Below are positions 1-60,835 of a DNA stretch of 60,835 bases, one piece after another. The first letter of the stretch is position 1. The number at the start of each line of letters is the position of its first letter. The DNA is from an uncultured Bacilli bacterium. GTDB taxonomy: Bacteria; Bacillota_I; Bacilli_A; RF39; UBA660. The notes under the pieces were generated by a model, which saw only the letters and a program-made list of their open reading frames with translations, had not been told where the DNA came from and did not search any database. A program made the translations under genes and the position numbers. The stretch covers positions 1-60,835 of the forward strand of contig CALVON010000014.1 in NCBI GenBank assembly GCA_944350315.1. The letters run 5' to 3'.

Positions 1-182
1 ACTCGAATCGGAAGACGATGATAATCATAAAGTAATGTTACATTTTAAATTAAATATAGTAGGCTACGATAACAGTAGCTTAAATTTAAACGACTTTTTA
101 CTGCTTTTTAGTAACAGCGAGGGATGCTACAGTTGCTTTAGCTGAGAAGATTGCTGGAACGGAGAAAGCTTTTGTTAAATTA

Positions 183-914
183 ATGAATGATAAGGCTAAA
201 AGTCTAGGCTTAAAAAATACTAATTTTGTTAATGCAACAGGATTAGATGCTGATAATCATTATTCTACGGCTTATGATATGGCAATAATGGCTAGAGAAT
301 TAGTAAAACATGAAAAAATACTGGAGTTTTCTAGCATATATGAAGATTATTTAAGAAAAAATACAGAAAATAGTTTTTGGCTAGTAAATACAAATAAATT
401 AGTAAAATTTTATTCATATATTGATGGTTTAAAAACTGGATTTACAGATAATGCTGGCTATTGTTTAACTGCGACTGGTAAAAAAAATAATATGAGACTT
501 ATTAGTGTAGTAATGGGAGAAGATAATACTGACAATAGAAGTGCTGATACTTTAGCAATGTTAGATTATGGGTTTAATATGTATTATACAGATATAGTTG
601 TTAGTAAAGATAAATCATTAGGGAAAGTTGATGTTAATTTAGGAGATAAAGAATCTGTTGATATTACTGTTACTAGTGATATTAGTATTTTAAATAATAC
701 ACAAGAAAATAAGAGAAATATTGTTTATGAAATTGATACTAAAAATGTTAATGCTCCTGTTAAAGTCGGAGATATTATTGGAAAAATAAAGGTTTATGAA
801 GATGGAAAATATATTTATGAAGAAGATATAACTGTTATGGAGGATATTGATAAAGCTAATATATTTAAAATATTTATTAGAAATTTAAAAGATATTTTAG
901 GTGTTAAATTATAA
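183..914 (+). CDS. dacF: D-alanyl-D-alanine carboxypeptidase (PBP5/DacF type), 5'-truncated
   Basis: C-terminal part of a serine D,D-carboxypeptidase that trims the terminal D-Ala of peptidoglycan stem peptides outside the membrane. Visible: the ATGLD..NHYSTAYDMAIMAREL stretch and the KTG motif in DGLKTGFTDNAG (near residue 81), then the beta-rich C-terminal domain and a final amphipathic segment as in PBP5 anchors. The reading frame is open upstream from about position 90 and reads VTARDATVALAEKIAG, which aligns with the region around the SxN motif, but a TAA at 87-89 closes it. The SxxK nucleophile motif is therefore absent. ATG 183 is only the first in-frame ATG and probably not the native start. 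Either the gene is broken or the first ~100 bases are an assembly junction. The family call is firm; whether it is functional cannot be decided here. Confidence 0.8.
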   Translation: MNDKAKSLGLKNTNFVNATGLDADNHYSTAYDMAIMARELVKHEKILEFSSIYEDYLRKNTENSFWLVNTNKLVKFYSYIDGLKTGFTDNAGYCLTATGKKNNMRLISVVMGEDNTDNRSADTLAMLDYGFNMYYTDIVVSKDKSLGKVDVNLGDKESVDITVTSDISILNNTQENKRNIVYEIDTKNVNAPVKVGDIIGKIKVYEDGKYIYEEDITVMEDIDKANIFKIFIRNLKDILGVKL

Positions 915-939
915 ATAGTAATAAATAAATTAAAATTTA

Positions 940-948
940 TGTTATAAT
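940..948 (+). promoter_or_regulatory. Extended -10 promoter upstream of the 966 gene
   Basis: TGTTATAAT lies 18 bp before ATG 966 with no convincing -35. The same TGnTATAAT motif recurs before hisS, the 10102 gene and the minus-strand gene ending at 19712. Confidence 0.5.
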
Positions 949-965
949 AAATTGTAGGTGATGAT

Positions 966-1406
966 ATGGGTTATTATGCAGTTATTGATGGAAGAGAATA
1001 TTTAATTCCTGGAGATGTTATTATAAGTAATGAAAATCTTTTTGTAAGATATTTGCAATCAGTTGGCGAGAAAAAGTATTTAGATATAAGTGCGATAAAA
1101 AAAGATGGTCGTTATGATTTGCTTTATGGTTTTTATAGACATATTAAGTATAGTTTAGAAACTGATGCTATTAACATGACCGAATTAGGTCGTTATAATA
1201 AAGTTGATAAATCTTTTGATCCATTAGTAGCTTTTATGAAAATTAAAAATATTCTTAATAAAAATGAACAAAAAATTAATGAATATTTAGAAAGTGATAA
1301 AATAGATATGGCTTATCAAAAATTAGATGAATCACTTAGATATTTGTTTGAATTAGGCGAAAAAATGATTGAAAATGATGAATTTGGAAATAATAAAACT
1401 AAGTAG
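966..1406 (+). CDS. Hypothetical protein, 146 aa
   Basis: Not recognised. A soluble, charged protein with no signal peptide or membrane segment. The N-terminal third looks beta-rich (YYAVIDGREYLIPGDVIIS) and the C-terminal half is helical and Lys/Glu-rich. The start is ATG 966 behind AGGTGATGAT. It has its own extended -10 promoter and ends inside a 13-bp terminator stem, so it is probably monocistronic. No function is proposed. Confidence 0.7.
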   Translation: MGYYAVIDGREYLIPGDVIISNENLFVRYLQSVGEKKYLDISAIKKDGRYDLLYGFYRHIKYSLETDAINMTELGRYNKVDKSFDPLVAFMKIKNILNKNEQKINEYLESDKIDMAYQKLDESLRYLFELGEKMIENDEFGNNKTK

Positions 1407-1430
1407 ATGATACTTAGTTTTATTATTAAA
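1392..1430. terminator. Bidirectional terminator containing the stop codon
   Basis: A perfect 13-bp inverted repeat (1392-1404 and 1412-1424, 7-nt loop) with A-rich and T-rich flanks. The TAG stop of the preceding gene is inside the 5' arm. It serves convergent genes on both strands. Confidence 0.8.
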
Positions 1431-1442
1431 ATAAAATAAAAA

Positions 1443-1640
1443 TTACTTATCTAAATCTTTAGTAAGAATACCAATATCAATTAATCCTGATATTAATACT
1501 AAGACATAAACAATACGAGTGATTAGAGAACCATCTCCAAGTAGATATTCAACTAAATTAAAGTCAAATAATCCAACAAGTCCCCAATTGACGCATCCAA
1601 TAATGCTTAATACTAGCGATGTTTTAAATAATGTATTCAT
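1443..1640 (-). CDS. DUF378 family small membrane protein
   Basis: A 65-aa integral membrane protein with two hydrophobic helices. The family signature IIGCVNWGLVGLFDFNLVEYLLG is visible, with the second helix IVYVLVLISGLIDI. The start is set at 1640 because GGAGGAAATT precedes MNTLFKTS; the longer frame to 1694 has no ribosome-binding site. Function of the family is unknown. It is convergent with the 966 gene across a shared terminator. Confidence 0.85.
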   Translation of the reverse strand: MNTLFKTSLVLSIIGCVNWGLVGLFDFNLVEYLLGDGSLITRIVYVLVLISGLIDIGILTKDLDK

Positions 1641-1748
1641 AATTTCCTCCTTGATAATACTATTTTTAACAAAAATTGTATAATTATTCATCATATTAAA
1701 AAATTAATTCCATATAATTTACCATAAAGATAAAAAATGAGGTGAATA

Positions 1749-2876
1749 GTGAAAAAAATATTTTTATGTTTAATTTTAGTTTGTTTAATTTTAACAGGAT
1801 GTGGTAAAAAAGATGAAAAAACAGTACTAAAAGAATTTCAGGAAAAGGTTACTAATGCAAAGTCATATTACTTATCAGGTAGTATGGAACTAGTTAATAA
1901 TGAGGATGTTTATACATATGATATAAGTGTTTCTTATGAAGAGGATAATCACTATAAAATAGAATTAATAAATGTAATAAATGATCATAAACAAGTAATA
2001 CTTAGAAATGAAGAAGGAGTTTATGTTGTTACTCCATCACTTAATAAAAGTTTTAAATTCCAAAGTGATTGGCCTTATAACAATTCTCAAGTATATTTGT
2101 TAGCTAGTTTGTTAGATGATATATCTAATGACGAAAATAGATTATTTGAGGTAACTTCCGAAGGTTATATCTTTACTTCGACAGTTAATTATCCAAATAA
2201 TGATAAACTGGTTAATCAAAAAGTATATTTTGACAAAGATTATTTACCAACAAAAGTAGAAGTAATGGACGTAGATGGAAATGTTCAAATAAAGATGGCA
2301 TTTGAAAAAATTGATTTAAAGACAGAGTTTAATGATACATATTTTGATTTAAATTCTATCTTAAATACTCAAGAGCAAAAGAATGAAACAAATAGTGAAA
2401 ATACTTCTAGTGACAGTAGTAATAATACTGATAATAGTAATAATAATACAAATCAAAATGTAAATGAAAACAATAATGAAGCACAAGAACCTAGTGATGA
2501 AAATGATTCTACAGAAAGTACTAAAGAAACGGCTACTATTGATGATATAATATATCCGATGTACTTACCGGTTAATACTTATCTTACAAATCAAGAAAGG
2601 GTTAGTACTGATGATGGAGAGAGATTAATTTTAACTTTTACAGGTGATAGTTCTTTTGTGCTAGTTGAGGAAACCGCTGTATATAGTGATAGTCCAGAAA
2701 TAATTCCTACTTATGGTGATGTAGAATTAATTGGTTCATCATTAGCAGTAATTAATGACAATTCGGCCAATTGGTTTAATAATGGAATTGAATATTATAT
2801 AGTTAGTGATGTGATGAGTTCATCAGAATTATTAAATGTTGTAAGATCTATTAGTGTTCTTCCTGTTAGTAAATAA
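1749..2876 (+). CDS. Lipoprotein with LolA-like and DUF4367-like regions
   Basis: A predicted secreted lipoprotein. The signal peptide ends in the lipobox L15-T-G-C18, so it is probably diacylated and anchored to the outer face of the membrane. Residues ~25-205 form a beta-rich domain resembling the outer-membrane-lipoprotein-sorting-like fold seen in Gram-positive sigma or stage II accessory proteins. Residues ~205-260 are a Ser/Asn/Glu low-complexity linker. The last ~115 residues (YLPVNTYLTNQERV...) resemble DUF4367. The start is GTG 1749 after GAGGTGAAT. The family call comes from pattern resemblance only; the role is unknown. Confidence 0.7.
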   Translation: MKKIFLCLILVCLILTGCGKKDEKTVLKEFQEKVTNAKSYYLSGSMELVNNEDVYTYDISVSYEEDNHYKIELINVINDHKQVILRNEEGVYVVTPSLNKSFKFQSDWPYNNSQVYLLASLLDDISNDENRLFEVTSEGYIFTSTVNYPNNDKLVNQKVYFDKDYLPTKVEVMDVDGNVQIKMAFEKIDLKTEFNDTYFDLNSILNTQEQKNETNSENTSSDSSNNTDNSNNNTNQNVNENNNEAQEPSDENDSTESTKETATIDDIIYPMYLPVNTYLTNQERVSTDDGERLILTFTGDSSFVLVEETAVYSDSPEIIPTYGDVELIGSSLAVINDNSANWFNNGIEYYIVSDVMSSSELLNVVRSISVLPVSK

Positions 2877-2879
2877 TTA

Positions 2880-2920
2880 AAAATAGTATTTATTCTTTTA
2901 TGGATAGATACTATTTTTTT
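2880..2920 (+). terminator. Terminator after lipoprotein gene
   Basis: AAAATAGTAT (2880-2889) pairs with ATACTATTTT (2908-2917), followed by T residues. Confidence 0.75.
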
Positions 2921-2953
2921 ATAAAATAATGATGATAAATAATTTATATTTTG

Positions 2954-2962
2954 TGTTATACT
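2954..2962 (+). promoter_or_regulatory. Extended -10 promoter of gatCAB
   Basis: TGTTATACT (TGn plus TATACT) lies 25 bp upstream of the gatC ATG and just after the preceding terminator. Confidence 0.5.
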
Positions 2963-2986
2963 AGAATATATGAAAGAAGGAATAAT

Positions 2987-3274
2987 ATGAGTAAAGATAT
3001 ACTAAAGATGTTAGCAAATAAAATGATGTTTACTATGAATGAGGATGAATATGATACTTTATTAGAGGAGTTTAATATTATTTTAAAGCAAATGGATTTG
3101 ATAGGTAATATTCCTAATATAGAAAAAATAGAACCGATGACATTTCCTTTCCCTTTAGAAAATGTTTCTTTTAGAGAGGATTGTGTTGTTGATGAATTAG
3201 GAGTTGATGATATTTTACTAAATAGTGAAGATAATTTATATAATCAAGTTAGATTACCTAAGGTGGTGGAATAA
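2987..3274 (+). CDS. gatC: Asp-tRNA(Asn)/Glu-tRNA(Gln) amidotransferase subunit C
   Basis: Small scaffold subunit of the GatCAB transamidase, which converts misacylated Glu-tRNA(Gln) and Asp-tRNA(Asn) to the correct aminoacyl-tRNAs in the cytoplasm. The protein is 95 aa, normal for the family. It shows the N-terminal helical half and the late IEPMTFPFPLENVSFREDCV stretch typical of GatC. The start is ATG 2987 (AGAAGGAATAAT before it); an upstream in-frame TTG at 2951 lies within the promoter. The stop overlaps the gatA start as TAATG. Confidence 0.93.
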   Translation: MSKDILKMLANKMMFTMNEDEYDTLLEEFNIILKQMDLIGNIPNIEKIEPMTFPFPLENVSFREDCVVDELGVDDILLNSEDNLYNQVRLPKVVE

Positions 3275-4722
3275 TGGCATTAAGTATTAAAGAAATGCGA
3301 AATAAACTAGATAATGATGAAATTAAAAGTGAAAATTTATTTGAAGAGTCAGTAAAAAAAGCAAACTACTATCAAAAAGAATATAATTCTTTTGTAACAA
3401 TTGTTTCTGATTATAAAGATTATGGACAGAGGGAAACATTATTATCAGGAATTCCCTATGCATTAAAAGATAATATTTCTACTAAAGGAATATTGACGAC
3501 AGCATCATCTAATATATTAAAAAATTATGTTCCAGTATATGATGCTACTATATATAAAAAATTAAAGGAATCTGGTGCTATTTTAGTAGGAAAAACAGTT
3601 TTAGATGAATTAGCTATGGGAGGGACAGGAACAACAGGGCATACTGGGATAGTAAGAAATCCTTGGAATAAAGAAAGATTAATTGGGGGTTCTTCGGCTG
3701 GCTCAGCAGCTGCTGTTGCTTTAGGAATTGTTCCTTTTGCAATTGGAAGCGATACTGGAGATTCAATTAGAAAACCAGCGGCTTATGGAGGAGTAGTAGG
3801 ATTTAAACCAACTTATGGTAGAATAAGTAGATATGGACTTTTTGCATTTGCGTCTAGTTTAGATCATTTAGGAGTGTTTACAAGAAACGTATATGATTGT
3901 GCTATGGTTATGAATATTATAAAAGGACATGACGATAACGATATGACAAGTTTACCAGATGATGGAAAAGATTATATCGCTTCTTTAGAAAGATCAGTAA
4001 AAGGGAAAAAATTATTTTATATAAAAGAAGCTTTAGATAATAGTAATAAAGATTTAGAATTGGGAAAAATTCTTAATAATTTTGAGAAAGTTAAAGAAAA
4101 ATGTAAAAAATTAGGAATTGAAGTTTTTGAGGAAAGTATCGATAAAGATTTATTGTTAGCACTATATCCTACATATATGTCAATTTCTTGTGCGGAAGCT
4201 ACTAGTAATGATGCTAATTTAACGGGTATTCATTTTGGCGTTAGAGGGGAAGGAAATACACCAGAAGAAATAATTAAAGATGCAAGAACGAAAGGATTTA
4301 GTGAACTAATCAAGAGAAGATTTGTTTTGGGAAGTTATATTCTTCAAAAAGAAAATCAAGAAAAATTATTTTTAAATGCTTGTAGAATTAGAAGAATTAT
4401 AGTAGATAAAATAAATAAATTATTTGAAAAATATGATGGTATAATTATGCCGGCAGCTGCCGGTATTGCTCCTAAATTTGGAGAGAGTTCTGATAAGCTT
4501 AGTGATAAGTATTTAATTTTAGATAATCATTTAGTAATAGGTAATTTTGGAGGTTATCCTAGTATTACAATACCATCTGGTTTTATTGATGAAATGCCTG
4601 TTGGAGTAAATATTACTGGTAGAATTTGTGAAGACGATGTAGTTTTGAATATTGCTTATCAAGTTGAAAAAAGTATGGAATACGCTAATCAGGTTGCTTT
4701 AGGAGATGATAAAAATGTATAA
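3274..4722 (+). CDS. gatA: Asp-tRNA(Asn)/Glu-tRNA(Gln) amidotransferase subunit A
   Basis: Glutaminase subunit of GatCAB, an amidase-signature enzyme that frees ammonia from Gln or Asn and channels it to GatB. The Ser-cisSer-Lys triad is intact: K65 in YALKDN, S140 in GGSSAGS and S164 in SDTGDSIRKPA, with the same spacing as in S. aureus GatA. The usual TGGS before the nucleophile is TGDS here, a variant I associate with Mollicutes-type enzymes. Length 482 aa is normal. It overlaps gatC by 1 nt and gatB by 8 nt, so the three are one translationally coupled operon. Confidence 0.96.
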   Translation: MALSIKEMRNKLDNDEIKSENLFEESVKKANYYQKEYNSFVTIVSDYKDYGQRETLLSGIPYALKDNISTKGILTTASSNILKNYVPVYDATIYKKLKESGAILVGKTVLDELAMGGTGTTGHTGIVRNPWNKERLIGGSSAGSAAAVALGIVPFAIGSDTGDSIRKPAAYGGVVGFKPTYGRISRYGLFAFASSLDHLGVFTRNVYDCAMVMNIIKGHDDNDMTSLPDDGKDYIASLERSVKGKKLFYIKEALDNSNKDLELGKILNNFEKVKEKCKKLGIEVFEESIDKDLLLALYPTYMSISCAEATSNDANLTGIHFGVRGEGNTPEEIIKDARTKGFSELIKRRFVLGSYILQKENQEKLFLNACRIRRIIVDKINKLFEKYDGIIMPAAAGIAPKFGESSDKLSDKYLILDNHLVIGNFGGYPSITIPSGFIDEMPVGVNITGRICEDDVVLNIAYQVEKSMEYANQVALGDDKNV

Positions 4723-6133
4723 AACAGTTATTGGACTAGAAGTTCATTGTGAATTAAAATCTAATAGTAAAAATTTTTCTTCAGCTAAAAATAGTTATTC
4801 AACTATTCCTAATAGCAATGTTTCCGTAGTTGATTTAGGATATCCAGGTATATTACCGGTAATCAATAAAGAAGCTGTAAAAAATTCAATTAAAATGGCT
4901 TTAGCTATGAATTGTGATATTCCTGATTATTTGACATTTGAAAGAAAAAATTATTTTTATCCAGATTTACCTAAAGGATATCAAATTACGCAGTTTAAAA
5001 ATCCAATAGGAACCAATGGGTATGTAATGATTAATGTTGGTGGAAAAGAGAAAAAAATATTGATTCACGACACACATTTAGAAGAAGATACAGCTAGTTT
5101 GGATCATTACAATACTTATTCTTTAATTGATTATAATAGATGTGGTGTACCACTTCTTGAGACAGTAACTGAACCTTGTATTAATTCTGCAGATGAAGCA
5201 GTAGCTTTTTTAGAGGGACTTAGAAGTATATTTTTATATTGCGATACTTCATATGCAAGAAGTGATAGAGGGCAAATAAGATGCGATGTTAATGTATCTT
5301 TAATGAAAGAAGAAGATACAGAACTTGGCACTAAGGTTGAAATGAAGAATATTAATTCTTTTAGTAGTGTTAAAGAGGCTATTATTTGTGAAGTAAAAAG
5401 ACAGACTGAAATCTTAAATAGCGGGGGAAAAGTATTACAAGAGACTAGGAGATTTGATGAGAGTAAAGGAATAACTTATTCAATGAGAAGTAAGGAAGAT
5501 GCAATTGATTATAAATATTTTACTGATCCTAATTTACCACCTATTAAATTAGATAAAAAATGGATTAGTGAGTTGAAAGAGAGTATTCCTAAACTTCATA
5601 ACGAAAGATTTAGAACTTATACTAAGGATTATTCTATTAATGAAAAAGATGCATATACTATTGTAAGAGATAAAAAAATATCTGATTATTATGAAGAATG
5701 TATAAAATTAAAGGGAGATCCAATACTTGTATCTAATTGGTTAACAGGAAGTGTCATTGGATATTTAAATAAAATGAGTTTAACAATTGAGCAGATAAAG
5801 TTAACTCCTCAAATGTTAGTAGAATTAATTAATTTAATTTCAAGTGGTAAAATTTCTTCTAAACAAGGAAAAACAGTTTTAGAAAGGACATTAGAAACAG
5901 GTAAAAGCCCTTTAATAATTGTGGATGAATTAGGAATTTCTCAAATAGATAATGAAGAAGAAATTAGAAAGATAGTTTTAGAAGTTATTTCAGAGAATGA
6001 ATCTTTAGTAATAGATTATAAGAATGGAAAAAGAGTATTTGATTATTTTATTGGTCAAATAATGAAAAAAACTAAAGGAAGAGTAAATCCATCACTTGCT
6101 TCTAAAATATTAAAAGAGGAATTAGAAAAATAA
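4715..6133 (+). CDS. gatB: Asp-tRNA(Asn)/Glu-tRNA(Gln) amidotransferase subunit B
   Basis: Kinase/amidotransferase subunit of GatCAB: it phosphorylates the mischarged aminoacyl-tRNA and amidates it. The signature GLEVHCEL is at the N terminus, followed by the cradle domain with QITQFKNPIG and DRGQIRCDVNVS, and the helical YqeY-like tail. At 472 aa it is full length. ATG 4715 is chosen because the earlier ATG at 4706 lies inside the AGGAGA ribosome-binding site. Confidence 0.96.
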   Translation: MYKTVIGLEVHCELKSNSKNFSSAKNSYSTIPNSNVSVVDLGYPGILPVINKEAVKNSIKMALAMNCDIPDYLTFERKNYFYPDLPKGYQITQFKNPIGTNGYVMINVGGKEKKILIHDTHLEEDTASLDHYNTYSLIDYNRCGVPLLETVTEPCINSADEAVAFLEGLRSIFLYCDTSYARSDRGQIRCDVNVSLMKEEDTELGTKVEMKNINSFSSVKEAIICEVKRQTEILNSGGKVLQETRRFDESKGITYSMRSKEDAIDYKYFTDPNLPPIKLDKKWISELKESIPKLHNERFRTYTKDYSINEKDAYTIVRDKKISDYYEECIKLKGDPILVSNWLTGSVIGYLNKMSLTIEQIKLTPQMLVELINLISSGKISSKQGKTVLERTLETGKSPLIIVDELGISQIDNEEEIRKIVLEVISENESLVIDYKNGKRVFDYFIGQIMKKTKGRVNPSLASKILKEELEK

Positions 6134-6202
6134 TTTATATTATTAGTGTAAAAGTGAAAAAATTTTATTATTAATATAACTTGCATGAAAAAATAATTAA
6201 AA

Positions 6203-6231
6203 TTGACAAAAATAATAGTTTTTGATATAAT
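6203..6231 (+). promoter_or_regulatory. Consensus sigma-A promoter for the large ncRNA
   Basis: TTGACA (6203-6208), exactly 17 bp, TATAAT (6226-6231). This is a perfect consensus and among the strongest in the window. It predicts transcription from about 6238-6241, just where the closing helix of the RNA begins. Confidence 0.85.
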
Positions 6232-6238
6232 TTTAATT

Positions 6239-6815
6239 GTGTGATGGCACATTATTCTAGTCAATTGATTCATTATGAAGACGGGATTAAAAAATCGTTA
6301 AAGAGCATATCTATGAGGCCATTTGTGTTTGCTTTAGATGCCCAATCTGGGGTGGATGCTGATGATGAGGATAATGGATAGAGTGTAATGGCATATATTT
6401 GATTCCATTATTCGTGGAGACCTATCTTTGTAATAGATATATATTTTATTACGAACTAGGATTAAACCTGCTATGTGGTTAATAGCTATGAGCAGTGTAG
6501 CTTGTCTTGAGTGAAAGATTTGGGATTAATTTTAATAATATAGTAATTGGCCATTTATTATATTATGGAGTAGATTATGAAATTACTTTTGCAAAAGAGA
6601 ATTAATAATGATGCGTTGGTGAGGAAATCTCCTAGAATGTTTTATGATATGGGATTGCAGTGGGAACTAAGTGGCAATCAAGTCGTATGATGTGGAAACA
6701 CCGTACTGTCTTCTTTAAAGGGGAACCGCAATACTGGTAACGGTATGTAGAAGATAGGGAAAACCTACTTGACCTAAGTCTCAAAGTTAATCATATTCAT
6801 AAGCCATTATTTTTA
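6239..6815 (+). ncRNA. ole: Large structured ncRNA, probable OLE RNA
   Basis: About 575 nt without a plausible reading frame, more GC-rich than its surroundings, and driven by a perfect sigma-A promoter. The ends pair: 6241-6248 with 6803-6810 (eight pairs including G-U). A nested long-range helix joins GAAGAC 6277-6282 to GUCUUC 6708-6713. Local helices include CUGCU/AGCAG (6468-6472/6491-6495) and UAGG-GAAAA-CCUA (6755-6767). CUGAUGA at 6359-6365 resembles a kink-turn core. OLE RNAs of anaerobic or extremophile Firmicutes are ~600 nt and are usually followed by the gene for membrane protein OapA. The next gene here, 17 nt downstream, looks like OapA. The structure is read directly; the OLE assignment rests on size, closed ends and context. 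ROOL, of similar size, is the alternative. Confidence 0.75.
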
Positions 6816-6832
6816 AATTTGTTGGAGGAATA

Positions 6833-7354
6833 ATGAAAGGTAATTATCGTTGGAGTCTAATAATAACTATTTTAGCATTTATTATATCGTTGTTAATGTC
6901 ACTATTTTCAACGTTAGTATTACAAAATGTTAATTTATTATTGGCTATTGTAATTACTTTTCTTTTTATTTTAATAGGTATTGTTTTTGATATTATCGGA
7001 GTAGCTGTTACTAGTGGTGATGAGACAGCATTTCATTCAATGAGTTCTAGAAAAGTTAAAGGTGGGAAGATGGGCGTAAAATTATTAAAAAATGCTTCTA
7101 AAGTTTCTTCTTTTTGCTGTGACGTTGTTGGTGATATATGTGGAATTATCTCTGGAGCTACTGGGGTAACAATTGTTACATTATTAATTATATATACCGA
7201 TTATAATGAATTACTTATTTCATTATTAGTAACGGCATTAATTTCATCTTTGACAATAGGGGGAAAGGCTTTAGGTAAGAATTACGCAATGAATAAAAGT
7301 ACAAATGTTATAAAGATGGTAGCTACTTTTTTATCAGTTTTTAGTAAAAATTAA
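6833..7354 (+). CDS. oapA: OapA-like OLE-associated membrane protein
   Basis: A 173-aa integral membrane protein with about four hydrophobic helices: residues ~7-30, ~35-58, ~108-124 and ~128-145. Between helices 2 and 3 lies a charged loop with FDIIGVAVTSGDETAFHS, then SSRKVKGGK and SFCCDVVGDICGIISG; the tail holds GGKALGKNYAMNKST. This arrangement matches my recollection of OapA (sometimes misannotated as a CorB-like Mg/Co transporter), which binds OLE RNA at the membrane. It starts at ATG 6833 after GGAGGA, immediately after the large RNA, so it is likely co-transcribed or processed with it. An alignment would settle it, but the RNA context is strongly supportive. Confidence 0.8.
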   Translation: MKGNYRWSLIITILAFIISLLMSLFSTLVLQNVNLLLAIVITFLFILIGIVFDIIGVAVTSGDETAFHSMSSRKVKGGKMGVKLLKNASKVSSFCCDVVGDICGIISGATGVTIVTLLIIYTDYNELLISLLVTALISSLTIGGKALGKNYAMNKSTNVIKMVATFLSVFSKN

Positions 7355-7373
7355 TTATAAAGATGAATATAAG

Positions 7374-7402
7374 TTGACAAAAGACAAACTTTATGGTAGG
7401 AT
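7374..7402 (+). promoter_or_regulatory. Sigma-A-like promoter for the 7433 operon
   Basis: TTGACA (7374-7379), 17 bp, TAGGAT (7397-7402), then a GGGGGAG ribosome-binding site. The -10 departs from consensus at two positions. Confidence 0.55.
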
Positions 7403-7432
7403 AAAGGCGATTTTCTTAAAGGGGGAGTGTTT

Positions 7433-8899
7433 ATGGACGAAGAAAATAGAAGAATAAATTGGTCAAGTTTCTTTATTAAAGGAATAATTGTTATTATTTT
7501 TATATTATTTACAGTATGGTTATTGTCTTTGACCAATAAGGGGGTTAATAAATCTTTAGGTGTACTTACTGATAATGTTTTTTCAGAAAACATTGATAAG
7601 ATGAAAGAAGCTGGAAAAGATTATTTTACTAATGAAAGATTACCACAAAAAGTTGGGGAAATTGAAACAATTTCTTTAGCTAAGATGTATGATCTAAAAC
7701 TATTATTGGAACTTAAAGATAAAAATGGTAATTTTTGTTCAGCTACAAATTCTTATGTTTCAGTAGAGAAATTTGATAATGAATATCAAATGAAAGTATA
7801 TCTTGAGTGTGGGGAAGAGAGTGACTACATCATAGTCATTATGGGCTGCTATGATTATTGTGATACTGACATATGTGAGAAAAAAGATGATAGTTCTGAT
7901 AGCACAAAACAAATAGAGTATGAGTATAAAAAAGCAACTGGAGGAAAGTGGACTGATTACGGAAGCTGGTCTGAATGGTCAAAAGTATCAGTTACAAAGA
8001 CAGATTATCGTCAGGTAGAGACAAAGATAGTTAAAGAAGAATATTCATATGATAAGACAGTTATTGAAACAAAATATGAAGAGCTTAAGGCAACTTGTCC
8101 AGAAGGATATAAGAAGACGAGTGATGGAACAAAATGTTATAAAGAAGATACAACTACAGTATATACTGATAAAACTTGTGCTAGTACATATAATGGTTAT
8201 ACGTTAGTTAGTCAAAATGGTAATATATGTAATTATAAGAAAACATCTAATGTGACAACTAATCCAACATGTCCTTCAACATATAATGGATATACATTCT
8301 ATGCAAGGGATGGATTTACTTGTAAATATAGCAAGAGCGTATCATATTCTTATCAAGTACCAGTAACAGTTTCAAAGACTTGTTATACGACTCGTTCACA
8401 GTTAGTCACACCTTGTACGGGGTGTGCACCTCAATGGCAAACTATAAGAATTCCTTATGATTGCTCTACAACAAGTTATCAAACAAAGTATGATACTAAA
8501 ACAGAATATACAACAAGTACAGCTAGTTGCCCATATGGAACTAGTCAGTCAGGTAATAAATGCGTAAGTACGCAGTCACAAACTACAACTACTAATGCAG
8601 TTTGTCCTGTTGGGTATAACAATTCTAGTGATGGAAGATGTTATAAAAATTCTACTAATACAAAATATGAAGATATAAGTTATTCTTGTTCTGCTGGATA
8701 TGACAAGACAAGTGATGGTAGACAATGTTATAAAGAAGTACCAACTACGGTTCAAGTTACTGGTACTAAAGATGTGACATATTATAGGTATAGAATTAGA
8801 GAATATATTGGTGGAACTGTTGATTATAAATGGAGTACATCAAAAGAAGATAAAGAATTATTAAATGCTGGATATGTATTAACAGGAAGAACTAGATAA
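7433..8899 (+). CDS. Membrane-anchored cysteine-rich repeat surface protein
   Basis: A 488-aa protein with a short cytoplasmic N terminus, one membrane helix (~residues 14-35) and a large exported region. Residues ~165-185 carry a WTDYGSWSEWSKVSV segment resembling thrombospondin type 1 'WSxWS' motifs. After this come at least six cysteine modules of the form (T/S)CPxGYxxxSDGxxCY or TCxSTYNGY..C, between ~residue 220 and 430. A C-terminal YYRYRIREY...W..LLNAGYV segment follows. The repeats suggest a disulphide-stabilised adhesin-like or scaffold ectodomain, which is inference. ATG 7433 follows GGGGGAG. It precedes the 8920 gene by 20 nt and is probably co-transcribed with it. No enzymatic motif was seen. 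Confidence 0.75.
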   Translation: MDEENRRINWSSFFIKGIIVIIFILFTVWLLSLTNKGVNKSLGVLTDNVFSENIDKMKEAGKDYFTNERLPQKVGEIETISLAKMYDLKLLLELKDKNGNFCSATNSYVSVEKFDNEYQMKVYLECGEESDYIIVIMGCYDYCDTDICEKKDDSSDSTKQIEYEYKKATGGKWTDYGSWSEWSKVSVTKTDYRQVETKIVKEEYSYDKTVIETKYEELKATCPEGYKKTSDGTKCYKEDTTTVYTDKTCASTYNGYTLVSQNGNICNYKKTSNVTTNPTCPSTYNGYTFYARDGFTCKYSKSVSYSYQVPVTVSKTCYTTRSQLVTPCTGCAPQWQTIRIPYDCSTTSYQTKYDTKTEYTTSTASCPYGTSQSGNKCVSTQSQTTTTNAVCPVGYNNSSDGRCYKNSTNTKYEDISYSCSAGYDKTSDGRQCYKEVPTTVQVTGTKDVTYYRYRIREYIGGTVDYKWSTSKEDKELLNAGYVLTGRTR

Positions 8900-8919
8900 A
8901 GTTATAAGGGGGTATTAAA

Positions 8920-10008
8920 ATGAGTAGATTAGATGATTTAGATTCGATGATTTCAAATTTAGATGAAGAGGAAAAAGAAAATTTAGAAAAAGCAAAAAGA
9001 GCAGCAGAAGAAAAAATTAGAGCAGAACAAGCAGCTGAAGCTGCAAAAATTAATAAAGCCAAGATAGAAGAGGCAAAAGCAAAATATCAAGAGGCACAAA
9101 ATATAGTCGGTTCATTAGGAATAAAATATGAAGAAGATACAAATGTTCAGCCAAAGAAATCTCAAAATTTTTTAGGAAATGTATCCAATCTTAGATTTGC
9201 AAGTGGTTTTTTAGCAGGAGTTGTAGCCCTTTCATTATTAGGCGGTGCATATTTGTTAGGAAGAAAAAGTTATACTGGAACTATAAGAAATTCTAATTCT
9301 ATTAGTCAAACTGTTGATGATTATGAAGAATTGACTGATGAAAAATTTTATGAATTATGTGATTCTTTGAAAAAAGATTATCAAAATAGAGGAATTTATT
9401 TTTATGAAGAAGATGTTGAAAAATTTGTATTAATGTCTAACATTAATAGGATAGCAGTTGATAATAAAGAATTAATTTCCGATATGATTGCGACTTATAG
9501 TATAGAAGACATTACAAATGGGGCAAGCAGTTTAATGTCTACACTTGTAAATTATAACAATAAAGTTTTTGATGATACTAAAAGTAATGCTGGTTTTGTT
9601 TTAATAAGTAATGCTATTTTTGATCCAGAAGAAAAGAGGATGACTCAAAAAATAGAGTCTATGGTTAATGAAATAGGAAATTCAATGGGTGATAATAAAA
9701 AAATGAATCAGCTTATTTATGAATTACTTGTTGGATTAAAAGAAGCAACTACGGATTTTTCGCAATTAGAAGATGGCACAAAATACGCATTAGGAGTTAC
9801 TCTTAGACCAATTCGTGAAATATACGGTAAGGATGAATGTAGAGTAATAGTAACTTTGGATAATAAAAATACTGAACTTATTAAATCTTTTGTTTCGGAA
9901 TTTGGTGATGAAGAAGAATACTATAGCAACGGTTGGTGGACTGGAGCGTATCAACAAGTTTATGCTGTTTTAAATGAAAACCAAAATTGTAAAACTCTAA
10001 CCAAATAA
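8920..10008 (+). CDS. Hypothetical protein with coiled coil and one membrane helix
   Basis: 362 aa. Residues ~15-65 are an Ala/Glu/Lys-rich coiled coil (ENLEKAKRAAEEKIRAEQAAEAAK...). A membrane helix at ~92-112 (FASGFLAGVVALSLLGG) follows, then a ~240-aa extracellular domain of mixed secondary structure containing no family signature I recognise. It lies 20 nt behind the Cys-rich surface protein with GGGGG as ribosome-binding site. The two probably act together at the envelope, but the role is unknown. Confidence 0.75.
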   Translation: MSRLDDLDSMISNLDEEEKENLEKAKRAAEEKIRAEQAAEAAKINKAKIEEAKAKYQEAQNIVGSLGIKYEEDTNVQPKKSQNFLGNVSNLRFASGFLAGVVALSLLGGAYLLGRKSYTGTIRNSNSISQTVDDYEELTDEKFYELCDSLKKDYQNRGIYFYEEDVEKFVLMSNINRIAVDNKELISDMIATYSIEDITNGASSLMSTLVNYNNKVFDDTKSNAGFVLISNAIFDPEEKRMTQKIESMVNEIGNSMGDNKKMNQLIYELLVGLKEATTDFSQLEDGTKYALGVTLRPIREIYGKDECRVIVTLDNKNTELIKSFVSEFGDEEEYYSNGWWTGAYQQVYAVLNENQNCKTLTK

Positions 10009-10032
10009 TAAGATAATAAAAGAGGATTAGAT

Positions 10033-10058
10033 AAAGTCTATTTAAATAGGCTTTTTTC
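10033..10058 (+). terminator. Terminator after the 8920 gene
   Basis: AAAGTCTAT (10033-10041), TTAA loop, ATAGGCTTT (10046-10054), then a T-run. Confidence 0.75.
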
Positions 10059-10078
10059 TTTGTATATAAAATTATTTG

Positions 10079-10087
10079 TGTTATAAT
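10079..10087 (+). promoter_or_regulatory. Extended -10 promoter of the 10102-dnaD-nth operon
   Basis: TGTTATAAT ends only 14 bp before ATG 10102. The transcript would start near 10094, giving a nearly leaderless first gene with no visible Shine-Dalgarno. Confidence 0.5.
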
Positions 10088-10101
10088 TTATTTGTGATAT
10101 T

Positions 10102-10497
10102 ATGAAAAGATTAATAATAATATTTTTAGTACTTATGGGATTTTTATTTTTTTTGATGTTAATAATTATATGGAATAATAATAGATATGAAGATAAGATG
10201 ATTGAAAATGTTTCAATAAAATGTAATATAGAAGATATTAAATATATAAATAAATATAATGATTGTTATATAGTAATAGATGATAATAGTTTATATTTAA
10301 TTGATAGTAATTATAAAATAATTAGTGAAATGGATAAAAATTTATTATATGAAAATACAAAAAATTATGATATTATATATAGAAATGGGAAGTTACTTTA
10401 TAGTGATGATATTTATAAAGATGGAAATTTAATATATAGATATTATGATATATATAGTTATGAGATGATTGATGAAATATTAATTGGAGGTAATTAA
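10102..10497 (+). CDS. Hypothetical membrane-anchored protein, 131 aa
   Basis: Not recognised. An N-terminal hydrophobic helix (residues 3-25) is followed by a polar, Asn/Tyr/Asp-rich extracytoplasmic domain with recurring short beta-like strands (YKDGNLIYRYYDIYSYE). No ribosome-binding site is evident and the predicted leader is about 8 nt. The stop abuts the dnaD ATG directly, so it is the first gene of the dnaD-nth operon. Confidence 0.65.
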   Translation: MKRLIIIFLVLMGFLFFLMLIIIWNNNRYEDKMIENVSIKCNIEDIKYINKYNDCYIVIDDNSLYLIDSNYKIISEMDKNLLYENTKNYDIIYRNGKLLYSDDIYKDGNLIYRYYDIYSYEMIDEILIGGN

Positions 10498-11145
10498 ATG
10501 GATGATAAATTGATGTGTTTGATTAAAGATAGGCCTTTGGTTATTTCTAAAATATTATTAAAAAACTATAGAAAAATGAATATTAATGATACTGAATTAA
10601 TTGTTATTATGGTTTTAATGTCGTTTGGAGATAAGATAATTTATAATCCTGAAGAGTTTGCTATTTTAGTTAATTGGGATAAACATGAGATGATGAAGGT
10701 TATTAATGATTTAATTACTAAGAATATTATTTCTCTTGATGTAGAAAGAATTAATAAGAAGGCATATGAGTATATTTCATTAAATTTATTATATGAGAAA
10801 ATATTTAATATAGTTATTGATAATAAAAAAAATAATAATATACAGATAGATATCAGTATATTTGATACTTTTGAAAAAGAATTAGGAAGAACATTATCGC
10901 CAATGGAATATGAACAGATAAAAGAATGGATTACAAATGGTAATAGTGAAGAGATGATTAATTGTGCACTTAGAGAGGCAGTTTTAAATGGTGTTAGTAA
11001 TTTTAGGTATATAGATAGTATCTTAAATGATTGGAGAAAAAAAGGATATAAGAATAAAAATGATGTATCAAAAGATAGAGAGAATTATCGTAATAAAAAA
11101 GAAAAAGTTTCAATATATGATACGGATTGGTTAAATGATAAATAA
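10498..11145 (+). CDS. dnaD: DnaD-domain replication initiation protein
   Basis: A primosomal component that remodels DNA and helps load the replicative helicase at oriC or during restart. Residues ~1-100 form a winged-helix-like DDBH1 region. The DDBH2 region at ~120-185 ends in NFRYIDSILNDWRKKG, the YxxxIxxxW signature that binds DNA. A basic, Lys/Asn-rich tail follows. The immediate downstream neighbour is nth, the same order as in Bacillus subtilis, which supports the name. It overlaps nth by 11 nt. Confidence 0.9.
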   Translation: MDDKLMCLIKDRPLVISKILLKNYRKMNINDTELIVIMVLMSFGDKIIYNPEEFAILVNWDKHEMMKVINDLITKNIISLDVERINKKAYEYISLNLLYEKIFNIVIDNKKNNNIQIDISIFDTFEKELGRTLSPMEYEQIKEWITNGNSEEMINCALREAVLNGVSNFRYIDSILNDWRKKGYKNKNDVSKDRENYRNKKEKVSIYDTDWLNDK

Positions 11146-11746
11146 AATACTTACTTATTTAGATGAATTATATCCTGAACCTAAATGTGAACTTAATTAT
11201 AACAAAGATTATGAATTGTTGATTGCCGTTATGCTTAGCGCACAGACAACAGATAAAAGAGTCAATAAAGTAACTAAAGTGTTATTTGAAAGATATCCAA
11301 GCATTAAGAAACTTAGTGAAGCAAAAATAGAAGATATTGAGGAAATTATTAGAGAAATTGGAACATTTAAAAGAAAAAGTCAATATATCCATGATATTAC
11401 GACAAAATTAGTTAATGACAATTTAGATTATATTCCTAATGATAGAAAATATATTGAATCACTACCAGGCATTGGGCATAAAAGTGCAAACGTTTTTCTA
11501 TCTAATATTTACAATGTCCCTGCCATTGCAGTAGATACACATGTATCTAGAGTTAGTAAAAGATTGGGAATAGCAAATAATAACGATGATGTAATTGAAA
11601 TAGAAAAAAGATTGATGGAAAAAGTACCTAAAGAAAAATGGGGTAAAGTTCACCATCAATTAGTTTTATTTGGAAGATATCATTGTAAAGCAATTAATCC
11701 AATGTGTGATGAATGTAAATTAAAAAAAAGTTGTCAAAAAAAATAG
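11135..11746 (+). CDS. nth: Endonuclease III
   Basis: A DNA glycosylase/AP lyase that excises oxidised pyrimidines. The helix-hairpin-helix LPGIGHKSANV carries the Schiff-base lysine K116, and VDTHVSR carries the catalytic aspartate D134. The C-terminal 4Fe-4S loop is complete: C184, C191, C194, C200 (C-x6-C-x2-C-x5-C). At 203 aa it is slightly short but full for the family. It is translationally coupled to dnaD. Confidence 0.96.
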   Translation: MINKILTYLDELYPEPKCELNYNKDYELLIAVMLSAQTTDKRVNKVTKVLFERYPSIKKLSEAKIEDIEEIIREIGTFKRKSQYIHDITTKLVNDNLDYIPNDRKYIESLPGIGHKSANVFLSNIYNVPAIAVDTHVSRVSKRLGIANNNDDVIEIEKRLMEKVPKEKWGKVHHQLVLFGRYHCKAINPMCDECKLKKSCQKK

Positions 11747-11772
11747 ATTATTTTAAGTAATCTATTTTATAT
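11740..11772. terminator. Bidirectional terminator between nth and ferredoxin
   Basis: An 11-bp inverted repeat (11740-11750 and 11758-11768, 7-nt loop) with A-rich and T-rich sides, between convergent genes. The nth stop codon is in the 5' arm. Confidence 0.8.
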
Positions 11773-11780
11773 TGGTTATT

Positions 11781-11969
11781 TTATTCTTCAATAGCTCCGG
11801 TAGGACACTGTTCAATAGCTTCTTTTACAGTTTCTTCTAACTCTTCTGGGACTTCATCTACAATGCATTCGGCGTTCCCAGCATCATTAAAATCAAATAC
11901 TTTGCTTTCTGTTAGCATAACGCAATTTCCACAACCAATACATTTTTCTTCCGTAACTTTTACTTTCAT
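11781..11969 (-). CDS. fer: Ferredoxin, single [4Fe-4S]
   Basis: A 62-aa electron carrier. C10, C13 and C16 (CIGCGNC) plus C55 in CPTGAI form one cluster of the Bacillus Fer type; the second cluster of 2[4Fe-4S] ferredoxins is missing. It is very acidic. AAGAAGG precedes the start. Redox partners cannot be inferred from the neighbours, although a rubrerythrin gene lies 3.6 kb away. Confidence 0.93.
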   Translation of the reverse strand: MKVKVTEEKCIGCGNCVMLTESKVFDFNDAGNAECIVDEVPEELEETVKEAIEQCPTGAIEE

Positions 11970-12081
11970 TTTGGACCTTCTTTCTTTAGTTAATTATAAA
12001 TGGAAAAAGAAAAAAAATCAATAAAATTATTTAAAATAATAAGAATATATGATATGATATTATTATATAGAAGGTGTATGT

Positions 12082-12885
12082 ATGAATAGTAGAATGGATA
12101 AATATAATAATGATTTTAATGATAACATACCAAAAAGAAGCGAAAAAAATAAAAATTTGTATACGCAAGTGTATGCGGCATATGATGAATTTGAAAATTT
12201 GGTTGTTCCATCAAATTCAATGGAGATAGACCCTAAAAAATTAAATAAGTATATTAAAAATGGAAGTGAATTTCATAAATCACGAGAATATATTGATTCT
12301 GAGAATATAGATAATAATAAAATAGCAAGAAAAGAAAAAGTACAAGAACAACAGATAAAAGAAAATGAGATTTATGATATTAAAGAACTTTTAAATAAAG
12401 CAGTGGAATCTAATAAAAAAGTTGATTCAATGAAATTAAAATTTACTAATGATGATTATTTGAAAAAATTAAATTTAAATAGTGATAAGACTAATATTGA
12501 GCAAGTTAAAGAATTATATGAAGAAATAAAAGAAGAAACAATTGATGAGGAAGAGTCACTATTAAAAACAGCGAATTTATCTTTAGAAATTTTATCCGAT
12601 TTAAAAAGTGATAACGATGAAACATTTGTTAGTCCACCTATTAAAGATGAAGAAATTCCTATTGATGCAGCAGATAATGATTTTTATAGTAATACTTATA
12701 AATTTAGTAAGAAAGATTTTGAAGATAAAAAGTATGAAGAAAATACTAATTTTTCAGATGATGAAGATGAAGGGGACAGTAATAGTAATTTAAAACTTTT
12801 TGTTAAAATATTATTAATTATTTTTGGTATATCCTTAGTAATTATTATATTAATTTATTTGTTTAATTATTTAAATAAAATATAA
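12082..12885 (+). CDS. Hypothetical tail-anchored acidic protein
   Basis: 267 aa, not recognised. A long charged, probably largely disordered or coiled cytoplasmic region is followed by a single hydrophobic helix at the extreme C terminus (~residues 238-262, KLFVKILLIIFGISLVIIIL). It therefore looks tail-anchored with its bulk in the cytoplasm. ATG 12082 follows AGAAGGTG. Its stop codon lies inside a terminator stem, so it is transcribed separately from parC. Confidence 0.7.
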   Translation: MNSRMDKYNNDFNDNIPKRSEKNKNLYTQVYAAYDEFENLVVPSNSMEIDPKKLNKYIKNGSEFHKSREYIDSENIDNNKIARKEKVQEQQIKENEIYDIKELLNKAVESNKKVDSMKLKFTNDDYLKKLNLNSDKTNIEQVKELYEEIKEETIDEEESLLKTANLSLEILSDLKSDNDETFVSPPIKDEEIPIDAADNDFYSNTYKFSKKDFEDKKYEENTNFSDDEDEGDSNSNLKLFVKILLIIFGISLVIIILIYLFNYLNKI

Positions 12886-12917
12886 CATTCAAGACATTAT
12901 TGTTATATTTTTTTGTA
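12877..12917 (+). terminator. Terminator containing the stop codon of the 12082 gene
   Basis: AAAATATAACA (12877-12887) pairs with TGTTATATTTT (12901-12911), followed by more T. The TAA at 12883-12885 is in the 5' arm. Confidence 0.75.
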
Positions 12918-12946
12918 AATGGGAAGTGAAAATAATGTCTAATTTA

Positions 12947-12975
12947 TTGAAATGGTTTAGTTTTTGTGATATTAT
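12947..12975 (+). promoter_or_regulatory. Sigma-A promoter of parC
   Basis: TTGAAA (12947-12952), 17 bp, TATTAT (12970-12975). The predicted start near 12982 leaves only ~11 nt of leader containing AGGTG. Confidence 0.6.
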
Positions 12976-12992
12976 TACTCTAGGTGATTGGC

Positions 12993-15518
12993 GTGGAAAA
13001 TGACAATACAAGAATATATGAATATGCTCTTGAAGAAATAATGGGTGAAAGATTTGGAAAATATTCTAAATATATTATTCAAGATAGAGCTATTCCAGAT
13101 GTTAGAGATGGATTAAAGCCAGTTCAAAGAAGAATATTGTTTTCAATGTATAAAGAAAAAAATACTTATGATAAACCGTATAAAAAATCTGCTAGAGCTG
13201 TGGGTGATGTTATGGGTAAATATCATCCACATGGCGATAGTTCTATATATGATGCAATTGTGAGAATGAGTCAAAATTGGAAAATGAAAGAACCATTTAT
13301 TGATATGCAAGGGAATAATGGATCAATAGATGGCGATAGCCCAGCGGCTAGTCGTTATACAGAGGCAAGATTATCAAAAATTAGTAATGAAATGTTAAGA
13401 GATATTGATAAAGAAACTGTGGTCTTTGCTCCAAATTATGATGATACATTGATGGAACCGACAGTTCTACCAGCTAGATTTCCTAATTTATTAGTTAATG
13501 GTACTACAGGAATTTCGGCAGGATATGCTACTAATATACCACCACATAATTTAAGTGAAGTTATTGATGCAACAATATATAGAATAGATAATCCAAATTC
13601 GAGACTAGACACACTTCTTAATTATGTAAAAGGCCCTGATTTTCCTACTGGTGGTTTGGCAATTGGAAAAGATGGTATTAGGCAAGCATATGAAACTGGT
13701 AGAGGAAAGATAGTTGTTAGAAGTAAAATTAATATTGATAAGAATAAAATAATTATTAGTGAAATTCCTTATGAAGTTAATAAACAATTATTAGTTAAAA
13801 AAATAGATGAAATTAGAATAGATAAAAAAATAGATGGAATTATTGAAGTAAGGGATGAGTCAGATAAAAATGGACTTCAGATAGCTATTGATTTGAAGAA
13901 AGATGCTAATGCTAAAAATATTTTAAATTATTTATATAAAAATACGGAATTACAAATAAATTATAATTACAATATGATTGCGATAGTTAATAGAAGGCCT
14001 GTACAGCTTGGACTTATTCAGATTCTTGATGCATATATTGCACATCAAAAAGAAGTCGTTACTAAAAGAAGTAATTATGATTTAGCACATGCTAAAAAGA
14101 GATATCATATAGTAGAAGGACTTATCAAAGCAATTTCTATATTAGATGAAGTAATAAAAACAATAAGAGCAAGTAAAAATAAGGCAGATGCAATTATAAA
14201 TTTAGTTAATAAATATGATTTTACCGAAGAACAAGCAACAGAGATTGTTTTATTACAATTGTATAGATTGACTAATACTGATATTATTGTTTTGCAGGAA
14301 GAAAAAAATAATTTAGAAAAAATAATGAGTATGTTAGAGTCAATTTTAGCTGATGAAGAAAAGTTAAAGTTGGTTATTAAAGAAGAATTAAAGAAAATTA
14401 AGAAAGAATATGGAACTGAAAGAAAAACAGAAATAGTTGATGAAGTCGAAGAGATAAAAATAGATACTAATGATATGATTCCTAAGGAGGATACAATTGT
14501 AATAATTACTCATGATGGATATATTAAAAGAGTTAGTATAAGGAGTTATTCAACGAATACAGATGATACTTTGTTGAAAGATGGCGATTATATAATTGGT
14601 TTATATAATATTAATACATCTCAAACAGTCCTAGTATTTACAGATTTAGGTAATTATTTATTTTTACCTGTATATGAAATTCCAGATACTAAATGGAAAG
14701 ATATTGGAAAACATGTAAGTAATATTATATCAATGTCTGATGATGAAAAAATAGTTGGTGCAATGCCAGTTTATGACTTTGAAAAAGAACAGTTTATAAC
14801 CATATTTACTAAAAATGGTATGGTTAAGAGAACAAGATTAAAAGAATTTAAAGTTGGTCGTTATTCTAAAGAAATTAGCATGATTAAGTTGCAAGAAGAT
14901 GACAAAGTAGTTGATGTTTCTTACAGTAATAACAAAGATGTATTTGTAGCTACTAAAAATGGTTATGGTCTTTGGTATGATATATCAGAGGTTAGTGTCG
15001 TTGGAATTAGGGCTAGTGGAGTGAAATCAATTAAATTGAAAGATGATGAAATAGTAAGTAGTCAGCTATTTAATCCTGATGATGAATATATTACTGTTAT
15101 AACAGATAAAGGTACTGCAAAAAGAATGAAATTATCTTTAATTGAAAAGACTAGTAGGGCCAATAGAGGAGTACTTTTAATGAAACCAATTAAGAGTAAT
15201 CCTAGTAAAATTATTATTGGCTTTGTTGTTCCTAAGGATGAAGAATTTGTAATTAATTCTGTAGGTGAAACAAAAAAAATTAAGACTACAGAAATATCAA
15301 TTATGGATAAGCAGAGTAATGGATCTTTTATTGTAAAAGATAAAATTATTAGTGTATATAGATGCGTTAAAATGATAAATAATGTAGATAAAAATATAGA
15401 AGAAAAAAATATGATTAATGAAAAATTATCTAATATTTCTAAAGAGTATCAGAATTTAAAAAAAATAGATGATAAAATAATGACAATCGATGAAATATTA
15501 GATGATATAGAGAAATGA
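12993..15518 (+). CDS. parC: DNA topoisomerase IV subunit A
   Basis: Breakage-reunion subunit of the type IIA topoisomerase that decatenates daughter chromosomes. The N-terminal sequence ([21 protein letters not shown]) is ParC-like rather than GyrA-like. The catalytic tyrosine is Y122 in [11 protein letters not shown]. The C-terminal half contains the DNA-wrapping blades. In the quinolone-determining region, S83 is retained and the usual Glu four residues later is Asp (D87). Start GTG 12993 has AGGTG six bases upstream; GTG 12984 overlaps that site. The usual partner gene parE is not adjacent within the window. Confidence 0.93.
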
Positions 15519-15534
15519 AGGAGGAAAATTAAAT

Positions 15535-16074
15535 ATGGAATTAAAAGGAAGTAAAACAGAAAAGAATTTATTAGCAGCATTTGCTGGTGAAAGTCAAGCA
15601 AGAAATAAGTATACTTATTATGCTTCAAAAGCTAAAAAGGATGGTTATGAACAAATAGCAGCTATCTTTGAAGAAACTGCTAACAATGAAAAAGAACATG
15701 CAAAAATGTGGTTTAAAGAGTTACATGGAGGTGAGGTTCCTGGCACGCTTGATAATTTATTAGATGCTGCAGCTGGTGAAAACTATGAATGGACTGATAT
15801 GTACGATGGATTTGCTAAAGAAGCAAAAGAAGAAGGATTTGATAAAATTGCTAGATTATTTGAAGCAGTTGCAAAAATAGAAAAGGAACACGAAGAAAGA
15901 TATCGTAGATTAATTGAAAATATTAAAAATGATAAAGTATTTAATAAAGAAGAATCTGTTGTATGGATATGTCGTAATTGTGGACATATTCATGTAGGTA
16001 AAACAGCTCCAAAGGTATGTCCTACTTGTAATCATCCACAATCTTACTTTGAATTAAGATGTCAAAACTATTAA
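15535..16074 (+). CDS. rbr: Rubrerythrin
   Basis: A cytoplasmic peroxide reductase of anaerobes. The N-terminal four-helix diiron domain shows E19 ([10 protein letters not shown]), the E52-K-E-H55 motif and EKEHEERYR near residue 115-122. The C-terminal rubredoxin-like Fe(Cys)4 domain has C146/C149 and C162/C165. 179 aa is the standard length. GAAGGAGG precedes the start. It indicates an anaerobe managing oxidative stress. Its stop overlaps a terminator stem. Confidence 0.96.
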
Positions 16075-16095
16075 TTTATTTAATAGTTTTTTTTT
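16064..16095 (+). terminator. Terminator overlapping the rubrerythrin stop
   Basis: AAAACTATTAA (16064-16074) pairs with TTAATAGTTTT (16080-16090), followed by T residues. TAA is at 16072-16074. Confidence 0.85.
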
Positions 16096-16202
16096 AAATT
16101 AGTTATTTATATATATTTAAATTAATCATTATGATAGATGATAAATTAAAAATATAAAAAGCATAAAAAAATTAAAATGATGTAAATATTTAGTAATATT
16201 TT

Positions 16203-16231
16203 ATGACAAAAAGTTAATTTTGTGTTATCAT
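16203..16231 (+). promoter_or_regulatory. Promoter of nusB-xseA-xseB
   Basis: ATGACA (16203-16208), 17 bp, TATCAT (16226-16231) with an extended TG. It rules out nusB starts upstream of ~16237. Confidence 0.6.
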
Positions 16232-16251
16232 TATTAAAAGTGGTGATGAAA

Positions 16252-16653
16252 GTGACAAGACATGAACAAAGATATAGGGCAATGACAATATTGTATCAAG
16301 CTTTTCTATATAAAAATAATAATATTGATTTTAAAATAAATGATATAGTAAATGAACAATTGGAAGAAAAAAGTAAGTTTATATTGACATTAGTTAATGG
16401 GGTAATTGAAAATATTCAAAAATTAGATGAAATAGCCAATAAATATTTAGAAAATTGGGATATTTCTAGATTAGGATATACAGATCAAGCAATTTTGAGA
16501 ATGGGTATTTTTGAAATAATTAATACTGATACTCCAGATGTTACTTGTATAGATGAAGCTATTGAGCTTAGTAAGGAATATTCTGATGAAAAAGTTTCTA
16601 AAATGATAAATGGGGTATTAGATAAAGTTTATCATAATAAAATTAACAAATAG
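16252..16653 (+). CDS. nusB: Transcription antitermination factor NusB
   Basis: An RNA-binding antitermination factor that acts with NusE on rRNA boxA. All-helical. It shows the family pattern LTLVNGVIENIQKLDEIANKYL and the DQAILRMGIFEI...DEAIELSKEYSDEKVSKMINGVLD segment. GTG 16252 gives 133 aa and MTRHEQRYRAM, with GGTGAT before it. It heads an operon with xseA and xseB, as in Bacillus, where OLE RNA also sits nearby. Confidence 0.93.
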   Translation: MTRHEQRYRAMTILYQAFLYKNNNIDFKINDIVNEQLEEKSKFILTLVNGVIENIQKLDEIANKYLENWDISRLGYTDQAILRMGIFEIINTDTPDVTCIDEAIELSKEYSDEKVSKMINGVLDKVYHNKINK

Positions 16654-16683
16654 AAGAAATATTTTATTTAAAAAGGTGAATTT

Positions 16684-17958
16684 ATGTGTGTTGAATATAT
16701 TACAATAGGAGATTTAAATAAATATTTAAAAAAAATATTTGATAATGATAGAAATTTACAAGAAGTATATATTAAAGGTGAAATATCTAATTTTAAAGCA
16801 CATACGAGGGGTCATTTTTATTTTACATTAAAGGATGAAACCAGTAGAATTAATGCTGTAATGTTTTCTTACAAAGCTAGTATGTTAAAATTTATTCCAA
16901 GTGATGGGATGAAAGTTTTAGTTAGGGGAAAAATTTCAGTATATGAAGCTACTGGATCTTATCAAATATATGTTGAAGAAATGGATCAAGATGGATTAGG
17001 AAATTTATATATAGAATTTGAAAAACTAAAAAAGAAATTAGCAAGTGAAGGTTTGTTTGATCAAGATAAAAAGAAAAAAATACCTAAGGTTCCTAAAAAA
17101 ATAGGAATTGTTACTGCTAGTACAGGCGCTGCTATTAGAGATATTTTGACTACAATTAAAAGAAGATTTCCAATATGTGAAACTATTTTATTTCCTTCTT
17201 TAGTTCAAGGGGTAGATGCTGCAAAAGATATTGTTAAAAATATTGAATTGGCTAATACTTTTGATATTGATACATTAATAGTTGGTAGAGGTGGTGGATC
17301 AATTGAGGATTTATGGCCTTTTAATGAAGAAATAGTGGCTAGAGCTATATATGAATCAAAAGTCCCTGTAATTAGTGCGGTTGGACATGAAATAGATTTT
17401 ACAATTGCTGATTTTGTAGCTGATTTAAGGGCACCTACACCAACTGCTGCAGCGGAATTAGCAGTTCCTAATATTGAGACAATTAAAACATATTTAGATA
17501 ATGCAATATCTAGAAGTACAATAAGTATTAATAATTGTATTGATATTAGAAAACAAAATTTAAGTAATTTAATTAATAGTTACATATTAAAAAAACCGAC
17601 AGCTATGTATGAAATTAAAGAACAGAGTTTAGATTTTTTGATAGATAAACTTAATAAACAGATGAAATTAATTATAGATAATGTGAATATAAGGTTATTT
17701 AAAGTTGTAAATAGTTATATTCTTACTAATCCAGAAATTTTATATAAATTTAAACAGCAAAATTTATCTCATTTAATTAATAAATTAGATGTATTAAATC
17801 CAATGAATACTATTAAAAGAGGATATGCTATAGTTAAATGTAATGATAAGGTAGTATCTGATATTTCGAATGTTAAATGTGATGATATAATTGATATTAA
17901 TATAAAAAATGGCATTATTAATGCTAAAGTTTTAGAGGTGAATCATGGAAAAGAATAA
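16684..17958 (+). CDS. xseA: Exodeoxyribonuclease VII large subunit
   Basis: Large catalytic subunit of the single-strand-specific nuclease ExoVII. It has the N-terminal OB fold (~residues 5-100), the catalytic core with GIVTASTGAAIRDIL and the hallmark VGRGGGSIEDLWPFNEE...SAVGHEIDFTIADFVADLRAPTPTAAAE, then a coiled coil and the C-terminal NPMNTIKRGYAIV segment. 424 aa is normal. It overlaps xseB by 14 nt. Confidence 0.96.
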   Translation: MCVEYITIGDLNKYLKKIFDNDRNLQEVYIKGEISNFKAHTRGHFYFTLKDETSRINAVMFSYKASMLKFIPSDGMKVLVRGKISVYEATGSYQIYVEEMDQDGLGNLYIEFEKLKKKLASEGLFDQDKKKKIPKVPKKIGIVTASTGAAIRDILTTIKRRFPICETILFPSLVQGVDAAKDIVKNIELANTFDIDTLIVGRGGGSIEDLWPFNEEIVARAIYESKVPVISAVGHEIDFTIADFVADLRAPTPTAAAELAVPNIETIKTYLDNAISRSTISINNCIDIRKQNLSNLINSYILKKPTAMYEIKEQSLDFLIDKLNKQMKLIIDNVNIRLFKVVNSYILTNPEILYKFKQQNLSHLINKLDVLNPMNTIKRGYAIVKCNDKVVSDISNVKCDDIIDINIKNGIINAKVLEVNHGKE

Positions 17959-18169
17959 AGATAATTTTGAAGAAAAAATTAGAAAATTAGAAGATATTGT
18001 TAAAGAATTAGAAAGTGGAGAAGTTAATTTGGACGAGGCAATTGAAAAATATTCAAGTGCAATGAAGTTAGCTAAAGAGTGTTCTGATAAATTAAATACA
18101 GCAACAGAGCAAGTAAATAAAATATTAAAAGAGAATGGTACTTTGGAAGATTTTAAAATAGAAGAATAA
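17945..18169 (+). CDS. xseB: Exodeoxyribonuclease VII small subunit
   Basis: 74-aa helical-hairpin subunit that binds the coiled coil of XseA. The family pattern FEEKIRKLEDIVKELESGEVNLDEAIEKYSSAMKL is evident. The start lies within the end of xseA (AGAGGTGAATC before ATG), so the two are coupled. A tRNA follows 11 nt after the stop. Confidence 0.95.
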   Translation: MEKNKDNFEEKIRKLEDIVKELESGEVNLDEAIEKYSSAMKLAKECSDKLNTATEQVNKILKENGTLEDFKIEE

Positions 18170-18180
18170 TTCTTTTTTAT

Positions 18181-18256
18181 GCTGAAATAGCTCAATTGGT
18201 AGAGCAACTGAATCGTAATCAGTAGGTTGCGGGTTCGATTCCTGTTTTCAGCACCA
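18181..18256 (+). tRNA. tRNA-Thr (CGT)
   Basis: Full cloverleaf: acceptor GCTGAAA/TTTCAGC, anticodon loop ATCGTAA with anticodon CGT, T-loop TTCGATT, encoded CCA. It reads ACG codons, rare in such an AT-rich genome. Confidence 0.95.
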
Positions 18257-18578
18257 TTGACAAATTAGTTCGAACTGTTCGAATTTTAAAATATAGAATC
18301 AATCAGAAATGATTGTTTTTTTTGTTTTAAGAGAAAATCATATGTAGTATATGATGAAAATGTAATTAATCAAAAATAGGATTTAAAACAATTTAAATAT
18401 TTATAGTTTTTTGTTGAATTATTCTTTAACATATGTAAATTAAAATAATAGTTTTTAAAAAAGTCAATTACAATATAAGTAATGTAATTGCTTTTTTATT
18501 TTTATTTAACCATAAATTTATATAATTTTAATTGTAAAATTAAACACTATTTTATAGGATACATTAAAGTGATAATAA
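18257..18578. other. Intergenic region with two hairpins
   Basis: Holds a terminator at 18300-18323 and a second hairpin at 18465-18496 (CAATTAC/GTAATTG then CTTTTTT). A pair of TTCGAA palindromes lies at ~18270-18282. No gene is supported. Confidence 0.5.
18300..18323 (+). terminator. Terminator after tRNA-Thr
   Basis: CAATCA-GAAA-TGATTG (18300-18315) followed by eight T. It ends the nusB-xseAB-tRNA transcript. Confidence 0.85.
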
Positions 18579-19712
18579 TCATAAATTTTCTTCTAGTTTT
18601 TTTAGCAGTTTTTCTGCTTGATTTATGTAATTATCTGATATTTTTTCAAATTCGCTATAATCTTCTCCAATTCCATTAGTTCTTAGTGTTTTGGTATCAT
18701 ATCCTTGTGATATACCAATCATTTTTTTATTTATATCTTCACTATTGTTATTTCTAAAGCTAAAAATATAATATTTATAATTATTTTTGATAATAGTATC
18801 AATTATTTTTAAATCTAATGGCTCACATTCATATCCAGAATAATATCTTAACCAATTATCCATATTTATTATGGCAACGTCATCTTGGGTAAGATTAATA
18901 TTTTTTGGAATTAATTTACGAGCATTTACGCGTTCTAATAAGGACAGTGTGCTAAAAGAATCTTTAGGATTTTCAAACATTATTTTAATAATGTTTTCAG
19001 AAATTTCAATTTCTTTTAATATCATATTCTCAACCAATCTTAGTTTTATTTCATGTGGTAATTTTTCTATATATATATTTTTTAATATTTTAATAGTTTT
19101 ATCGTCATATAAATATTTTGCAAGTGTAATAAACATAGCATAATATTTTAAGTTAAAATTATTTTTAGTGTTATTTTTATCATCAAATATTTCATTTATC
19201 TTTTCTATTTTACTGTTCATAGTATCAATTAATAAATTAATATTTTGTTTCTCAAGAGGAACTTCCATATTTAAATTAAATATAATTAGACTTAAGATAT
19301 CTATTGATAATTTATTAATATTATAATTTATTATTTTTATAAATGTAGGAATAAATGAATTAAATTTAGATTCTGATAATTCATATGCACTTGGAAAACT
19401 ATATATGCTTTTTTCATAATTATTAATAAAATTATCATTTTTATAAATTTTTTCTAATGTTTTAGTTATTACTTTAATTTTTAATTTATCATCGCTAGCA
19501 AATAAAAAAGAACTTAAAATATTAATGGTGTTATATATACTAATTTTATTTTCAATTATTCTTTTAGTAAAGAGGTCAATAAATATATCAATTGAAAATA
19601 AATTATCTAAATCTATTTTTTCTTTACGATAATCAAATGTGTTTTTGCTAAGATAATCAAATAAAGCATTAACTTTTTTATATTCTTTTTTTATTTTGAG
19701 CTTATTAAACAT
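18579..19712 (-). CDS. Hypothetical protein, 377 aa
   Basis: Not recognised. A soluble, mostly helical protein with very high Asn/Ile/Lys content, no signal peptide and no clear membrane helix. The start is placed at 19712 because a TGTTATAAT promoter (19732-19740, minus strand) and GGAAGTGAT lie immediately upstream; the 28 extra residues of the longer frame fall upstream of this promoter. It is alone on the minus strand between xseB and hisS. The helical-repeat appearance suggests a scaffold, but that is only an impression. Confidence 0.65.
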   Translation of the reverse strand: MFNKLKIKKEYKKVNALFDYLSKNTFDYRKEKIDLDNLFSIDIFIDLFTKRIIENKISIYNTINILSSFLFASDDKLKIKVITKTLEKIYKNDNFINNYEKSIYSFPSAYELSESKFNSFIPTFIKIINYNINKLSIDILSLIIFNLNMEVPLEKQNINLLIDTMNSKIEKINEIFDDKNNTKNNFNLKYYAMFITLAKYLYDDKTIKILKNIYIEKLPHEIKLRLVENMILKEIEISENIIKIMFENPKDSFSTLSLLERVNARKLIPKNINLTQDDVAIINMDNWLRYYSGYECEPLDLKIIDTIIKNNYKYYIFSFRNNNSEDINKKMIGISQGYDTKTLRTNGIGEDYSEFEKISDNYINQAEKLLKKLEENL

Positions 19713-19731
19713 GTTATCACTTCCATTGTTT

Positions 19732-19740
19732 ATTATAACA
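19732..19740 (-). promoter_or_regulatory. Extended -10 promoter, minus strand
   Basis: ATTATAACA on the plus strand reads TGTTATAAT on the minus strand, 20 nt before ATG 19712. It fixes the start of that gene. Confidence 0.6.
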
Positions 19741-19767
19741 TATGGCAGACCATGTCCACAACCTAAC

Positions 19768-19975
19768 GTTTTGATTTTTTTCATAAAAAAAATCAAAACC
19801 CTCCTATAATAAATATAAATGTAGTATAATACTACTCAATAAATCGGAGACTACTAGGTATTACCGTTCTCTCCCGTATAATAAATGGAGTGGTTTTGAT
19901 ATGAATATAATAGAACAAAATAAAGAAAAAATCAATGGTATTTTAGAAACTTTTGATAGAATTCCAAATTAAAAT
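19768..19975 (+). other. Non-coding remnant: long hairpin and 23-codon ORF
   Basis: A 14-bp perfect inverted repeat with a CATA loop (19768-19781/19786-19799) is followed by GGAG...CTCTCC pairing (~19855-19877) and a mini-ORF at 19901-19972 preceded by GGAGTGG. The ORF reads NIIEQNKEKINGILETFDR and stops, like the beginning of a longer, lost protein. It may be a mobile-element scar. Nothing functional is proven. Confidence 0.3.
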
Positions 19976-20027
19976 TAGCAACTTTAATTTTTATCAAGAC
20001 TTGGTAGTTGTAGAGTTTTAGAAGTTA

Positions 20028-20036
20028 TGTTATAAT
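20028..20036 (+). promoter_or_regulatory. Extended -10 promoter of hisS
   Basis: TGTTATAAT ends 23 bp before ATG 20060 and gives a leader of only ~17 nt. No T-box structure fits. Confidence 0.55.
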
Positions 20037-20059
20037 CATTGTTAGGATGTGTGATAATT

Positions 20060-21370
20060 ATGAAATTAATGAATGTTAAAGGAACTTTTGATTATTTACC
20101 AAAGGAAATGAGTATTAGAAATAAGATAATTGATACATTACGTAAAAATTTTGAAAAATATGGTTATTTACCAATAGAGACTCCGATGATAAATTATTAT
20201 GAGTTACTTAGTTATAAATATGATGAAGATGCAGAGATACTTAATGAAATTTATCATTTAACTGATCAGGGTGAGAGAAATTTAGGACTTAGATATGATT
20301 TGACAGTTCCTTTTTGTAAGGTAGTTGGACTTAATAAAAATTTAACTTTACCTTTTCGTAGGTATGAAATAGGAAAAGTATTTAGAAATGGTCCTGTTAA
20401 GATGGGGAGAACAAGGGAATTTTATCAATGTGATGTTGATGTTGTAGGAATAGATAATCGATATATTGAGGCTGAACAAATTCTAATGGCTATTAATACA
20501 TACAGTGATTTAGGGATAGATGTTATTGTTAAATATAATAATCGTAAACTAATGAGTGGAATAATAAGAGCGTGTGGTATTGAAAATAATTTAGTAGACA
20601 ATGTTATTGGAATTATTGATAAATTAGAAAAAGTATCTAGATGTGAACTTGATCAAATGCTTAAAGATATTGGAGTAGAAGATAAAATAATTGATAAATT
20701 ATTTGATTTATTTAATAAAGAGTTAGATGATTATGAAAAGGTTGTTTTTGATAATATTGATGATGAGACATTGGCTTTATTTAATGAAGGAATAAATGAA
20801 TTAAAAGAATTAAATAGATATTTATGTGCTTTAGGAATAGATGATTGTTGCAAATTTGTACCAACCCTAGCTAGAGGATTATCTATATATACTGGTGTAG
20901 TATTTGAATTTTATGATAAATTAAAAAGAATTGGATGTGCTATTGGTGGCGGAGGAAGATATAATAAAATAATTACTAATTTTATGGCTAATGGTATGGA
21001 GTATCCTGCTTGTGGTTTATCATTTGGGCTTGAACCAATATTTACAATTTTAAAGAGTATGGAACAAGATAGACAATTAATAGATATTTACATGGTTCCT
21101 TTTGGAAGTGAGAATGAAAAAATTGAAGTATTAAAGTTAGCAGATTGTCTTAGAAAGAAGAATTTAAATGTATTAATTGAAATGAATAATAAAAAATTAG
21201 CAAAATGTTTTGAATATGCTGATAGAGAGAATATTAGGTTTGTTATGGTAATTGGAGAAGATGAAATAAATAGTAAAATATATAAAATAAAAGATATGAA
21301 CGAAAAAGTTGAATATTCATATAATATTTGTGAATTAATAAAATACTTAGATGATAAAATTAATAAATAA
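20060..21370 (+). CDS. hisS: Histidyl-tRNA synthetase
   Basis: Class II synthetase charging tRNA-His. It shows motif 2 LPFRRYEIGKVFRNGPVKMGRTREFYQCDVDVVG, the histidine-specific ARGLSIYTGVVFEF (normally LVRGLDYYTGTVFE) and motif 3 GGGGRYNKII...PACGLSFGLEPI, then the anticodon-binding domain. ATG 20060 gives 436 aa; TTG 20039 would precede the transcription start. The ribosome-binding site (AGGATGTG) is weak. The stop lies inside a terminator stem. Confidence 0.95.
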   Translation: MKLMNVKGTFDYLPKEMSIRNKIIDTLRKNFEKYGYLPIETPMINYYELLSYKYDEDAEILNEIYHLTDQGERNLGLRYDLTVPFCKVVGLNKNLTLPFRRYEIGKVFRNGPVKMGRTREFYQCDVDVVGIDNRYIEAEQILMAINTYSDLGIDVIVKYNNRKLMSGIIRACGIENNLVDNVIGIIDKLEKVSRCELDQMLKDIGVEDKIIDKLFDLFNKELDDYEKVVFDNIDDETLALFNEGINELKELNRYLCALGIDDCCKFVPTLARGLSIYTGVVFEFYDKLKRIGCAIGGGGRYNKIITNFMANGMEYPACGLSFGLEPIFTILKSMEQDRQLIDIYMVPFGSENEKIEVLKLADCLRKKNLNVLIEMNNKKLAKCFEYADRENIRFVMVIGEDEINSKIYKIKDMNEKVEYSYNICELIKYLDDKINK

Positions 21371-21390
21371 AAATTTATTAATTTTTTTTA
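21360..21390 (+). terminator. Terminator containing the hisS stop codon
   Basis: TTAATAAA (21360-21367) pairs with TTTATTAA (21374-21381), followed by eight T. TAA 21368-21370 is in the loop. Confidence 0.75.
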
Positions 21391-21419
21391 TTGACACTGG
21401 ATTAATCAGGTGCTATAAT
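21391..21419 (+). promoter_or_regulatory. Sigma-A promoter of the marR-ABC operon
   Basis: Perfect TTGACA (21391-21396), 17 bp, TATAAT (21414-21419). Confidence 0.85.
21395..21412. promoter_or_regulatory. Candidate MarR operator
   Basis: An 18-bp imperfect palindrome CACTGGATTAATCAGGTG, symmetric at 14 of 18 positions, fills the promoter spacer directly upstream of the marR gene. Its position would let a bound dimer exclude RNA polymerase, as with autoregulated MarR proteins. Confidence 0.55.
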
Positions 21420-21450
21420 TGGTAGCATGCTATATGATGTGGAGGGTGTG

Positions 21451-21918
21451 ATGAATAGTAAAAAAGATATTCAAGATTCAATTGGAAGATTATTAAAGGT
21501 TACTAATCAAATATTTGAAACATATATTAATAATAGTCTTAAAGAGATTAATCTTACTAGTTCACAGATTGGGATTTTAGTATTTTTATGTTATAAAAGG
21601 AAAAATAATATTGATGTAAATCAAATTGATATTCAGAAAAAGTTTAAATTAAGTAATCCTACAGTAAGTGGAATATTAGATAGACTAGAAGAAAAAAAAT
21701 TTATTAAAAGAATTAATAATGGAAGAAGCAACAAAATAATTATTACAGATGATGGTATGAATTTACTTGATAGTGGTTATGATAAAGTAAAGATGATTGA
21801 GGAAAAAATTATTTATGCTTTGTCAAATAAAGAGAAAAGTGAACTTGTAAGGTTACTTGTTAAGATTATTGAAAATAATAGAATTGGAGATGATTTTTGT
21901 GATAAAAAAATTAGCTAA
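21451..21918 (+). CDS. MarR-family transcriptional regulator
   Basis: A 155-aa winged-helix repressor. The recognition region IDIQKKFKLSNPTVSGILDRLEEKKFIKR and the wing NNGRSNKIIITDDGMNLL are clear, flanked by dimerisation helices. ATG 21451 follows GGAGGGTGTG; the ATG at 21427 is upstream of that site. It is the first gene of an operon with two ABC half-transporters and overlaps the next gene by ~20 nt. By analogy it represses this efflux operon and responds to a transported compound. Confidence 0.9.
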   Translation: MNSKKDIQDSIGRLLKVTNQIFETYINNSLKEINLTSSQIGILVFLCYKRKNNIDVNQIDIQKKFKLSNPTVSGILDRLEEKKFIKRINNGRSNKIIITDDGMNLLDSGYDKVKMIEEKIIYALSNKEKSELVRLLVKIIENNRIGDDFCDKKIS

Positions 21919-23632
21919 ATCAATTAGAGAATATAAAAAATTGGCAATTATTACACCAATATTTATGATACTAGAAGTTGTTATGGAAGTATTAATACCA
22001 TATTTAATTGCTAATTTAATTGATAATGGAATAAATGCAGGAAATATGAATGTTATTTTAAAGGTCGGGGTGTATTTAATTATTTGTGCATTTATGTCGC
22101 TTTTATTTAGTGTTATTGCTGGTTTTACTGCAAGTAAAGCTTCTTGCGGGTTTGCTAAAAATTTAAGACATGACATATATTATAAAGTTCAGGATTATTC
22201 TTTTTACAATATTGATAAATTTAGCTCTTCAAGTATAGTTACTAGATTAACAACTGATGTTAGTAATGTTCAAATGGCTTTTATGATGCTTATGAGAATG
22301 GCGTTTAGGGCTCCTTTTACAATTATTTTTGCATTAATTATGGCTTTTAATGTAAATAAGACAATTAGTTTAGCATTTTTATTCATTATTCCAGTACTAG
22401 GATTTGGATTAATATTAATTGTAAAAAAAGCTCATGGTTATTTTGATAAAGTATTTAAAACTTATGATAAATTGAATAATGTTATTTCTGAGAATGTAAG
22501 AGGAATGAGAGTGGTTAAATCGTATGTTAGAGAAGACTATGAAATAAGTAAATTTAAAAAGGTTTCAAATGAAATATACAAAAATTTTACAAAAGCCGAA
22601 AAAGTTATTGCCTTTAATAGTCCACTTATGCAAAGTGTTGTATATGGATGTATTTTATTAGTTAGTTATATTTCAGCCAAATATATTGTTGGCGGTTTGA
22701 TGACTACTGGGGAACTTACAAGCTTGATAACTTATTCTCTTCAAATACTTATGAATTTAATGATGCTTTCAATGTTATTTGTTATGTTCACTATTGCTGG
22801 ATCTTCTGGAAAAAGAATTGTTGAATTACTTGATGAGGTTCCAGATATTAAAGATGTAGATAATCCAGTTATGGAAGTAAAAGATGGAAGTATTAAATTT
22901 AAAGACGTTAATTTTAGTTATGCAAAAAATAAAGATAAATTGTGTTTAAAAGATATAAACTTAGAAATTAAATCAGGTGAATGTATAGGAATAATCGGAG
23001 GTACTGGTAGTTCTAAGTCTAGTTTGGTTCAATTAATACCAAGACTTTATGACGTTACTAGTGGTTGTGTCATGGTGGGAAACGTATCAGTAAAAGATTA
23101 TGACATTAAAGCTCTTAGAGATAAGGTAGCAATGGTTTTGCAAAAAAATGTTTTGTTTTCAGGTACTATTAAAGAAAACTTGAGATGGGGAAATGAAAAT
23201 GCAACTGATGAAGAGATAGAACATGTATGCAAAGTTGCACAAGCAGATGGTTTTATTAAAGAATTTCCAGACGGTTATGATACATATATTGAACAGGGTG
23301 GTTCGAATGTTTCTGGAGGGCAAAGACAGAGACTATGTATTGCTAGGGCTTTACTTAAAAATCCCAAAATTCTTATTTTAGATGATTCAACTAGTGCAGT
23401 AGATACCAAGACTGATAAGCTAATTAGAAATTCTTTTAAAAATGAAATGAAGAGTGTTACTAAAATAATTATTGCACAAAGAATTAATAGTGTTATGGAT
23501 TGTGATAGGATAATTGTTATGGATAATGGCCGAATTGATGCTTTTGGAACACATAAAGAATTACTTAAAACCAATGCAATTTATAGAGAAGTGTATGAAT
23601 CTCAAACAAAAGGAGTGATGGCAAATGAATAA
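21899..23632 (+). CDS. ABC exporter half-transporter with degenerate ATP site
   Basis: Six-helix TMD (residues ~10-310) fused to an NBD: the first subunit of a heterodimeric multidrug-type exporter (BmrCD or TM287/288 architecture). Walker A is GGTGSSKSS, the signature is VSGGQRQR, and Walker B ILILDDS has Asp in place of the catalytic Glu. The H-loop is IIAQRINSV, with Gln in place of His. Both changes mark the non-hydrolysing 'degenerate' site known for TM287-type subunits. GTG 21899 is preferred (TTGGAGA nine bases upstream). It overlaps the partner gene by 8 nt. Confidence 0.9.
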   Translation: MIKKLAKSIREYKKLAIITPIFMILEVVMEVLIPYLIANLIDNGINAGNMNVILKVGVYLIICAFMSLLFSVIAGFTASKASCGFAKNLRHDIYYKVQDYSFYNIDKFSSSSIVTRLTTDVSNVQMAFMMLMRMAFRAPFTIIFALIMAFNVNKTISLAFLFIIPVLGFGLILIVKKAHGYFDKVFKTYDKLNNVISENVRGMRVVKSYVREDYEISKFKKVSNEIYKNFTKAEKVIAFNSPLMQSVVYGCILLVSYISAKYIVGGLMTTGELTSLITYSLQILMNLMMLSMLFVMFTIAGSSGKRIVELLDEVPDIKDVDNPVMEVKDGSIKFKDVNFSYAKNKDKLCLKDINLEIKSGECIGIIGGTGSSKSSLVQLIPRLYDVTSGCVMVGNVSVKDYDIKALRDKVAMVLQKNVLFSGTIKENLRWGNENATDEEIEHVCKVAQADGFIKEFPDGYDTYIEQGGSNVSGGQRQRLCIARALLKNPKILILDDSTSAVDTKTDKLIRNSFKNEMKSVTKIIIAQRINSVMDCDRIIVMDNGRIDAFGTHKELLKTNAIYREVYESQTKGVMANE

Positions 23633-25517
23633 TAAGACTCCTAGAGGAAGAATGAGGGGTGGCCTTCCTAATTTCAAACAAATTGATACTAAGGTATTTA
23701 AAAGATTAATTAGATATATTTTAAAAGATTATAAATGGCAATATTTAATAGTGTTTGTTTGTATTATATTGAGTAGTATTGCTAGTGTTTCAAGTTCAAT
23801 CTTCTTAGAAAAACTAATTGATGATTTTATAACGCCACTAATAGGAGTTGAAAATCCAGTATTTACTAATTTAATTAAAGCGGTTAGTGTTATGGCTTTA
23901 ATATATTTAATTGGGATAATAGCAACTTATATATATAACAGAGTAGTTGCAATAATAAGTCAAGGTGTACTTAGAAATATAAGAAATGAAATGTTTTCTA
24001 AAATGCAAAAGTTACCAATTAAGTATTTTGATACTCATACTTATGGTGAAGTAATGAGTTATTATACAAATGATACCGATACTTTGAGAGAAATGGTTTC
24101 TAGAAGTATACCTCAAGCAATATCATCATTAATAACAATAATAACAGTTTTGGTAGCTATGATTTATACGAGTGTACATTTGACATTAATGGTATTTATT
24201 TTTGTTGGACTTATGCTATTTGTAACATCTAAAATTGGTAATATGTGTGCTAAGTACTTTGTAGGACAACAAAAGTCATTAGCTGATATGAATGGATATA
24301 TTGAAGAAATGATAAATGGACAAAGGGTTGTTAAAGTATTTACTTATGAAGAGAAAGCAAAAGAAAGATTTGATAAATTAAATGATGAATTATGTATTAA
24401 TTCTACTAAAGCAAACCAATATGCAAATATTTTGATGCCTGTTCTTAGCAATATTGGTAACTTAGAATATGCTTTTGTTGGTATTGTCGGTGGATTATTA
24501 GCAATTAATGGTGTTGGAGGATTAACTCTTGGTGCGATTGCATCATTTATAAGTCTTAGTAAAAGCTTTTTATCTCCTATAAGTCAAATAAGTCAACAAT
24601 TAAATTCTATAGTTATGGCATTGGCTGGTGCTAGTAGGATATTTAATCTGATGGATGAACAGCCGGAAATTGATGATGGAACGGTATTACTTGTCAACAT
24701 AGAGAAGAATAAAGATGAAATTAAAGAAGTTAATTATAATACTGGTTTATGGGCATGGAAAAAAGATGATGAATATATTGAACTTAAGGGAAAAATAGAA
24801 TTAAATGATGTCAGTTTTGGATATGAAGAAGATAAAGAAGTGCTACATAATATAAGTTTATATGCTAAACCTGGTCAAAAAATTGCTTTTGTTGGTGCTA
24901 CTGGTGCAGGAAAAACTACTATTACTAATTTATTAAATAGATTTTATGATATTAATAGTGGCGAAATATTGTATGACGGAATAAATATTAAAGATATTAA
25001 AAAAAGAGATTTGAGGAAAAGTTTAGGGATGGTTTTGCAGGATGTGAGTCTATTTACGGGTACAATTAGTGATAATGTAAAATATGGTGTAGAAAATGCT
25101 ACGGATGAAGATGTTGTAGAAGCTTGTAAATTAGCTAACGCACATGACTTTATTATGAGGCTTCCTAATGGATATAACACAATGGTAGATGGATTAGGCA
25201 GTAATTTATCTCAAGGACAAAAACAACTTTTATCTATAGCAAGAGCTGCTATTAGTAATCCGCCCGTTATGATATTGGATGAAGCAACATCAAGTATCGA
25301 TACAAGAACGGAAAAAATAGTTCAGGGCGGAATGGATAAATTAATGAAAGGTAGAACGGTTTTAGTAATTGCTCATAGATTATCAACAATTCAAAATTCT
25401 AAAGCAATAATGGTTATGTCTCATGGAAGAATAATTGAAAGAGGAGAACACGATTATTTGATTAAACAAAAAGGAGAGTATTATCAATTATATACAGGGA
25501 AGACAGAATTAGAATAA
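23625..25517 (+). CDS. ABC exporter half-transporter with canonical ATP site
   Basis: Partner subunit, 630 aa. Six-helix TMD at ~35-340, then an acidic linker insertion of ~40 residues before the NBD, as in TM288-like proteins. The NBD has Walker A GATGAGKTT, Walker B MILDEATSS with the catalytic Glu, and H-loop VIAHRLSTI. The signature is the altered LSQGQKQ, which would complement the first subunit's degenerate site. Together the two genes form one asymmetric exporter. The substrate is not predictable. Confidence 0.92.
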   Translation: MNNKTPRGRMRGGLPNFKQIDTKVFKRLIRYILKDYKWQYLIVFVCIILSSIASVSSSIFLEKLIDDFITPLIGVENPVFTNLIKAVSVMALIYLIGIIATYIYNRVVAIISQGVLRNIRNEMFSKMQKLPIKYFDTHTYGEVMSYYTNDTDTLREMVSRSIPQAISSLITIITVLVAMIYTSVHLTLMVFIFVGLMLFVTSKIGNMCAKYFVGQQKSLADMNGYIEEMINGQRVVKVFTYEEKAKERFDKLNDELCINSTKANQYANILMPVLSNIGNLEYAFVGIVGGLLAINGVGGLTLGAIASFISLSKSFLSPISQISQQLNSIVMALAGASRIFNLMDEQPEIDDGTVLLVNIEKNKDEIKEVNYNTGLWAWKKDDEYIELKGKIELNDVSFGYEEDKEVLHNISLYAKPGQKIAFVGATGAGKTTITNLLNRFYDINSGEILYDGINIKDIKKRDLRKSLGMVLQDVSLFTGTISDNVKYGVENATDEDVVEACKLANAHDFIMRLPNGYNTMVDGLGSNLSQGQKQLLSIARAAISNPPVMILDEATSSIDTRTEKIVQGGMDKLMKGRTVLVIAHRLSTIQNSKAIMVMSHGRIIERGEHDYLIKQKGEYYQLYTGKTELE

Positions 25518-25609
25518 TTTTTATTTTAATTCTTTTCTTTTTAAATTTTAATCTTTTATTTTTATGTATTTTGTAGTAAAATGTGATTATAAGATTGTGG
25601 AGTGATGTT

Positions 25610-26227
25610 ATGGTAGTTAAAAGTATAATTGATAAGATGCTGCCTAATATTTGGCCAATGATAGCATTTATATCAATAATAGTGGTTACGCTTAGATGTG
25701 CATATTTATTTAGAGGAAGTAGAAGATTTGTCTTACATAAAGAAATATTATCTTTAATATTTATTATATATATATTATGTTTGTATTATATTTTAATAGG
25801 CTATAATGATGATTATGCTGTTGTTAACTTAATACCATTTAATGAGTTATTTAAGTATGAATTTGGAAGCTATAAATTTATGGAAATAATTATTTCTAAC
25901 ATTTTATTATTTTTACCTTTTGGTTTCTTTTCATCTTATTTTTTAAATAATAAAAAAGCTTCTTTGATATTTATAGTATCTTTAGTTGTTTTGTTACTTA
26001 TAGATTGGTTAAGGTATTATCTTGGAATGGGATTTATCATAGATTGTGTTATTTTAAGATTTATTGGTTGCTTTATTGGATACTTACTATACATAGGTTT
26101 GATGGCTATAAAAAGTAAATTACCTAGATTTATGAAAAGTGATGCTTTCCTTAATATATTTATTATTCTATTAATTATACTTGTTACAATATTTTCTTTT
26201 GATATAAATATATTTAATTATTTGTAG
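25610..26227 (+). CDS. VanZ-family membrane protein
   Basis: 205 aa with about five membrane helices. The family motif VNLIPFNELFKYE is followed by ISNILLFLPFGFF. VanZ-like proteins are linked to lipophilic glycopeptide resistance in some hosts, but the family's function is generally unknown. ATG 25610 follows GGAGTGATG. It stands immediately before ybeY and probably opens the ybeY-cdd-era-yqzL-recO operon. Confidence 0.88.
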   Translation: MVVKSIIDKMLPNIWPMIAFISIIVVTLRCAYLFRGSRRFVLHKEILSLIFIIYILCLYYILIGYNDDYAVVNLIPFNELFKYEFGSYKFMEIIISNILLFLPFGFFSSYFLNNKKASLIFIVSLVVLLLIDWLRYYLGMGFIIDCVILRFIGCFIGYLLYIGLMAIKSKLPRFMKSDAFLNIFIILLIILVTIFSFDINIFNYL

Positions 26228-26235
26228 GAGGATTT

Positions 26236-26676
26236 ATGTTTGAGGTTATTAATGATACAGATAAAGAAGTAGTGGAGATAGATATATTAAATAAATATGT
26301 GAAATATATTGTAAAAAAATTACATTTAAAAAAGTGTGAATTTAATATTATTATTGTTGATAATGATAAGATTCATGAGATAAATAAAAAATATCGTAAT
26401 ATTGATAGGGAAACGGATGTTATTTCTTTTGCTTTAGAAGACAATATGGATGTTTTATATAAAAAATTTAGATTACTTGGAGATATTTATATATCAATAG
26501 ATAAATGTTATCAACAAGCAAAGGAATATGGGCATTCGTGTGAAAGAGAAATTTGCTTTTTGGCAACTCATGGTATATTACATTTACTAGGGTATGATCA
26601 TATGAATGAAGAAGAAGAGAAAGAAATGTTTTTACTTCAAGATAAGTTATTAGAAGGTTATAAAATTATGAGATAG
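26236..26676 (+). CDS. ybeY: Endoribonuclease YbeY
   Basis: A zinc-dependent rRNA maturation and quality-control RNase. The metal site is intact: H112, H116 and H122 in HGILHLLGYDH. NRETDVISFALED-like IDRETDVISFALED is also conserved. 146 aa is normal. AGGAGG precedes the start. In operon with era and recO, as in many Firmicutes. Confidence 0.96.
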   Translation: MFEVINDTDKEVVEIDILNKYVKYIVKKLHLKKCEFNIIIVDNDKIHEINKKYRNIDRETDVISFALEDNMDVLYKKFRLLGDIYISIDKCYQQAKEYGHSCEREICFLATHGILHLLGYDHMNEEEEKEMFLLQDKLLEGYKIMR

Positions 26677-26684
26677 GAGAATTT

Positions 26685-27068
26685 ATGAGAGAAAAATTAA
26701 TTGAATTGTTGGATAATGCGTATGCTCCTTATTCAAATTTTAAGGTGGCTGCGATATTGGAGATGAATGATGGTAGATGTATTTCTGGTGTCAATGTTGA
26801 AAATGCATCTTATGGTGGTAGTATTTGTGCAGAGAGAAATGCATTTACAACAGCAATAACTATGGGGTATAAAAAAGGTGATTTTAAAAAATTATATGTT
26901 ATGGTTAGCGGTGATAAATTATCAACTCCTTGTTTTATATGTAGACAATTTATTGTAGAGTTTATGTCTTTTGATGATGAGATTATTCTTATGAGTAAGA
27001 ATGGTAATGTAAAAGAATTTAAGGTTAAGGATTTGTGTCCTTATCCGTTTGATAAAAATGATTTATGA
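26685..27068 (+). CDS. cdd: Cytidine deaminase
   Basis: A homotetrameric salvage enzyme converting cytidine and deoxycytidine to uridine and deoxyuridine. The zinc ligands and catalytic Glu are C48-A-E50 and PC83FIC86RQ. NVENASYGGSICAERNA is the family hallmark. 127 aa is normal. It lies 8 nt after ybeY and just before era, the usual Firmicutes order. Confidence 0.96.
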   Translation: MREKLIELLDNAYAPYSNFKVAAILEMNDGRCISGVNVENASYGGSICAERNAFTTAITMGYKKGDFKKLYVMVSGDKLSTPCFICRQFIVEFMSFDDEIILMSKNGNVKEFKVKDLCPYPFDKNDL

Positions 27069-27085
27069 GTAGGTAGGTGATGTGT

Positions 27086-27979
27086 ATGAAAAGTGGATTT
27101 ATTGCAATTGTAGGAAGACCTAATGTGGGAAAAAGTTCTTTGCTAAATGCAATTATAGGTAAGAAGGTAGCAATAACTTCGGATAAACCACAGACAACGA
27201 GAAATATTATTCAAGGAATTAGAACAGATGATGATAGCCAAATGGTTTTTGTAGATACTCCGGGTATTCATAAGCCTAAAAATAAATTAGGTAAGATATT
27301 AAATAAACAGGTATATTATTCACTTAATGATGTGGATGTCATTTTATTTTTAATTGACATTACGGAAACGCTTGGAAAAGGTGATAAATTTGTGATTGAT
27401 GTTTTAAATAATGTTAGCGTTCCCGTAATATTAGTAATTAATAAGATTGATAAGTTGCCAAAAGAAGATATTTTGAAGAAAATTGATGAATATAAAGATT
27501 TATATAATTTTGATGAAATTATACCAGTATCTGCTAAAAAAATGGATAATGTTGATAGATTAATAAAAGTATTAAAAAGTAAACTTACAGATAATATAAA
27601 ATATTATGATGATGATATTTATACTGATAAGCCAATTAATTTTATTGTATCAGAATTAATTAGAGAGAAAATATTAGAATTAACATTTGAGGAAGTGCCA
27701 CATAGTGTAAGTGTAATTACTGATTCGATGGAATATAGTAAAGATAATGTAAATGTTAAAGCGACGATAGTAGTAGATAGAGAAAATTTAAAAAAAATTT
27801 TGGTTGGAAAAAATGGTACAATGATTAAGGAAATAGGGATTAAATCAAGAGTAGAAATTGAAAATTTAATTGGTAGGCAAGTATATTTAGAATTATTTGT
27901 AAAAGTAATACCTAAATGGAGAGATCGAGAAAAATTTTTAAATGAAATAGGTTATAAAGAGTATAATTTTGATAAATAA
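27086..27979 (+). CDS. era: GTPase Era
   Basis: An essential ribosome-assembly GTPase that binds the 3' end of 16S rRNA. G1 GRPNVGKSS, G2 region TTRN, G3 DTPG, G4 NKID and G5 SAK are all present. The C-terminal KH domain carries GKNGTMIKEIGIKSRVEIE. 297 aa. ATG 27086 is chosen over the GTG at 27077, which overlaps the ribosome-binding site. Confidence 0.96.
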   Translation: MKSGFIAIVGRPNVGKSSLLNAIIGKKVAITSDKPQTTRNIIQGIRTDDDSQMVFVDTPGIHKPKNKLGKILNKQVYYSLNDVDVILFLIDITETLGKGDKFVIDVLNNVSVPVILVINKIDKLPKEDILKKIDEYKDLYNFDEIIPVSAKKMDNVDRLIKVLKSKLTDNIKYYDDDIYTDKPINFIVSELIREKILELTFEEVPHSVSVITDSMEYSKDNVNVKATIVVDRENLKKILVGKNGTMIKEIGIKSRVEIENLIGRQVYLELFVKVIPKWRDREKFLNEIGYKEYNFDK

Positions 27980-28026
27980 TGTTTCAATTTAGATAAATAG
28001 TAACATAATAATAATAGGTGATAAAA

Positions 28027-28119
28027 ATGACAAGTAAAGAGTATTTTGAATTATTTAAAAAGACAGGAAAAATTGAATATTATTTAGAATATAAAAAGTT
28101 AACTAGAAAAGAGAAGTAA
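28027..28119 (+). CDS. yqzL: YqzL-like micro-protein, 30 aa
   Basis: A 30-codon ORF with a clear AGGTGAT ribosome-binding site, located exactly between era and recO where Bacillus subtilis has yqzL. The peptide (YFELFKKTGKIEYYLEYKK) follows the YqzL pattern of aromatic-x-x-x-x-x-TG-x-I-x-x-YL-x-x-K but is shorter than the ~47-aa Bacillus protein. It ends 1 nt before the recO ATG. Function is unknown even in Bacillus. Confidence 0.7.
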   Translation: MTSKEYFELFKKTGKIEYYLEYKKLTRKEK

Positions 28120-28120
28120 A

Positions 28121-28852
28121 ATGATAAAAAAAATAGAGGGTATTGTTTTGTCAGAGGTTGATTATAAAGAAAATAGTAAAATTATCAATGTATTTACTAA
28201 AGATTTAGGAATTATTGGATTTGTTGCAAAAGGTACAAAAAAAGTTAATAGTATATTATCTTCGGTTACTTCTAAAATGACATATGGGTACTTTCATATT
28301 AATTATAAGGAAAATGGGCTGTCAACATTAATAGAAGTTGATGTTATAAATAAATTTAAAAACATTAAAAAAGATATTAATATGACAAGCTATTCACTTT
28401 ATTTATTGGAACTTTCTAGTAAAGTTTATAAACATCAAGAAGATAATAATATTTATTTTCTTTTAATATCCAGTTTAATTAAAATAAATGAAGGCTATGA
28501 TTATAAAGTAATTACTAATATTTTTGAACTTAAAATGTTGGATTTTTTGGGCATTAGACCGGTAATAGATGAGTGTGTTAATTGTGGAAGTAAAAATGAT
28601 ATTGTTACAATATCTAGTTATAAGGGTGGTTATCTTTGTAAAAATTGTGCTCGTGGCGAGGTAATTGTTAATATTAGAACAATTAAGTTGCTCAGAATGT
28701 TTTATTATGTAGATATTTCAAAAATAACTAAATTAGATGTTAGTGATAATATAAAGAATGAATTATCTAATTTTATTTATGATTATTATGATAGATATTC
28801 TGGAATATATTTAAAAAGTAGAGAATTTCTAAAAAATTTAGATAAATTATAA
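28121..28852 (+). CDS. recO: DNA repair protein RecO
   Basis: Recombination mediator that with RecR loads RecA on SSB-coated DNA. N-terminal OB fold (IEGIVLSEVDYKENSKIINVFTKDLG), helical middle, and a zinc site formed by CVNCGS and CKNCARG. 243 aa is normal. It is coupled to yqzL and follows era as expected. Confidence 0.95.
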   Translation: MIKKIEGIVLSEVDYKENSKIINVFTKDLGIIGFVAKGTKKVNSILSSVTSKMTYGYFHINYKENGLSTLIEVDVINKFKNIKKDINMTSYSLYLLELSSKVYKHQEDNNIYFLLISSLIKINEGYDYKVITNIFELKMLDFLGIRPVIDECVNCGSKNDIVTISSYKGGYLCKNCARGEVIVNIRTIKLLRMFYYVDISKITKLDVSDNIKNELSNFIYDYYDRYSGIYLKSREFLKNLDKL

Positions 28853-28866
28853 AAGGATGTTATAAC

Positions 28867-29070
28867 ATGACTGAGAAAAACATAATTTATGGTTATAAAA
28901 TATTTAATAGTGATTTTACAAATCGATTTAATAAAAAATTTGAAGTTGGTAAAAAATATGTTGCAGAAGATAGTCATAAACATTATTCATATCATTATTG
29001 TCAGTATTTAGAAGATGTTTTTGTTTATTATAGCAGTTTGGATACAATAATTAACTATGGAGGAAATTAA
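28867..29070 (+). CDS. Small DUF7666-like protein
   Basis: 67 aa. The pattern YGYKIFNSDFTNRFNKKFEVGKKY followed by HYCQYLEDVFVYY resembles the N-terminal part of DUF7666 proteins found in phages and gut bacteria. Those are usually longer, so this copy may be truncated. The next 43-codon frame overlaps it by 14 nt. AAGGATG precedes the ATG. Role unknown. Confidence 0.55.
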   Translation: MTEKNIIYGYKIFNSDFTNRFNKKFEVGKKYVAEDSHKHYSYHYCQYLEDVFVYYSSLDTIINYGGN

Positions 29071-29188
29071 TTTATTTTTGAATAAGTTTGTTGGTTGTAG
29101 TGAAGTGATAAGTACAATCAAATACTATCAATTAAATAAAAAAAGAGCTTATATTTTAGCAAGAAAAAAACCAGAATATGAAGTCTGA
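29057..29188 (+). CDS. Overlapping 43-aa ORF
   Basis: Begins 14 nt before the end of the previous gene in another frame and ends with TGA at 29188. Encodes a basic peptide, MEEINLFLNKFVGC..., with RAYILARKKPEYEV at its end. It could be the frameshifted remainder of the upstream DUF7666-like protein or a coupled small gene. It has no independent ribosome-binding site. Confidence 0.35.
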   Translation: MEEINLFLNKFVGCSEVISTIKYYQLNKKRAYILARKKPEYEV

Positions 29189-29193
29189 TTTTT

Positions 29194-29337
29194 TTAATTA
29201 CATTTATTTACATGACATGGATTACAAAATACAAAGAAAATAATAGCTACAACAATAAGAATAGCCCATATCCAGTTATTGTTATCGTATCCATATCCAT
29301 AGCCATAACCGTATGCTGGATAACCATATCCGTACAT
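29194..29337 (-). CDS. YjcZ-like Tyr/Gly-rich small membrane protein
   Basis: A 47-aa protein with a strong GGAGTG ribosome-binding site. Residues 1-18 are a (Y-G) repeat (MYGYGYPAYGYGYGYGYD), residues ~22-38 form one hydrophobic helix, and the tail CNPCHVNKCN has three Cys and one His. Gly/Tyr-rich one-helix mini-proteins of the YjcZ type are often sporulation-associated in Bacilli. The Cys/His tail and the palindrome upstream raise the possibility of metal-linked control. Confidence 0.65.
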   Translation of the reverse strand: MYGYGYPAYGYGYGYGYDNNNWIWAILIVVAIIFFVFCNPCHVNKCN

Positions 29338-29365
29338 GGTATTTCACTCCTTTCATTAATATTAT

Positions 29366-29384
29366 ATTTGTAATAATTACAAAT
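29366..29384. promoter_or_regulatory. Fur/Zur-like palindromic operator
   Basis: A perfect 9-1-9 palindrome: ATTTGTAAT-A-ATTACAAAT. The core TTGTAAT-A-ATTACAA differs from the Bacillus Zur box TCGTAAT-n-ATTACGA at one position per arm. It lies 29 bp upstream of the minus-strand 47-aa gene and overlaps its likely promoter region. Confidence 0.5.
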
Positions 29385-29430
29385 TAATATAATGGATACC
29401 TAAATATAGAAAATAGTTAATTTGTTTGAA

Positions 29431-29475
29431 TAAAAAAATAAAAACTACTGGCTAAAATAATAGAGTAGTTTTTAT
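29431..29475 (-). terminator. Terminator of the tRNA cluster
   Basis: ATAAAAACTACT (29438-29449) pairs with AGTAGTTTTTAT (29464-29475). The T-run is on the minus strand, matching the end of the minus-strand tRNA transcript. Confidence 0.8.
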
Positions 29476-29521
29476 TATATTGATATATAGCTATGCTCAA
29501 AGAATGAGCTTTAATTTATAA

Positions 29522-29597
<76 letters not shown>

Positions 29598-29604
29598 AAA
29601 AAAA

Positions 29605-29681
29605 TGGCGGTTTCGACGGGATTTGAACCCGCGATCTTCTGCGTGACAGGCAGACGTGATGGACCACTACACTACGAAACC
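29605..29681 (-). tRNA. tRNA-Asp (GTC)
   Basis: Acceptor GGTTTCG/CGAAACC, anticodon GTC, discriminator G, encoded CCA. Confidence 0.96.
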
Positions 29682-29682
29682 A

Positions 29683-29759
29683 TGGTTGCGGGAGCTGGAT
29701 TTGAACCAACGACCTCTGGGTTATGAGCCCAGCGAGCTACCAGACTGCTCCATCCCGCG
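29683..29759 (-). tRNA. Initiator tRNA-fMet (CAT)
   Basis: Anticodon CAT. Initiator features are visible: an unpaired C1/A72 at the acceptor end and three G-C pairs (GGG/CCC) in the anticodon stem. CCA is encoded. Confidence 0.95.
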
Positions 29760-29768
29760 ATAAATAAA

Positions 29769-29861
29769 TGGCGGAGGAAAAGGGATTCGAACCCCTGCGC
29801 CGCTTTCACGACCTCTCGGTTTTCAAGACCGATCCCTTCAACCGGACTTGGGTATTCCTCC
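29769..29861 (-). tRNA. tRNA-Ser (TGA)
   Basis: A 93-nt type II tRNA with long variable arm; anticodon loop CTTGAAA (TGA), encoded CCA. Confidence 0.95.
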
Positions 29862-29868
29862 AATAAAA

Positions 29869-29957
29869 TGGTGCCTAAGGTCGGACTTGAACCGACACGA
29901 GGGTTAATTCTCGCAGGATTTTAAGTCCTGTGCGTCTACCTATTCCGCCACTCAGGC
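29869..29957 (-). tRNA. tRNA-Leu (TAA)
   Basis: An 89-nt type II tRNA with long variable arm; anticodon loop CTTAAAA (TAA), encoded CCA. First gene of a five-tRNA transcript Leu-Ser-fMet-Asp-Phe. Confidence 0.95.
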
Positions 29958-30077
29958 AAGTTATTTATCACACAAATTTGTGTTGACTAGTTAATTATAT
30001 AACAAAAAAAATAAATTAGCAACCTTTTTTTATAAAAATATTAAAAAAAGTAAGACATTTTTTTCAAAACCATGTTT

Positions 30078-30121
30078 TATAATAAAAATTTAAATACATT
30101 ATAATAAAAATTTAAATACAT
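30078..30121 (+). repeat. Two tandem 22-bp repeats
   Basis: The unit starting TATAATAAAAATTTAAATAC occurs twice without a gap, each copy with a -10-like TATAAT, just upstream of the promoter at 30131. Confidence 0.8.
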
Positions 30122-30130
30122 TATAAACAA

Positions 30131-30159
30131 TTGACAAAGGTAAAAAAAATCTATATAAT
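30131..30159 (+). promoter_or_regulatory. Sigma-A promoter of the coiled-coil operon
   Basis: TTGACA (30131-30136), 17 bp, TATAAT (30154-30159): perfect consensus. Confidence 0.85.
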
Positions 30160-30193
30160 TGTTTTGTATGATTAAGATAAGAGGTGGTTGGCC

Positions 30194-31771
30194 ATGTCAA
30201 GTAGTAATAGTAGTGTTATTCAATATTTAAGACAATATGAGATGTTTTCTAATAGTTTGAAATTAGTAAAAAAAGTTGATGAAAAAGAAATGATTATTAA
30301 ACAGTTGACTAAATTAGAGTATAAGATATTAGAGGTTACTAATGAAGGATATGAGGAAGAATACTATGCCTTAGCAAATAAAGAATGTGGACTATTAGAA
30401 GAAGAAAAAAAGAGAATTTCAATGTTAATAGATTTAATTAATCAAAGGTTGTCTTATGTTGAAAAAAGATGTAATGATCACTATCAATTAACAGGTGAGA
30501 CGTTGGATGTTAATGATGTTTTAGGAGCAGATACTTTAGATATCTTGGAAAATAGATTGTCAATAATTGAAAAGTATATGAAAAATATTAGGCTTGAGAA
30601 AGAACTTAATGAAGAAATAGAAGGTTTGTCTAATAAAATATCATTGGCTAGTGAAAAGATAGCTATTAATGATAGTTTAAATAAAGAGTTAGAGAGTAAG
30701 TTTAAATCAACTATGCATACGGCTTTTGAAGAAAACAATTTATATAGTTTGTTAGATGTAAAAGATGATATAGAATATGCATATTTTGAAACAGAAAAAT
30801 CTTTGACGTTAGCTGAATTAAATATGGAATCTGCAAAGTCTTCACCATTAAATGTATTTAGTGATTGTCAAAAAGTTCTTGATGAGGTAAAAAAAGATTA
30901 TGAAAAGTATAAAGATAAATTAAGTCTTCTTAGACTAATGGAGATATTTAATCGTGAGGTTAATGATTATGAAGAATTGTTAAATAAACGAAAAGAGATA
31001 AATGATTTATTTAAATATATTAAAAACAATGAGTTTGTAAATGCGGTAATAGATATGGTTTCAGAACAATATAATACTATATTAATGGAGCAGCAAGATA
31101 TTAATACTTTTGATGATTTAACTTCAGAAAGAGAAAGAAAAATGGAAGCTCTTGCAGAAATTGAAAATGAAAATAATAGTGATGAGTTTCAAGCTGTATT
31201 AAAAGTTTTAATTGAAAATGAAAGAAGAAAAGAAGAAAAAATAGAAGAAGAAAAAAGACGATTGGCTGAAGAAGAAAGAAAGAAAAAACTTGAATTAGAG
31301 AAAAAAAGACAAGAAGAAATACTTAAAAGACAAAAAATAATTGAAGAAGCGCGAAAGAAAGAAATAGAAAAAAGAACGAAGCAATTATTAGAACAACAAC
31401 AAAATTCAGTGCTCCAAACCAAAAATAAGGAAAAAGCTTATAGTTTTGAAACAATGAAAGATAATATTGCAAAAAGAATAGAAGATAATTCTGATTTGAT
31501 GACGAGTGAAAAAAGTGAGTCAAAAGATAGATTAAATATAGAAAAAGAACTTTTTGATGAGTTTGCAAATGATAATAAACAAAGAAAACATAGAGATATT
31601 GATGAATTATTGAATAATTTAGTGTTAGATGAAGATGATAATGAAAAAAAGAGTAATCAATTACCTGATGTATCACTTGATGAATATATGAAGAATTTTG
31701 ATGAAAAAAGTATCGACAATGATAATAGTTTTTTTAGTAACAGTGATGTATTTCCTAATATTCCAGTATAG
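30194..31771 (+). CDS. Large coiled-coil protein A
   Basis: 525 aa, not recognised. No signal peptide or membrane helix. Nearly all helical, with heptad-like segments. Residues ~340-410 form a highly charged Glu/Lys/Arg single-helix-like stretch (ERRKEEKIEEEKRRLAEEE...). The C-terminal ~100 residues are acidic and probably disordered. ATG 30194 follows GAGGTGG. A consensus promoter suggests strong expression. It forms an operon with protein B and a DUF1292 protein. A cytoplasmic structural or scaffold role is possible but unproven. Confidence 0.7.
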   Translation: MSSSNSSVIQYLRQYEMFSNSLKLVKKVDEKEMIIKQLTKLEYKILEVTNEGYEEEYYALANKECGLLEEEKKRISMLIDLINQRLSYVEKRCNDHYQLTGETLDVNDVLGADTLDILENRLSIIEKYMKNIRLEKELNEEIEGLSNKISLASEKIAINDSLNKELESKFKSTMHTAFEENNLYSLLDVKDDIEYAYFETEKSLTLAELNMESAKSSPLNVFSDCQKVLDEVKKDYEKYKDKLSLLRLMEIFNREVNDYEELLNKRKEINDLFKYIKNNEFVNAVIDMVSEQYNTILMEQQDINTFDDLTSERERKMEALAEIENENNSDEFQAVLKVLIENERRKEEKIEEEKRRLAEEERKKKLELEKKRQEEILKRQKIIEEARKKEIEKRTKQLLEQQQNSVLQTKNKEKAYSFETMKDNIAKRIEDNSDLMTSEKSESKDRLNIEKELFDEFANDNKQRKHRDIDELLNNLVLDEDDNEKKSNQLPDVSLDEYMKNFDEKSIDNDNSFFSNSDVFPNIPV

Positions 31772-31799
31772 GTGTGTATTCTTTTAATGGGGTGATTAT

Positions 31800-33392
31800 A
31801 TGTTAGATATTAATGACAACGATTTTAGATTATTAAAGATGACTGGCAGTTTACTTAGTAATGCTAAAGATCAAAAAACTTTTGATGAGGCATTGAGTAA
31901 TTACCAAAATTTTGCTATGAAAATAGATAAAAGACTTTTTGATGATTTTTTAGGTAAGATCGGTGAATATAGTAGTAGTATGACGTTAGAAGAAGAACTT
32001 GTTTTTTTGGAAGAATTAGAATCTAGCTATAATCAGTTATATCAATTGCAGTGCAAACTTAAAAGTATTTATGGTACTTATACAGATTTAGAATTAGCAT
32101 TATCTGATTTGAAATGCATTGATATTGAGAGGATAATTGAAAGAAAAGATACTATAAGCGGATATTTAATAAATAGTCAGAATAGTGATGAATGCCGAAA
32201 ACAATTAGAAGAATATAATTTAAAATTAACTAATGAAGAAAAAAGAAAAATAAATAATCAAGATACCTTTTTGAGGTTTGAACAAGAGCTTAAAAATTTA
32301 TTTATGAATTCTGAAGGAAGAATTAGTTCTGGAGAAGCAACTGTTTATGCTAGTGTTAAATCAGAATATGAGAATAATGGGTTTAATTTAAAGAGATTAT
32401 TATTAGATAGTGAATTTAGAGAAAAAACTTATAAAGAAATTGCAGAATTAAGTAATGAGCAAGACGATTTAATTAAATCTCTTGAAATTAGCTATAATGT
32501 TCTTCCAAATGCAGAAAATAGAGAAATTATGAATAATGCAAAAAGAGAACAAGCAAATATAAAATATCATTTAGTGTTAATAAAAATGGTTATGCTTATT
32601 TCAAATGATGAAAGTGAATATGATAAGCTGGTTGAAAAAAGAGAAAAATTATTGGACTTAATTAGTGCAAGAAAAGCTTATTTGAATAAATTAGGTAAAA
32701 AAATTATTGTTGATCCTTTTGATAGAATTAAAGTTTTTGAACAACTACAATATTTAAAAAATGAATTTATGGATAATACAAGAATTATAAATAGAATTAG
32801 GACTTCTATTAATGAAATAGGAAATAAGTTAGATGAATTGACCTCTAAAAATAGTGAATTATTAGTAAAACTTAATTCTATGGATAGATATTTTATAAAG
32901 GACAAAAAATCTTTTTCTGATATAAGTACTGTTTCAATAGTTGGTGCTAGAAGTGAGATGAGAAAGACTCCTGGTAATATAGTAAGTGATGTAAGGGCAA
33001 TTGGAGATAGTTTTGAATTGGGTAGGGCTTGTGAAAAAGCAGTTAGTGTAATCAAAAGAATAAATCGTAATATATTAGGAGCAGTTCAGGAAGATGAAAT
33101 GATAGCGACTCCAAAATTAGTAGTTGAAAAGGTTGATGAAGCAAAAACTGAGGTAAAGATGCCCAATATTGTTGATGATATAGATCAATCAAATAGTTTA
33201 GAAACTGCTACTGATTCTATATTTGAAGATAATGAAGATAATCCTTTTGATTCAGTATCTCTTTTTGATGATAGAAGCAGTGATGATGATATATGGAGTG
33301 AAAGCAGTGAAAAAGCACAAGATGAACCATTTTGGCAGTCAAAAGAGGATTCAATAGATGAACAGATAAAAAGATTAAAATTAGTAACATAG
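31800..33392 (+). CDS. Large coiled-coil protein B
   Basis: 530 aa, not recognised. Similar in size and composition to protein A: soluble, helical heptads through ~residue 370, a short central segment SFSDISTVSIVGARSEMRKTPGNIVSDVRAIG that looks ordered and conserved, and an acidic Ser/Asp-rich tail. ATG 31800 follows GGGGTGATT. It lies 28 nt behind protein A. The two may be distant paralogues. Confidence 0.7.
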   Translation: MLDINDNDFRLLKMTGSLLSNAKDQKTFDEALSNYQNFAMKIDKRLFDDFLGKIGEYSSSMTLEEELVFLEELESSYNQLYQLQCKLKSIYGTYTDLELALSDLKCIDIERIIERKDTISGYLINSQNSDECRKQLEEYNLKLTNEEKRKINNQDTFLRFEQELKNLFMNSEGRISSGEATVYASVKSEYENNGFNLKRLLLDSEFREKTYKEIAELSNEQDDLIKSLEISYNVLPNAENREIMNNAKREQANIKYHLVLIKMVMLISNDESEYDKLVEKREKLLDLISARKAYLNKLGKKIIVDPFDRIKVFEQLQYLKNEFMDNTRIINRIRTSINEIGNKLDELTSKNSELLVKLNSMDRYFIKDKKSFSDISTVSIVGARSEMRKTPGNIVSDVRAIGDSFELGRACEKAVSVIKRINRNILGAVQEDEMIATPKLVVEKVDEAKTEVKMPNIVDDIDQSNSLETATDSIFEDNEDNPFDSVSLFDDRSSDDDIWSESSEKAQDEPFWQSKEDSIDEQIKRLKLVT

Positions 33393-33400
33393 GAGGAAAT

Positions 33401-33643
33401 ATGAAATTAGAAATAAATAAGGTAGTAACATTGGGAAACAATGAAGAATATTTAATTGTTGATATGGTTGAAAAAGATGGGAAAGAATATTATTATATTG
33501 CAGAAGTTAATGATGACGAGACAGATATAAAGGATAACTATAAAATAGTTTGTGCAACACATAAAGATGGAGATGTATATTTAGATGAAGTTTTGGGCGA
33601 AGATAAGCTTAAAGCCATTCTCCCTTTATTTATAAAAGAATAA
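33401..33643 (+). CDS. DUF1292 family protein
   Basis: An 80-aa acidic beta-rich protein of the YrzB type, with the family's YLIVDMVEKDGKEYYYIAEV pattern and a C-terminal LPLF. AGGAGG precedes ATG 33401, 8 nt after protein B. DUF1292 function is unknown. A second DUF1292 gene in this window (39811) is also next to a coiled-coil gene. Confidence 0.8.
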   Translation: MKLEINKVVTLGNNEEYLIVDMVEKDGKEYYYIAEVNDDETDIKDNYKIVCATHKDGDVYLDEVLGEDKLKAILPLFIKE

Positions 33644-33666
33644 TACCAATTTTGGTATTTTTTCTT
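33642..33666 (+). terminator. Terminator at the DUF1292 stop codon
   Basis: AATACCA pairs with TGGTATT across a short loop, followed by TTTTTT. The TAA stop is at the base of the stem. Confidence 0.65.
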
Positions 33667-33693
33667 GACAAAGCAGTAAATATTTAATATAAT
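33665..33693 (+). promoter_or_regulatory. Sigma-A promoter of rplM-rpsI
   Basis: TTGACA (33665-33670), 17 bp, TATAAT (33688-33693): perfect consensus. Confidence 0.85.
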
Positions 33694-33699
33694 CATAAT

Positions 33700-33782
33700 C
33701 GGTACATTTTATATTGGATTTGTTTTTGTATTGGGAACACAAAAATGATGAAAATAAATTTATAAAAGTGAAGGAGAATAAA
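33700..33782 (+). promoter_or_regulatory. Candidate L13 mRNA leader
   Basis: An ~80-nt leader between promoter and rplM contains a TTTTTGT/ACAAAAA hairpin with an ATTGGGA-containing loop (~33722-33747). Bacillus rplM carries an autoregulatory 'L13 leader'. Homology is inferred from position and hairpin only. Confidence 0.4.
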
Positions 33783-34220
33783 ATGAAAACATTTATGCAA
33801 AGCAAGGAAACTGTTGCAAGAAATTGGTATGTAATTGATGCTAAAGATATAGCTTTGGGTAGAGTAGCAGCTAAGGCAGCTTCAATGTTAAGAGGAAAAC
33901 ATAAAGTAACTTATACACCTCATGTTGATTGTGGTGATTATGTTATAATAATAAATGCCAAAGAAGTATTGTTAACAGGTAACAAGTTAGATAACAAAAA
34001 ATATTATAATCATAGTAGATATGCTGGTGGACTTAGAATAAGAACTGCTAAACAAATGGTTGAGAGTTATCCAGTAGAAATGGTAGAAAGAGCTGTAAAG
34101 GGAATGTTACCACATAATAGATTAGGTAGACAAATGTATAAAAAATTATTTGTATACGAAGGTGACACACATCCACATATGGCACAACAACCTAAAGCAA
34201 TTAAGGTAGGGAGAGAATAA
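33783..34220 (+). CDS. rplM: 50S ribosomal protein L13
   Basis: 145 aa, standard length. Family sequence [29 protein letters not shown] and the late [19 protein letters not shown] are clear. Start ATG 33783 follows GAAGGAG; an in-frame TTG at 33714 lies in the leader. In operon with rpsI as in nearly all bacteria. Confidence 0.97.
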
Positions 34221-34222
34221 TT

Positions 34223-34648
34223 ATGGCAAATAAAGAAAAAGAAAGAGTATTCTGCGGAACTGGAAGAAGAAAAAGTTCTGTTGCTAGAGTTAGACTTATT
34301 CCAGGAAATGGAAAAATTACAGTAAACGGTAGAGATGTTAATGACTATATGCCATTTGAGGTATTAGTTATGGATTTAAAACAACCTCTTGAACTTACTA
34401 ATAATTTAAATACTTTTGATATAGAGTGTAATGTTTTTGGTGGAGGTTTTTCCGGACAAACTGGAGCTATTAGACTAGGAATTACTAGAGCATTATTAGA
34501 ATATGATAAAGAAAATGAAAAGAATGAAGATAGTTATCGTAAAATTCTTAAAAAAGCTGGTATGATTACTAGAGATCCTAGAGCAAAAGAAAGAAAGAAA
34601 CCAGGTCTTAAGGCTGCTAGAAGAGCACCACAATTTAGTAAGAGATAG
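34223..34648 (+). CDS. rpsI: 30S ribosomal protein S9
   Basis: 141 aa. It begins with the [12 protein letters not shown] signature and ends in the conserved [17 protein letters not shown] tail that reaches the P-site tRNA. The start is 2 nt after the rplM stop. The short N-terminal NKEKERVFC is a little longer than in Bacillus. Confidence 0.97.
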
Positions 34649-34666
34649 TATTTTGATTATTGATTA

Positions 34667-34700
34667 TGAAAATCAATAATCTTTTTTTGTGGAATAGGAA
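34667..34700 (+). terminator. Terminator of rplM-rpsI
   Basis: GATTATTGATT (34667-34677) pairs with AATCAATAATC (34683-34693), then seven T. Confidence 0.9.
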
Positions 34701-34791
34701 AGTTCTCTGTTCAAGGACAAAGAAAAAAGTCATGTCAGATTTTATTCTGACACGACTAAACAAAGGATAGTTAAAATCCTTTTTAAACAAA

Positions 34792-35010
34792 TTATTTTTC
34801 TTTATATTCATGAATTTTTCCATGAACGCTTATGTAGTAAATTGGAACCATTTTTCCTGGACATTTTTCACAGTTAAATCTTGGTGGATAATCAGTATCA
34901 ACACCAATGCTATCTGACGCATCTAACATTTCTACTATTTCAGTAGGAATTTTTTCTTTTGTCTTACATTTTTGACATATAAACTCTATGAATTTTCCAT
35001 TCTTTTTCAT
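34792..35010 (-). CDS. Zinc-ribbon-like accessory ORF of the IS
   Basis: 72 aa. Two CxxC-type pairs (CQKC and CEKC) suggest a zinc ribbon. Start 35010 is taken because GGAGG precedes MKKNGKFIEF; the ATG overlaps the transposase stop as ATGA, so the two are translationally coupled. Function unknown; possibly a DNA-binding helper. Confidence 0.7.
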   Translation of the reverse strand: MKKNGKFIEFICQKCKTKEKIPTEIVEMLDASDSIGVDTDYPPRFNCEKCPGKMVPIYYISVHGKIHEYKEK

Positions 35011-36185
35011 GCTAACCTCCATTCGGTACACCGGTATTGAAATTGCATGACAGTTTTACATTTACTACAAATTAAAGGTGAATCATTAAAAGTTTTAAGA
35101 CTCAATAAAAACCATTTATTAAACTTTCTAGCAAATTCAGTTTTTTTCGGATGTACTAACATAATCATTTTATCATGAAATTTGCTTTTCTTACTATAAA
35201 ATCCATAATATCTAATAGTTTTAAATTGATATTCTGGAATGTGTATAATGATTCTTTTAATGAATTCAAATATATGAATAGTTTCCACAACGAATAAATT
35301 ATCTTCATGTCTTTGATACCAAAATGTTATATAATCTCCTTTGATATTTAATATTTTTGAAGCAGCAAAAGCAGGTCTTCCACAATATCTTAATACGTAT
35401 TCTACATTTTGTTTAGTACCTAAATTTTCATTTTTCTTTGCACGTACATAAAATCCATTTTTCGAAGTAGAATAAACTTTATTTTTTAGTTGTCTAAACT
35501 TTTGTTTTCCAATATTTTTTTCTAATAAATCTAACATTACTTTTTGAAAACGTTTTCTGAGCATATCATAAGGAAAAAAATCAAATCTTTTACAATTATT
35601 ATTTTTAACAAGGAGTTCAGCAATTAAGGCATGAATATGTGGATTCCATTTATCATCACGACCAAAAGTGTGAAGAGTTAATACAAAACCTAATTTAAAG
35701 CCATGTTTTCCATATTTTTCTTTACACCAAGAAGATAACGTAATATTAACAGCTTCAAATAATAAATTTAATCTATTTCTATCTTCTCTGAAAAGATTCC
35801 ATAAAGCATCATGGATAGTAAAAACAAGATGACGATGATTACAATTATATAGTTTAGATTCAATAGAAATAACTCTATCTTTAGAATATTTATTACCACA
35901 AGAAGTACAAAATTTAGACTTACAGGTATGAAATTGGATATGAGTATTGTGACATTCAGGACATTCATATAATGAAAATCCAAGTTGTGGAGTTTTACAC
36001 TTCATCATTTTGGCAACTTCAAAATAAACAATATCTCTGATGTTAAGATTGTTAATATTAGCATATTCACAAAAATTGGACCAATGTTCAATAAAAATAT
36101 CTCGAATAGAGTATGAATGTTCTTTTGGAAAATCTTTAAACATTAAATATTTGTTCGTATAAGTTTTAATAATATTTTCTTTCAT
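35007..36185 (-). CDS. IS91-family transposase
   Basis: A 392-aa HUH endonuclease transposase. The N-terminal zinc-binding domain has C75/C78 and C88/C93/C96. The catalytic HUH motif is H183-I-H185 in WNPHIHAL. Tyrosines Y263 and Y267 (VEYVLRYCGRP) are the candidate nucleophiles of the Y-transposase core. It appears full length and undamaged. A CxxC at the C terminus (CSKCKT) may form a further ribbon. Confidence 0.88.
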   Translation of the reverse strand: MKENIIKTYTNKYLMFKDFPKEHSYSIRDIFIEHWSNFCEYANINNLNIRDIVYFEVAKMMKCKTPQLGFSLYECPECHNTHIQFHTCKSKFCTSCGNKYSKDRVISIESKLYNCNHRHLVFTIHDALWNLFREDRNRLNLLFEAVNITLSSWCKEKYGKHGFKLGFVLTLHTFGRDDKWNPHIHALIAELLVKNNNCKRFDFFPYDMLRKRFQKVMLDLLEKNIGKQKFRQLKNKVYSTSKNGFYVRAKKNENLGTKQNVEYVLRYCGRPAFAASKILNIKGDYITFWYQRHEDNLFVVETIHIFEFIKRIIIHIPEYQFKTIRYYGFYSKKSKFHDKMIMLVHPKKTEFARKFNKWFLLSLKTFNDSPLICSKCKTVMQFQYRCTEWRLA

Positions 36186-36216
36186 AATACTATTTTACAA
36201 TTAAGAAGAAAAAAAT

Positions 36217-36233
36217 CCAACCCAAAGGGTTGG
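36217..36233 (-). terminator. Hairpin at the upstream end of the IS
   Basis: CCAACCC-AAA-GGGTTGG. Read on the minus strand it is followed by ATTTTTTTTC, so it resembles a terminator shielding the transposase from outside transcription. It may also be the element's ter end. Confidence 0.6.
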
Positions 36234-36326
36234 GGAATGAAAATCAAGTTATTGATTTTTATTCTTTTCTTGTTATATTTATTTTTTAGATTAATTATAG
36301 TATAATTATGTTAGGAGGAATAGATT

Positions 36327-37109
36327 ATGAAATTAAATGGAAAAGTGGCTGTTGTTACTGGTGGAGCGATGGGTAATGGCTTAGGTATTGTAAAAGTATT
36401 TTTGAAATATGGAGCTGATGTAATTATTATTGATTATTCTGATAAATTGCAAGATACTCTTAATTTGTTTAAAAATTATAACGTTATAGGTTATAAAGCA
36501 GATATTCGAGATAAAGAAAAAATAAAAGATATAGTAATGGATATCATCAATAAAAAAGGTAAAATTGATATTTTGGTAAATAATGCTGGAATAGCTAAAC
36601 TTCAATCTTTTGTAGATATGTCCGATGATATTAGAGATAAACATTTTGATATTAATATTAATGGTACATGGAATATAACACAATTAGTTGTACCTTATAT
36701 GATTGAAAGAAAATATGGAAAAATTATTAACTTATCTAGTGTTACGGGGCCAATGGTAGCTGATACTGGAGAAGTTGCTTATGCTACTACTAAAGCTGCT
36801 CTTTTAGGATTTACTAAGTCTTTGGCAATAGAGTTGGTAAGAGATAATATTAATGTTAATGCTATTATGCCAGGATATATTATGACTCCTATGGTAGAAG
36901 GAATTGCTAATGATTCAGATCCTAAAAATCCACAAAGTGTAATTGAAGGAATTGCAAAAGGTATTCCTATGGGAAGACTAGGTACTATTGAAGAATTAGG
37001 TGAATTAACAGCATTTTTAGCAAGCGATGAATCTTCTTATATTACTGGACAAGGAATAGTTATTGATGGCGGATCTACACTGCCGGAGACAAAAAGTGTT
37101 GGTATTTAA
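36327..37109 (+). CDS. ucpA: UcpA-like short-chain dehydrogenase/reductase
   Basis: A 260-aa classical SDR. NAD(P) motif TGGAMGNGLG (11-20), NNAG (85-88), catalytic S138, Y152 and K156 (YATTK). The ending DGGSTLPETKSVGI and DMSDDIRDKHFDININGTWN are close to the UcpA group as I know it, more specific than generic SDRs. The substrate is unknown. AGGAGG precedes ATG. Monocistronic, next to the IS element. Confidence 0.85.
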   Translation: MKLNGKVAVVTGGAMGNGLGIVKVFLKYGADVIIIDYSDKLQDTLNLFKNYNVIGYKADIRDKEKIKDIVMDIINKKGKIDILVNNAGIAKLQSFVDMSDDIRDKHFDININGTWNITQLVVPYMIERKYGKIINLSSVTGPMVADTGEVAYATTKAALLGFTKSLAIELVRDNINVNAIMPGYIMTPMVEGIANDSDPKNPQSVIEGIAKGIPMGRLGTIEELGELTAFLASDESSYITGQGIVIDGGSTLPETKSVGI

Positions 37110-37128
37110 TTAATTATTAAAAAAATAC

Positions 37129-37157
37129 TTGCATAAATTAAAAATATAGTGTATGAT
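37129..37157 (+). promoter_or_regulatory. Promoter of rpsO
   Basis: TTGCAT (37129-37134), 17 bp, TATGAT (37152-37157). Confidence 0.65.
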
Positions 37158-37163
37158 TAATTT

Positions 37164-37241
37164 GTTCCTATTTCTTGGTGTTTTTGTACTCCTGATGGAC
37201 ACGAGGATATAGGTGAAAATATTTAAAAGGAGGAAAAAAGA
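37164..37241 (+). promoter_or_regulatory. Candidate S15-binding mRNA leader
   Basis: The ~78-nt rpsO leader folds into a long hairpin: CCTAT (from 37168) pairs with ATAGG, and TCTTGGTGT with ACACGAGGA (8 of 9 pairs), leaving a large apical loop. Firmicute rpsO leaders are autoregulated by S15. The function is inferred from position and structure. Confidence 0.5.
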
Positions 37242-37511
37242 ATGGCTTTAACTAAAGAAAAGAAAAATAAAATTATTAAAAAATATGCTAGAGATGAGAA
37301 GGATACAGGTTCTCCAGAGGTACAAATAGCAATTTTAACAGAAGAAATAAATGCTTTAACGGAGCATCTTAAAAACAATAAACAAGATAAGCATTCTAAA
37401 AGAGGACTTTTAATTAAAGTTGGTAAAAGAAGAAGTTTACTTAATTACTTACTTAAAAATGATGTTAAAAAATATCGTGAAATTGTTAAAAGTCTTGGAC
37501 TTAGAAAGTAA
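37242..37511 (+). CDS. rpsO: 30S ribosomal protein S15
   Basis: 89 aa, standard. Contains [24 protein letters not shown]...[29 protein letters not shown] ribosome-binding site. Followed by pnp across a terminator, the common bacterial order. Confidence 0.97.
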
Positions 37512-37525
37512 TTTATGTATTGGTA

Positions 37526-37556
37526 GGCACTCTTTTTTGAGTGTCTTTATTTTTGA
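37526..37556 (+). terminator. Terminator/attenuator between rpsO and pnp
   Basis: GGCACTC (37526-37532), T6 loop, GAGTGTC (37539-37545), then T-rich sequence. pnp starts only 25 nt later, so partial read-through is likely. Confidence 0.7.
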
Positions 37557-37570
37557 AAAGAGAGGTTAAT

Positions 37571-39757
37571 ATGGAAAAAAGAATATTTAAATTAGATTTT
37601 AGAGGAAGGGAATTGATTGTTGAACATGGTGAAGTTGCCAAGCAAGCACATGGTGCTGTCTTAGTTAGATATGGTGATACGGTTATTTTATCTACTGCGG
37701 TAGTTTCGAATAATGCCAATTTGTTGTCCGATTTTTTTCCTTTAACGGTATTATATAATGAAAAATTATATTCAGTAGGTAAAATACCGGGTGGTTTTAT
37801 TAAAAGAGAAGGTAGGCCAACAGATGCAGCTACATTAGCTGCAAGAATGATTGATAGGCCTCTTAGGCCATTGTTTCCAGATGATTTTAGAAATGAGGTA
37901 CAAATAGTAAATACTGTTTTGTCAGTAGACAAAGATAATTCGCCAGAACTTACCACTTTATTTGCATCTTCATTAAGCGTATCTATAAGTAAAATACCTT
38001 TTAATGGCCCAGTAGCGGCTGTAAAGGTTGGAAGAGTTGATGGAAAATTTGTAATTAATCCTACAGTTGAACAGACCGAAAAGTCTGATCTTGATTTAAC
38101 AGTAGCTGGTACAAAAGAAGCAATTAACATGGTTGAGGCAGGGGCTAACGAAGTATCAGAAGATGATATGTTAGAAGCACTGATGTTTGGTCATGAAGCA
38201 ATTAAAGAATTAATTGAATTTGAAGAAAAAATTATTTCTGAAATTGGCGTAGAGAAGATGGAGTATGATAAATTAGAAATTTCAGAATCTTTACGTAAAG
38301 AAGTTGATGATTTTTGTAGAGACAAAATTGATAGTGCTTTTAGAATTAAAGATAAGTTAGAAAAGAATGAGGCCTTAGATAAAATTAAAGATGAATTAAT
38401 AAATAAATATAAAGAGATGTATGAAGACAGTCTTAAACCAGAAGAATATAAAGAATTAATGACAAAGATAATGTTAATTTTTGGGGATATTGAATATGAA
38501 ATATTTAGAAATATTACTGTTTTAGAAAAAACAAGAGCGGATGGTAGAGCAATGGATGAGATTAGACCATTGTCTACAGCAATCGATTTATTACCAAGAT
38601 GTCATGGAAGTGCTTTATTTACAAGAGGCCAGACACAAAGCTTGGCAACTGTAACACTAGGAGCTTTGGGAGAACATCAAATTTTGGATGGTTTAGGAAT
38701 TGAAGAAGAAAAAAGATTTATGCTTCATTATAATTTTCCAGCTTTTTCAGTTGGTGAGACAGGAAGATATGGTTCTCCGGGAAGAAGAGAAATTGGACAT
38801 GGTGCTTTAGGTGAGAGAGCATTATCTTATGTTATACCTTCTGAAGAGGAATTTCCTTATACGATAAGAGTTGTTTCAGAAATTTTAGAATCAAATGGTT
38901 CGTCTAGTCAAGCAACTATATGTGCTGGTTGTATGGCGTTAATGGCTGCTGGTGTACCAATAAAAACACCAATTGCAGGTATTGCAATGGGACTTATAAC
39001 TAGTGGAAATGAATATACTATTCTTACTGATATTCAAGGATTGGAAGATCACCTTGGAGATATGGATTTTAAAGTTGCAGGTTCTAGGAAGGGAATAACA
39101 GCACTACAGATGGATATAAAAATCAGTGGAATAAGTAGGCAAATATTAAAAGAAGCATTAGAACAAGCAAAAAAAGCACGTATGCAAATTTTGGACGTTA
39201 TTGAAGAACAAATTTCTGAGCCAAGAAAAGAAGTTTCTAAGTATGCTCCAAAAACATGCACATTTATGATTAATCCGGATAAAATAAAGGATGTTATTGG
39301 CCGTGGCGGTGAAATGATTACAAAGATTATTCAAGAGTGTAGCGGAGTTATTTCTGTTAATGATGATAAAGCTGTCAAGGTTGATTTGGAAGATGATGGA
39401 AGAGTAATGATTTATCATATGGATCAAAATGTAATAGACAAGACAAGAGAAAGAATTGAAAATATTGCAAGAGAAGTTGAAATGGGAAAAATATATAATT
39501 GTAAGGTTGTTGATGTTCAAGATTTTGGCGCTTTTGTAGAATTATGGCCAGGGATGGAAGGTTTAATTCATATATCTCAATTAGATATAAATAGGGTTAA
39601 TAAAACAAGCGATGTTTTGTCAGTAGGTGATGAAGTATTAGCAATAGCTACAGGATATGATAAAAAAGGTAAGTTAAACTTATCAAGAAAAGAAGTACTT
39701 CTTAGAAATAAAAAAGAAGTGCAATCTAAAGAAGATAATGATAAATTGTCTGATTAA
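37571..39757 (+). CDS. pnp: Polynucleotide phosphorylase
   Basis: 728-aa 3'-5' phosphorolytic exoribonuclease, part of the RNA degradosome. Two RNase PH domains are present, the second with GRRxIGHG-type [17 protein letters not shown] and [20 protein letters not shown] domain at ~555-610 ([14 protein letters not shown]) and S1 domain at ~620-690. ATG 37571 follows GAGAGG. Confidence 0.97.
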
Positions 39758-39758
39758 T

Positions 39759-39787
39759 TTGACACATTTTTATTAATATGGTATAAT
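39759..39787 (+). promoter_or_regulatory. Sigma-A promoter of the second DUF1292 operon
   Basis: TTGACA (39759-39764), 17 bp, TATAAT (39782-39787), beginning 1 nt after the pnp stop codon. Confidence 0.85.
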
Positions 39788-39810
39788 GTCTTCGCGAGAG
39801 GAGTTGTGTT

Positions 39811-40041
39811 ATGGATACTAAATTGGATGTTATAAGTGAAACTGGGGATAAGCTATCAATAGATGTTATAGATATTTTTTCTAAAGAAAATGATGATAAG
39901 GAATACATTTTATATTCAATTGGCGATGATGTATATGCTTCTATTTTGTTAGAAGATGATACAACTTTTGAGCTTAAGACTATTGAAGATGAAAATGATA
40001 TGAACTTTGTTAAAGAGAGAATAAATGAGTTAGTTTCATAA
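39811..40041 (+). CDS. DUF1292 family protein (second copy)
   Basis: 76-aa acidic protein with the DUF1292 pattern (IDVIDIFSKENDDKEYILYSIGDDVYASILLEDDTTFELK). AGGAG precedes the ATG. It precedes a coiled-coil gene by 14 nt. Confidence 0.75.
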   Translation: MDTKLDVISETGDKLSIDVIDIFSKENDDKEYILYSIGDDVYASILLEDDTTFELKTIEDENDMNFVKERINELVS

Positions 40042-40055
40042 AGGGGTGGATAATT

Positions 40056-40967
40056 ATGGAACAAGAATATATTAATGAATTAAATAAGGTAATTATTGAT
40101 CAATATAGTGAAAGAATATCTGATTTAGAATTGAAAATTGCTGCTTTAAAGAAAACTTATGATGAAGGAAAATTAGATGATGAAGAATTGTCTGGATTGA
40201 AAGAGATAATTGAAGCTATGGAAGGTGTAAAAGATAAAATTGTCTCTCAGGTAACTAGAATGCAAGAAAAAGCAAATAATGGGGTATCATTGCTTCAAAA
40301 TAACAAGAGAGTTTTATCTAATCAAAGATATCAACATTCTTATGACAAAGTAGCATCTTTAAATGAGAAAATTACTAGCAAAATAGATATGTTGCAGGGC
40401 ATAACGGATGATATTTCTTCTAGTAATAAGGCTATTCAAAATATTAAAAATAAATTAGAAATTAGAATCCAAAAATTAAAGGAGAAACAGGGCAAAATAA
40501 AAAATAAACAAATGAAAATTGTTGATAAAGCGATTAATTCTAAATTAGATGGTTACATGAAGAAAATTAGAAGAATAGACAAGATGAGCGAAAGATTAGT
40601 TAAAAAAGATGAGAAAATACATGCTACTCAAGAAAAAATAGATTTGTTGTCTACAGAAAAAGAGCAAATCGCAAGTTTAAGAGATCAATTAATGACTGGT
40701 GATTTTAGTGAAAAAAAATTAGCTAACAAATTATTACTTAGAGAAAAAATGACTTCTGTTAGGATATTAAGTTTAAAAAGAAAAAAAGGTGTTTTGAATA
40801 AGAGTAGTAATCATGCAATATTGAAGGAAGTTAAGCCTTCATTAATAGAAAAAATGAAAAAAAAGGTATCTATGTTTAAGGAAACGGTAAGTTCTTCATT
40901 AAAAAAAGGAATGGATTCCGTTCAAGAATATTATGATAGCATTGCAGTCCCTGCCAAAGCAAGATAA
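40056..40967 (+). CDS. Coiled-coil protein, 303 aa
   Basis: Not recognised. Helical throughout, rich in Lys/Glu/Ile heptads from residue ~10 to ~235, basic in the second half, with a non-helical C terminus (DSIAVPAKAR). No signal peptide or membrane helix. Co-transcribed with a DUF1292 protein, echoing the 30194-33643 operon. Confidence 0.7.
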   Translation: MEQEYINELNKVIIDQYSERISDLELKIAALKKTYDEGKLDDEELSGLKEIIEAMEGVKDKIVSQVTRMQEKANNGVSLLQNNKRVLSNQRYQHSYDKVASLNEKITSKIDMLQGITDDISSSNKAIQNIKNKLEIRIQKLKEKQGKIKNKQMKIVDKAINSKLDGYMKKIRRIDKMSERLVKKDEKIHATQEKIDLLSTEKEQIASLRDQLMTGDFSEKKLANKLLLREKMTSVRILSLKRKKGVLNKSSNHAILKEVKPSLIEKMKKKVSMFKETVSSSLKKGMDSVQEYYDSIAVPAKAR

Positions 40968-40999
40968 GATTAAATTATGAATCTATATTTTTATAAATA

Positions 41000-41040
41000 A
41001 AAAGACTTTCCATTTATTTCGTTATGGAAAGTCTTTTATC
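41000..41040. terminator. Strong terminator after the coiled-coil gene
   Basis: 14-bp stem AAAAGACTTTCCAT (41000-41013)/ATGGAAAGTCTTTT (41024-41037), 10-nt loop, A- and T-flanked. Confidence 0.85.
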
Positions 41041-41165
41041 AAAAAATAAATATTGTTGATATTTTTTATAATAGATTTTGTAATATAAATCATAATAAGA
41101 AGCAAAATATAATTTGCTTCATTATAGAAATAATTTAATTGTATAGATTTTGCGATGCTTTTAAT

Positions 41166-41723
41166 TTAGTATCCTTTTTTCTTATATTCTTCATATAGTG
41201 ATTTAAATCTTTCAAAGTGAATAATTTCTCTTTGCCTTAAAAATAATAGAACATTAATAACATCTTGATCTTGTGTTAAATTAATTAAATTTTCATATGT
41301 AGCGCGGGCTTTTTGTTCTGCTGCCATATCTTCAGATAAATCTGCTATTGGGTCACCTGTTGATGCAAAGTATGCAACTGAAAATGGAATGCCATCTGAA
41401 TTTGTAGGATATAATCCTTTTCCATGTTCAGCATAATTAGTATCTAAATTTGCTTGTTTTAGTTCTTCTAATGTAGCATCTTTGGTTAACTGGTATATCA
41501 TTGCTGAAATTATTTCAATATGAGCTAGTTCTTCAGTACCAATATCAGTTAATAAGGCTTTTCCTTTATCATCTGGCATGGTATATCTTTGATTTAAATA
41601 TCTACAGGCGGCACTTAATTCTCCATTAGCTCCACCGTATTGAGTAACTAAATATTTAGCCATTTTTAAATCTTTTTTCTTAATATTTACAGGATACTGT
41701 AATGTTTTTACATATTTCCACAT
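41166..41723 (-). CDS. cotJC: CotJC, manganese-catalase-like spore coat protein
   Basis: 185-aa ferritin-like diiron/dimanganese protein of the spore coat. N terminus MWKYVKTLQYPVNIKKKD, then QYGGANGELSAACRYLNQRY, GTEELAHIEIISAMIYQL (E-x2-H) and a later REIIHFERF (E-x3-HFE) metal-ligand pattern. Start 41723 follows GGGAGGGAAC and overlaps the cotJB stop as TAATG. It implies sporulation or sporulation ancestry. Confidence 0.93.
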   Translation of the reverse strand: MWKYVKTLQYPVNIKKKDLKMAKYLVTQYGGANGELSAACRYLNQRYTMPDDKGKALLTDIGTEELAHIEIISAMIYQLTKDATLEELKQANLDTNYAEHGKGLYPTNSDGIPFSVAYFASTGDPIADLSEDMAAEQKARATYENLINLTQDQDVINVLLFLRQREIIHFERFKSLYEEYKKKGY

Positions 41724-42157
41724 TATCTTGTTCCCTCCCAAGGCCAATTAGATTGTAGCCAAACCCAATTATTTTCTTTTAAATAATCACTATCTAAAGT
41801 CATAGGACCAAAACTTTTTTCATATTCATTACAAATTTTCTTTTCTTCATTTAAGTATTTATTGTATAAATTAATCATATTTTGATCTTTTGGATAAATG
41901 TCTAAATATAATCCAATATCGTTCATAGCAAATTTATATTTTAGAATGTTATATAGCAATTCTTCTTTTTTATTAGTAGCTTTGAGATTATAATATTGGT
42001 AATTTTTATATTGATTATATAAGTTGTTGAATAGATTGCCTCTTTCTAAGGCAATTTTTGGTGTTGTTAAATTTTTTTCATTATCATTGTATATATCAAT
42101 TTGATTAGTAAAATTGTTATACCAATTTTCAGGTATATTATAATAGTTATTATTCAT
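41723..42157 (-). CDS. cotJB: CotJB spore coat protein with CotJA-like N terminus
   Basis: 144 aa, against ~90 for ordinary CotJB. Residues ~60-144 are CotJB: YNILKYKFAMNDIGLYLDIYPKDQNMINLYNKY, FGPMT, and the terminal WVWLQSNWPWEG. Residues ~31-50 (TTPKIALERGNLFNNLYNQY) match the conserved end of CotJA (SPxEALxxGTLFxxLYxPY). It therefore looks like a CotJA-CotJB fusion. GGAGGAATT precedes the ATG. Confidence 0.88.
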   Translation of the reverse strand: MNNNYYNIPENWYNNFTNQIDIYNDNEKNLTTPKIALERGNLFNNLYNQYKNYQYYNLKATNKKEELLYNILKYKFAMNDIGLYLDIYPKDQNMINLYNKYLNEEKKICNEYEKSFGPMTLDSDYLKENNWVWLQSNWPWEGTR

Positions 42158-42221
42158 AATTCCTCCTGTAATATAATATTCTTTTGCTTTTTTTAGGTAT
42201 AGTTAGTAGCCCATAGTTTTG

Positions 42222-42425
42222 CTATATCATGTATAGACCAGTATCTGGCTCATTATTATTAAAATTATTGTTTTGTGAGTTTTCTAATCTTTGAATACGA
42301 AGTTCTATTTTTTTTAATCTATTTTCTATCTCATTTATTTTGTAATTAATATCTACCGGTAATTGATTATTAATTGATGGTAGTAACTGTGGAGGGAGAT
42401 TTTGATTTAAGTCATAAAAATTCAT
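42222..42425 (-). CDS. Small coiled-coil protein heading the cotJ operon
   Basis: 67 aa. Pro/Asn-rich N terminus, central helical heptads (INEIENRLKKIELRIQRLENSQ) and a C-terminal EPDTGLYMI. Short proteins of this layout are common beside spore-coat loci in Firmicutes. Same strand and 64 nt upstream of cotJB. GGAAGTG ribosome-binding site. Confidence 0.65.
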   Translation of the reverse strand: MNFYDLNQNLPPQLLPSINNQLPVDINYKINEIENRLKKIELRIQRLENSQNNNFNNNEPDTGLYMI

Positions 42426-42442
42426 ATAATCACTTCCATAGT

Positions 42443-42471
42443 ATTATATTCAAAAATTTGTAAAGTGTTAA
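42443..42471 (-). promoter_or_regulatory. Promoter of the cotJ operon
   Basis: On the minus strand TTAACA, 17 bp, TATAAT. It looks like sigma-A rather than the sigma-E consensus usual for Bacillus cotJ. Confidence 0.5.
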
Positions 42472-42517
42472 TTGACTTAAATATTAATTTTATTTATACT
42501 TAATTATAGGTGATATA

Positions 42518-43144
42518 GTGAGACTAAAAAATGTAAAAGGAGCTAATGAAATTATTATAAATGGGGAATATTATGTAGATAATCCTTATCAGTATAAGGG
42601 TAATTGGAATAGCATTTTTAAAAATAATAATCCAATATATATTGAAATTGGTATGGGAAAAGGTAATTTTATTATTGAAAATGCTTTGAGATATAAGAAT
42701 ATTAATTTTATTGGAATAGAGAAATATGATAGTGTAATTGTAAGAGCTATTCAAAAGTCAAATGATTTGGAATTGGATAATTTAAAGATTTTAAGAATAG
42801 ATGCAAATAGATTAATGGATGTATTTGATAAAGAAATTGATACAATATATTTAAATTTTTCTGATCCTTGGCCAAAAAAAAGACATAGTAAAAGAAGATT
42901 AACAAGTGAATTCTTCTTAGACATTTATGACAATATATTTAAAGATAGAATGAGAATTATTATGAAAACAGACAATATTGATTTATTTAATTATTCTTTA
43001 GATAGTTTGATTGATCATGGATATAGTATAGTATATAAAAATAATGATTTAAATTGTTTAAGCGATGATAACATAATGACAGAGTATGAAGAAAAATTTT
43101 ATAAACTAGGAATTAAAATAAATAAATTTGAAGGAATTAAATAA
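42518..43144 (+). CDS. trmB: tRNA (guanine-N7-)-methyltransferase
   Basis: 208-aa SAM-dependent enzyme making m7G46. SAM site IEIGMGKGNFI, and the family hallmark NFSDPWPKKRHSKRRLT. Start GTG 42518 after AGGTGATATA. Monocistronic, followed by a repeat-rich region. Confidence 0.95.
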   Translation: MRLKNVKGANEIIINGEYYVDNPYQYKGNWNSIFKNNNPIYIEIGMGKGNFIIENALRYKNINFIGIEKYDSVIVRAIQKSNDLELDNLKILRIDANRLMDVFDKEIDTIYLNFSDPWPKKRHSKRRLTSEFFLDIYDNIFKDRMRIIMKTDNIDLFNYSLDSLIDHGYSIVYKNNDLNCLSDDNIMTEYEEKFYKLGIKINKFEGIK

Positions 43145-43164
43145 ATATTGCAAATTTTTAGATT

Positions 43165-43539
43165 AAAGTCCGTTTTTTCTGACAAAAGTTGATTTATTAG
43201 ATTTATATCCGTTAATAGAATATAAAACGGAAATAAGGTTGAAAAAAGTGCATTATTTTTTTATGAAAAAGCATAACTATTTCACGACAAAAATAACAGA
43301 GTAAAGTCCGCTTTTTAGACTAAATTCCGTTTTAGATATTATAGTAACCACTATAAAAGGTATAAAAATCAATTAATTTATTGATAACAAATAAAGATGA
43401 ACTTTATTTGTATAACTTATTATAATCAATAAGATTTTAAAATCAAGGGTTTCATAAACTCATTTCATTCACCCTTGATTTTAAAATCTTATAAACTATA
43501 ATCAGACTTAGTTCCGTTATTATATTAAAAACGGACTTT
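43165..43539. repeat. MITE-like element with 13-bp inverted ends and CCGTT repeats
   Basis: The ends are a perfect 13-bp inverted repeat, AAAGTCCGTTTTT (43165-43177) and AAAAACGGACTTT (43527-43539). Inside are further CCGTT/AACGG copies, including two hairpins of the form CCGTT-(A/T)n-AACGG (43209-43230, 43514-43534) and AGTCCGCTTTTT (43306-43317). A 22-bp perfect stem lies at 43429-43492 and a 9-bp hairpin at 43388-43410. No reading frame. Possible miniature transposable element or protein-binding array. Confidence 0.6.
43429..43492. repeat. 22-bp perfect inverted repeat with 20-nt loop
   Basis: Arms 43429-43450 and 43471-43492; each arm also contains the palindrome GATTTTAAAATC. There is no T-tract, so it is not a simple terminator. 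Confidence 0.9.
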
Positions 43540-43643
43540 CAAAAGAAAATCAACGAATTAAATAAATATTATAAAATTTGTTGAATTTTAATTTTAATTA
43601 TGATAAAATTGTGTTAGTTATAGAATATAGAGGAGGTATTAAG

Positions 43644-44018
43644 ATGGCCTTTGGAAAAAAAATAAAAGAAATAATGTTAGATGAAGATGCAAATGAAGAT
43701 TCTTATTATACAGCGGAAAGCGTGACTGTTCCTAGTGGTACTGGAAAAATGATTCTGTTAGAACCTAGAGCATTTTCTGAAAGCCAACAAATAGCTGATC
43801 ATTTAAAAAAAAGAAATACTGTTGTTGTTAATATGAAAAGAGTTACTTCTGAACAGGCAAAAAGAATTATTGATTTTTTATCTGGTACAGTATATGCAAT
43901 TGGTGGTGACTTACAAAAAATAGGTTCTGGTATTTTCTTATGTACGCCTAAAAATGTAAATGTAGAAGGATCTATATCTGAAGATGATGGTAAGAAGCAA
44001 GAAAATTTAGATAATTAA
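43644..44018 (+). CDS. sepF: Cell division protein SepF
   Basis: 124-aa FtsZ-bundling and membrane-tethering factor. Amphipathic N terminus ([12 protein letters not shown]), linker, then the SepF domain with [27 protein letters not shown]...[24 protein letters not shown] 43644 follows GAGGAGG; the longer frame lies in the promoter region. In operon with divIVA. Confidence 0.95.
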
Positions 44019-44028
44019 TGGTGGAATA

Positions 44029-44466
44029 ATGAAAAGATTTAGTATTGTTGATAGAGGTTATGATATAGACGAGGTTAATAGGTTTATTGATATTGTTATT
44101 AGTAGATTAGAAAAACTTAATACTGAAAATGCAACTTATTTAGCCAAAATTGATAAATTAAATCAGCAAATTCAAAAAAATGGTAATAATCAATATGATG
44201 TCAATAGACTAGAAAAAGCTATTTTGGCAGTGCAAGAGACTAGTGATAGGATAAAGGAAATATCAAAGGAAGAGGCACGAGTTATTATTGATGAAGCTAA
44301 AAATAATGCTAATTCAATAATTCATGAGGCTTTAATTAAAGCAGAAAAAATAGAGCATGAGAGGGTAATTTTAGAAAAAAATATGAGGATTTATAAGGAA
44401 AGAGCAAAATCTTTAATTGAGACACAATTAAAATTAGTAGAAGATTTTGATAAAAATAATTTATAA
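44029..44466 (+). CDS. divIVA: DivIVA-domain protein
   Basis: 145-aa coiled-coil protein with the conserved N-terminal curvature-sensing region (FSIVDRGYDIDEVNRFIDIVISRLEKL) and a long parallel coiled coil. Ten nt after sepF, so probably a cell-division or septum-placement protein. Shorter than Bacillus DivIVA and partly like GpsB. Confidence 0.88.
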   Translation: MKRFSIVDRGYDIDEVNRFIDIVISRLEKLNTENATYLAKIDKLNQQIQKNGNNQYDVNRLEKAILAVQETSDRIKEISKEEARVIIDEAKNNANSIIHEALIKAEKIEHERVILEKNMRIYKERAKSLIETQLKLVEDFDKNNL

Positions 44467-44480
44467 AGTGAGGTTTTGTT

Positions 44481-45278
44481 ATGAATGAAAAGATAAGGAG
44501 CAAATCTAAAATATTATATATAATAGCTGGAAGTGTTATTGTTTTAATGGGTATTATTTATCTGGGTGTTATAAATTCAAAAATTACTTATAGTGCTGAA
44601 GCAAATTGCCCTAATGGATATTATGATAGTAAGTCAGAATGCCAAAAAGCAAATAATGGATATTATTGTGAATTAAATAAGTCTACAGGATGTTATGAAA
44701 AAGGATCGGCAATTTGTTCTGCAGGGAAAACTTTTTACGCTAATGGAGTAACTCAGTGTCAAAATGAGACAGGTTATGTTTGTCAGTGTGGTTATGGAAA
44801 TAATGGGTGTTGTATAGTTACTGATGAGAAATTAGGTGGTGGTGTAGATTGTACTACAGGTAATACTACTGGTTCTTGTGGTGATAGGACGATAGATGTA
44901 TGCACTTTGAATGCTACTTATTCATGTAGTATAGGCGGAAAGACTTATTCTTATACTTGTAAGCATGATAGTGGTTCTCAAACAGGTATTTCAGGTTCAT
45001 GGTCTACATGCACATTAAAACAGTCAAGTAGCAGTTCTTCTTCTAGTTCATCAAAGCCAAGTTCTTCTTCTAGTTCTAGTGGTGGCTCAACAACAAATCC
45101 ATCAAATCCAAGTTCATCAACTCCAGGTTCTTCAACACCAAATCCTTCAAATCCAAGTTCGTCAAATGTTCCTGAAAATCCACAGACTGGTAGTGTAGCA
45201 ATATTTATTGTGTGGGTTATTGCTCTTGGAATGTTAGTATATTCATTTGTTTACTTTAAACAATCAAAATTTGAATAA
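44481..45278 (+). CDS. Cys-rich surface protein with NPQTG sorting-like signal
   Basis: 265 aa. N-terminal membrane helix/signal (~12-35), a Cys-rich ectodomain (~42-180, about 20 Cys, with NCPNGYY modules similar to the 7433 protein), a Ser/Pro/Asn linker (~183-232), then ENPQTGS, a hydrophobic helix and FKQSKFE tail. This is the layout of a sortase substrate; NPQTG is close to the class B motif. No sortase gene is visible in the window. Follows divIVA by 14 nt. Confidence 0.72.
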   Translation: MNEKIRSKSKILYIIAGSVIVLMGIIYLGVINSKITYSAEANCPNGYYDSKSECQKANNGYYCELNKSTGCYEKGSAICSAGKTFYANGVTQCQNETGYVCQCGYGNNGCCIVTDEKLGGGVDCTTGNTTGSCGDRTIDVCTLNATYSCSIGGKTYSYTCKHDSGSQTGISGSWSTCTLKQSSSSSSSSSSKPSSSSSSSGGSTTNPSNPSSSTPGSSTPNPSNPSSSNVPENPQTGSVAIFIVWVIALGMLVYSFVYFKQSKFE

Positions 45279-45279
45279 T

Positions 45280-45305
45280 AAAAGTGATGATAACATCACT
45301 TTTTA
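45280..45305 (+). terminator. Terminator after the NPQTG protein
   Basis: AAAAGTGATG (45280-45289), ATAA loop, CATCACTTTT (45294-45303). Confidence 0.75.
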
Positions 45306-45320
45306 TTGTATGGTGATTTT

Positions 45321-47771
45321 ATGAAAAAATATTTTAAATATCTTATTCCTAGTATTTTTACTTTAGTTATTTTTGCTTTAGTATTTTATATAAATGGTTT
45401 ATATCCTTTTGGTAATTATTCAATTGTGCAAGTTGATGCAGATTATCAGTTTATTCCTATTTTATATAGGATTTATGATTTTTTACATGGATATGAAAAC
45501 ATTATATATGATGATATAGGGAATGGAAATAATATATATATATCTATGATAATTCAAGGTAGTCTTTTTAGCCCAATAAATTTATTGCTATTTTTTGCAG
45601 ATAGAGAAAATATTATTAATTATTTTAATATATTAATAATAGTAAAAATAATGTTAATGAGTTTAGCAACTTATATTTATATAAATTATAAATTCAAAAT
45701 TAGTAATTTTTATAAAGTACTCTGTAGTTTATTGTATTCTTTTTGTGGCTTTATAATTTTTAATTATTTTAATATTATGTGGTTAGATTGCGTTGCCTTG
45801 TTTCCTTTAATTGTATATTTTTTGGATAAATTAATATTTGAAAATAAAAATTTAGGATATATAATTAGTTTATCTATGTCATTAATAATTAGTTATTATA
45901 TTAGCTATTTTATATTAATATTTATAATTTTTTATTCTTTTATTTATCTTTATTTATATGTTTCAAAAGATGATAGAAAAAAAATTATATTTAGATTAGG
46001 AATAAGTACTTTAATTTCTATACTAATATCTTGTTTTAGTATTTTACCTAGTATATATCAAATGTTTATTTCTAGTAGATTTGCATATGATAGTAGTTAT
46101 GTATTGGTTTCTGATTTTATTACGAAATCTTTATATGTTCTTTTTAGCCCTTTATTTATAATTTTATTTATTAAATTAATTACTAAATGTCAAAAAAAGT
46201 CTTATTATTATTTTATTTTATTTTTATTGTTTGGAATAGGAATAATAATAGAGCCTATTAACTTATCAATACATGGTGGTAGTTATTGGGATTTTCCATA
46301 TAGATATGGATTTATTACAGTTTTTATTATGATGATGGCTTCTTTGTATTATATAGACAATTTTAGTATTAAAGGTAATAATAAATATTTGTTAGGAAAA
46401 ATTTGTTTATTTTTAATTTTAACTGGATTAATGATATTTTTTTATAATAAATATATTAATAATATTGTAAATGAGAGGATATTCTTAAATTTTGAAAATG
46501 AAAAAATTTATTGTGAAATGATTTTTATTATTATAATCTTAGTATTATTAAATATAATTAGTTTAAGTATTGGTTATAAATATTTAAAATATTTTTGTAT
46601 ATTTTCTATAAATATATTGTCAATAATAATATTTTGTTCTTTTACTATGTATCATAATGATGGTTATTTTTTAACCACTGATATGAATAATTTAAATAAT
46701 AGTATATCTACTATTAAAGATGGTAGATATAAAATTGATTATGATACTTATACTCCTGATTATGGATTTATTTTAAATGTATCTACACTTGATAATTGGT
46801 TACATTTAATACCACAAAAAGAAATAGATGCTTATTATAGTTTAGGTTATAGGGTTGATGGAACTTTTGTTAGTAGTAATGGAGGAACTATTTTTAGTGA
46901 TTGGTTATTGGGAATTAGTTATATTATTAGTGATAAGATTAAAGATAGTGATGTATATCAGTTAATAGATAGTAGTGATAGCAATTATTTATATAAATAT
47001 CGATATAGTAATAATAATGGAATTCTATATAATAGTGATTTGTCATTAGAAAATAGTAATAATTCTTTTGAAATTCAAAATGAAATATATAAAAATTTAT
47101 TTAATAGTGATAAAGATATTATAAAAGTAGATAATTATTCATTAGATAGAAATGATGATGCTATTAGCTATTCTTTAAAAGATAAGGGGTTATTATATAT
47201 AGATACAGATATGTATGAGGAGATTAATTATATAAAAGTAAATGATAATTATATATATGATATAGGTGATTATATATGTGAATTAGGAGTATATGAAGGT
47301 AATGTAAATATATATGTTGATCTTATCGATGATAATAAAATAAATTTTAGTTTAGGATATATAAAATTAAATGATATAGATAATTTAGAAAGTGTAGTAG
47401 AATATAAAAATAAAGAATATTATATAGATAACGATATTCCTGGTAGCAAGTTATTTTTACCTATAAATAAAATAGATGGTATTAAAGTGTATATAAATGA
47501 TAAGAATGTTATGGTTAATAATTATTTTAATAATTTTATATCTATAGATTTAGAAAATGGAATAAATAAAATAAGGATTGAATATAAAATGCCTATGTTT
47601 ATATTAGGGATTATTTTAAGTGCTTTTGGAATTATTTTGTTACTTTTATATAAGTATATTAGAGAATATAAATTACTTTTAAATATTTTTTATTATAGTT
47701 ACTTTGTATTAGTTATTTGCTTGTTTGTTTATTTTTATTTTTATTCAATGATAAAGTATTTAGTTCAATAA
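45321..47771 (+). CDS. YfhO-family membrane protein
   Basis: 816-aa polytopic membrane protein with around 12-14 helices and an extracytoplasmic Asn/Tyr/Ser-rich domain between ~440 and 750. The family features QVDADYQFIPILYRI near residue 33 and YNIMWLDCVALFPLIVYFLDKL-like NIMWLDCVALFPL are visible. Bacillus YfhO acts in lipoteichoic-acid glycosylation, so an envelope glycosyltransferase role is plausible. ATG 45321 follows GGTGATTTT. Confidence 0.88.
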   Translation: MKKYFKYLIPSIFTLVIFALVFYINGLYPFGNYSIVQVDADYQFIPILYRIYDFLHGYENIIYDDIGNGNNIYISMIIQGSLFSPINLLLFFADRENIINYFNILIIVKIMLMSLATYIYINYKFKISNFYKVLCSLLYSFCGFIIFNYFNIMWLDCVALFPLIVYFLDKLIFENKNLGYIISLSMSLIISYYISYFILIFIIFYSFIYLYLYVSKDDRKKIIFRLGISTLISILISCFSILPSIYQMFISSRFAYDSSYVLVSDFITKSLYVLFSPLFIILFIKLITKCQKKSYYYFILFLLFGIGIIIEPINLSIHGGSYWDFPYRYGFITVFIMMMASLYYIDNFSIKGNNKYLLGKICLFLILTGLMIFFYNKYINNIVNERIFLNFENEKIYCEMIFIIIILVLLNIISLSIGYKYLKYFCIFSINILSIIIFCSFTMYHNDGYFLTTDMNNLNNSISTIKDGRYKIDYDTYTPDYGFILNVSTLDNWLHLIPQKEIDAYYSLGYRVDGTFVSSNGGTIFSDWLLGISYIISDKIKDSDVYQLIDSSDSNYLYKYRYSNNNGILYNSDLSLENSNNSFEIQNEIYKNLFNSDKDIIKVDNYSLDRNDDAISYSLKDKGLLYIDTDMYEEINYIKVNDNYIYDIGDYICELGVYEGNVNIYVDLIDDNKINFSLGYIKLNDIDNLESVVEYKNKEYYIDNDIPGSKLFLPINKIDGIKVYINDKNVMVNNYFNNFISIDLENGINKIRIEYKMPMFILGIILSAFGIILLLLYKYIREYKLLLNIFYYSYFVLVICLFVYFYFYSMIKYLVQ

Positions 47772-47817
47772 TTTACAAGTTAAATAATATTGTGTATAAT
47801 TATATTGAGGTGTTATT

Positions 47818-48558
47818 ATGAGGTATTTTATAACATTTTCTTATGATGGTAGTGAATTTTCTGGATATCAAAAACAACCAAAAGAGAGAACTGTTCAAAA
47901 GTGTATTGAAGATGTATTAAAAGAGATAAATGGGGGGAAGACTGTAAGTATTTGTGCTTCTGGAAGAACTGATGCTGGTGTTCATGCAATAAATCAAAAA
48001 GCACATTTTGATATGGATATAAAAATTACCTGTGAAAAGCTATTAAAAGGGATGAATTCGTTGTTACCACCAGATATATATATAAAAAGTGTTTTAGAAG
48101 TAGATGAAAAATTTCATGCTAGATTTGATGTGATTGGTAAAGAATATGTATACTTGATTAATACTGGTGAATATAATCCGATTGAAAGAAATTATGTTTT
48201 TCAATATTGTTCTAAATTGGATGTAGTGGCAATGGAAAGAGGACTTAAGTATTTAGAAGGAGAGCATAATTTTAAATCTTTTACAAAGGTAAATGAAGAA
48301 ATAGTGGATTATGTCAGAAAAATAAGTCAAACGTCATTAGTTAGAGATAGCAAAGATATTAATAAGTTAGTTATTACATTTGTAGGTACTGGCTTTTTGA
48401 GATATATGGTAAGAAATATGGTTGGATTGCTTATAGAAATTGGTGAAGGAAAAAGAAAACCAGAAGATGTAATTGATATTCTTAAATATGAAGATAGGAC
48501 TTTATCTGGAAAGACGGCACCATCATGTGGACTATATCTTAGAAATGTTTTTTACTAG
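47818..48558 (+). CDS. truA: tRNA pseudouridine synthase A
   Basis: 246 aa; makes pseudouridine at positions 38-40. Catalytic D52 in SGRTDAGVHA, GKEYVYLI, and LRYMVRNMVGLLIEIGEGK. GAGGTGTT precedes the ATG. Confidence 0.96.
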   Translation: MRYFITFSYDGSEFSGYQKQPKERTVQKCIEDVLKEINGGKTVSICASGRTDAGVHAINQKAHFDMDIKITCEKLLKGMNSLLPPDIYIKSVLEVDEKFHARFDVIGKEYVYLINTGEYNPIERNYVFQYCSKLDVVAMERGLKYLEGEHNFKSFTKVNEEIVDYVRKISQTSLVRDSKDINKLVITFVGTGFLRYMVRNMVGLLIEIGEGKRKPEDVIDILKYEDRTLSGKTAPSCGLYLRNVFY

Positions 48559-48610
48559 ACTTGATTTATTTTGCAAAAAAGTGTAAAATACTTGTATGGG
48601 AGGTAATAAA

Positions 48611-49087
48611 ATGAAAAAAAGTGATTTTGTATTGATTGGTTTAGTTATTGTTATTGTAGTTATTGCAATTTTTTCAACTCGTGGAACTGAGGCATTAGAA
48701 GAAATTGAATTTCCTTTAACATTAACAGGAGATGTTGGACTTAATCAAATTACATATGATGAATATAAAGAAAAGATTTCAAATGGTGAAGCATTTGTTG
48801 TTATAATAGAAAGAACAGGATGCAGTTATTGTGAAATGTATATGCCGATAATGAAAGAGTATGCAGAAGAAAATAAAGTAGCTATTACTTATATCGATAC
48901 TGATACACTTACGGAAGATGAGTTTAATGAATTATCATCTACAAATTCTTATTTGAAAAGAAATCAATGGGGTACACCTACTACTTTATTTATGCTAGGC
49001 GATAGGGTGATAGATACTATTGGTGGATATGTTGATAAGGCAACAATTGAAGATTTCTTTGATGGAAGAATTGTAATAGGAGAATAA
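48611..49087 (+). CDS. Membrane-anchored thioredoxin-like protein
   Basis: 158 aa. N-terminal signal anchor (~5-23), then a thioredoxin fold with active site C71-S-Y-C74 and the cis-proline GTPTT. It probably faces outside and could act on disulphides of Cys-rich surface proteins such as those encoded at 7433 and 44481; that link is inference. ATG 48611 follows GGAGGTAA. Confidence 0.85.
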   Translation: MKKSDFVLIGLVIVIVVIAIFSTRGTEALEEIEFPLTLTGDVGLNQITYDEYKEKISNGEAFVVIIERTGCSYCEMYMPIMKEYAEENKVAITYIDTDTLTEDEFNELSSTNSYLKRNQWGTPTTLFMLGDRVIDTIGGYVDKATIEDFFDGRIVIGE

Positions 49088-49088
49088 A

Positions 49089-49535
49089 ATGAAAAGTTAT
49101 GAATTAGCTAAAAAATTTATGAATAAGTATTCAATGACAGTAGCATGGAGAGTAAAAAATCATTGTAAAATTGTTGATAAACATTTAAATCCTGGAGAAG
49201 AAATATTATATGTTTTTGCTGGGCAAAAAAATGATAGTATGTTAGATTTATTTCATACTTGTGTTATTGCTTTTACTAATAAAAGAATTATGATTGCTAC
49301 TGATAGAGTACTGTTTGGTTATTTTTTTAGATCAATAACTCCTGATATGTATAATGATTTGACAGTCAGTAAAGGAATAATTTGGGGAAAGGTAGTAATA
49401 GATACTATTAAAGAAGTAATAACAATTACAAATGTTGATGCTAAAGCATTAGATGAAGTTGAAACTAATATTACAGAAATAATGATAAAAAATAAAAAAT
49501 CTTATAATAATAAAGAAAATACTAAAATAGATTAA
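49089..49535 (+). CDS. PH-domain (YokE-like) protein
   Basis: 148 aa. The central EEILYVFAGQKNDSMLDLFHTCVIAFTNKRIMIATDRVLFGYFFRSI...DLTVSKGIIWGKVVIDTI pattern is that of bacterial PH domains (bPH/YokE type). Soluble. One nt after the thioredoxin-like gene, so co-transcribed. Function unknown. Confidence 0.75.
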   Translation: MKSYELAKKFMNKYSMTVAWRVKNHCKIVDKHLNPGEEILYVFAGQKNDSMLDLFHTCVIAFTNKRIMIATDRVLFGYFFRSITPDMYNDLTVSKGIIWGKVVIDTIKEVITITNVDAKALDEVETNITEIMIKNKKSYNNKENTKID

Positions 49536-49550
49536 TTTAGTATTTTTTTA
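49517..49550 (+). terminator. Terminator containing the stop of the PH-domain gene
   Basis: AAATACTAAA (49517-49526) pairs with TTTAGTATTT (49536-49545), then T-run. TAA is at 49533-49535. Confidence 0.8.
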
Positions 49551-49607
49551 TTATATAAGTATGTCTTTTTTTAATATTTAACATAAATTATATTGGGAGT
49601 GATTAAA

Positions 49608-50054
49608 TTGTATGACACTTATATTGTAAAAGAAAATGATACAATAGATAGTATTTCTACTAAATATAATACTTCTCCAGAGGTATTATATCAATTAAAT
49701 GGTTATGAGTTTAATTTAGAGCCAGGTATGACTTTAATTGTACCTAAAGTAACTAGTAAATATTTTGACTATTATAAAGTAACAAAAGGTGATACTTTGT
49801 ATAAGATTGCTAGTAATAGTGGGATTGATCCTAAATTATTGGCCCAATTAAATGGTATAAATGTCAATGATTATATATATCCTAATCAAGTATTACTGAC
49901 GCCTAAGGCTGGGTCAATACTTTATTTTACTGCAGAAGGTGATACTTTGACTGAGGTTGCTAAAGGTTTTAAAACAAGCGTTAATCAATTGATTAGTCAA
50001 AATGATAAAATATATTTACAGCCAGAACAACTTATCGTTTATAAATATAAATAG
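49608..50054 (+). CDS. Triple-LysM protein without signal peptide
   Basis: 148 aa made of three LysM domains (~3-47, ~54-99, ~104-147), e.g. YKVTKGDTLYKIASNSGIDPKLLAQLNG. LysM binds peptidoglycan or chitin-like glycans, but no signal peptide is present. In spore formers, LysM proteins lacking a signal peptide can be made in the mother cell and attach to the spore cortex/coat (SafA-like); that role is inference. The start is taken as TTG 49608 with GGGAGTG six bases upstream. Confidence 0.85.
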   Translation: MYDTYIVKENDTIDSISTKYNTSPEVLYQLNGYEFNLEPGMTLIVPKVTSKYFDYYKVTKGDTLYKIASNSGIDPKLLAQLNGINVNDYIYPNQVLLTPKAGSILYFTAEGDTLTEVAKGFKTSVNQLISQNDKIYLQPEQLIVYKYK

Positions 50055-50106
50055 TATTGTACTTTTAAATAAACATGGTATAATTATAGTAGGATAGGTG
50101 ATAAAA

Positions 50107-51177
50107 ATGGTATTAAGAAGGCCATATGCTTTTTTAATTAAGCACTTTAGATTTATTCATTTGGTAATTACGGCAATTTTAGTGTATATTGCTTTTAAGT
50201 ATCGTAGTATATATATTTATTTGGGAAAATGCATTAGTGATTCAGTAAACAGATATGATGCAGCTAATTATATAAATTATTGGTTATTATTTTTAATAGT
50301 AATAGTAATATTTTTATTTTTTGTAGTTTATTGGCTTTTAAAATACAAAGACAAACCAAGATATATTTATGTGATGTCTATTGTCGGTTATGTAGTATTA
50401 TGGATTGTATTATTAGCAACGTTTATTTATTTAGGAAGTTTTAATACAAATTTAATTGAACAAAAAACAATAAGATTATATAGAGATATTTTATTTATGT
50501 GTAATTTATTTCAATATTATGTAGCAATAGTAATGTTTATTAGAGGGTTAGGCTTCGATATTAAAAAATTTAATTTTGGAAAGGATGTTCAAGAATTAAA
50601 TTTATCTCAAGAAGATGCTGAAGAAATTGAAGTAAATATTGGTATTGATACTACTAATATAGTTAGAGAAATTAGAAAACAAGGAAGAGAATTTGGCTAT
50701 TTTTTTAAAGAATATAAAATATATATAATAATTATTTTGACTTTATTGATAATATTTTTAGGATATAAAGGATATGGATATTTTATCGATCATTTTAAAA
50801 CTTATAAACAAAATGTTTATGTTGGTGAAAACAAGTTTATTAATATTACAAATAGTTATTACGATATAGATAATGATAAATATGTAATTATTAAATTTAA
50901 TACTTATACAAATGGTATTAAGGATAAACTTAATACAGGAAATATATTGCTTTATGTTGATGATGAGAAATATGTTGCAAACAAAAATGTTTGTTATAAG
51001 TTTAATTCTATTGGAAATTGTTATAAACAACAATATATAGATAATGATGTTTCAGAGTATATATTAGTTTATAAAGTGGATGAAGTAAATGTAAAAAAGA
51101 CATATATTTTATATAGCGAATCATATGATAAGACATTTAAAATTAAGCTAGATTTAAAAAATAATGAGAGTGATTAG
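50107..51177 (+). CDS. Hypothetical multi-pass membrane protein
   Basis: 356 aa, not recognised. Four N-terminal helices (~15-35, ~60-82, ~90-112, ~130-147), a cytoplasmic acidic segment, a further helix at ~204-222 and an extracytoplasmic C-terminal domain (~225-356) rich in Tyr/Asn/Lys. ATG 50107 follows AGGATAGGTG. Probably an envelope protein of unknown role. Confidence 0.7.
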   Translation: MVLRRPYAFLIKHFRFIHLVITAILVYIAFKYRSIYIYLGKCISDSVNRYDAANYINYWLLFLIVIVIFLFFVVYWLLKYKDKPRYIYVMSIVGYVVLWIVLLATFIYLGSFNTNLIEQKTIRLYRDILFMCNLFQYYVAIVMFIRGLGFDIKKFNFGKDVQELNLSQEDAEEIEVNIGIDTTNIVREIRKQGREFGYFFKEYKIYIIIILTLLIIFLGYKGYGYFIDHFKTYKQNVYVGENKFINITNSYYDIDNDKYVIIKFNTYTNGIKDKLNTGNILLYVDDEKYVANKNVCYKFNSIGNCYKQQYIDNDVSEYILVYKVDEVNVKKTYILYSESYDKTFKIKLDLKNNESD

Positions 51178-51208
51178 TCATTCTTTTTATTTTTTTTCAT
51201 ATAATTAG

Positions 51209-51237
51209 TTGAAAAAGATATTTTTTTTTGATATAAT
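51209..51237 (+). promoter_or_regulatory. Promoter of tRNA-Cys
   Basis: TTGAAA (51209-51214), 17 bp, TATAAT (51232-51237). Confidence 0.75.
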
Positions 51238-51267
51238 AAATATACATTTTTAATAAATGTTATTTAT

Positions 51268-51341
51268 GGACCTATAGCCAAGTGGTAAGGCGTGGGACTG
51301 CAACTCCCTGATCGTTGGTTCAAATCCGACTGGGTCCTCCA
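51268..51341 (+). tRNA. tRNA-Cys (GCA)
   Basis: Acceptor GGACCTA/TGGGTCC, anticodon loop CTGCAAC (GCA), T-loop TTCAAAT, encoded CCA. Transcribed alone from its own promoter. Confidence 0.96.
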
Positions 51342-51390
51342 TTTTAAAATCTGTTCTAACTTTTTAAAGTTTAGAACTTAATATATAAAT

Positions 51391-51424
51391 ATCAATTTCT
51401 AAAAGAAGTTGGTATTTTTTTTTA
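51391..51424 (+). terminator. Terminator after tRNA-Cys
   Basis: CAATTTCT-AAA-AGAAGTTG with two further flanking pairs, then about nine T. A second, weaker hairpin (GTTCTAA/TTAGAAC) precedes it at ~51353-51376. Confidence 0.8.
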
Positions 51425-51727
51425 GTAATGAAATTTAAAGCATAAACTTGTTTTATAATAATATGTAGAGCAGTGAAAAGAAAACACTTTTAATAAAAAA
51501 TTATGATAATTTAAAAATATTAGTCTTTTTAATATATATATTGTGAAATTGAATTATTATTTAATTAGAAAAAGAAGTACTATTATTTCTATAACTATCT
51601 ATATTTTGTATATACTATAGCGGAAAATGATCTATTAAAAATAAATTTTTTTGAATTGTATTGTAAAAAAATGAAAAATATGTTATTCTTTTAATGTAGT
51701 AAATAAATAGAATGATAGGTGGTTAAA
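51425..51727. other. AT-rich intergenic region, nothing identified
   Basis: About 300 bases between the tRNA-Cys terminator and the next gene. I see no gene, clear promoter or structured RNA. Confidence 0.5.
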
Positions 51728-52453
51728 TTGAAGGATAAATTGAAAAAATTTTTTAGTAATAAACAGAATAAAGTAACAGTTATAGTGGTAGTTATAGTTG
51801 TCATTGTAGTTGTTTTAGTAGCTTTACTTTTTAAGAGAGAGAAAGAAAAATTTGTTCTTAATGAAATATACGATGTATACCCTGAAGAAGTTAGAGAATT
51901 ATATTCTAATATGGTGTCTATATCATGTAATGGTGATTTATATATAGATGTAAAATTAGATAGTGGAATTTTAAAAGTTGAAAACATTGATAGAAATAAG
52001 CTAATGAATTATATGTTTAGTTATTTAGATAAAAATAATTTATTAGAAGATGAAATGAATGTCAAAATAATTCAAAATACAGCGAATGATTTATTTGCTA
52101 GTAAGATAAATTTTGATGATTTAGTAAATAATTTTTCTTATGATGGTTATACATATACAGTTAGTAATAATATTATTAAAAGAAAAAGTTCAGAGTGTGT
52201 AAAAGAGAAGGAATATGTATCTAATTTATTCGGATATTCATATAATTCAAATGAATTATCAATAGATGTTGAAATTGGATATATGGAAGATGGTAATTTA
52301 TTTGATTTAACTGGTAAAAAATTAGGAGAATATGATGGTGATGTTTCAAAATTGAGTGAATTATTTAAGACCAGTCCACACTATCGTTATAATTTTATTT
52401 TAAATAATAAAACTTATAAATTAACTAGTATAGAGTTAAAAAGTAGAATATAA
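51728..52453 (+). CDS. Hypothetical membrane-anchored protein, 241 aa
   Basis: Not recognised. Basic N terminus, a very Val/Ile-rich membrane helix (~16-34), then an acidic extracytoplasmic domain with two Cys (CNGDLY and SSECVKEK) that could form a disulphide. Start TTG 51728 follows AGGTGG; the GTG at 51719 overlaps that site. It has a terminator and stands alone. Confidence 0.65.
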   Translation: MKDKLKKFFSNKQNKVTVIVVVIVVIVVVLVALLFKREKEKFVLNEIYDVYPEEVRELYSNMVSISCNGDLYIDVKLDSGILKVENIDRNKLMNYMFSYLDKNNLLEDEMNVKIIQNTANDLFASKINFDDLVNNFSYDGYTYTVSNNIIKRKSSECVKEKEYVSNLFGYSYNSNELSIDVEIGYMEDGNLFDLTGKKLGEYDGDVSKLSELFKTSPHYRYNFILNNKTYKLTSIELKSRI

Positions 52454-52461
52454 GTTATGTG

Positions 52462-52490
52462 AAACTGATTTATCAAAGTCAGTTTTTTAT
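52462..52490 (+). terminator. Terminator after the 51728 gene
   Basis: AAACTGA (52462-52468) pairs with TCAGTTT (52479-52485), then T-run. Confidence 0.75.
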
Positions 52491-52544
52491 TATTTTTAAT
52501 ATTTTTATGGTATAATTTATTTAGTTAAATAAATGGAGGTATAT

Positions 52545-53348
52545 ATGAAAAATAGGACAGTTGTCATTACTGGTAGCGCTAGAGGATTAGGGTTTGAAAT
52601 GGCAAAGTGCTTTAGGAAAAAGAATTTTAATGTTGTTATTAGTGATATTAATAAAAAAGATATAGAACATGCTAAAGGAGAATTGCTAAAGATTAAGAGT
52701 AATGGCGATATTTTAGCTTTAGTTTGTGATATAACAAAAGAAAAAGATATTATTAATTTAATTGAAAAAACAAAAAACAAATTTGGAATAATAGATTTTT
52801 GGATTAATAATGCAGGTGTTAATCAACCTGATAAATTAATATGGGAATGTAGTAGTGAAGAAATAAAAAAAATGATAGAGATAGATTTAATAGGTACTAT
52901 GGTTGCTTCAAAGTATATAATGGAAGAAATGATTAATCAAAATTATGGAGCAATATATACTGTTGAAGGACATGGGAGTAATGATGCAATTATACCAGGA
53001 TTGTCAATATATGGTACAGCTAAAAGAGGTGTTACTTATTTTGTATCATCTTTAGCTAAAGAGGCAGAGAAAAGTGGTAAGGATATTATAGTAGGAAAAT
53101 TGTCTCCTGGAATTATGATTACAGATTTTTTGGTTAATTCTTTTAGAAATAATAAAATGGAATTAAGTAATAAAAATAAAAAAATATATAATATTTTGGG
53201 CGATTATCCTTGGGTAGTAGCAAAATTTTTGGTAAATAAGATGATTAGTAATACTAATAACAATGTAAGAATAACTTGGCTTACTAAAAGAAAAGCTATA
53301 TGGAAATTTTTAAGTTATAAATTTAGAAAGGATAAAAAAATTAAATAG
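52545..53348 (+). CDS. Short-chain dehydrogenase/reductase
   Basis: 267 aa. TGxxxGxG motif TGSARGLG (9-16), NNAG (88-91), Y156-x3-K160. The usual catalytic Ser position is offset: EGHGSNDAIIPGLSIYGTAK, reminiscent of the NYC1/NOL-type SDR group. The substrate is unknown. ATG 52545 is used because TGGAGG lies between it and the upstream ATG. The last ~40 residues are basic. Confidence 0.85.
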   Translation: MKNRTVVITGSARGLGFEMAKCFRKKNFNVVISDINKKDIEHAKGELLKIKSNGDILALVCDITKEKDIINLIEKTKNKFGIIDFWINNAGVNQPDKLIWECSSEEIKKMIEIDLIGTMVASKYIMEEMINQNYGAIYTVEGHGSNDAIIPGLSIYGTAKRGVTYFVSSLAKEAEKSGKDIIVGKLSPGIMITDFLVNSFRNNKMELSNKNKKIYNILGDYPWVVAKFLVNKMISNTNNNVRITWLTKRKAIWKFLSYKFRKDKKIK

Positions 53349-53356
53349 GTGGTTAT

Positions 53357-53761
53357 ATGAAATATTTTAATACTATATTTGTAATAGTTTTTGCTTTAGT
53401 AGTTATAACAATGATTGTAACAATATTTTCAATATTTAGTTCAAAATTAAGAGGAAAATTATTAAATAAGCAAGTTAAAGCAATAAAGTATATGACAGAT
53501 TATTCAAAGGATGATATTCAAGCAATAAACGAAAATATGTCTTCAATAGCTATAAATTCAAAAAAGAATATATTAAATAAGTATGGCGAAGATTTAAAAG
53601 ATATTTCTACTAAAGAAGCAAAAATAAAAGAAGAAGGAATTAAAATTAAAACAAAGTCAATTAAAGAAGGATTGACTAGTAATAAAAAGTATTGTAAGCA
53701 TTGTGGTGTTTTAATTGATGAAGATTCACAGTATTGTTCTAAATGTGGAAAAAAGCAGTAA
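53357..53761 (+). CDS. Membrane protein with C-terminal zinc ribbon
   Basis: 134 aa. N-terminal helix (~6-28), a helical charged middle and a zinc-ribbon C terminus (YCKHCGVLIDEDSQYCSKCGKKQ; CxxC...CxxC). Such zinc ribbons occur in many uncharacterised Firmicute membrane proteins. Eight nt after the SDR, so co-transcribed. Confidence 0.75.
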   Translation: MKYFNTIFVIVFALVVITMIVTIFSIFSSKLRGKLLNKQVKAIKYMTDYSKDDIQAINENMSSIAINSKKNILNKYGEDLKDISTKEAKIKEEGIKIKTKSIKEGLTSNKKYCKHCGVLIDEDSQYCSKCGKKQ

Positions 53762-53790
53762 AATAAATAAGAATTAAGCATTATGAACTT

Positions 53791-53853
53791 GAGTGTGTAA
53801 GAAAATTTACGTAAAGTTATTCATCTAGAGAGTGTAAAAAACTTTGTGTAAAG
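53791..53853 (+). repeat. Pair of 26-bp imperfect direct repeats
   Basis: 53791-53816 and 53828-53853, identical at 21 of 26 positions, of the form GAGnGTGTAAnAAA-TTT-GTAAAG. Resembles terminal sequences of mutator/IS256-type elements; possibly a scar. Confidence 0.5.
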
Positions 53854-53881
53854 GTACCAATCCATGGTAATAAAGATATTT

Positions 53882-53909
53882 GAGATTGACTATATCAGTC
53901 TCTTTTTTG
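53882..53909 (+). terminator. Terminator of the SDR-zinc-ribbon transcript
   Basis: GAGATTGA-CTATA-TCAGTCTC followed by six T. Confidence 0.8.
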
Positions 53910-53944
53910 TTATCATATATTTAAGTTTTTTATTTTTTCTATTA

Positions 53945-53995
53945 TATAAAAAAATTCTTTCTTAGTCATATTTATTATTACTATAGAAAGAATTT
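53945..53995 (-). terminator. Terminator of clpB
   Basis: AAATTCTTTC (53952-53961) pairs with GAAAGAATTT (53986-53995) around a 24-nt loop, with T-run on the minus strand. Confidence 0.6.
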
Positions 53996-54013
53996 ATCTT
54001 TATATAAGAACAA

Positions 54014-56134
54014 TTATTTTCGCTTTATATAAAATTTATTGTTTTCTACATCAATTGTAATGGTATCATTATATTTTATTTGATCATTTAAAATACTATT
54101 GGCTATTAGTGATTCAATATTTTTTACAACATATCTTTTGATAGGTCTTGCTCCAAACGATTCGTCAAATGAAGCATCGATGATATGTTTTTTAGCGTTA
54201 TCAGTTAATGATATTTTTAATTGCTTATCTGATAATCTATCTTCAATATTTTTGATAATGTTATCAAGAATTTTATAAACAGAATCTTTTGTTAATGAAT
54301 TAAAGGTAATTATTTCATCAATACGATTTAAAAATTCTGGTTTAAAAGTGTGTCTTAAAGCTGTTTCGATTAGGCTTTTGGCATTAGGATCTTTATTTAG
54401 TATGTATTCGCTTCCTAAGTTAGATGTCATGATTATAATAGTATTTTTAAAATCAACTGTTCTTCCTTGAGAGTCAGTAATTCTTCCATCGTCAAGTATT
54501 TGAAGAAGTATATTAAAGACATCTTTGTGGGCTTTTTCAATTTCATCAAATAAGACAATTGAATATGGATTTCTTCTTACAGCTTCAGTTAATTGTCCTC
54601 CTTCATCGTAGCCAACATATCCTGGAGGAGCACCAACTAATCTAGATACTGAGTGACTTTCCATATATTCTGACATATCAATACGAATAATGTGCTTTTC
54701 ATCGTCAAATAATTCATATGCTAGTGTTTTAGCTATTTCTGTTTTACCTACTCCAGTAGGGCCTAAAAACATGAATGAACCAATTGGTCTATTTGGGTCT
54801 TTAATACCGGCTCTTGCTCTTTTTATGGCTTCAGATACGATATGAATAGCATTATCTTGGCCAATAACTCTCTTTTTCATATTAGTTTCTAGATTTAATA
54901 ATTTTTCCCTTTCGGTTCCAACTAATTTGGTGACAGGTATGTTAGTCCATTTTGATACAATGCTAGCAACGCCTTCTTCATCGACAACGTTACTTAATAA
55001 TGAAGAATTTTCGTTATTAAATTTTAGGGTAGCCAATTCTTCTTGTAATTTAGGAATTGTTCCATGTTTTAAAACAGCGGCAGTTTCATAATCATAATTA
55101 GATTCGGCAATTTCAAGTTTATGAGTAGCAATTTCTAGCTCTTCTTTTTTGTTTTTGATTTTTGTACTTAGTTGTTTTTCTTCATTCCATTTATTTCTTA
55201 ATTTTTGTTCTTCTTCTTTTAAAGTTGTCAACTTTTTATCAATTTCTTCAGTTCTTTTTTTAGACATTTCATCTTTTTCTTTTTTTAGTGATTCTTTTTC
55301 AATTTCTAATGTCATGATTTCTCTCGTTAAATAGTCTAGTTTCACAGGAACAGATTCCATTTGTACTTTAATAGTAGCACATGCTTCATCTACTAAGTCG
55401 ATAGCCTTATCTGGTAGAAATCTATCAGTAATGTATCTATTTGCTAGGGTAGCAGCAGCTACTAAAGCGGCATCTTTAATTGTTACTCCATGAAATACTT
55501 CAAATCTTGATTTTAGACCTCTTAGAATAGCAATAGTGTCTGATACAGTAGGTTCTGATATTAAGACTTTTTGGAATCTTCTTTCTAAGGCACCATCTTT
55601 TTCAATGTATTTTCGATATTCATTTAAAGTAGTTGCACCAATACATAAAATTTCACCACGTGCAAGCATTGGCTTAAGTAGATTTCCAGCGTCCATTGCA
55701 CCTTCCATGGCACCAGCACCAACTAGTAGATGAATTTCATCAATGAAAAGAATAATTTTTCCGTCAGAATCTTTTATTTCTTTTAATACTGCTTTTAATC
55801 TTTCCTCAAATTCACCACGATATTTAGCACCAGCAATTAAGGCGCCCATATCTAATGACCAAATAGTTTTATCTTTTAGATTATTTGGAACATCTCCTTT
55901 TACAATACGAGTAGCTAATCCTTCAATAATAGCAGTTTTTCCAACTCCTGGAACACCTACTAAAACGGGATTGTTTTTAGTTTTTCTTGATAATATTCTT
56001 GTGATATTACGAATTTCTTCGTCTCTTCCAATGACGGGGTCAATTTTACCTTCCTTAGCTTCTTTCGTGATATCACGACCATATTTTTCTAAGACGTTTT
56101 GTAAGTTTTCTTCATATGGATTTTGTCCGTTCAT
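54014..56134 (-). CDS. clpB: ClpB disaggregase lacking the N-domain
   Basis: A 706-aa AAA+ protein disaggregase. NBD1 Walker [10 protein letters not shown] at ~60-68, a coiled-coil M-domain (~270-390) that distinguishes ClpB from ClpA/C, NBD2 Walker [10 protein letters not shown] (~450), pore loop GYVGYDEGG and C-terminal small domain. Ordinary ClpB is ~860 aa; the N-terminal Clp_N repeat pair is absent, as in several Mollicutes. ATG 56134 follows AAAGGATG. Divergent from hsp20 across a CIRCE-like site. Confidence 0.94.
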
Positions 56135-56159
56135 AATAATCACATCCTTTCATTTATTA

Positions 56160-56187
56160 ATTATATCACAAAATTAGCAATTGTCAA
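56160..56187 (-). promoter_or_regulatory. Sigma-A promoter of clpB
   Basis: On the minus strand TTGACA (56187-56182), 16 bp, TATAAT (56165-56160). The -35 lies inside the CIRCE-like repeat. Confidence 0.75.
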
Positions 56188-56200
56188 CATAGATTGCTAA
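56174..56200. promoter_or_regulatory. CIRCE-like HrcA operator
   Basis: TTAGCAATT, 9-nt spacer, GATTGCTAA: 27 bp with the 9-9-9 layout of CIRCE (TTAGCACTC-N9-GAGTGCTAA), differing at two positions per arm. It is placed between divergent clpB and hsp20 and overlaps the clpB -35. Confidence 0.7.
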
Positions 56201-56208
56201 AAAAGTGC

Positions 56209-56236
56209 TTGACATTTAAAAAATAAGTGCTATAAT
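56209..56236 (+). promoter_or_regulatory. Sigma-A promoter of hsp20
   Basis: TTGACA (56209-56214), 16 bp, TATAAT (56231-56236), nine bases after the CIRCE-like site. Confidence 0.75.
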
Positions 56237-56260
56237 TATTTTAGAAAGGAAGTGAGATAT

Positions 56261-56659
56261 ATGTTACCTAGCAGAATTTTCTTTGATAATTTCTTTGATG
56301 AAATAGAACCAAAGAAATTGGATAAGATGATGAAATGTGATATATATGAGGAAGATGGTATATATCATATAGTAGTAGATGTTCCTGGCTACAAGAAAGA
56401 AGATATAAATATCGAATATGAAAATGGATATCTTAAAATTGTAGCAGCGCATACTGAAGAAGAAAAGGACAATAAAAAGTATATGCGTAGAGAAAGAATG
56501 GCTACTAGTAGATGCGAAAGATCATTTTATTTAGGAGAAGGACTTAATGAGGATGAGATAAAAGCAGAGTTTAAAGATGGTATTTTAAAAGTTTCAGTTC
56601 CTAAAAATGAAAAAGAAGTAAATACTAAGAAAGTTATCAATATTGATTAATAACTTTAT
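56261..56659 (+). CDS. hsp20: Hsp20 small heat-shock protein
   Basis: 129-aa alpha-crystallin-domain holdase. Core ~25-115 with VDVPGYKKEDINIEYENGYLKI and ADFKDGILKVSVPK-like AEFKDGILKVSVPKNEK. ATG 56261 (AAAGGAAGTGA before it). The stop is at 56648-56650 by the reading frame; the following bases are the terminator. It works with ClpB in aggregate handling, and the shared CIRCE-like site suggests joint HrcA control. Confidence 0.93.
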
Positions 56660-56696
56660 AAAGACTATGAATTTAGAAAATTTATAGTCTTTTTTT
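56659..56696 (+). terminator. Terminator of hsp20
   Basis: AAAGACTAT (56659-56667) pairs with ATAGTCTTT (56683-56691), then T-run. Confidence 0.85.
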
Positions 56697-56771
56697 GTAA
56701 AATGAAAAAGTTTTATTTGACATAATTATACTTAAAATATTATACTTATTTTATATATGGAGGCTTTTATA

Positions 56772-57272
56772 ATGGTTAATGATTTTGATTTTGTTATAGA
56801 TGATATAAACAATAGTTATAGACTTAAAGTTTTTTATAAAGATATTGATGGAAATTTAGTTAGTAGTTCTTTTTTAGCAAAGGAATTAATTAAATTAGAT
56901 ATGTCAAAAATAGATATTGATTCAGAAAAAATAGCTGATTTAGATAATTTTCTTTTAGGGATGGTTAGGTTTGTAAGTGAAGAAAATGATAAATTTTTTA
57001 TTGATATTCCACTTAGATCTATGTATATATTTGATGGAAATGATACAATTGCTAAAAGTATTGATATAAAAGGGATGGGTGCATTTTCTCCGATAGATAT
57101 ATTACATGTAGAATTATATTATATGGATAATATAAGTGATGAATTGAGAGAAATATTTAAAATATCAAAAAAATATTTTAAAATGGGAATGCAAGATAAA
57201 TTTAATGCTTTTACGAGAATAAATGAATTAAGTAAAGAAAGAACAGATAAAAATAATTATCATAGAGGTTAA
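56772..57272 (+). CDS. Hypothetical protein, 166 aa
   Basis: Not recognised. Soluble, acidic, with a beta-rich N-terminal two-thirds (FVIDDINNSYRLKVFYKDIDGN; DKFFIDIPLRSMYIFDG) and a helical basic end. ATG 56772 lies behind TATGGAGG. Separate terminator, so probably monocistronic. No function proposed. Confidence 0.65.
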   Translation: MVNDFDFVIDDINNSYRLKVFYKDIDGNLVSSSFLAKELIKLDMSKIDIDSEKIADLDNFLLGMVRFVSEENDKFFIDIPLRSMYIFDGNDTIAKSIDIKGMGAFSPIDILHVELYYMDNISDELREIFKISKKYFKMGMQDKFNAFTRINELSKERTDKNNYHRG

Positions 57273-57300
57273 TCTATAATTTTGATTATAGATTTTTTTT
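57271..57300 (+). terminator. Terminator overlapping the 56772 gene stop
   Basis: AATCTATAAT (57271-57280), TTTG loop, ATTATAGATT (57285-57294), then T-run; TAA at 57270-57272. Confidence 0.85.
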
Positions 57301-57381
57301 GTTTTTTAGAACAATTGTTTGTATAACTTTGTTGACTTATAACAATAAAAATTGATATAATTATTTTATGGAAGTGGTATT

Positions 57382-59556
57382 ATGTATGCAAGTATAATAA
57401 TTGAATATGGAAATAAAGCAGTAGATAAAACATTTACTTATATTATACCTAATGAATATAGGGATAAAATAAAGATAGGGCATAGAGTATTAGTACCATT
57501 TAATAATAAAAATATTGAGGGGTTTGTGTTAGAAATTAATGATAAATATGATGGAGAGTATGATTTAAAAGAGATAGATAGTATTGTTGATGAAGAACCG
57601 ATATTAAATGATGAAATGTTGTATATTGGAAATGAAATACAAAAAGAAATTTTATGTAGTAAAATATCTATATACCAGGCAATGTTACCTAAGGCATTAA
57701 AAGCACAACATAAAACAAATATAGGGATTAAAAGAAATAGATATATGGCTTTAAATAAAGATATAATAGAAATAAATAATTATATAAATAGTTGTAAATC
57801 AAAAAAACAAGTAGAAATTCTTAGTGAAATTATAAAAAATGATAAAGTGTTAGTTAATAGTTCTAATTATACAATTAATTCTTTATTAGAAAAAGGGTTA
57901 GTTAAATTTATATATGAAGAAATTAATAGATATAGTGTTCATAGCTCTGGTAAATATAATTTAGTTAAACTTAATTTAGAGCAAGAAAAAGTTGTTAATA
58001 ATGTAGAATTTAATAAATTTAATAGTTATTTATTATATGGTGTTACTGGTAGTGGAAAAACAGAAGTTTATATGGAATTAATATCTAGAGTTATAAGTAA
58101 TAATAAGACGGCTATTATGCTTGTTCCGGAGATTAGTTTGACACCACAAATAGTAGATCGTTTTGTAACTAGATTTGGTTCAGATATAGCTATTTTACAT
58201 AGTGGTTTGAGTGATTATGAAAAGTATGATGAATATAGAAAAATAATGTTAGGAAAAGTAAAAATAGTTGTAGGTGCTAGAAGTGCGATATTTGCACCAC
58301 TTAAGAATATTGGGATAATTGTTATTGATGAAGAACATACAAATACTTATAAACAAGATAATAATCCTAGATATCATGCAAGAGACGTTGCAATGTTACG
58401 AGGAAAATATCATAATTGTCCTGTTGTTTTAGGAAGTGCGACGCCATCTTTAGAATCTTTTGCGAGAGCCTGCAAAGGTGTATATAAATTACTTACTTTA
58501 ACTAAAAGAGCTGGTGTTAGTAAATTACCAGATGTAAAAATTGTTGATATGAAAGCAGAAGTAAGAAAAGGTAATTTTATTTTATCGAGTGTTCTTGTAG
58601 AAAAAGTTGAAGATAGGCTTAAAAAAAATGAACAAGTTATTTTATTATTGAACAGAAGAGGATATTCTTCAATGTTAACATGCCGTGATTGTGGAATGGT
58701 TATTAAGTGTCCTAATTGTGATATATCATTAACTTATCACAAAAGTAGTAATACTAATAGATGTCATTATTGTAATTATAGTGTTAAAAATATAGCTGTT
58801 TGTCCTCAATGTGGAAGCAAAAATATGAAAGATTATGGATTAGGAACGGAAAAGTTAGAAGAAGAACTTAATAAAATATTTAATGCTAGAGTTATTAGAA
58901 TGGATATGGATACGACAAGTAAGAAAGGAATGCACGAAAAAATTATCAATGATTTTGGAGAACATAAATATGATATTTTACTTGGGACACAGATGATAGC
59001 TAAAGGTCTTGACTTTCCTATGGTTACTTTAGTAGGGGTCATAAATGCCGATTCATCTTTAAATGTTCCTGATTTTAGAAGTGCAGAAGTTACTTTTGAT
59101 CTTTTAAGTCAAGTGTCAGGTAGAGCAGGGAGAGGGAATAGTCCTGGTGAAGTAATAATTCAAAGTTATAATCCAGAACATTATAGTATTGTTTGCGCTA
59201 AAAAACATGATTATTATGGTTTTTATAAAGAAGAAATGAAAATAAGAAAAATGCTTGGCTATCCACCTTATTTTTATATTACAGTGGTAAATATTACTAG
59301 TAAAGATTATAATATTGGTTTTAGTGAAGCTAATAAAATTGGTAATTATTTAAGAAAAAATTTACGTGGAGATACAAAAATTTTAGGGCCTTCGATGGCT
59401 AATGTATTTAAAATAAATAATATATATCATTATCAATGTATTATTAAATATAAATACGATAATAAATTAAGTGAAGTTCTTACTAAAATAGATGATATAT
59501 ATAAAATAAATAATAAAGTAGATGTTTCAATAGATGTTAATCCTATTAGTATATAG
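57382..59556 (+). CDS. priA: Primosomal protein N' (PriA helicase)
   Basis: 724-aa 3'-5' helicase that restarts stalled forks. N-terminal DNA-binding domain, Walker A GVTGSGKTE, DEEH box (VIDEEHTNTYKQ), zinc-binding insertion with paired cysteines (CRDCG, CPNC, CHYC, CPQCG) and helicase motifs GTQMIAKGLDFPMV and SQVSGRAGRG. GAAGTGG precedes the start. Overlaps no gene; the RlmD-like gene follows 11 nt later. Confidence 0.96.
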   Translation: MYASIIIEYGNKAVDKTFTYIIPNEYRDKIKIGHRVLVPFNNKNIEGFVLEINDKYDGEYDLKEIDSIVDEEPILNDEMLYIGNEIQKEILCSKISIYQAMLPKALKAQHKTNIGIKRNRYMALNKDIIEINNYINSCKSKKQVEILSEIIKNDKVLVNSSNYTINSLLEKGLVKFIYEEINRYSVHSSGKYNLVKLNLEQEKVVNNVEFNKFNSYLLYGVTGSGKTEVYMELISRVISNNKTAIMLVPEISLTPQIVDRFVTRFGSDIAILHSGLSDYEKYDEYRKIMLGKVKIVVGARSAIFAPLKNIGIIVIDEEHTNTYKQDNNPRYHARDVAMLRGKYHNCPVVLGSATPSLESFARACKGVYKLLTLTKRAGVSKLPDVKIVDMKAEVRKGNFILSSVLVEKVEDRLKKNEQVILLLNRRGYSSMLTCRDCGMVIKCPNCDISLTYHKSSNTNRCHYCNYSVKNIAVCPQCGSKNMKDYGLGTEKLEEELNKIFNARVIRMDMDTTSKKGMHEKIINDFGEHKYDILLGTQMIAKGLDFPMVTLVGVINADSSLNVPDFRSAEVTFDLLSQVSGRAGRGNSPGEVIIQSYNPEHYSIVCAKKHDYYGFYKEEMKIRKMLGYPPYFYITVVNITSKDYNIGFSEANKIGNYLRKNLRGDTKILGPSMANVFKINNIYHYQCIIKYKYDNKLSEVLTKIDDIYKINNKVDVSIDVNPISI

Positions 59557-59567
59557 AGGTGTTTTGT

Positions 59568-60749
59568 ATGGAAATAAAGATAGAAAAGATGGATCATACT
59601 GGTAATGGAATAGGCTTTTATGATGGGAAGATATGTTTTATACCAAAGAGTGTTGTGGGTGATATTGTAGATGTTTCTTTTGTAAAAAGTACTAAAAAGT
59701 ATAATATTGGAAAAGTAGAGAAAATAGTTAAGTCTAGTGATAGTAGAATAGATTCAATATGTCCATATTATCAATTATGTGGAGGTTGCAATATTAATAA
59801 TTTGTCATATGATGAACAACTTGAATTTAAGAAAAATAAGGTAAAAAATATTTTTAAGAGATATTTAAATTTAGATATTAATCCTAATATCATAGGAAGT
59901 CGTGATGAATATAAATATCGTAATAAGATAACATTTCATGTAAATAATAAAAAAATAGGTTTAGTATCTATAGATGGGGATATTATTGATATAGATAATT
60001 GTTTACTTGTTAGTGATAAAGTAAATGAATTATATAATTTGATAAGAAAAGAAGATTTATCATTAGTTAAAAAAATAGTAATAAGAGAATGTGATAATGG
60101 ATTGATATTAGATATTGATGGAACTTTTGATATAAGTAAAATAAAAAATATGTGTTTATCAATATATAGTAATGGAAAATGTATTTTTAGTAATGGGGAT
60201 GGATATATATTAGTTAATGATATTAAATATTTAGTATCTAATAAATCTTTTTTCCAAGTAAATACTAGTAATATTAAGAATTTATATGATTTAGTACTTA
60301 AGTATGGTAATTTTTGTGGTAATGAAAGAGTGATAGATTTATATTGTGGAGTTGGAAGTATAAGCTTATATATTTCTAAATATGTAAAAAGTGTATTAGG
60401 AATAGAGATAGTTAATGAGGCAATTATTGATGCTAAGAATAATGCTTGCCAAAATAATATAGCAAATGTTGATTTTATATGTGGTGATGTATCTAAAATA
60501 ATTAATAGTAAAATAAAAGGGGATGTAGTAATAGTAGACCCTCCAAGAATAGGATTAGATAAGCATACAATTGATGTATTAAATGAATGTAGGATTAAGA
60601 AAATAATATATGTATCTTGTGATCCAATGACTTTGGTTAGAGATATTAAATTGTTAAATAATTATAGTTTAGATAAGATAGAGTTAGTTGATATGTTTCC
60701 ACAGACTCATCACGTTGAATGTGTGTCAGTGCTAAGTCGAAAAGCCTAG
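59568..60749 (+). CDS. rlmD: 23S rRNA (uracil-C5)-methyltransferase, RlmD/RumA family
   Basis: 393-aa TrmA/RumA-family enzyme. N-terminal TRAM domain (EIKIEKMDHTGNGIGFYDGK), an Fe-S motif with CPYYQLCGGCN, SAM-binding VIDLYCGVGSISLYI, VDPPRIGLD, and the nucleophile in YVSCDPMTLVRDI. The Gram-positive member is RlmCD, modifying U747 and U1939. ATG 59568 follows GAGGTG. The C-terminal TVEL-like end (ECVSVL) is intact. Confidence 0.93.
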   Translation: MEIKIEKMDHTGNGIGFYDGKICFIPKSVVGDIVDVSFVKSTKKYNIGKVEKIVKSSDSRIDSICPYYQLCGGCNINNLSYDEQLEFKKNKVKNIFKRYLNLDINPNIIGSRDEYKYRNKITFHVNNKKIGLVSIDGDIIDIDNCLLVSDKVNELYNLIRKEDLSLVKKIVIRECDNGLILDIDGTFDISKIKNMCLSIYSNGKCIFSNGDGYILVNDIKYLVSNKSFFQVNTSNIKNLYDLVLKYGNFCGNERVIDLYCGVGSISLYISKYVKSVLGIEIVNEAIIDAKNNACQNNIANVDFICGDVSKIINSKIKGDVVIVDPPRIGLDKHTIDVLNECRIKKIIYVSCDPMTLVRDIKLLNNYSLDKIELVDMFPQTHHVECVSVLSRKA

Positions 60750-60835
60750 TAAAATAAGGAGTTTTGAAAATAAAAAAATTTCAAAAAAGTGAAAAAAGTA
60801 AAAATTTTTGAACTTGTAAAAATAGGGTTGTATGT
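60750..60835. other. Window end, no feature identified
   Basis: 86 bases of A-rich sequence after rlmD. An AAGGAG is visible at ~60756 but no convincing start follows. Confidence 0.4.

Follow-up and report, generated by a model that had tools for sequence, protein, structure and literature searches.

A full-length OLE RNA with its OapA partner in a gut bacterium of the RF39 lineage

The ole-oapA locus

The window, meaning the whole 60,835-nt stretch of DNA that was analysed (GenBank assembly GCA_944350315.1, contig CALVON010000014.1, positions 1 to 60,835, forward strand), comes from an uncultured Bacilli bacterium of the RF39 lineage (UBA660) with a genome of 1.18 Mb in 46 contigs, 95% complete. 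Near its start lie a promoter, a large structured RNA and the gene of a small membrane protein. The P numbers in the following list were inferred from the order of elements in published OLE models.

6203..6231 (+), promoter with extended -10 (TTGACA-17-TATAAT, TG before the -10), 12/12 match
6228..6823 (+), OLE RNA, extent given by the Rfam match (predicted mature 5' end near 6238); RF01071, covariation
6241..6248 (+), end-to-end helix, 5' strand (equated with published P2, one part of the OapA site), pairs with 6803-6810; covariation, minimum-energy fold
6253..6276 (+), 5' strands of P3/P3.1, partners 6605-6619 and 6632-6639; 90% paired, P numbering inferred
6280..6299 (+), P4a hairpin (the other part of the OapA site); 94% paired, two-sided changes in 5/6 pairs
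6319..6365 (+), P5/P5.1 with a GCCCA loop; covariation alignment
6369..6413 (+), P6 with an internal loop; covariation alignment
6421..6460 (+), P7; two-sided changes in 10/16 pairs, lost in variant-2 relatives
6468..6495 (+), P8; two-sided changes in 9/13 pairs, lost in variant-2 relatives
6504..6601 (+), P9 with sub-stems; covariation alignment
6621..6802 (+), remainder of domain 2 (P10 onward); most helices 97-100% paired
6803..6810 (+), end-to-end helix, 3' strand; covariation alignment
6824..6828 (+), oapA ribosome-binding site GGAGG; sequence
6833..7354 (+), oapA, 173 aa, membrane protein with a predicted CNNM fold; alignments, OLE-linked homologues, fold match

OLE is a membrane-associated RNA of bacteria and, to our knowledge, one of the largest and most strongly conserved for which no biochemical function has been established. 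A cmscan of the window with the full set of 4227 Rfam families placed OLE (RF01071) at 6228-6823 on the plus strand with 353.1 bits (E 3.8e-100, model positions 1-616, cut-off 50), and this is the sole OLE copy in the genome. Neither ROOL, GOLLD nor any other large-RNA model gave a competing plus-strand match in the all-Rfam scan or in a permissive scan of the region. A SAM-II match at 6862-6918 on the minus strand, inside oapA, is due to chance (24 bits against a cut-off of 44). Most clostridial OLEs score higher (378-557 bits) than the window copy, a difference that we put down to AT drift.

The perfect consensus promoter and the ORF-free stretch described in the initial annotation are both real. 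The promoter occupies the same place in 23 of 25 family OLE loci with at least 10/12 matches, 11 of these being 12/12, and its position leads us to expect the RNA to start near 6238. No credible gene lies between 6133 and 6833, where a spurious 72-aa minus-strand ORF is the only reading frame that touches the interval. The genes nusB, xseA and xseB, whose presence about 9 kb downstream had been cited in favour of OLE, are indeed located at 16222-18169; their proximity is uninformative, however, because they lie 9 kb and several genes away and the neighbours of OLE other than oapA differ between genera.

The window feature is a genuine full-length OLE RNA with its OapA partner, as had been thought probable from the sequence, and with the full-model RF01071 match and the alignment of the protein with OLE-linked clostridial OapA this identification is secure. 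The covariance-model search proposed at that stage, ROOL and GOLLD included, returned RF01071 at 353 bits with no competitor. Each outcome named in advance as contradicting it (no OLE match, no covariation, a better ROOL score, a protein other than OapA) was looked for, and none was observed. We consider the locus, with a probability of about 85%, to be an ole-oapA operon in which a strong promoter drives a full-length OLE whose architecture is maintained by compensatory change, followed by oapA with its own ribosome-binding site.

RNA architecture and covariation

Covariation was assessed in a structure-blind MAFFT alignment of 40 sequences, 37 of them full-length OLEs of the family and three from Clostridium rectalis and two Caloramator, onto which the Rfam structure of the window's match was projected. 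Across this alignment 86.8% of cells are paired, compared with 38-45% after sliding the partners by 1-3 columns. Changes on both sides affect 120 of 162 pairs (90.6 in shuffles, with 0/500 shuffles as high) and 977 cells (330 in shuffles); the shuffle statistics ignore relatedness, whereas the slid-partner controls retain it and agree. Folded alone, the window strand reaches a minimum energy of -148.2 kcal/mol (z -2.3) in a structure that recovers 126 of the 154 Rfam pairs. Within the genus, the RNA is conserved at 88-90% and oapA at 69-79%.

Two long-range helices outside the Rfam structure, the end-to-end helix and P3/P3.1, were tested separately. Pairing of the 5' and 3' ends (6241-6248/6803-6810), noticed from the sequence at the outset, is borne out: 79% of cells are paired among the 40 sequences, five of the eight pairs have changed on both sides, minimum-energy folding predicts the helix, and clostridia and the shortened OLEs described below carry compensated versions of it (GUGGC/GCCAC and GUGGU/ACCAC). 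P3/P3.1, composed of 6253-6260/6632-6639, 6261-6267/6614-6619 and 6270-6276/6605-6611, is better supported still, with 90% of cells paired and 13 of 21 pairs changed on both sides, and these are the true nested long-range helices of the window OLE. The membrane crossing proposed in the OLE literature corresponds to P3/P3.1. The nested helix originally suggested, 6277-6282/6708-6713, does not survive the same comparison (64% of cells paired against 63.6% in shuffles, slid versions being equal or better). It is missing from the minimum-energy fold, and each of its strands is already part of other conserved helices; perfect 6-mer complements separated by 300 nt or more occur 28 times in the window OLE.

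The kink-turn strands J4a/5 and J6/7 are near-invariant in most full-length copies despite the lack of an L7Ae homologue, which fits the formation of the kink turn in RNA alone (PMC12286853).

Compared with the full-length class (RF01071; H. halodurans, C. acetobutylicum, C. botulinum), the window copy shares P4a, P5-P9, domain 2, the 5'/3' helix, P3 and an oapA gene directly downstream, and differs in being AT-rich and about 580-596 nt long, in residing in a genome where OapB and OapC were not found, and in a small hairpin at Rfam model positions 424-435 (alignment columns 474-482) that is present in clostridia and absent in the aligned full-length OLEs of the family.

The OapA protein

The RNA is followed, as the initial annotation had it, by a 173-aa helical membrane protein that starts at 6833 behind GGAGG. 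An AlphaFold2 model (pLDDT 83.9) predicts four long helices at residues 5-32, 35-61, 88-121 and 126-154. Sequence libraries do not name the protein: the Pfam CNNM match is below cut-off (E 0.0068, 16.5 against 28.4 bits), NCBIfam gives no match to it, and a PDB sequence search with an OapA profile likewise gave none. Its identity as OapA consequently rests on homologues and fold.

The protein aligns over its length with proteins encoded beside OLE across the family. A genome-wide search for homologues was made by protein similarity alone and the best 80 of 574 relatives were kept; OLE lies just upstream in all 15 loci tested from among these 80, which include the cultured Clostridium rectalis, Caloramator quimbayensis and Oscillibacter sp. 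ER4. The alignment to OapA that had been proposed as a check is end-to-end with these OLE-adjacent clostridial proteins, at 44-50% identity. Most family relatives carry a basic N-terminal extension, which the window protein lacks.

Foldseek places CorB entries first for the OapA model, and VIA-align superposes it on the membrane domains of archaeal CorB (MtCorB) and bacterial CorC with Z scores of 14.2 to 12.2 over 121-129 residues (14.2 to 7m1t, 12.6 to 7cff), compared with 7.5 for the best unrelated fold. Judging by the model, the published link between OapA and CNNM/MpfA proteins is reproduced on the window protein. The 173-aa protein is thus identified as OapA, with a predicted fold of the CNNM/CorC Mg2+-transporter membrane domain. 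In contrast to MpfA and CorC, it consists of the membrane domain only, with no CBS or CorC_HlyC domain.

Distribution of the pair and competing readings of the locus

OLE has already been reported in gut RF39 and TANB77 bacteria (Fernando & Breaker 2024, PMC11332333). The window OLE is therefore a new example in a known host group, its occurrence there is not new, and its description as unusual for an AT-rich lineage does not hold. In the family, OLE was detected in 129 of 193 genomes (248 of 386 in a deeper survey), whereas all 23 genomes sampled from other families of the class lacked it. The 130 matches of the 193-genome survey comprise 93 of 540-618 nt, 32 of 460-539 nt, three complete ones of 378-381 nt and two that are cut. 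Among 37 family genomes, 24 encode both OLE and OapA, 12 encode neither and one encodes OapA only; in this last case (G004) the contig stops about 100 nt from the gene, on the side expected to hold OLE. OLE and OapA behave as one heritable unit with a patchy distribution.

An alternative reading is that the RNA acts solely in cis, as a structured leader regulating oapA, and has no function as a free molecule. Such a leader would account for the position of the RNA directly before oapA in nearly all loci and for the lack of a terminator between them. The arrangement is nevertheless broken in two genomes. In one (G009), OLE and oapA are on separate contigs (C3, L010 and C12, L142), both intact and far from contig ends; in another (G011, L017), a divergent OLE with an altered P4a loop is separated by about 1.2 kb from its downstream oapA, with minus-strand ORFs between the two. 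In addition, experiments have shown that the class to which the RNA belongs acts as an abundant RNP (PMC12265935). A purely cis-acting leader is accordingly very unlikely, and the unlinked pair of G009, a natural one, points to an RNA that acts in trans.

Decay of a non-functional OLE in a genome under reduction could be read from the bit score below those of clostridia, the missing OapB and OapC, and the 12 of 37 family genomes without the OLE-OapA pair. A decaying element would hardly retain a perfect, conserved promoter, an intact oapA, compensatory changes in nearly every helix and an RNA better conserved than oapA, and we regard this reading as scarcely credible. That the region belongs to a different large RNA class resembling OLE (ROOL, GOLLD or an unnamed one) is refuted by covariation and by the full-length RF01071 match, OLE being the only one of the 4227 families on the plus strand and its conserved segments lying in order, and has a negligible probability.

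Missing partners and MpfA

OapB and OapC are small protein partners of OLE that are essential in the model species. Since genomes of the family are incomplete MAGs, single absences are weak evidence, whereas family-wide absences are not. OapC, a member of the L7Ae family (PF01248), was found in none of 37 family genomes and in 21 of 23 class genomes outside the family. In OLE-bearing clostridia, OapB occupies the slot between map and infA, and the map-infA ORF of Clostridium rectalis matches the solved OapB 7k9b (E 3.9e-11). In the window's genome this slot (L135) is empty, map running straight into infA, and an OapB profile that recovered the protein in five of seven clostridial genomes left out of its construction found no match there or in 60 relatives. 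A search of the rest of the genome for both proteins had been recommended, and neither was detected by synteny, profile or PF01248. These results agree with the report of RF39 and TANB77 as lacking OapB and OapC (Fernando & Breaker 2024, PMC11332333).

Of 23 family genomes searched, 19 encode the ribosomal protein bS21, among them three of the window's genus; it was not found in the window's own incomplete MAG. As far as genome sequences can tell, the OLE complex of this lineage appears to be partner-poor, with neither OapB nor OapC detectable. A clean full-length OLE in a tiny gut genome without them suggests that neither protein belongs to the irreducible machine.

MpfA has been proposed as a replacement for OLE. 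Its marker PF03471 is present in 20 of 23 other genomes of the class and in none of 37 family genomes, the window's included. Its absence from the whole set of 37 makes the loss of MpfA independent of OLE possession, and the idea that MpfA and OLE substitute for one another is qualified at the family level: MpfA is missing even from the 12 members without OLE or OapA. These 12 genomes encode neither of the two proposed Mg2+ systems, and the family can live without OLE, OapA and MpfA.

Proposed mode of action

A mechanism can be borrowed from work on H. halodurans OLE (PMC11332333, PMC12265935, PMC9723947, PMC12054373). By analogy, OapA translated from the same transcript would, as a dimer, bind the P2 and P4a regions and anchor the RNA to the membrane, and the resulting particle would adjust divalent-metal (Mg2+) handling and stress responses. 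Since OapA has the CNNM fold and lacks the cytosolic domains of MpfA and CorC, it is plausible that regulation falls to the RNA. In the window's lineage, the particle may be reduced to the RNA and OapA, perhaps with bS21. Since neither OapB nor OapC is detectable, the RNA would have to fold and dimerise without them, which RNA-only cryo-EM dimers make plausible.

Graded truncation of OLE within one family

OLE RNAs have been divided into a full-length class, variant 1 with short P7-P9 (TANB77) and variant 2, which has no P7 or P8 and is common in RF39 (PMC11332333). The presence of P7 (6421-6460) and P8 (6468-6495) makes the window OLE full-length and excludes variant 2; its earlier description as a diverged OLE thus stands mainly with respect to composition and not as placement in the P7/P8-less variant. 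Variant 2 inhabits the same kind of host, and copies of about 490 nt also occur in the window's family. The aligned variant-2 relatives keep P5 and P6, and have lost the J6/7 kink-turn strand together with P7 and P8, all of which the window copy retains.

Still shorter forms of about 350 nt, here termed mini-OLEs, were found in three species of two genera (G134, G198 and G064), with Rfam OLE matches at the following positions.

L137:1669-2046 (+), mini-OLE RNA
L138:1716-2093 (-), mini-OLE RNA
L139:1663-2043 (+), mini-OLE RNA

They score 134-139 bits and miss model positions of about 74 to 277. The 5' end GUGGUGC and its 3' partner (P2) are kept, as are P3, P4a with a CUAAAAA loop, the P9 stem and domain 2, and a single short hairpin stands in place of P5-P8. 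Their promoter is of the same type as the window's, and an intact oapA of 172-174 aa follows about 5 nt downstream; MpfA is absent from these genomes too. Identity among the three species is 94-98% for the RNA, 85-87% for oapA and 49-79% for the flanks, and the upstream gene differs between genera. Given the contrast between RNA and flanks and the differing upstream gene, selection on the RNA is the simple reading. No description of an OLE form without P5 and P6 was found among the OLE papers cited here; the mini-OLEs are the least expected result of this analysis, and the graded series would be unexpected to a specialist.

P5-P8 is the portion visible in cryo-EM dimers and holds the OapC and bS21 sites. 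One family contains the full-length form of the window, variant 2 and the mini-OLE, all of which keep P2, P3, P4a, domain 2 and OapA, and these natural truncations would divide OLE into a dispensable and an indispensable part. Whether the OLE particle of the family consists of the RNA and OapA alone, with most of domain 1 (P5-P8) dispensable, we would put at even odds; if so, the conserved activity would lie in domain 2 and the OapA-bound neck. The series makes the long-standing question of domain function directly testable and could help to assign roles to parts of the RNA.

A further divergent OLE was found in one genome (G031, L140:1656-2124 on contig C3) beside a normal copy. Truncated where the contig stops, and with degenerate pairing in P4a and a degenerate form of the conserved 5' end, it may equally be a paralogue, a pseudogene or contamination. 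Downstream of the window's own pair, positions 7427-8899 encode a 490-aa membrane-anchored protein with Cys-rich repeats and no good family match, which is kept after ole-oapA in the genus.
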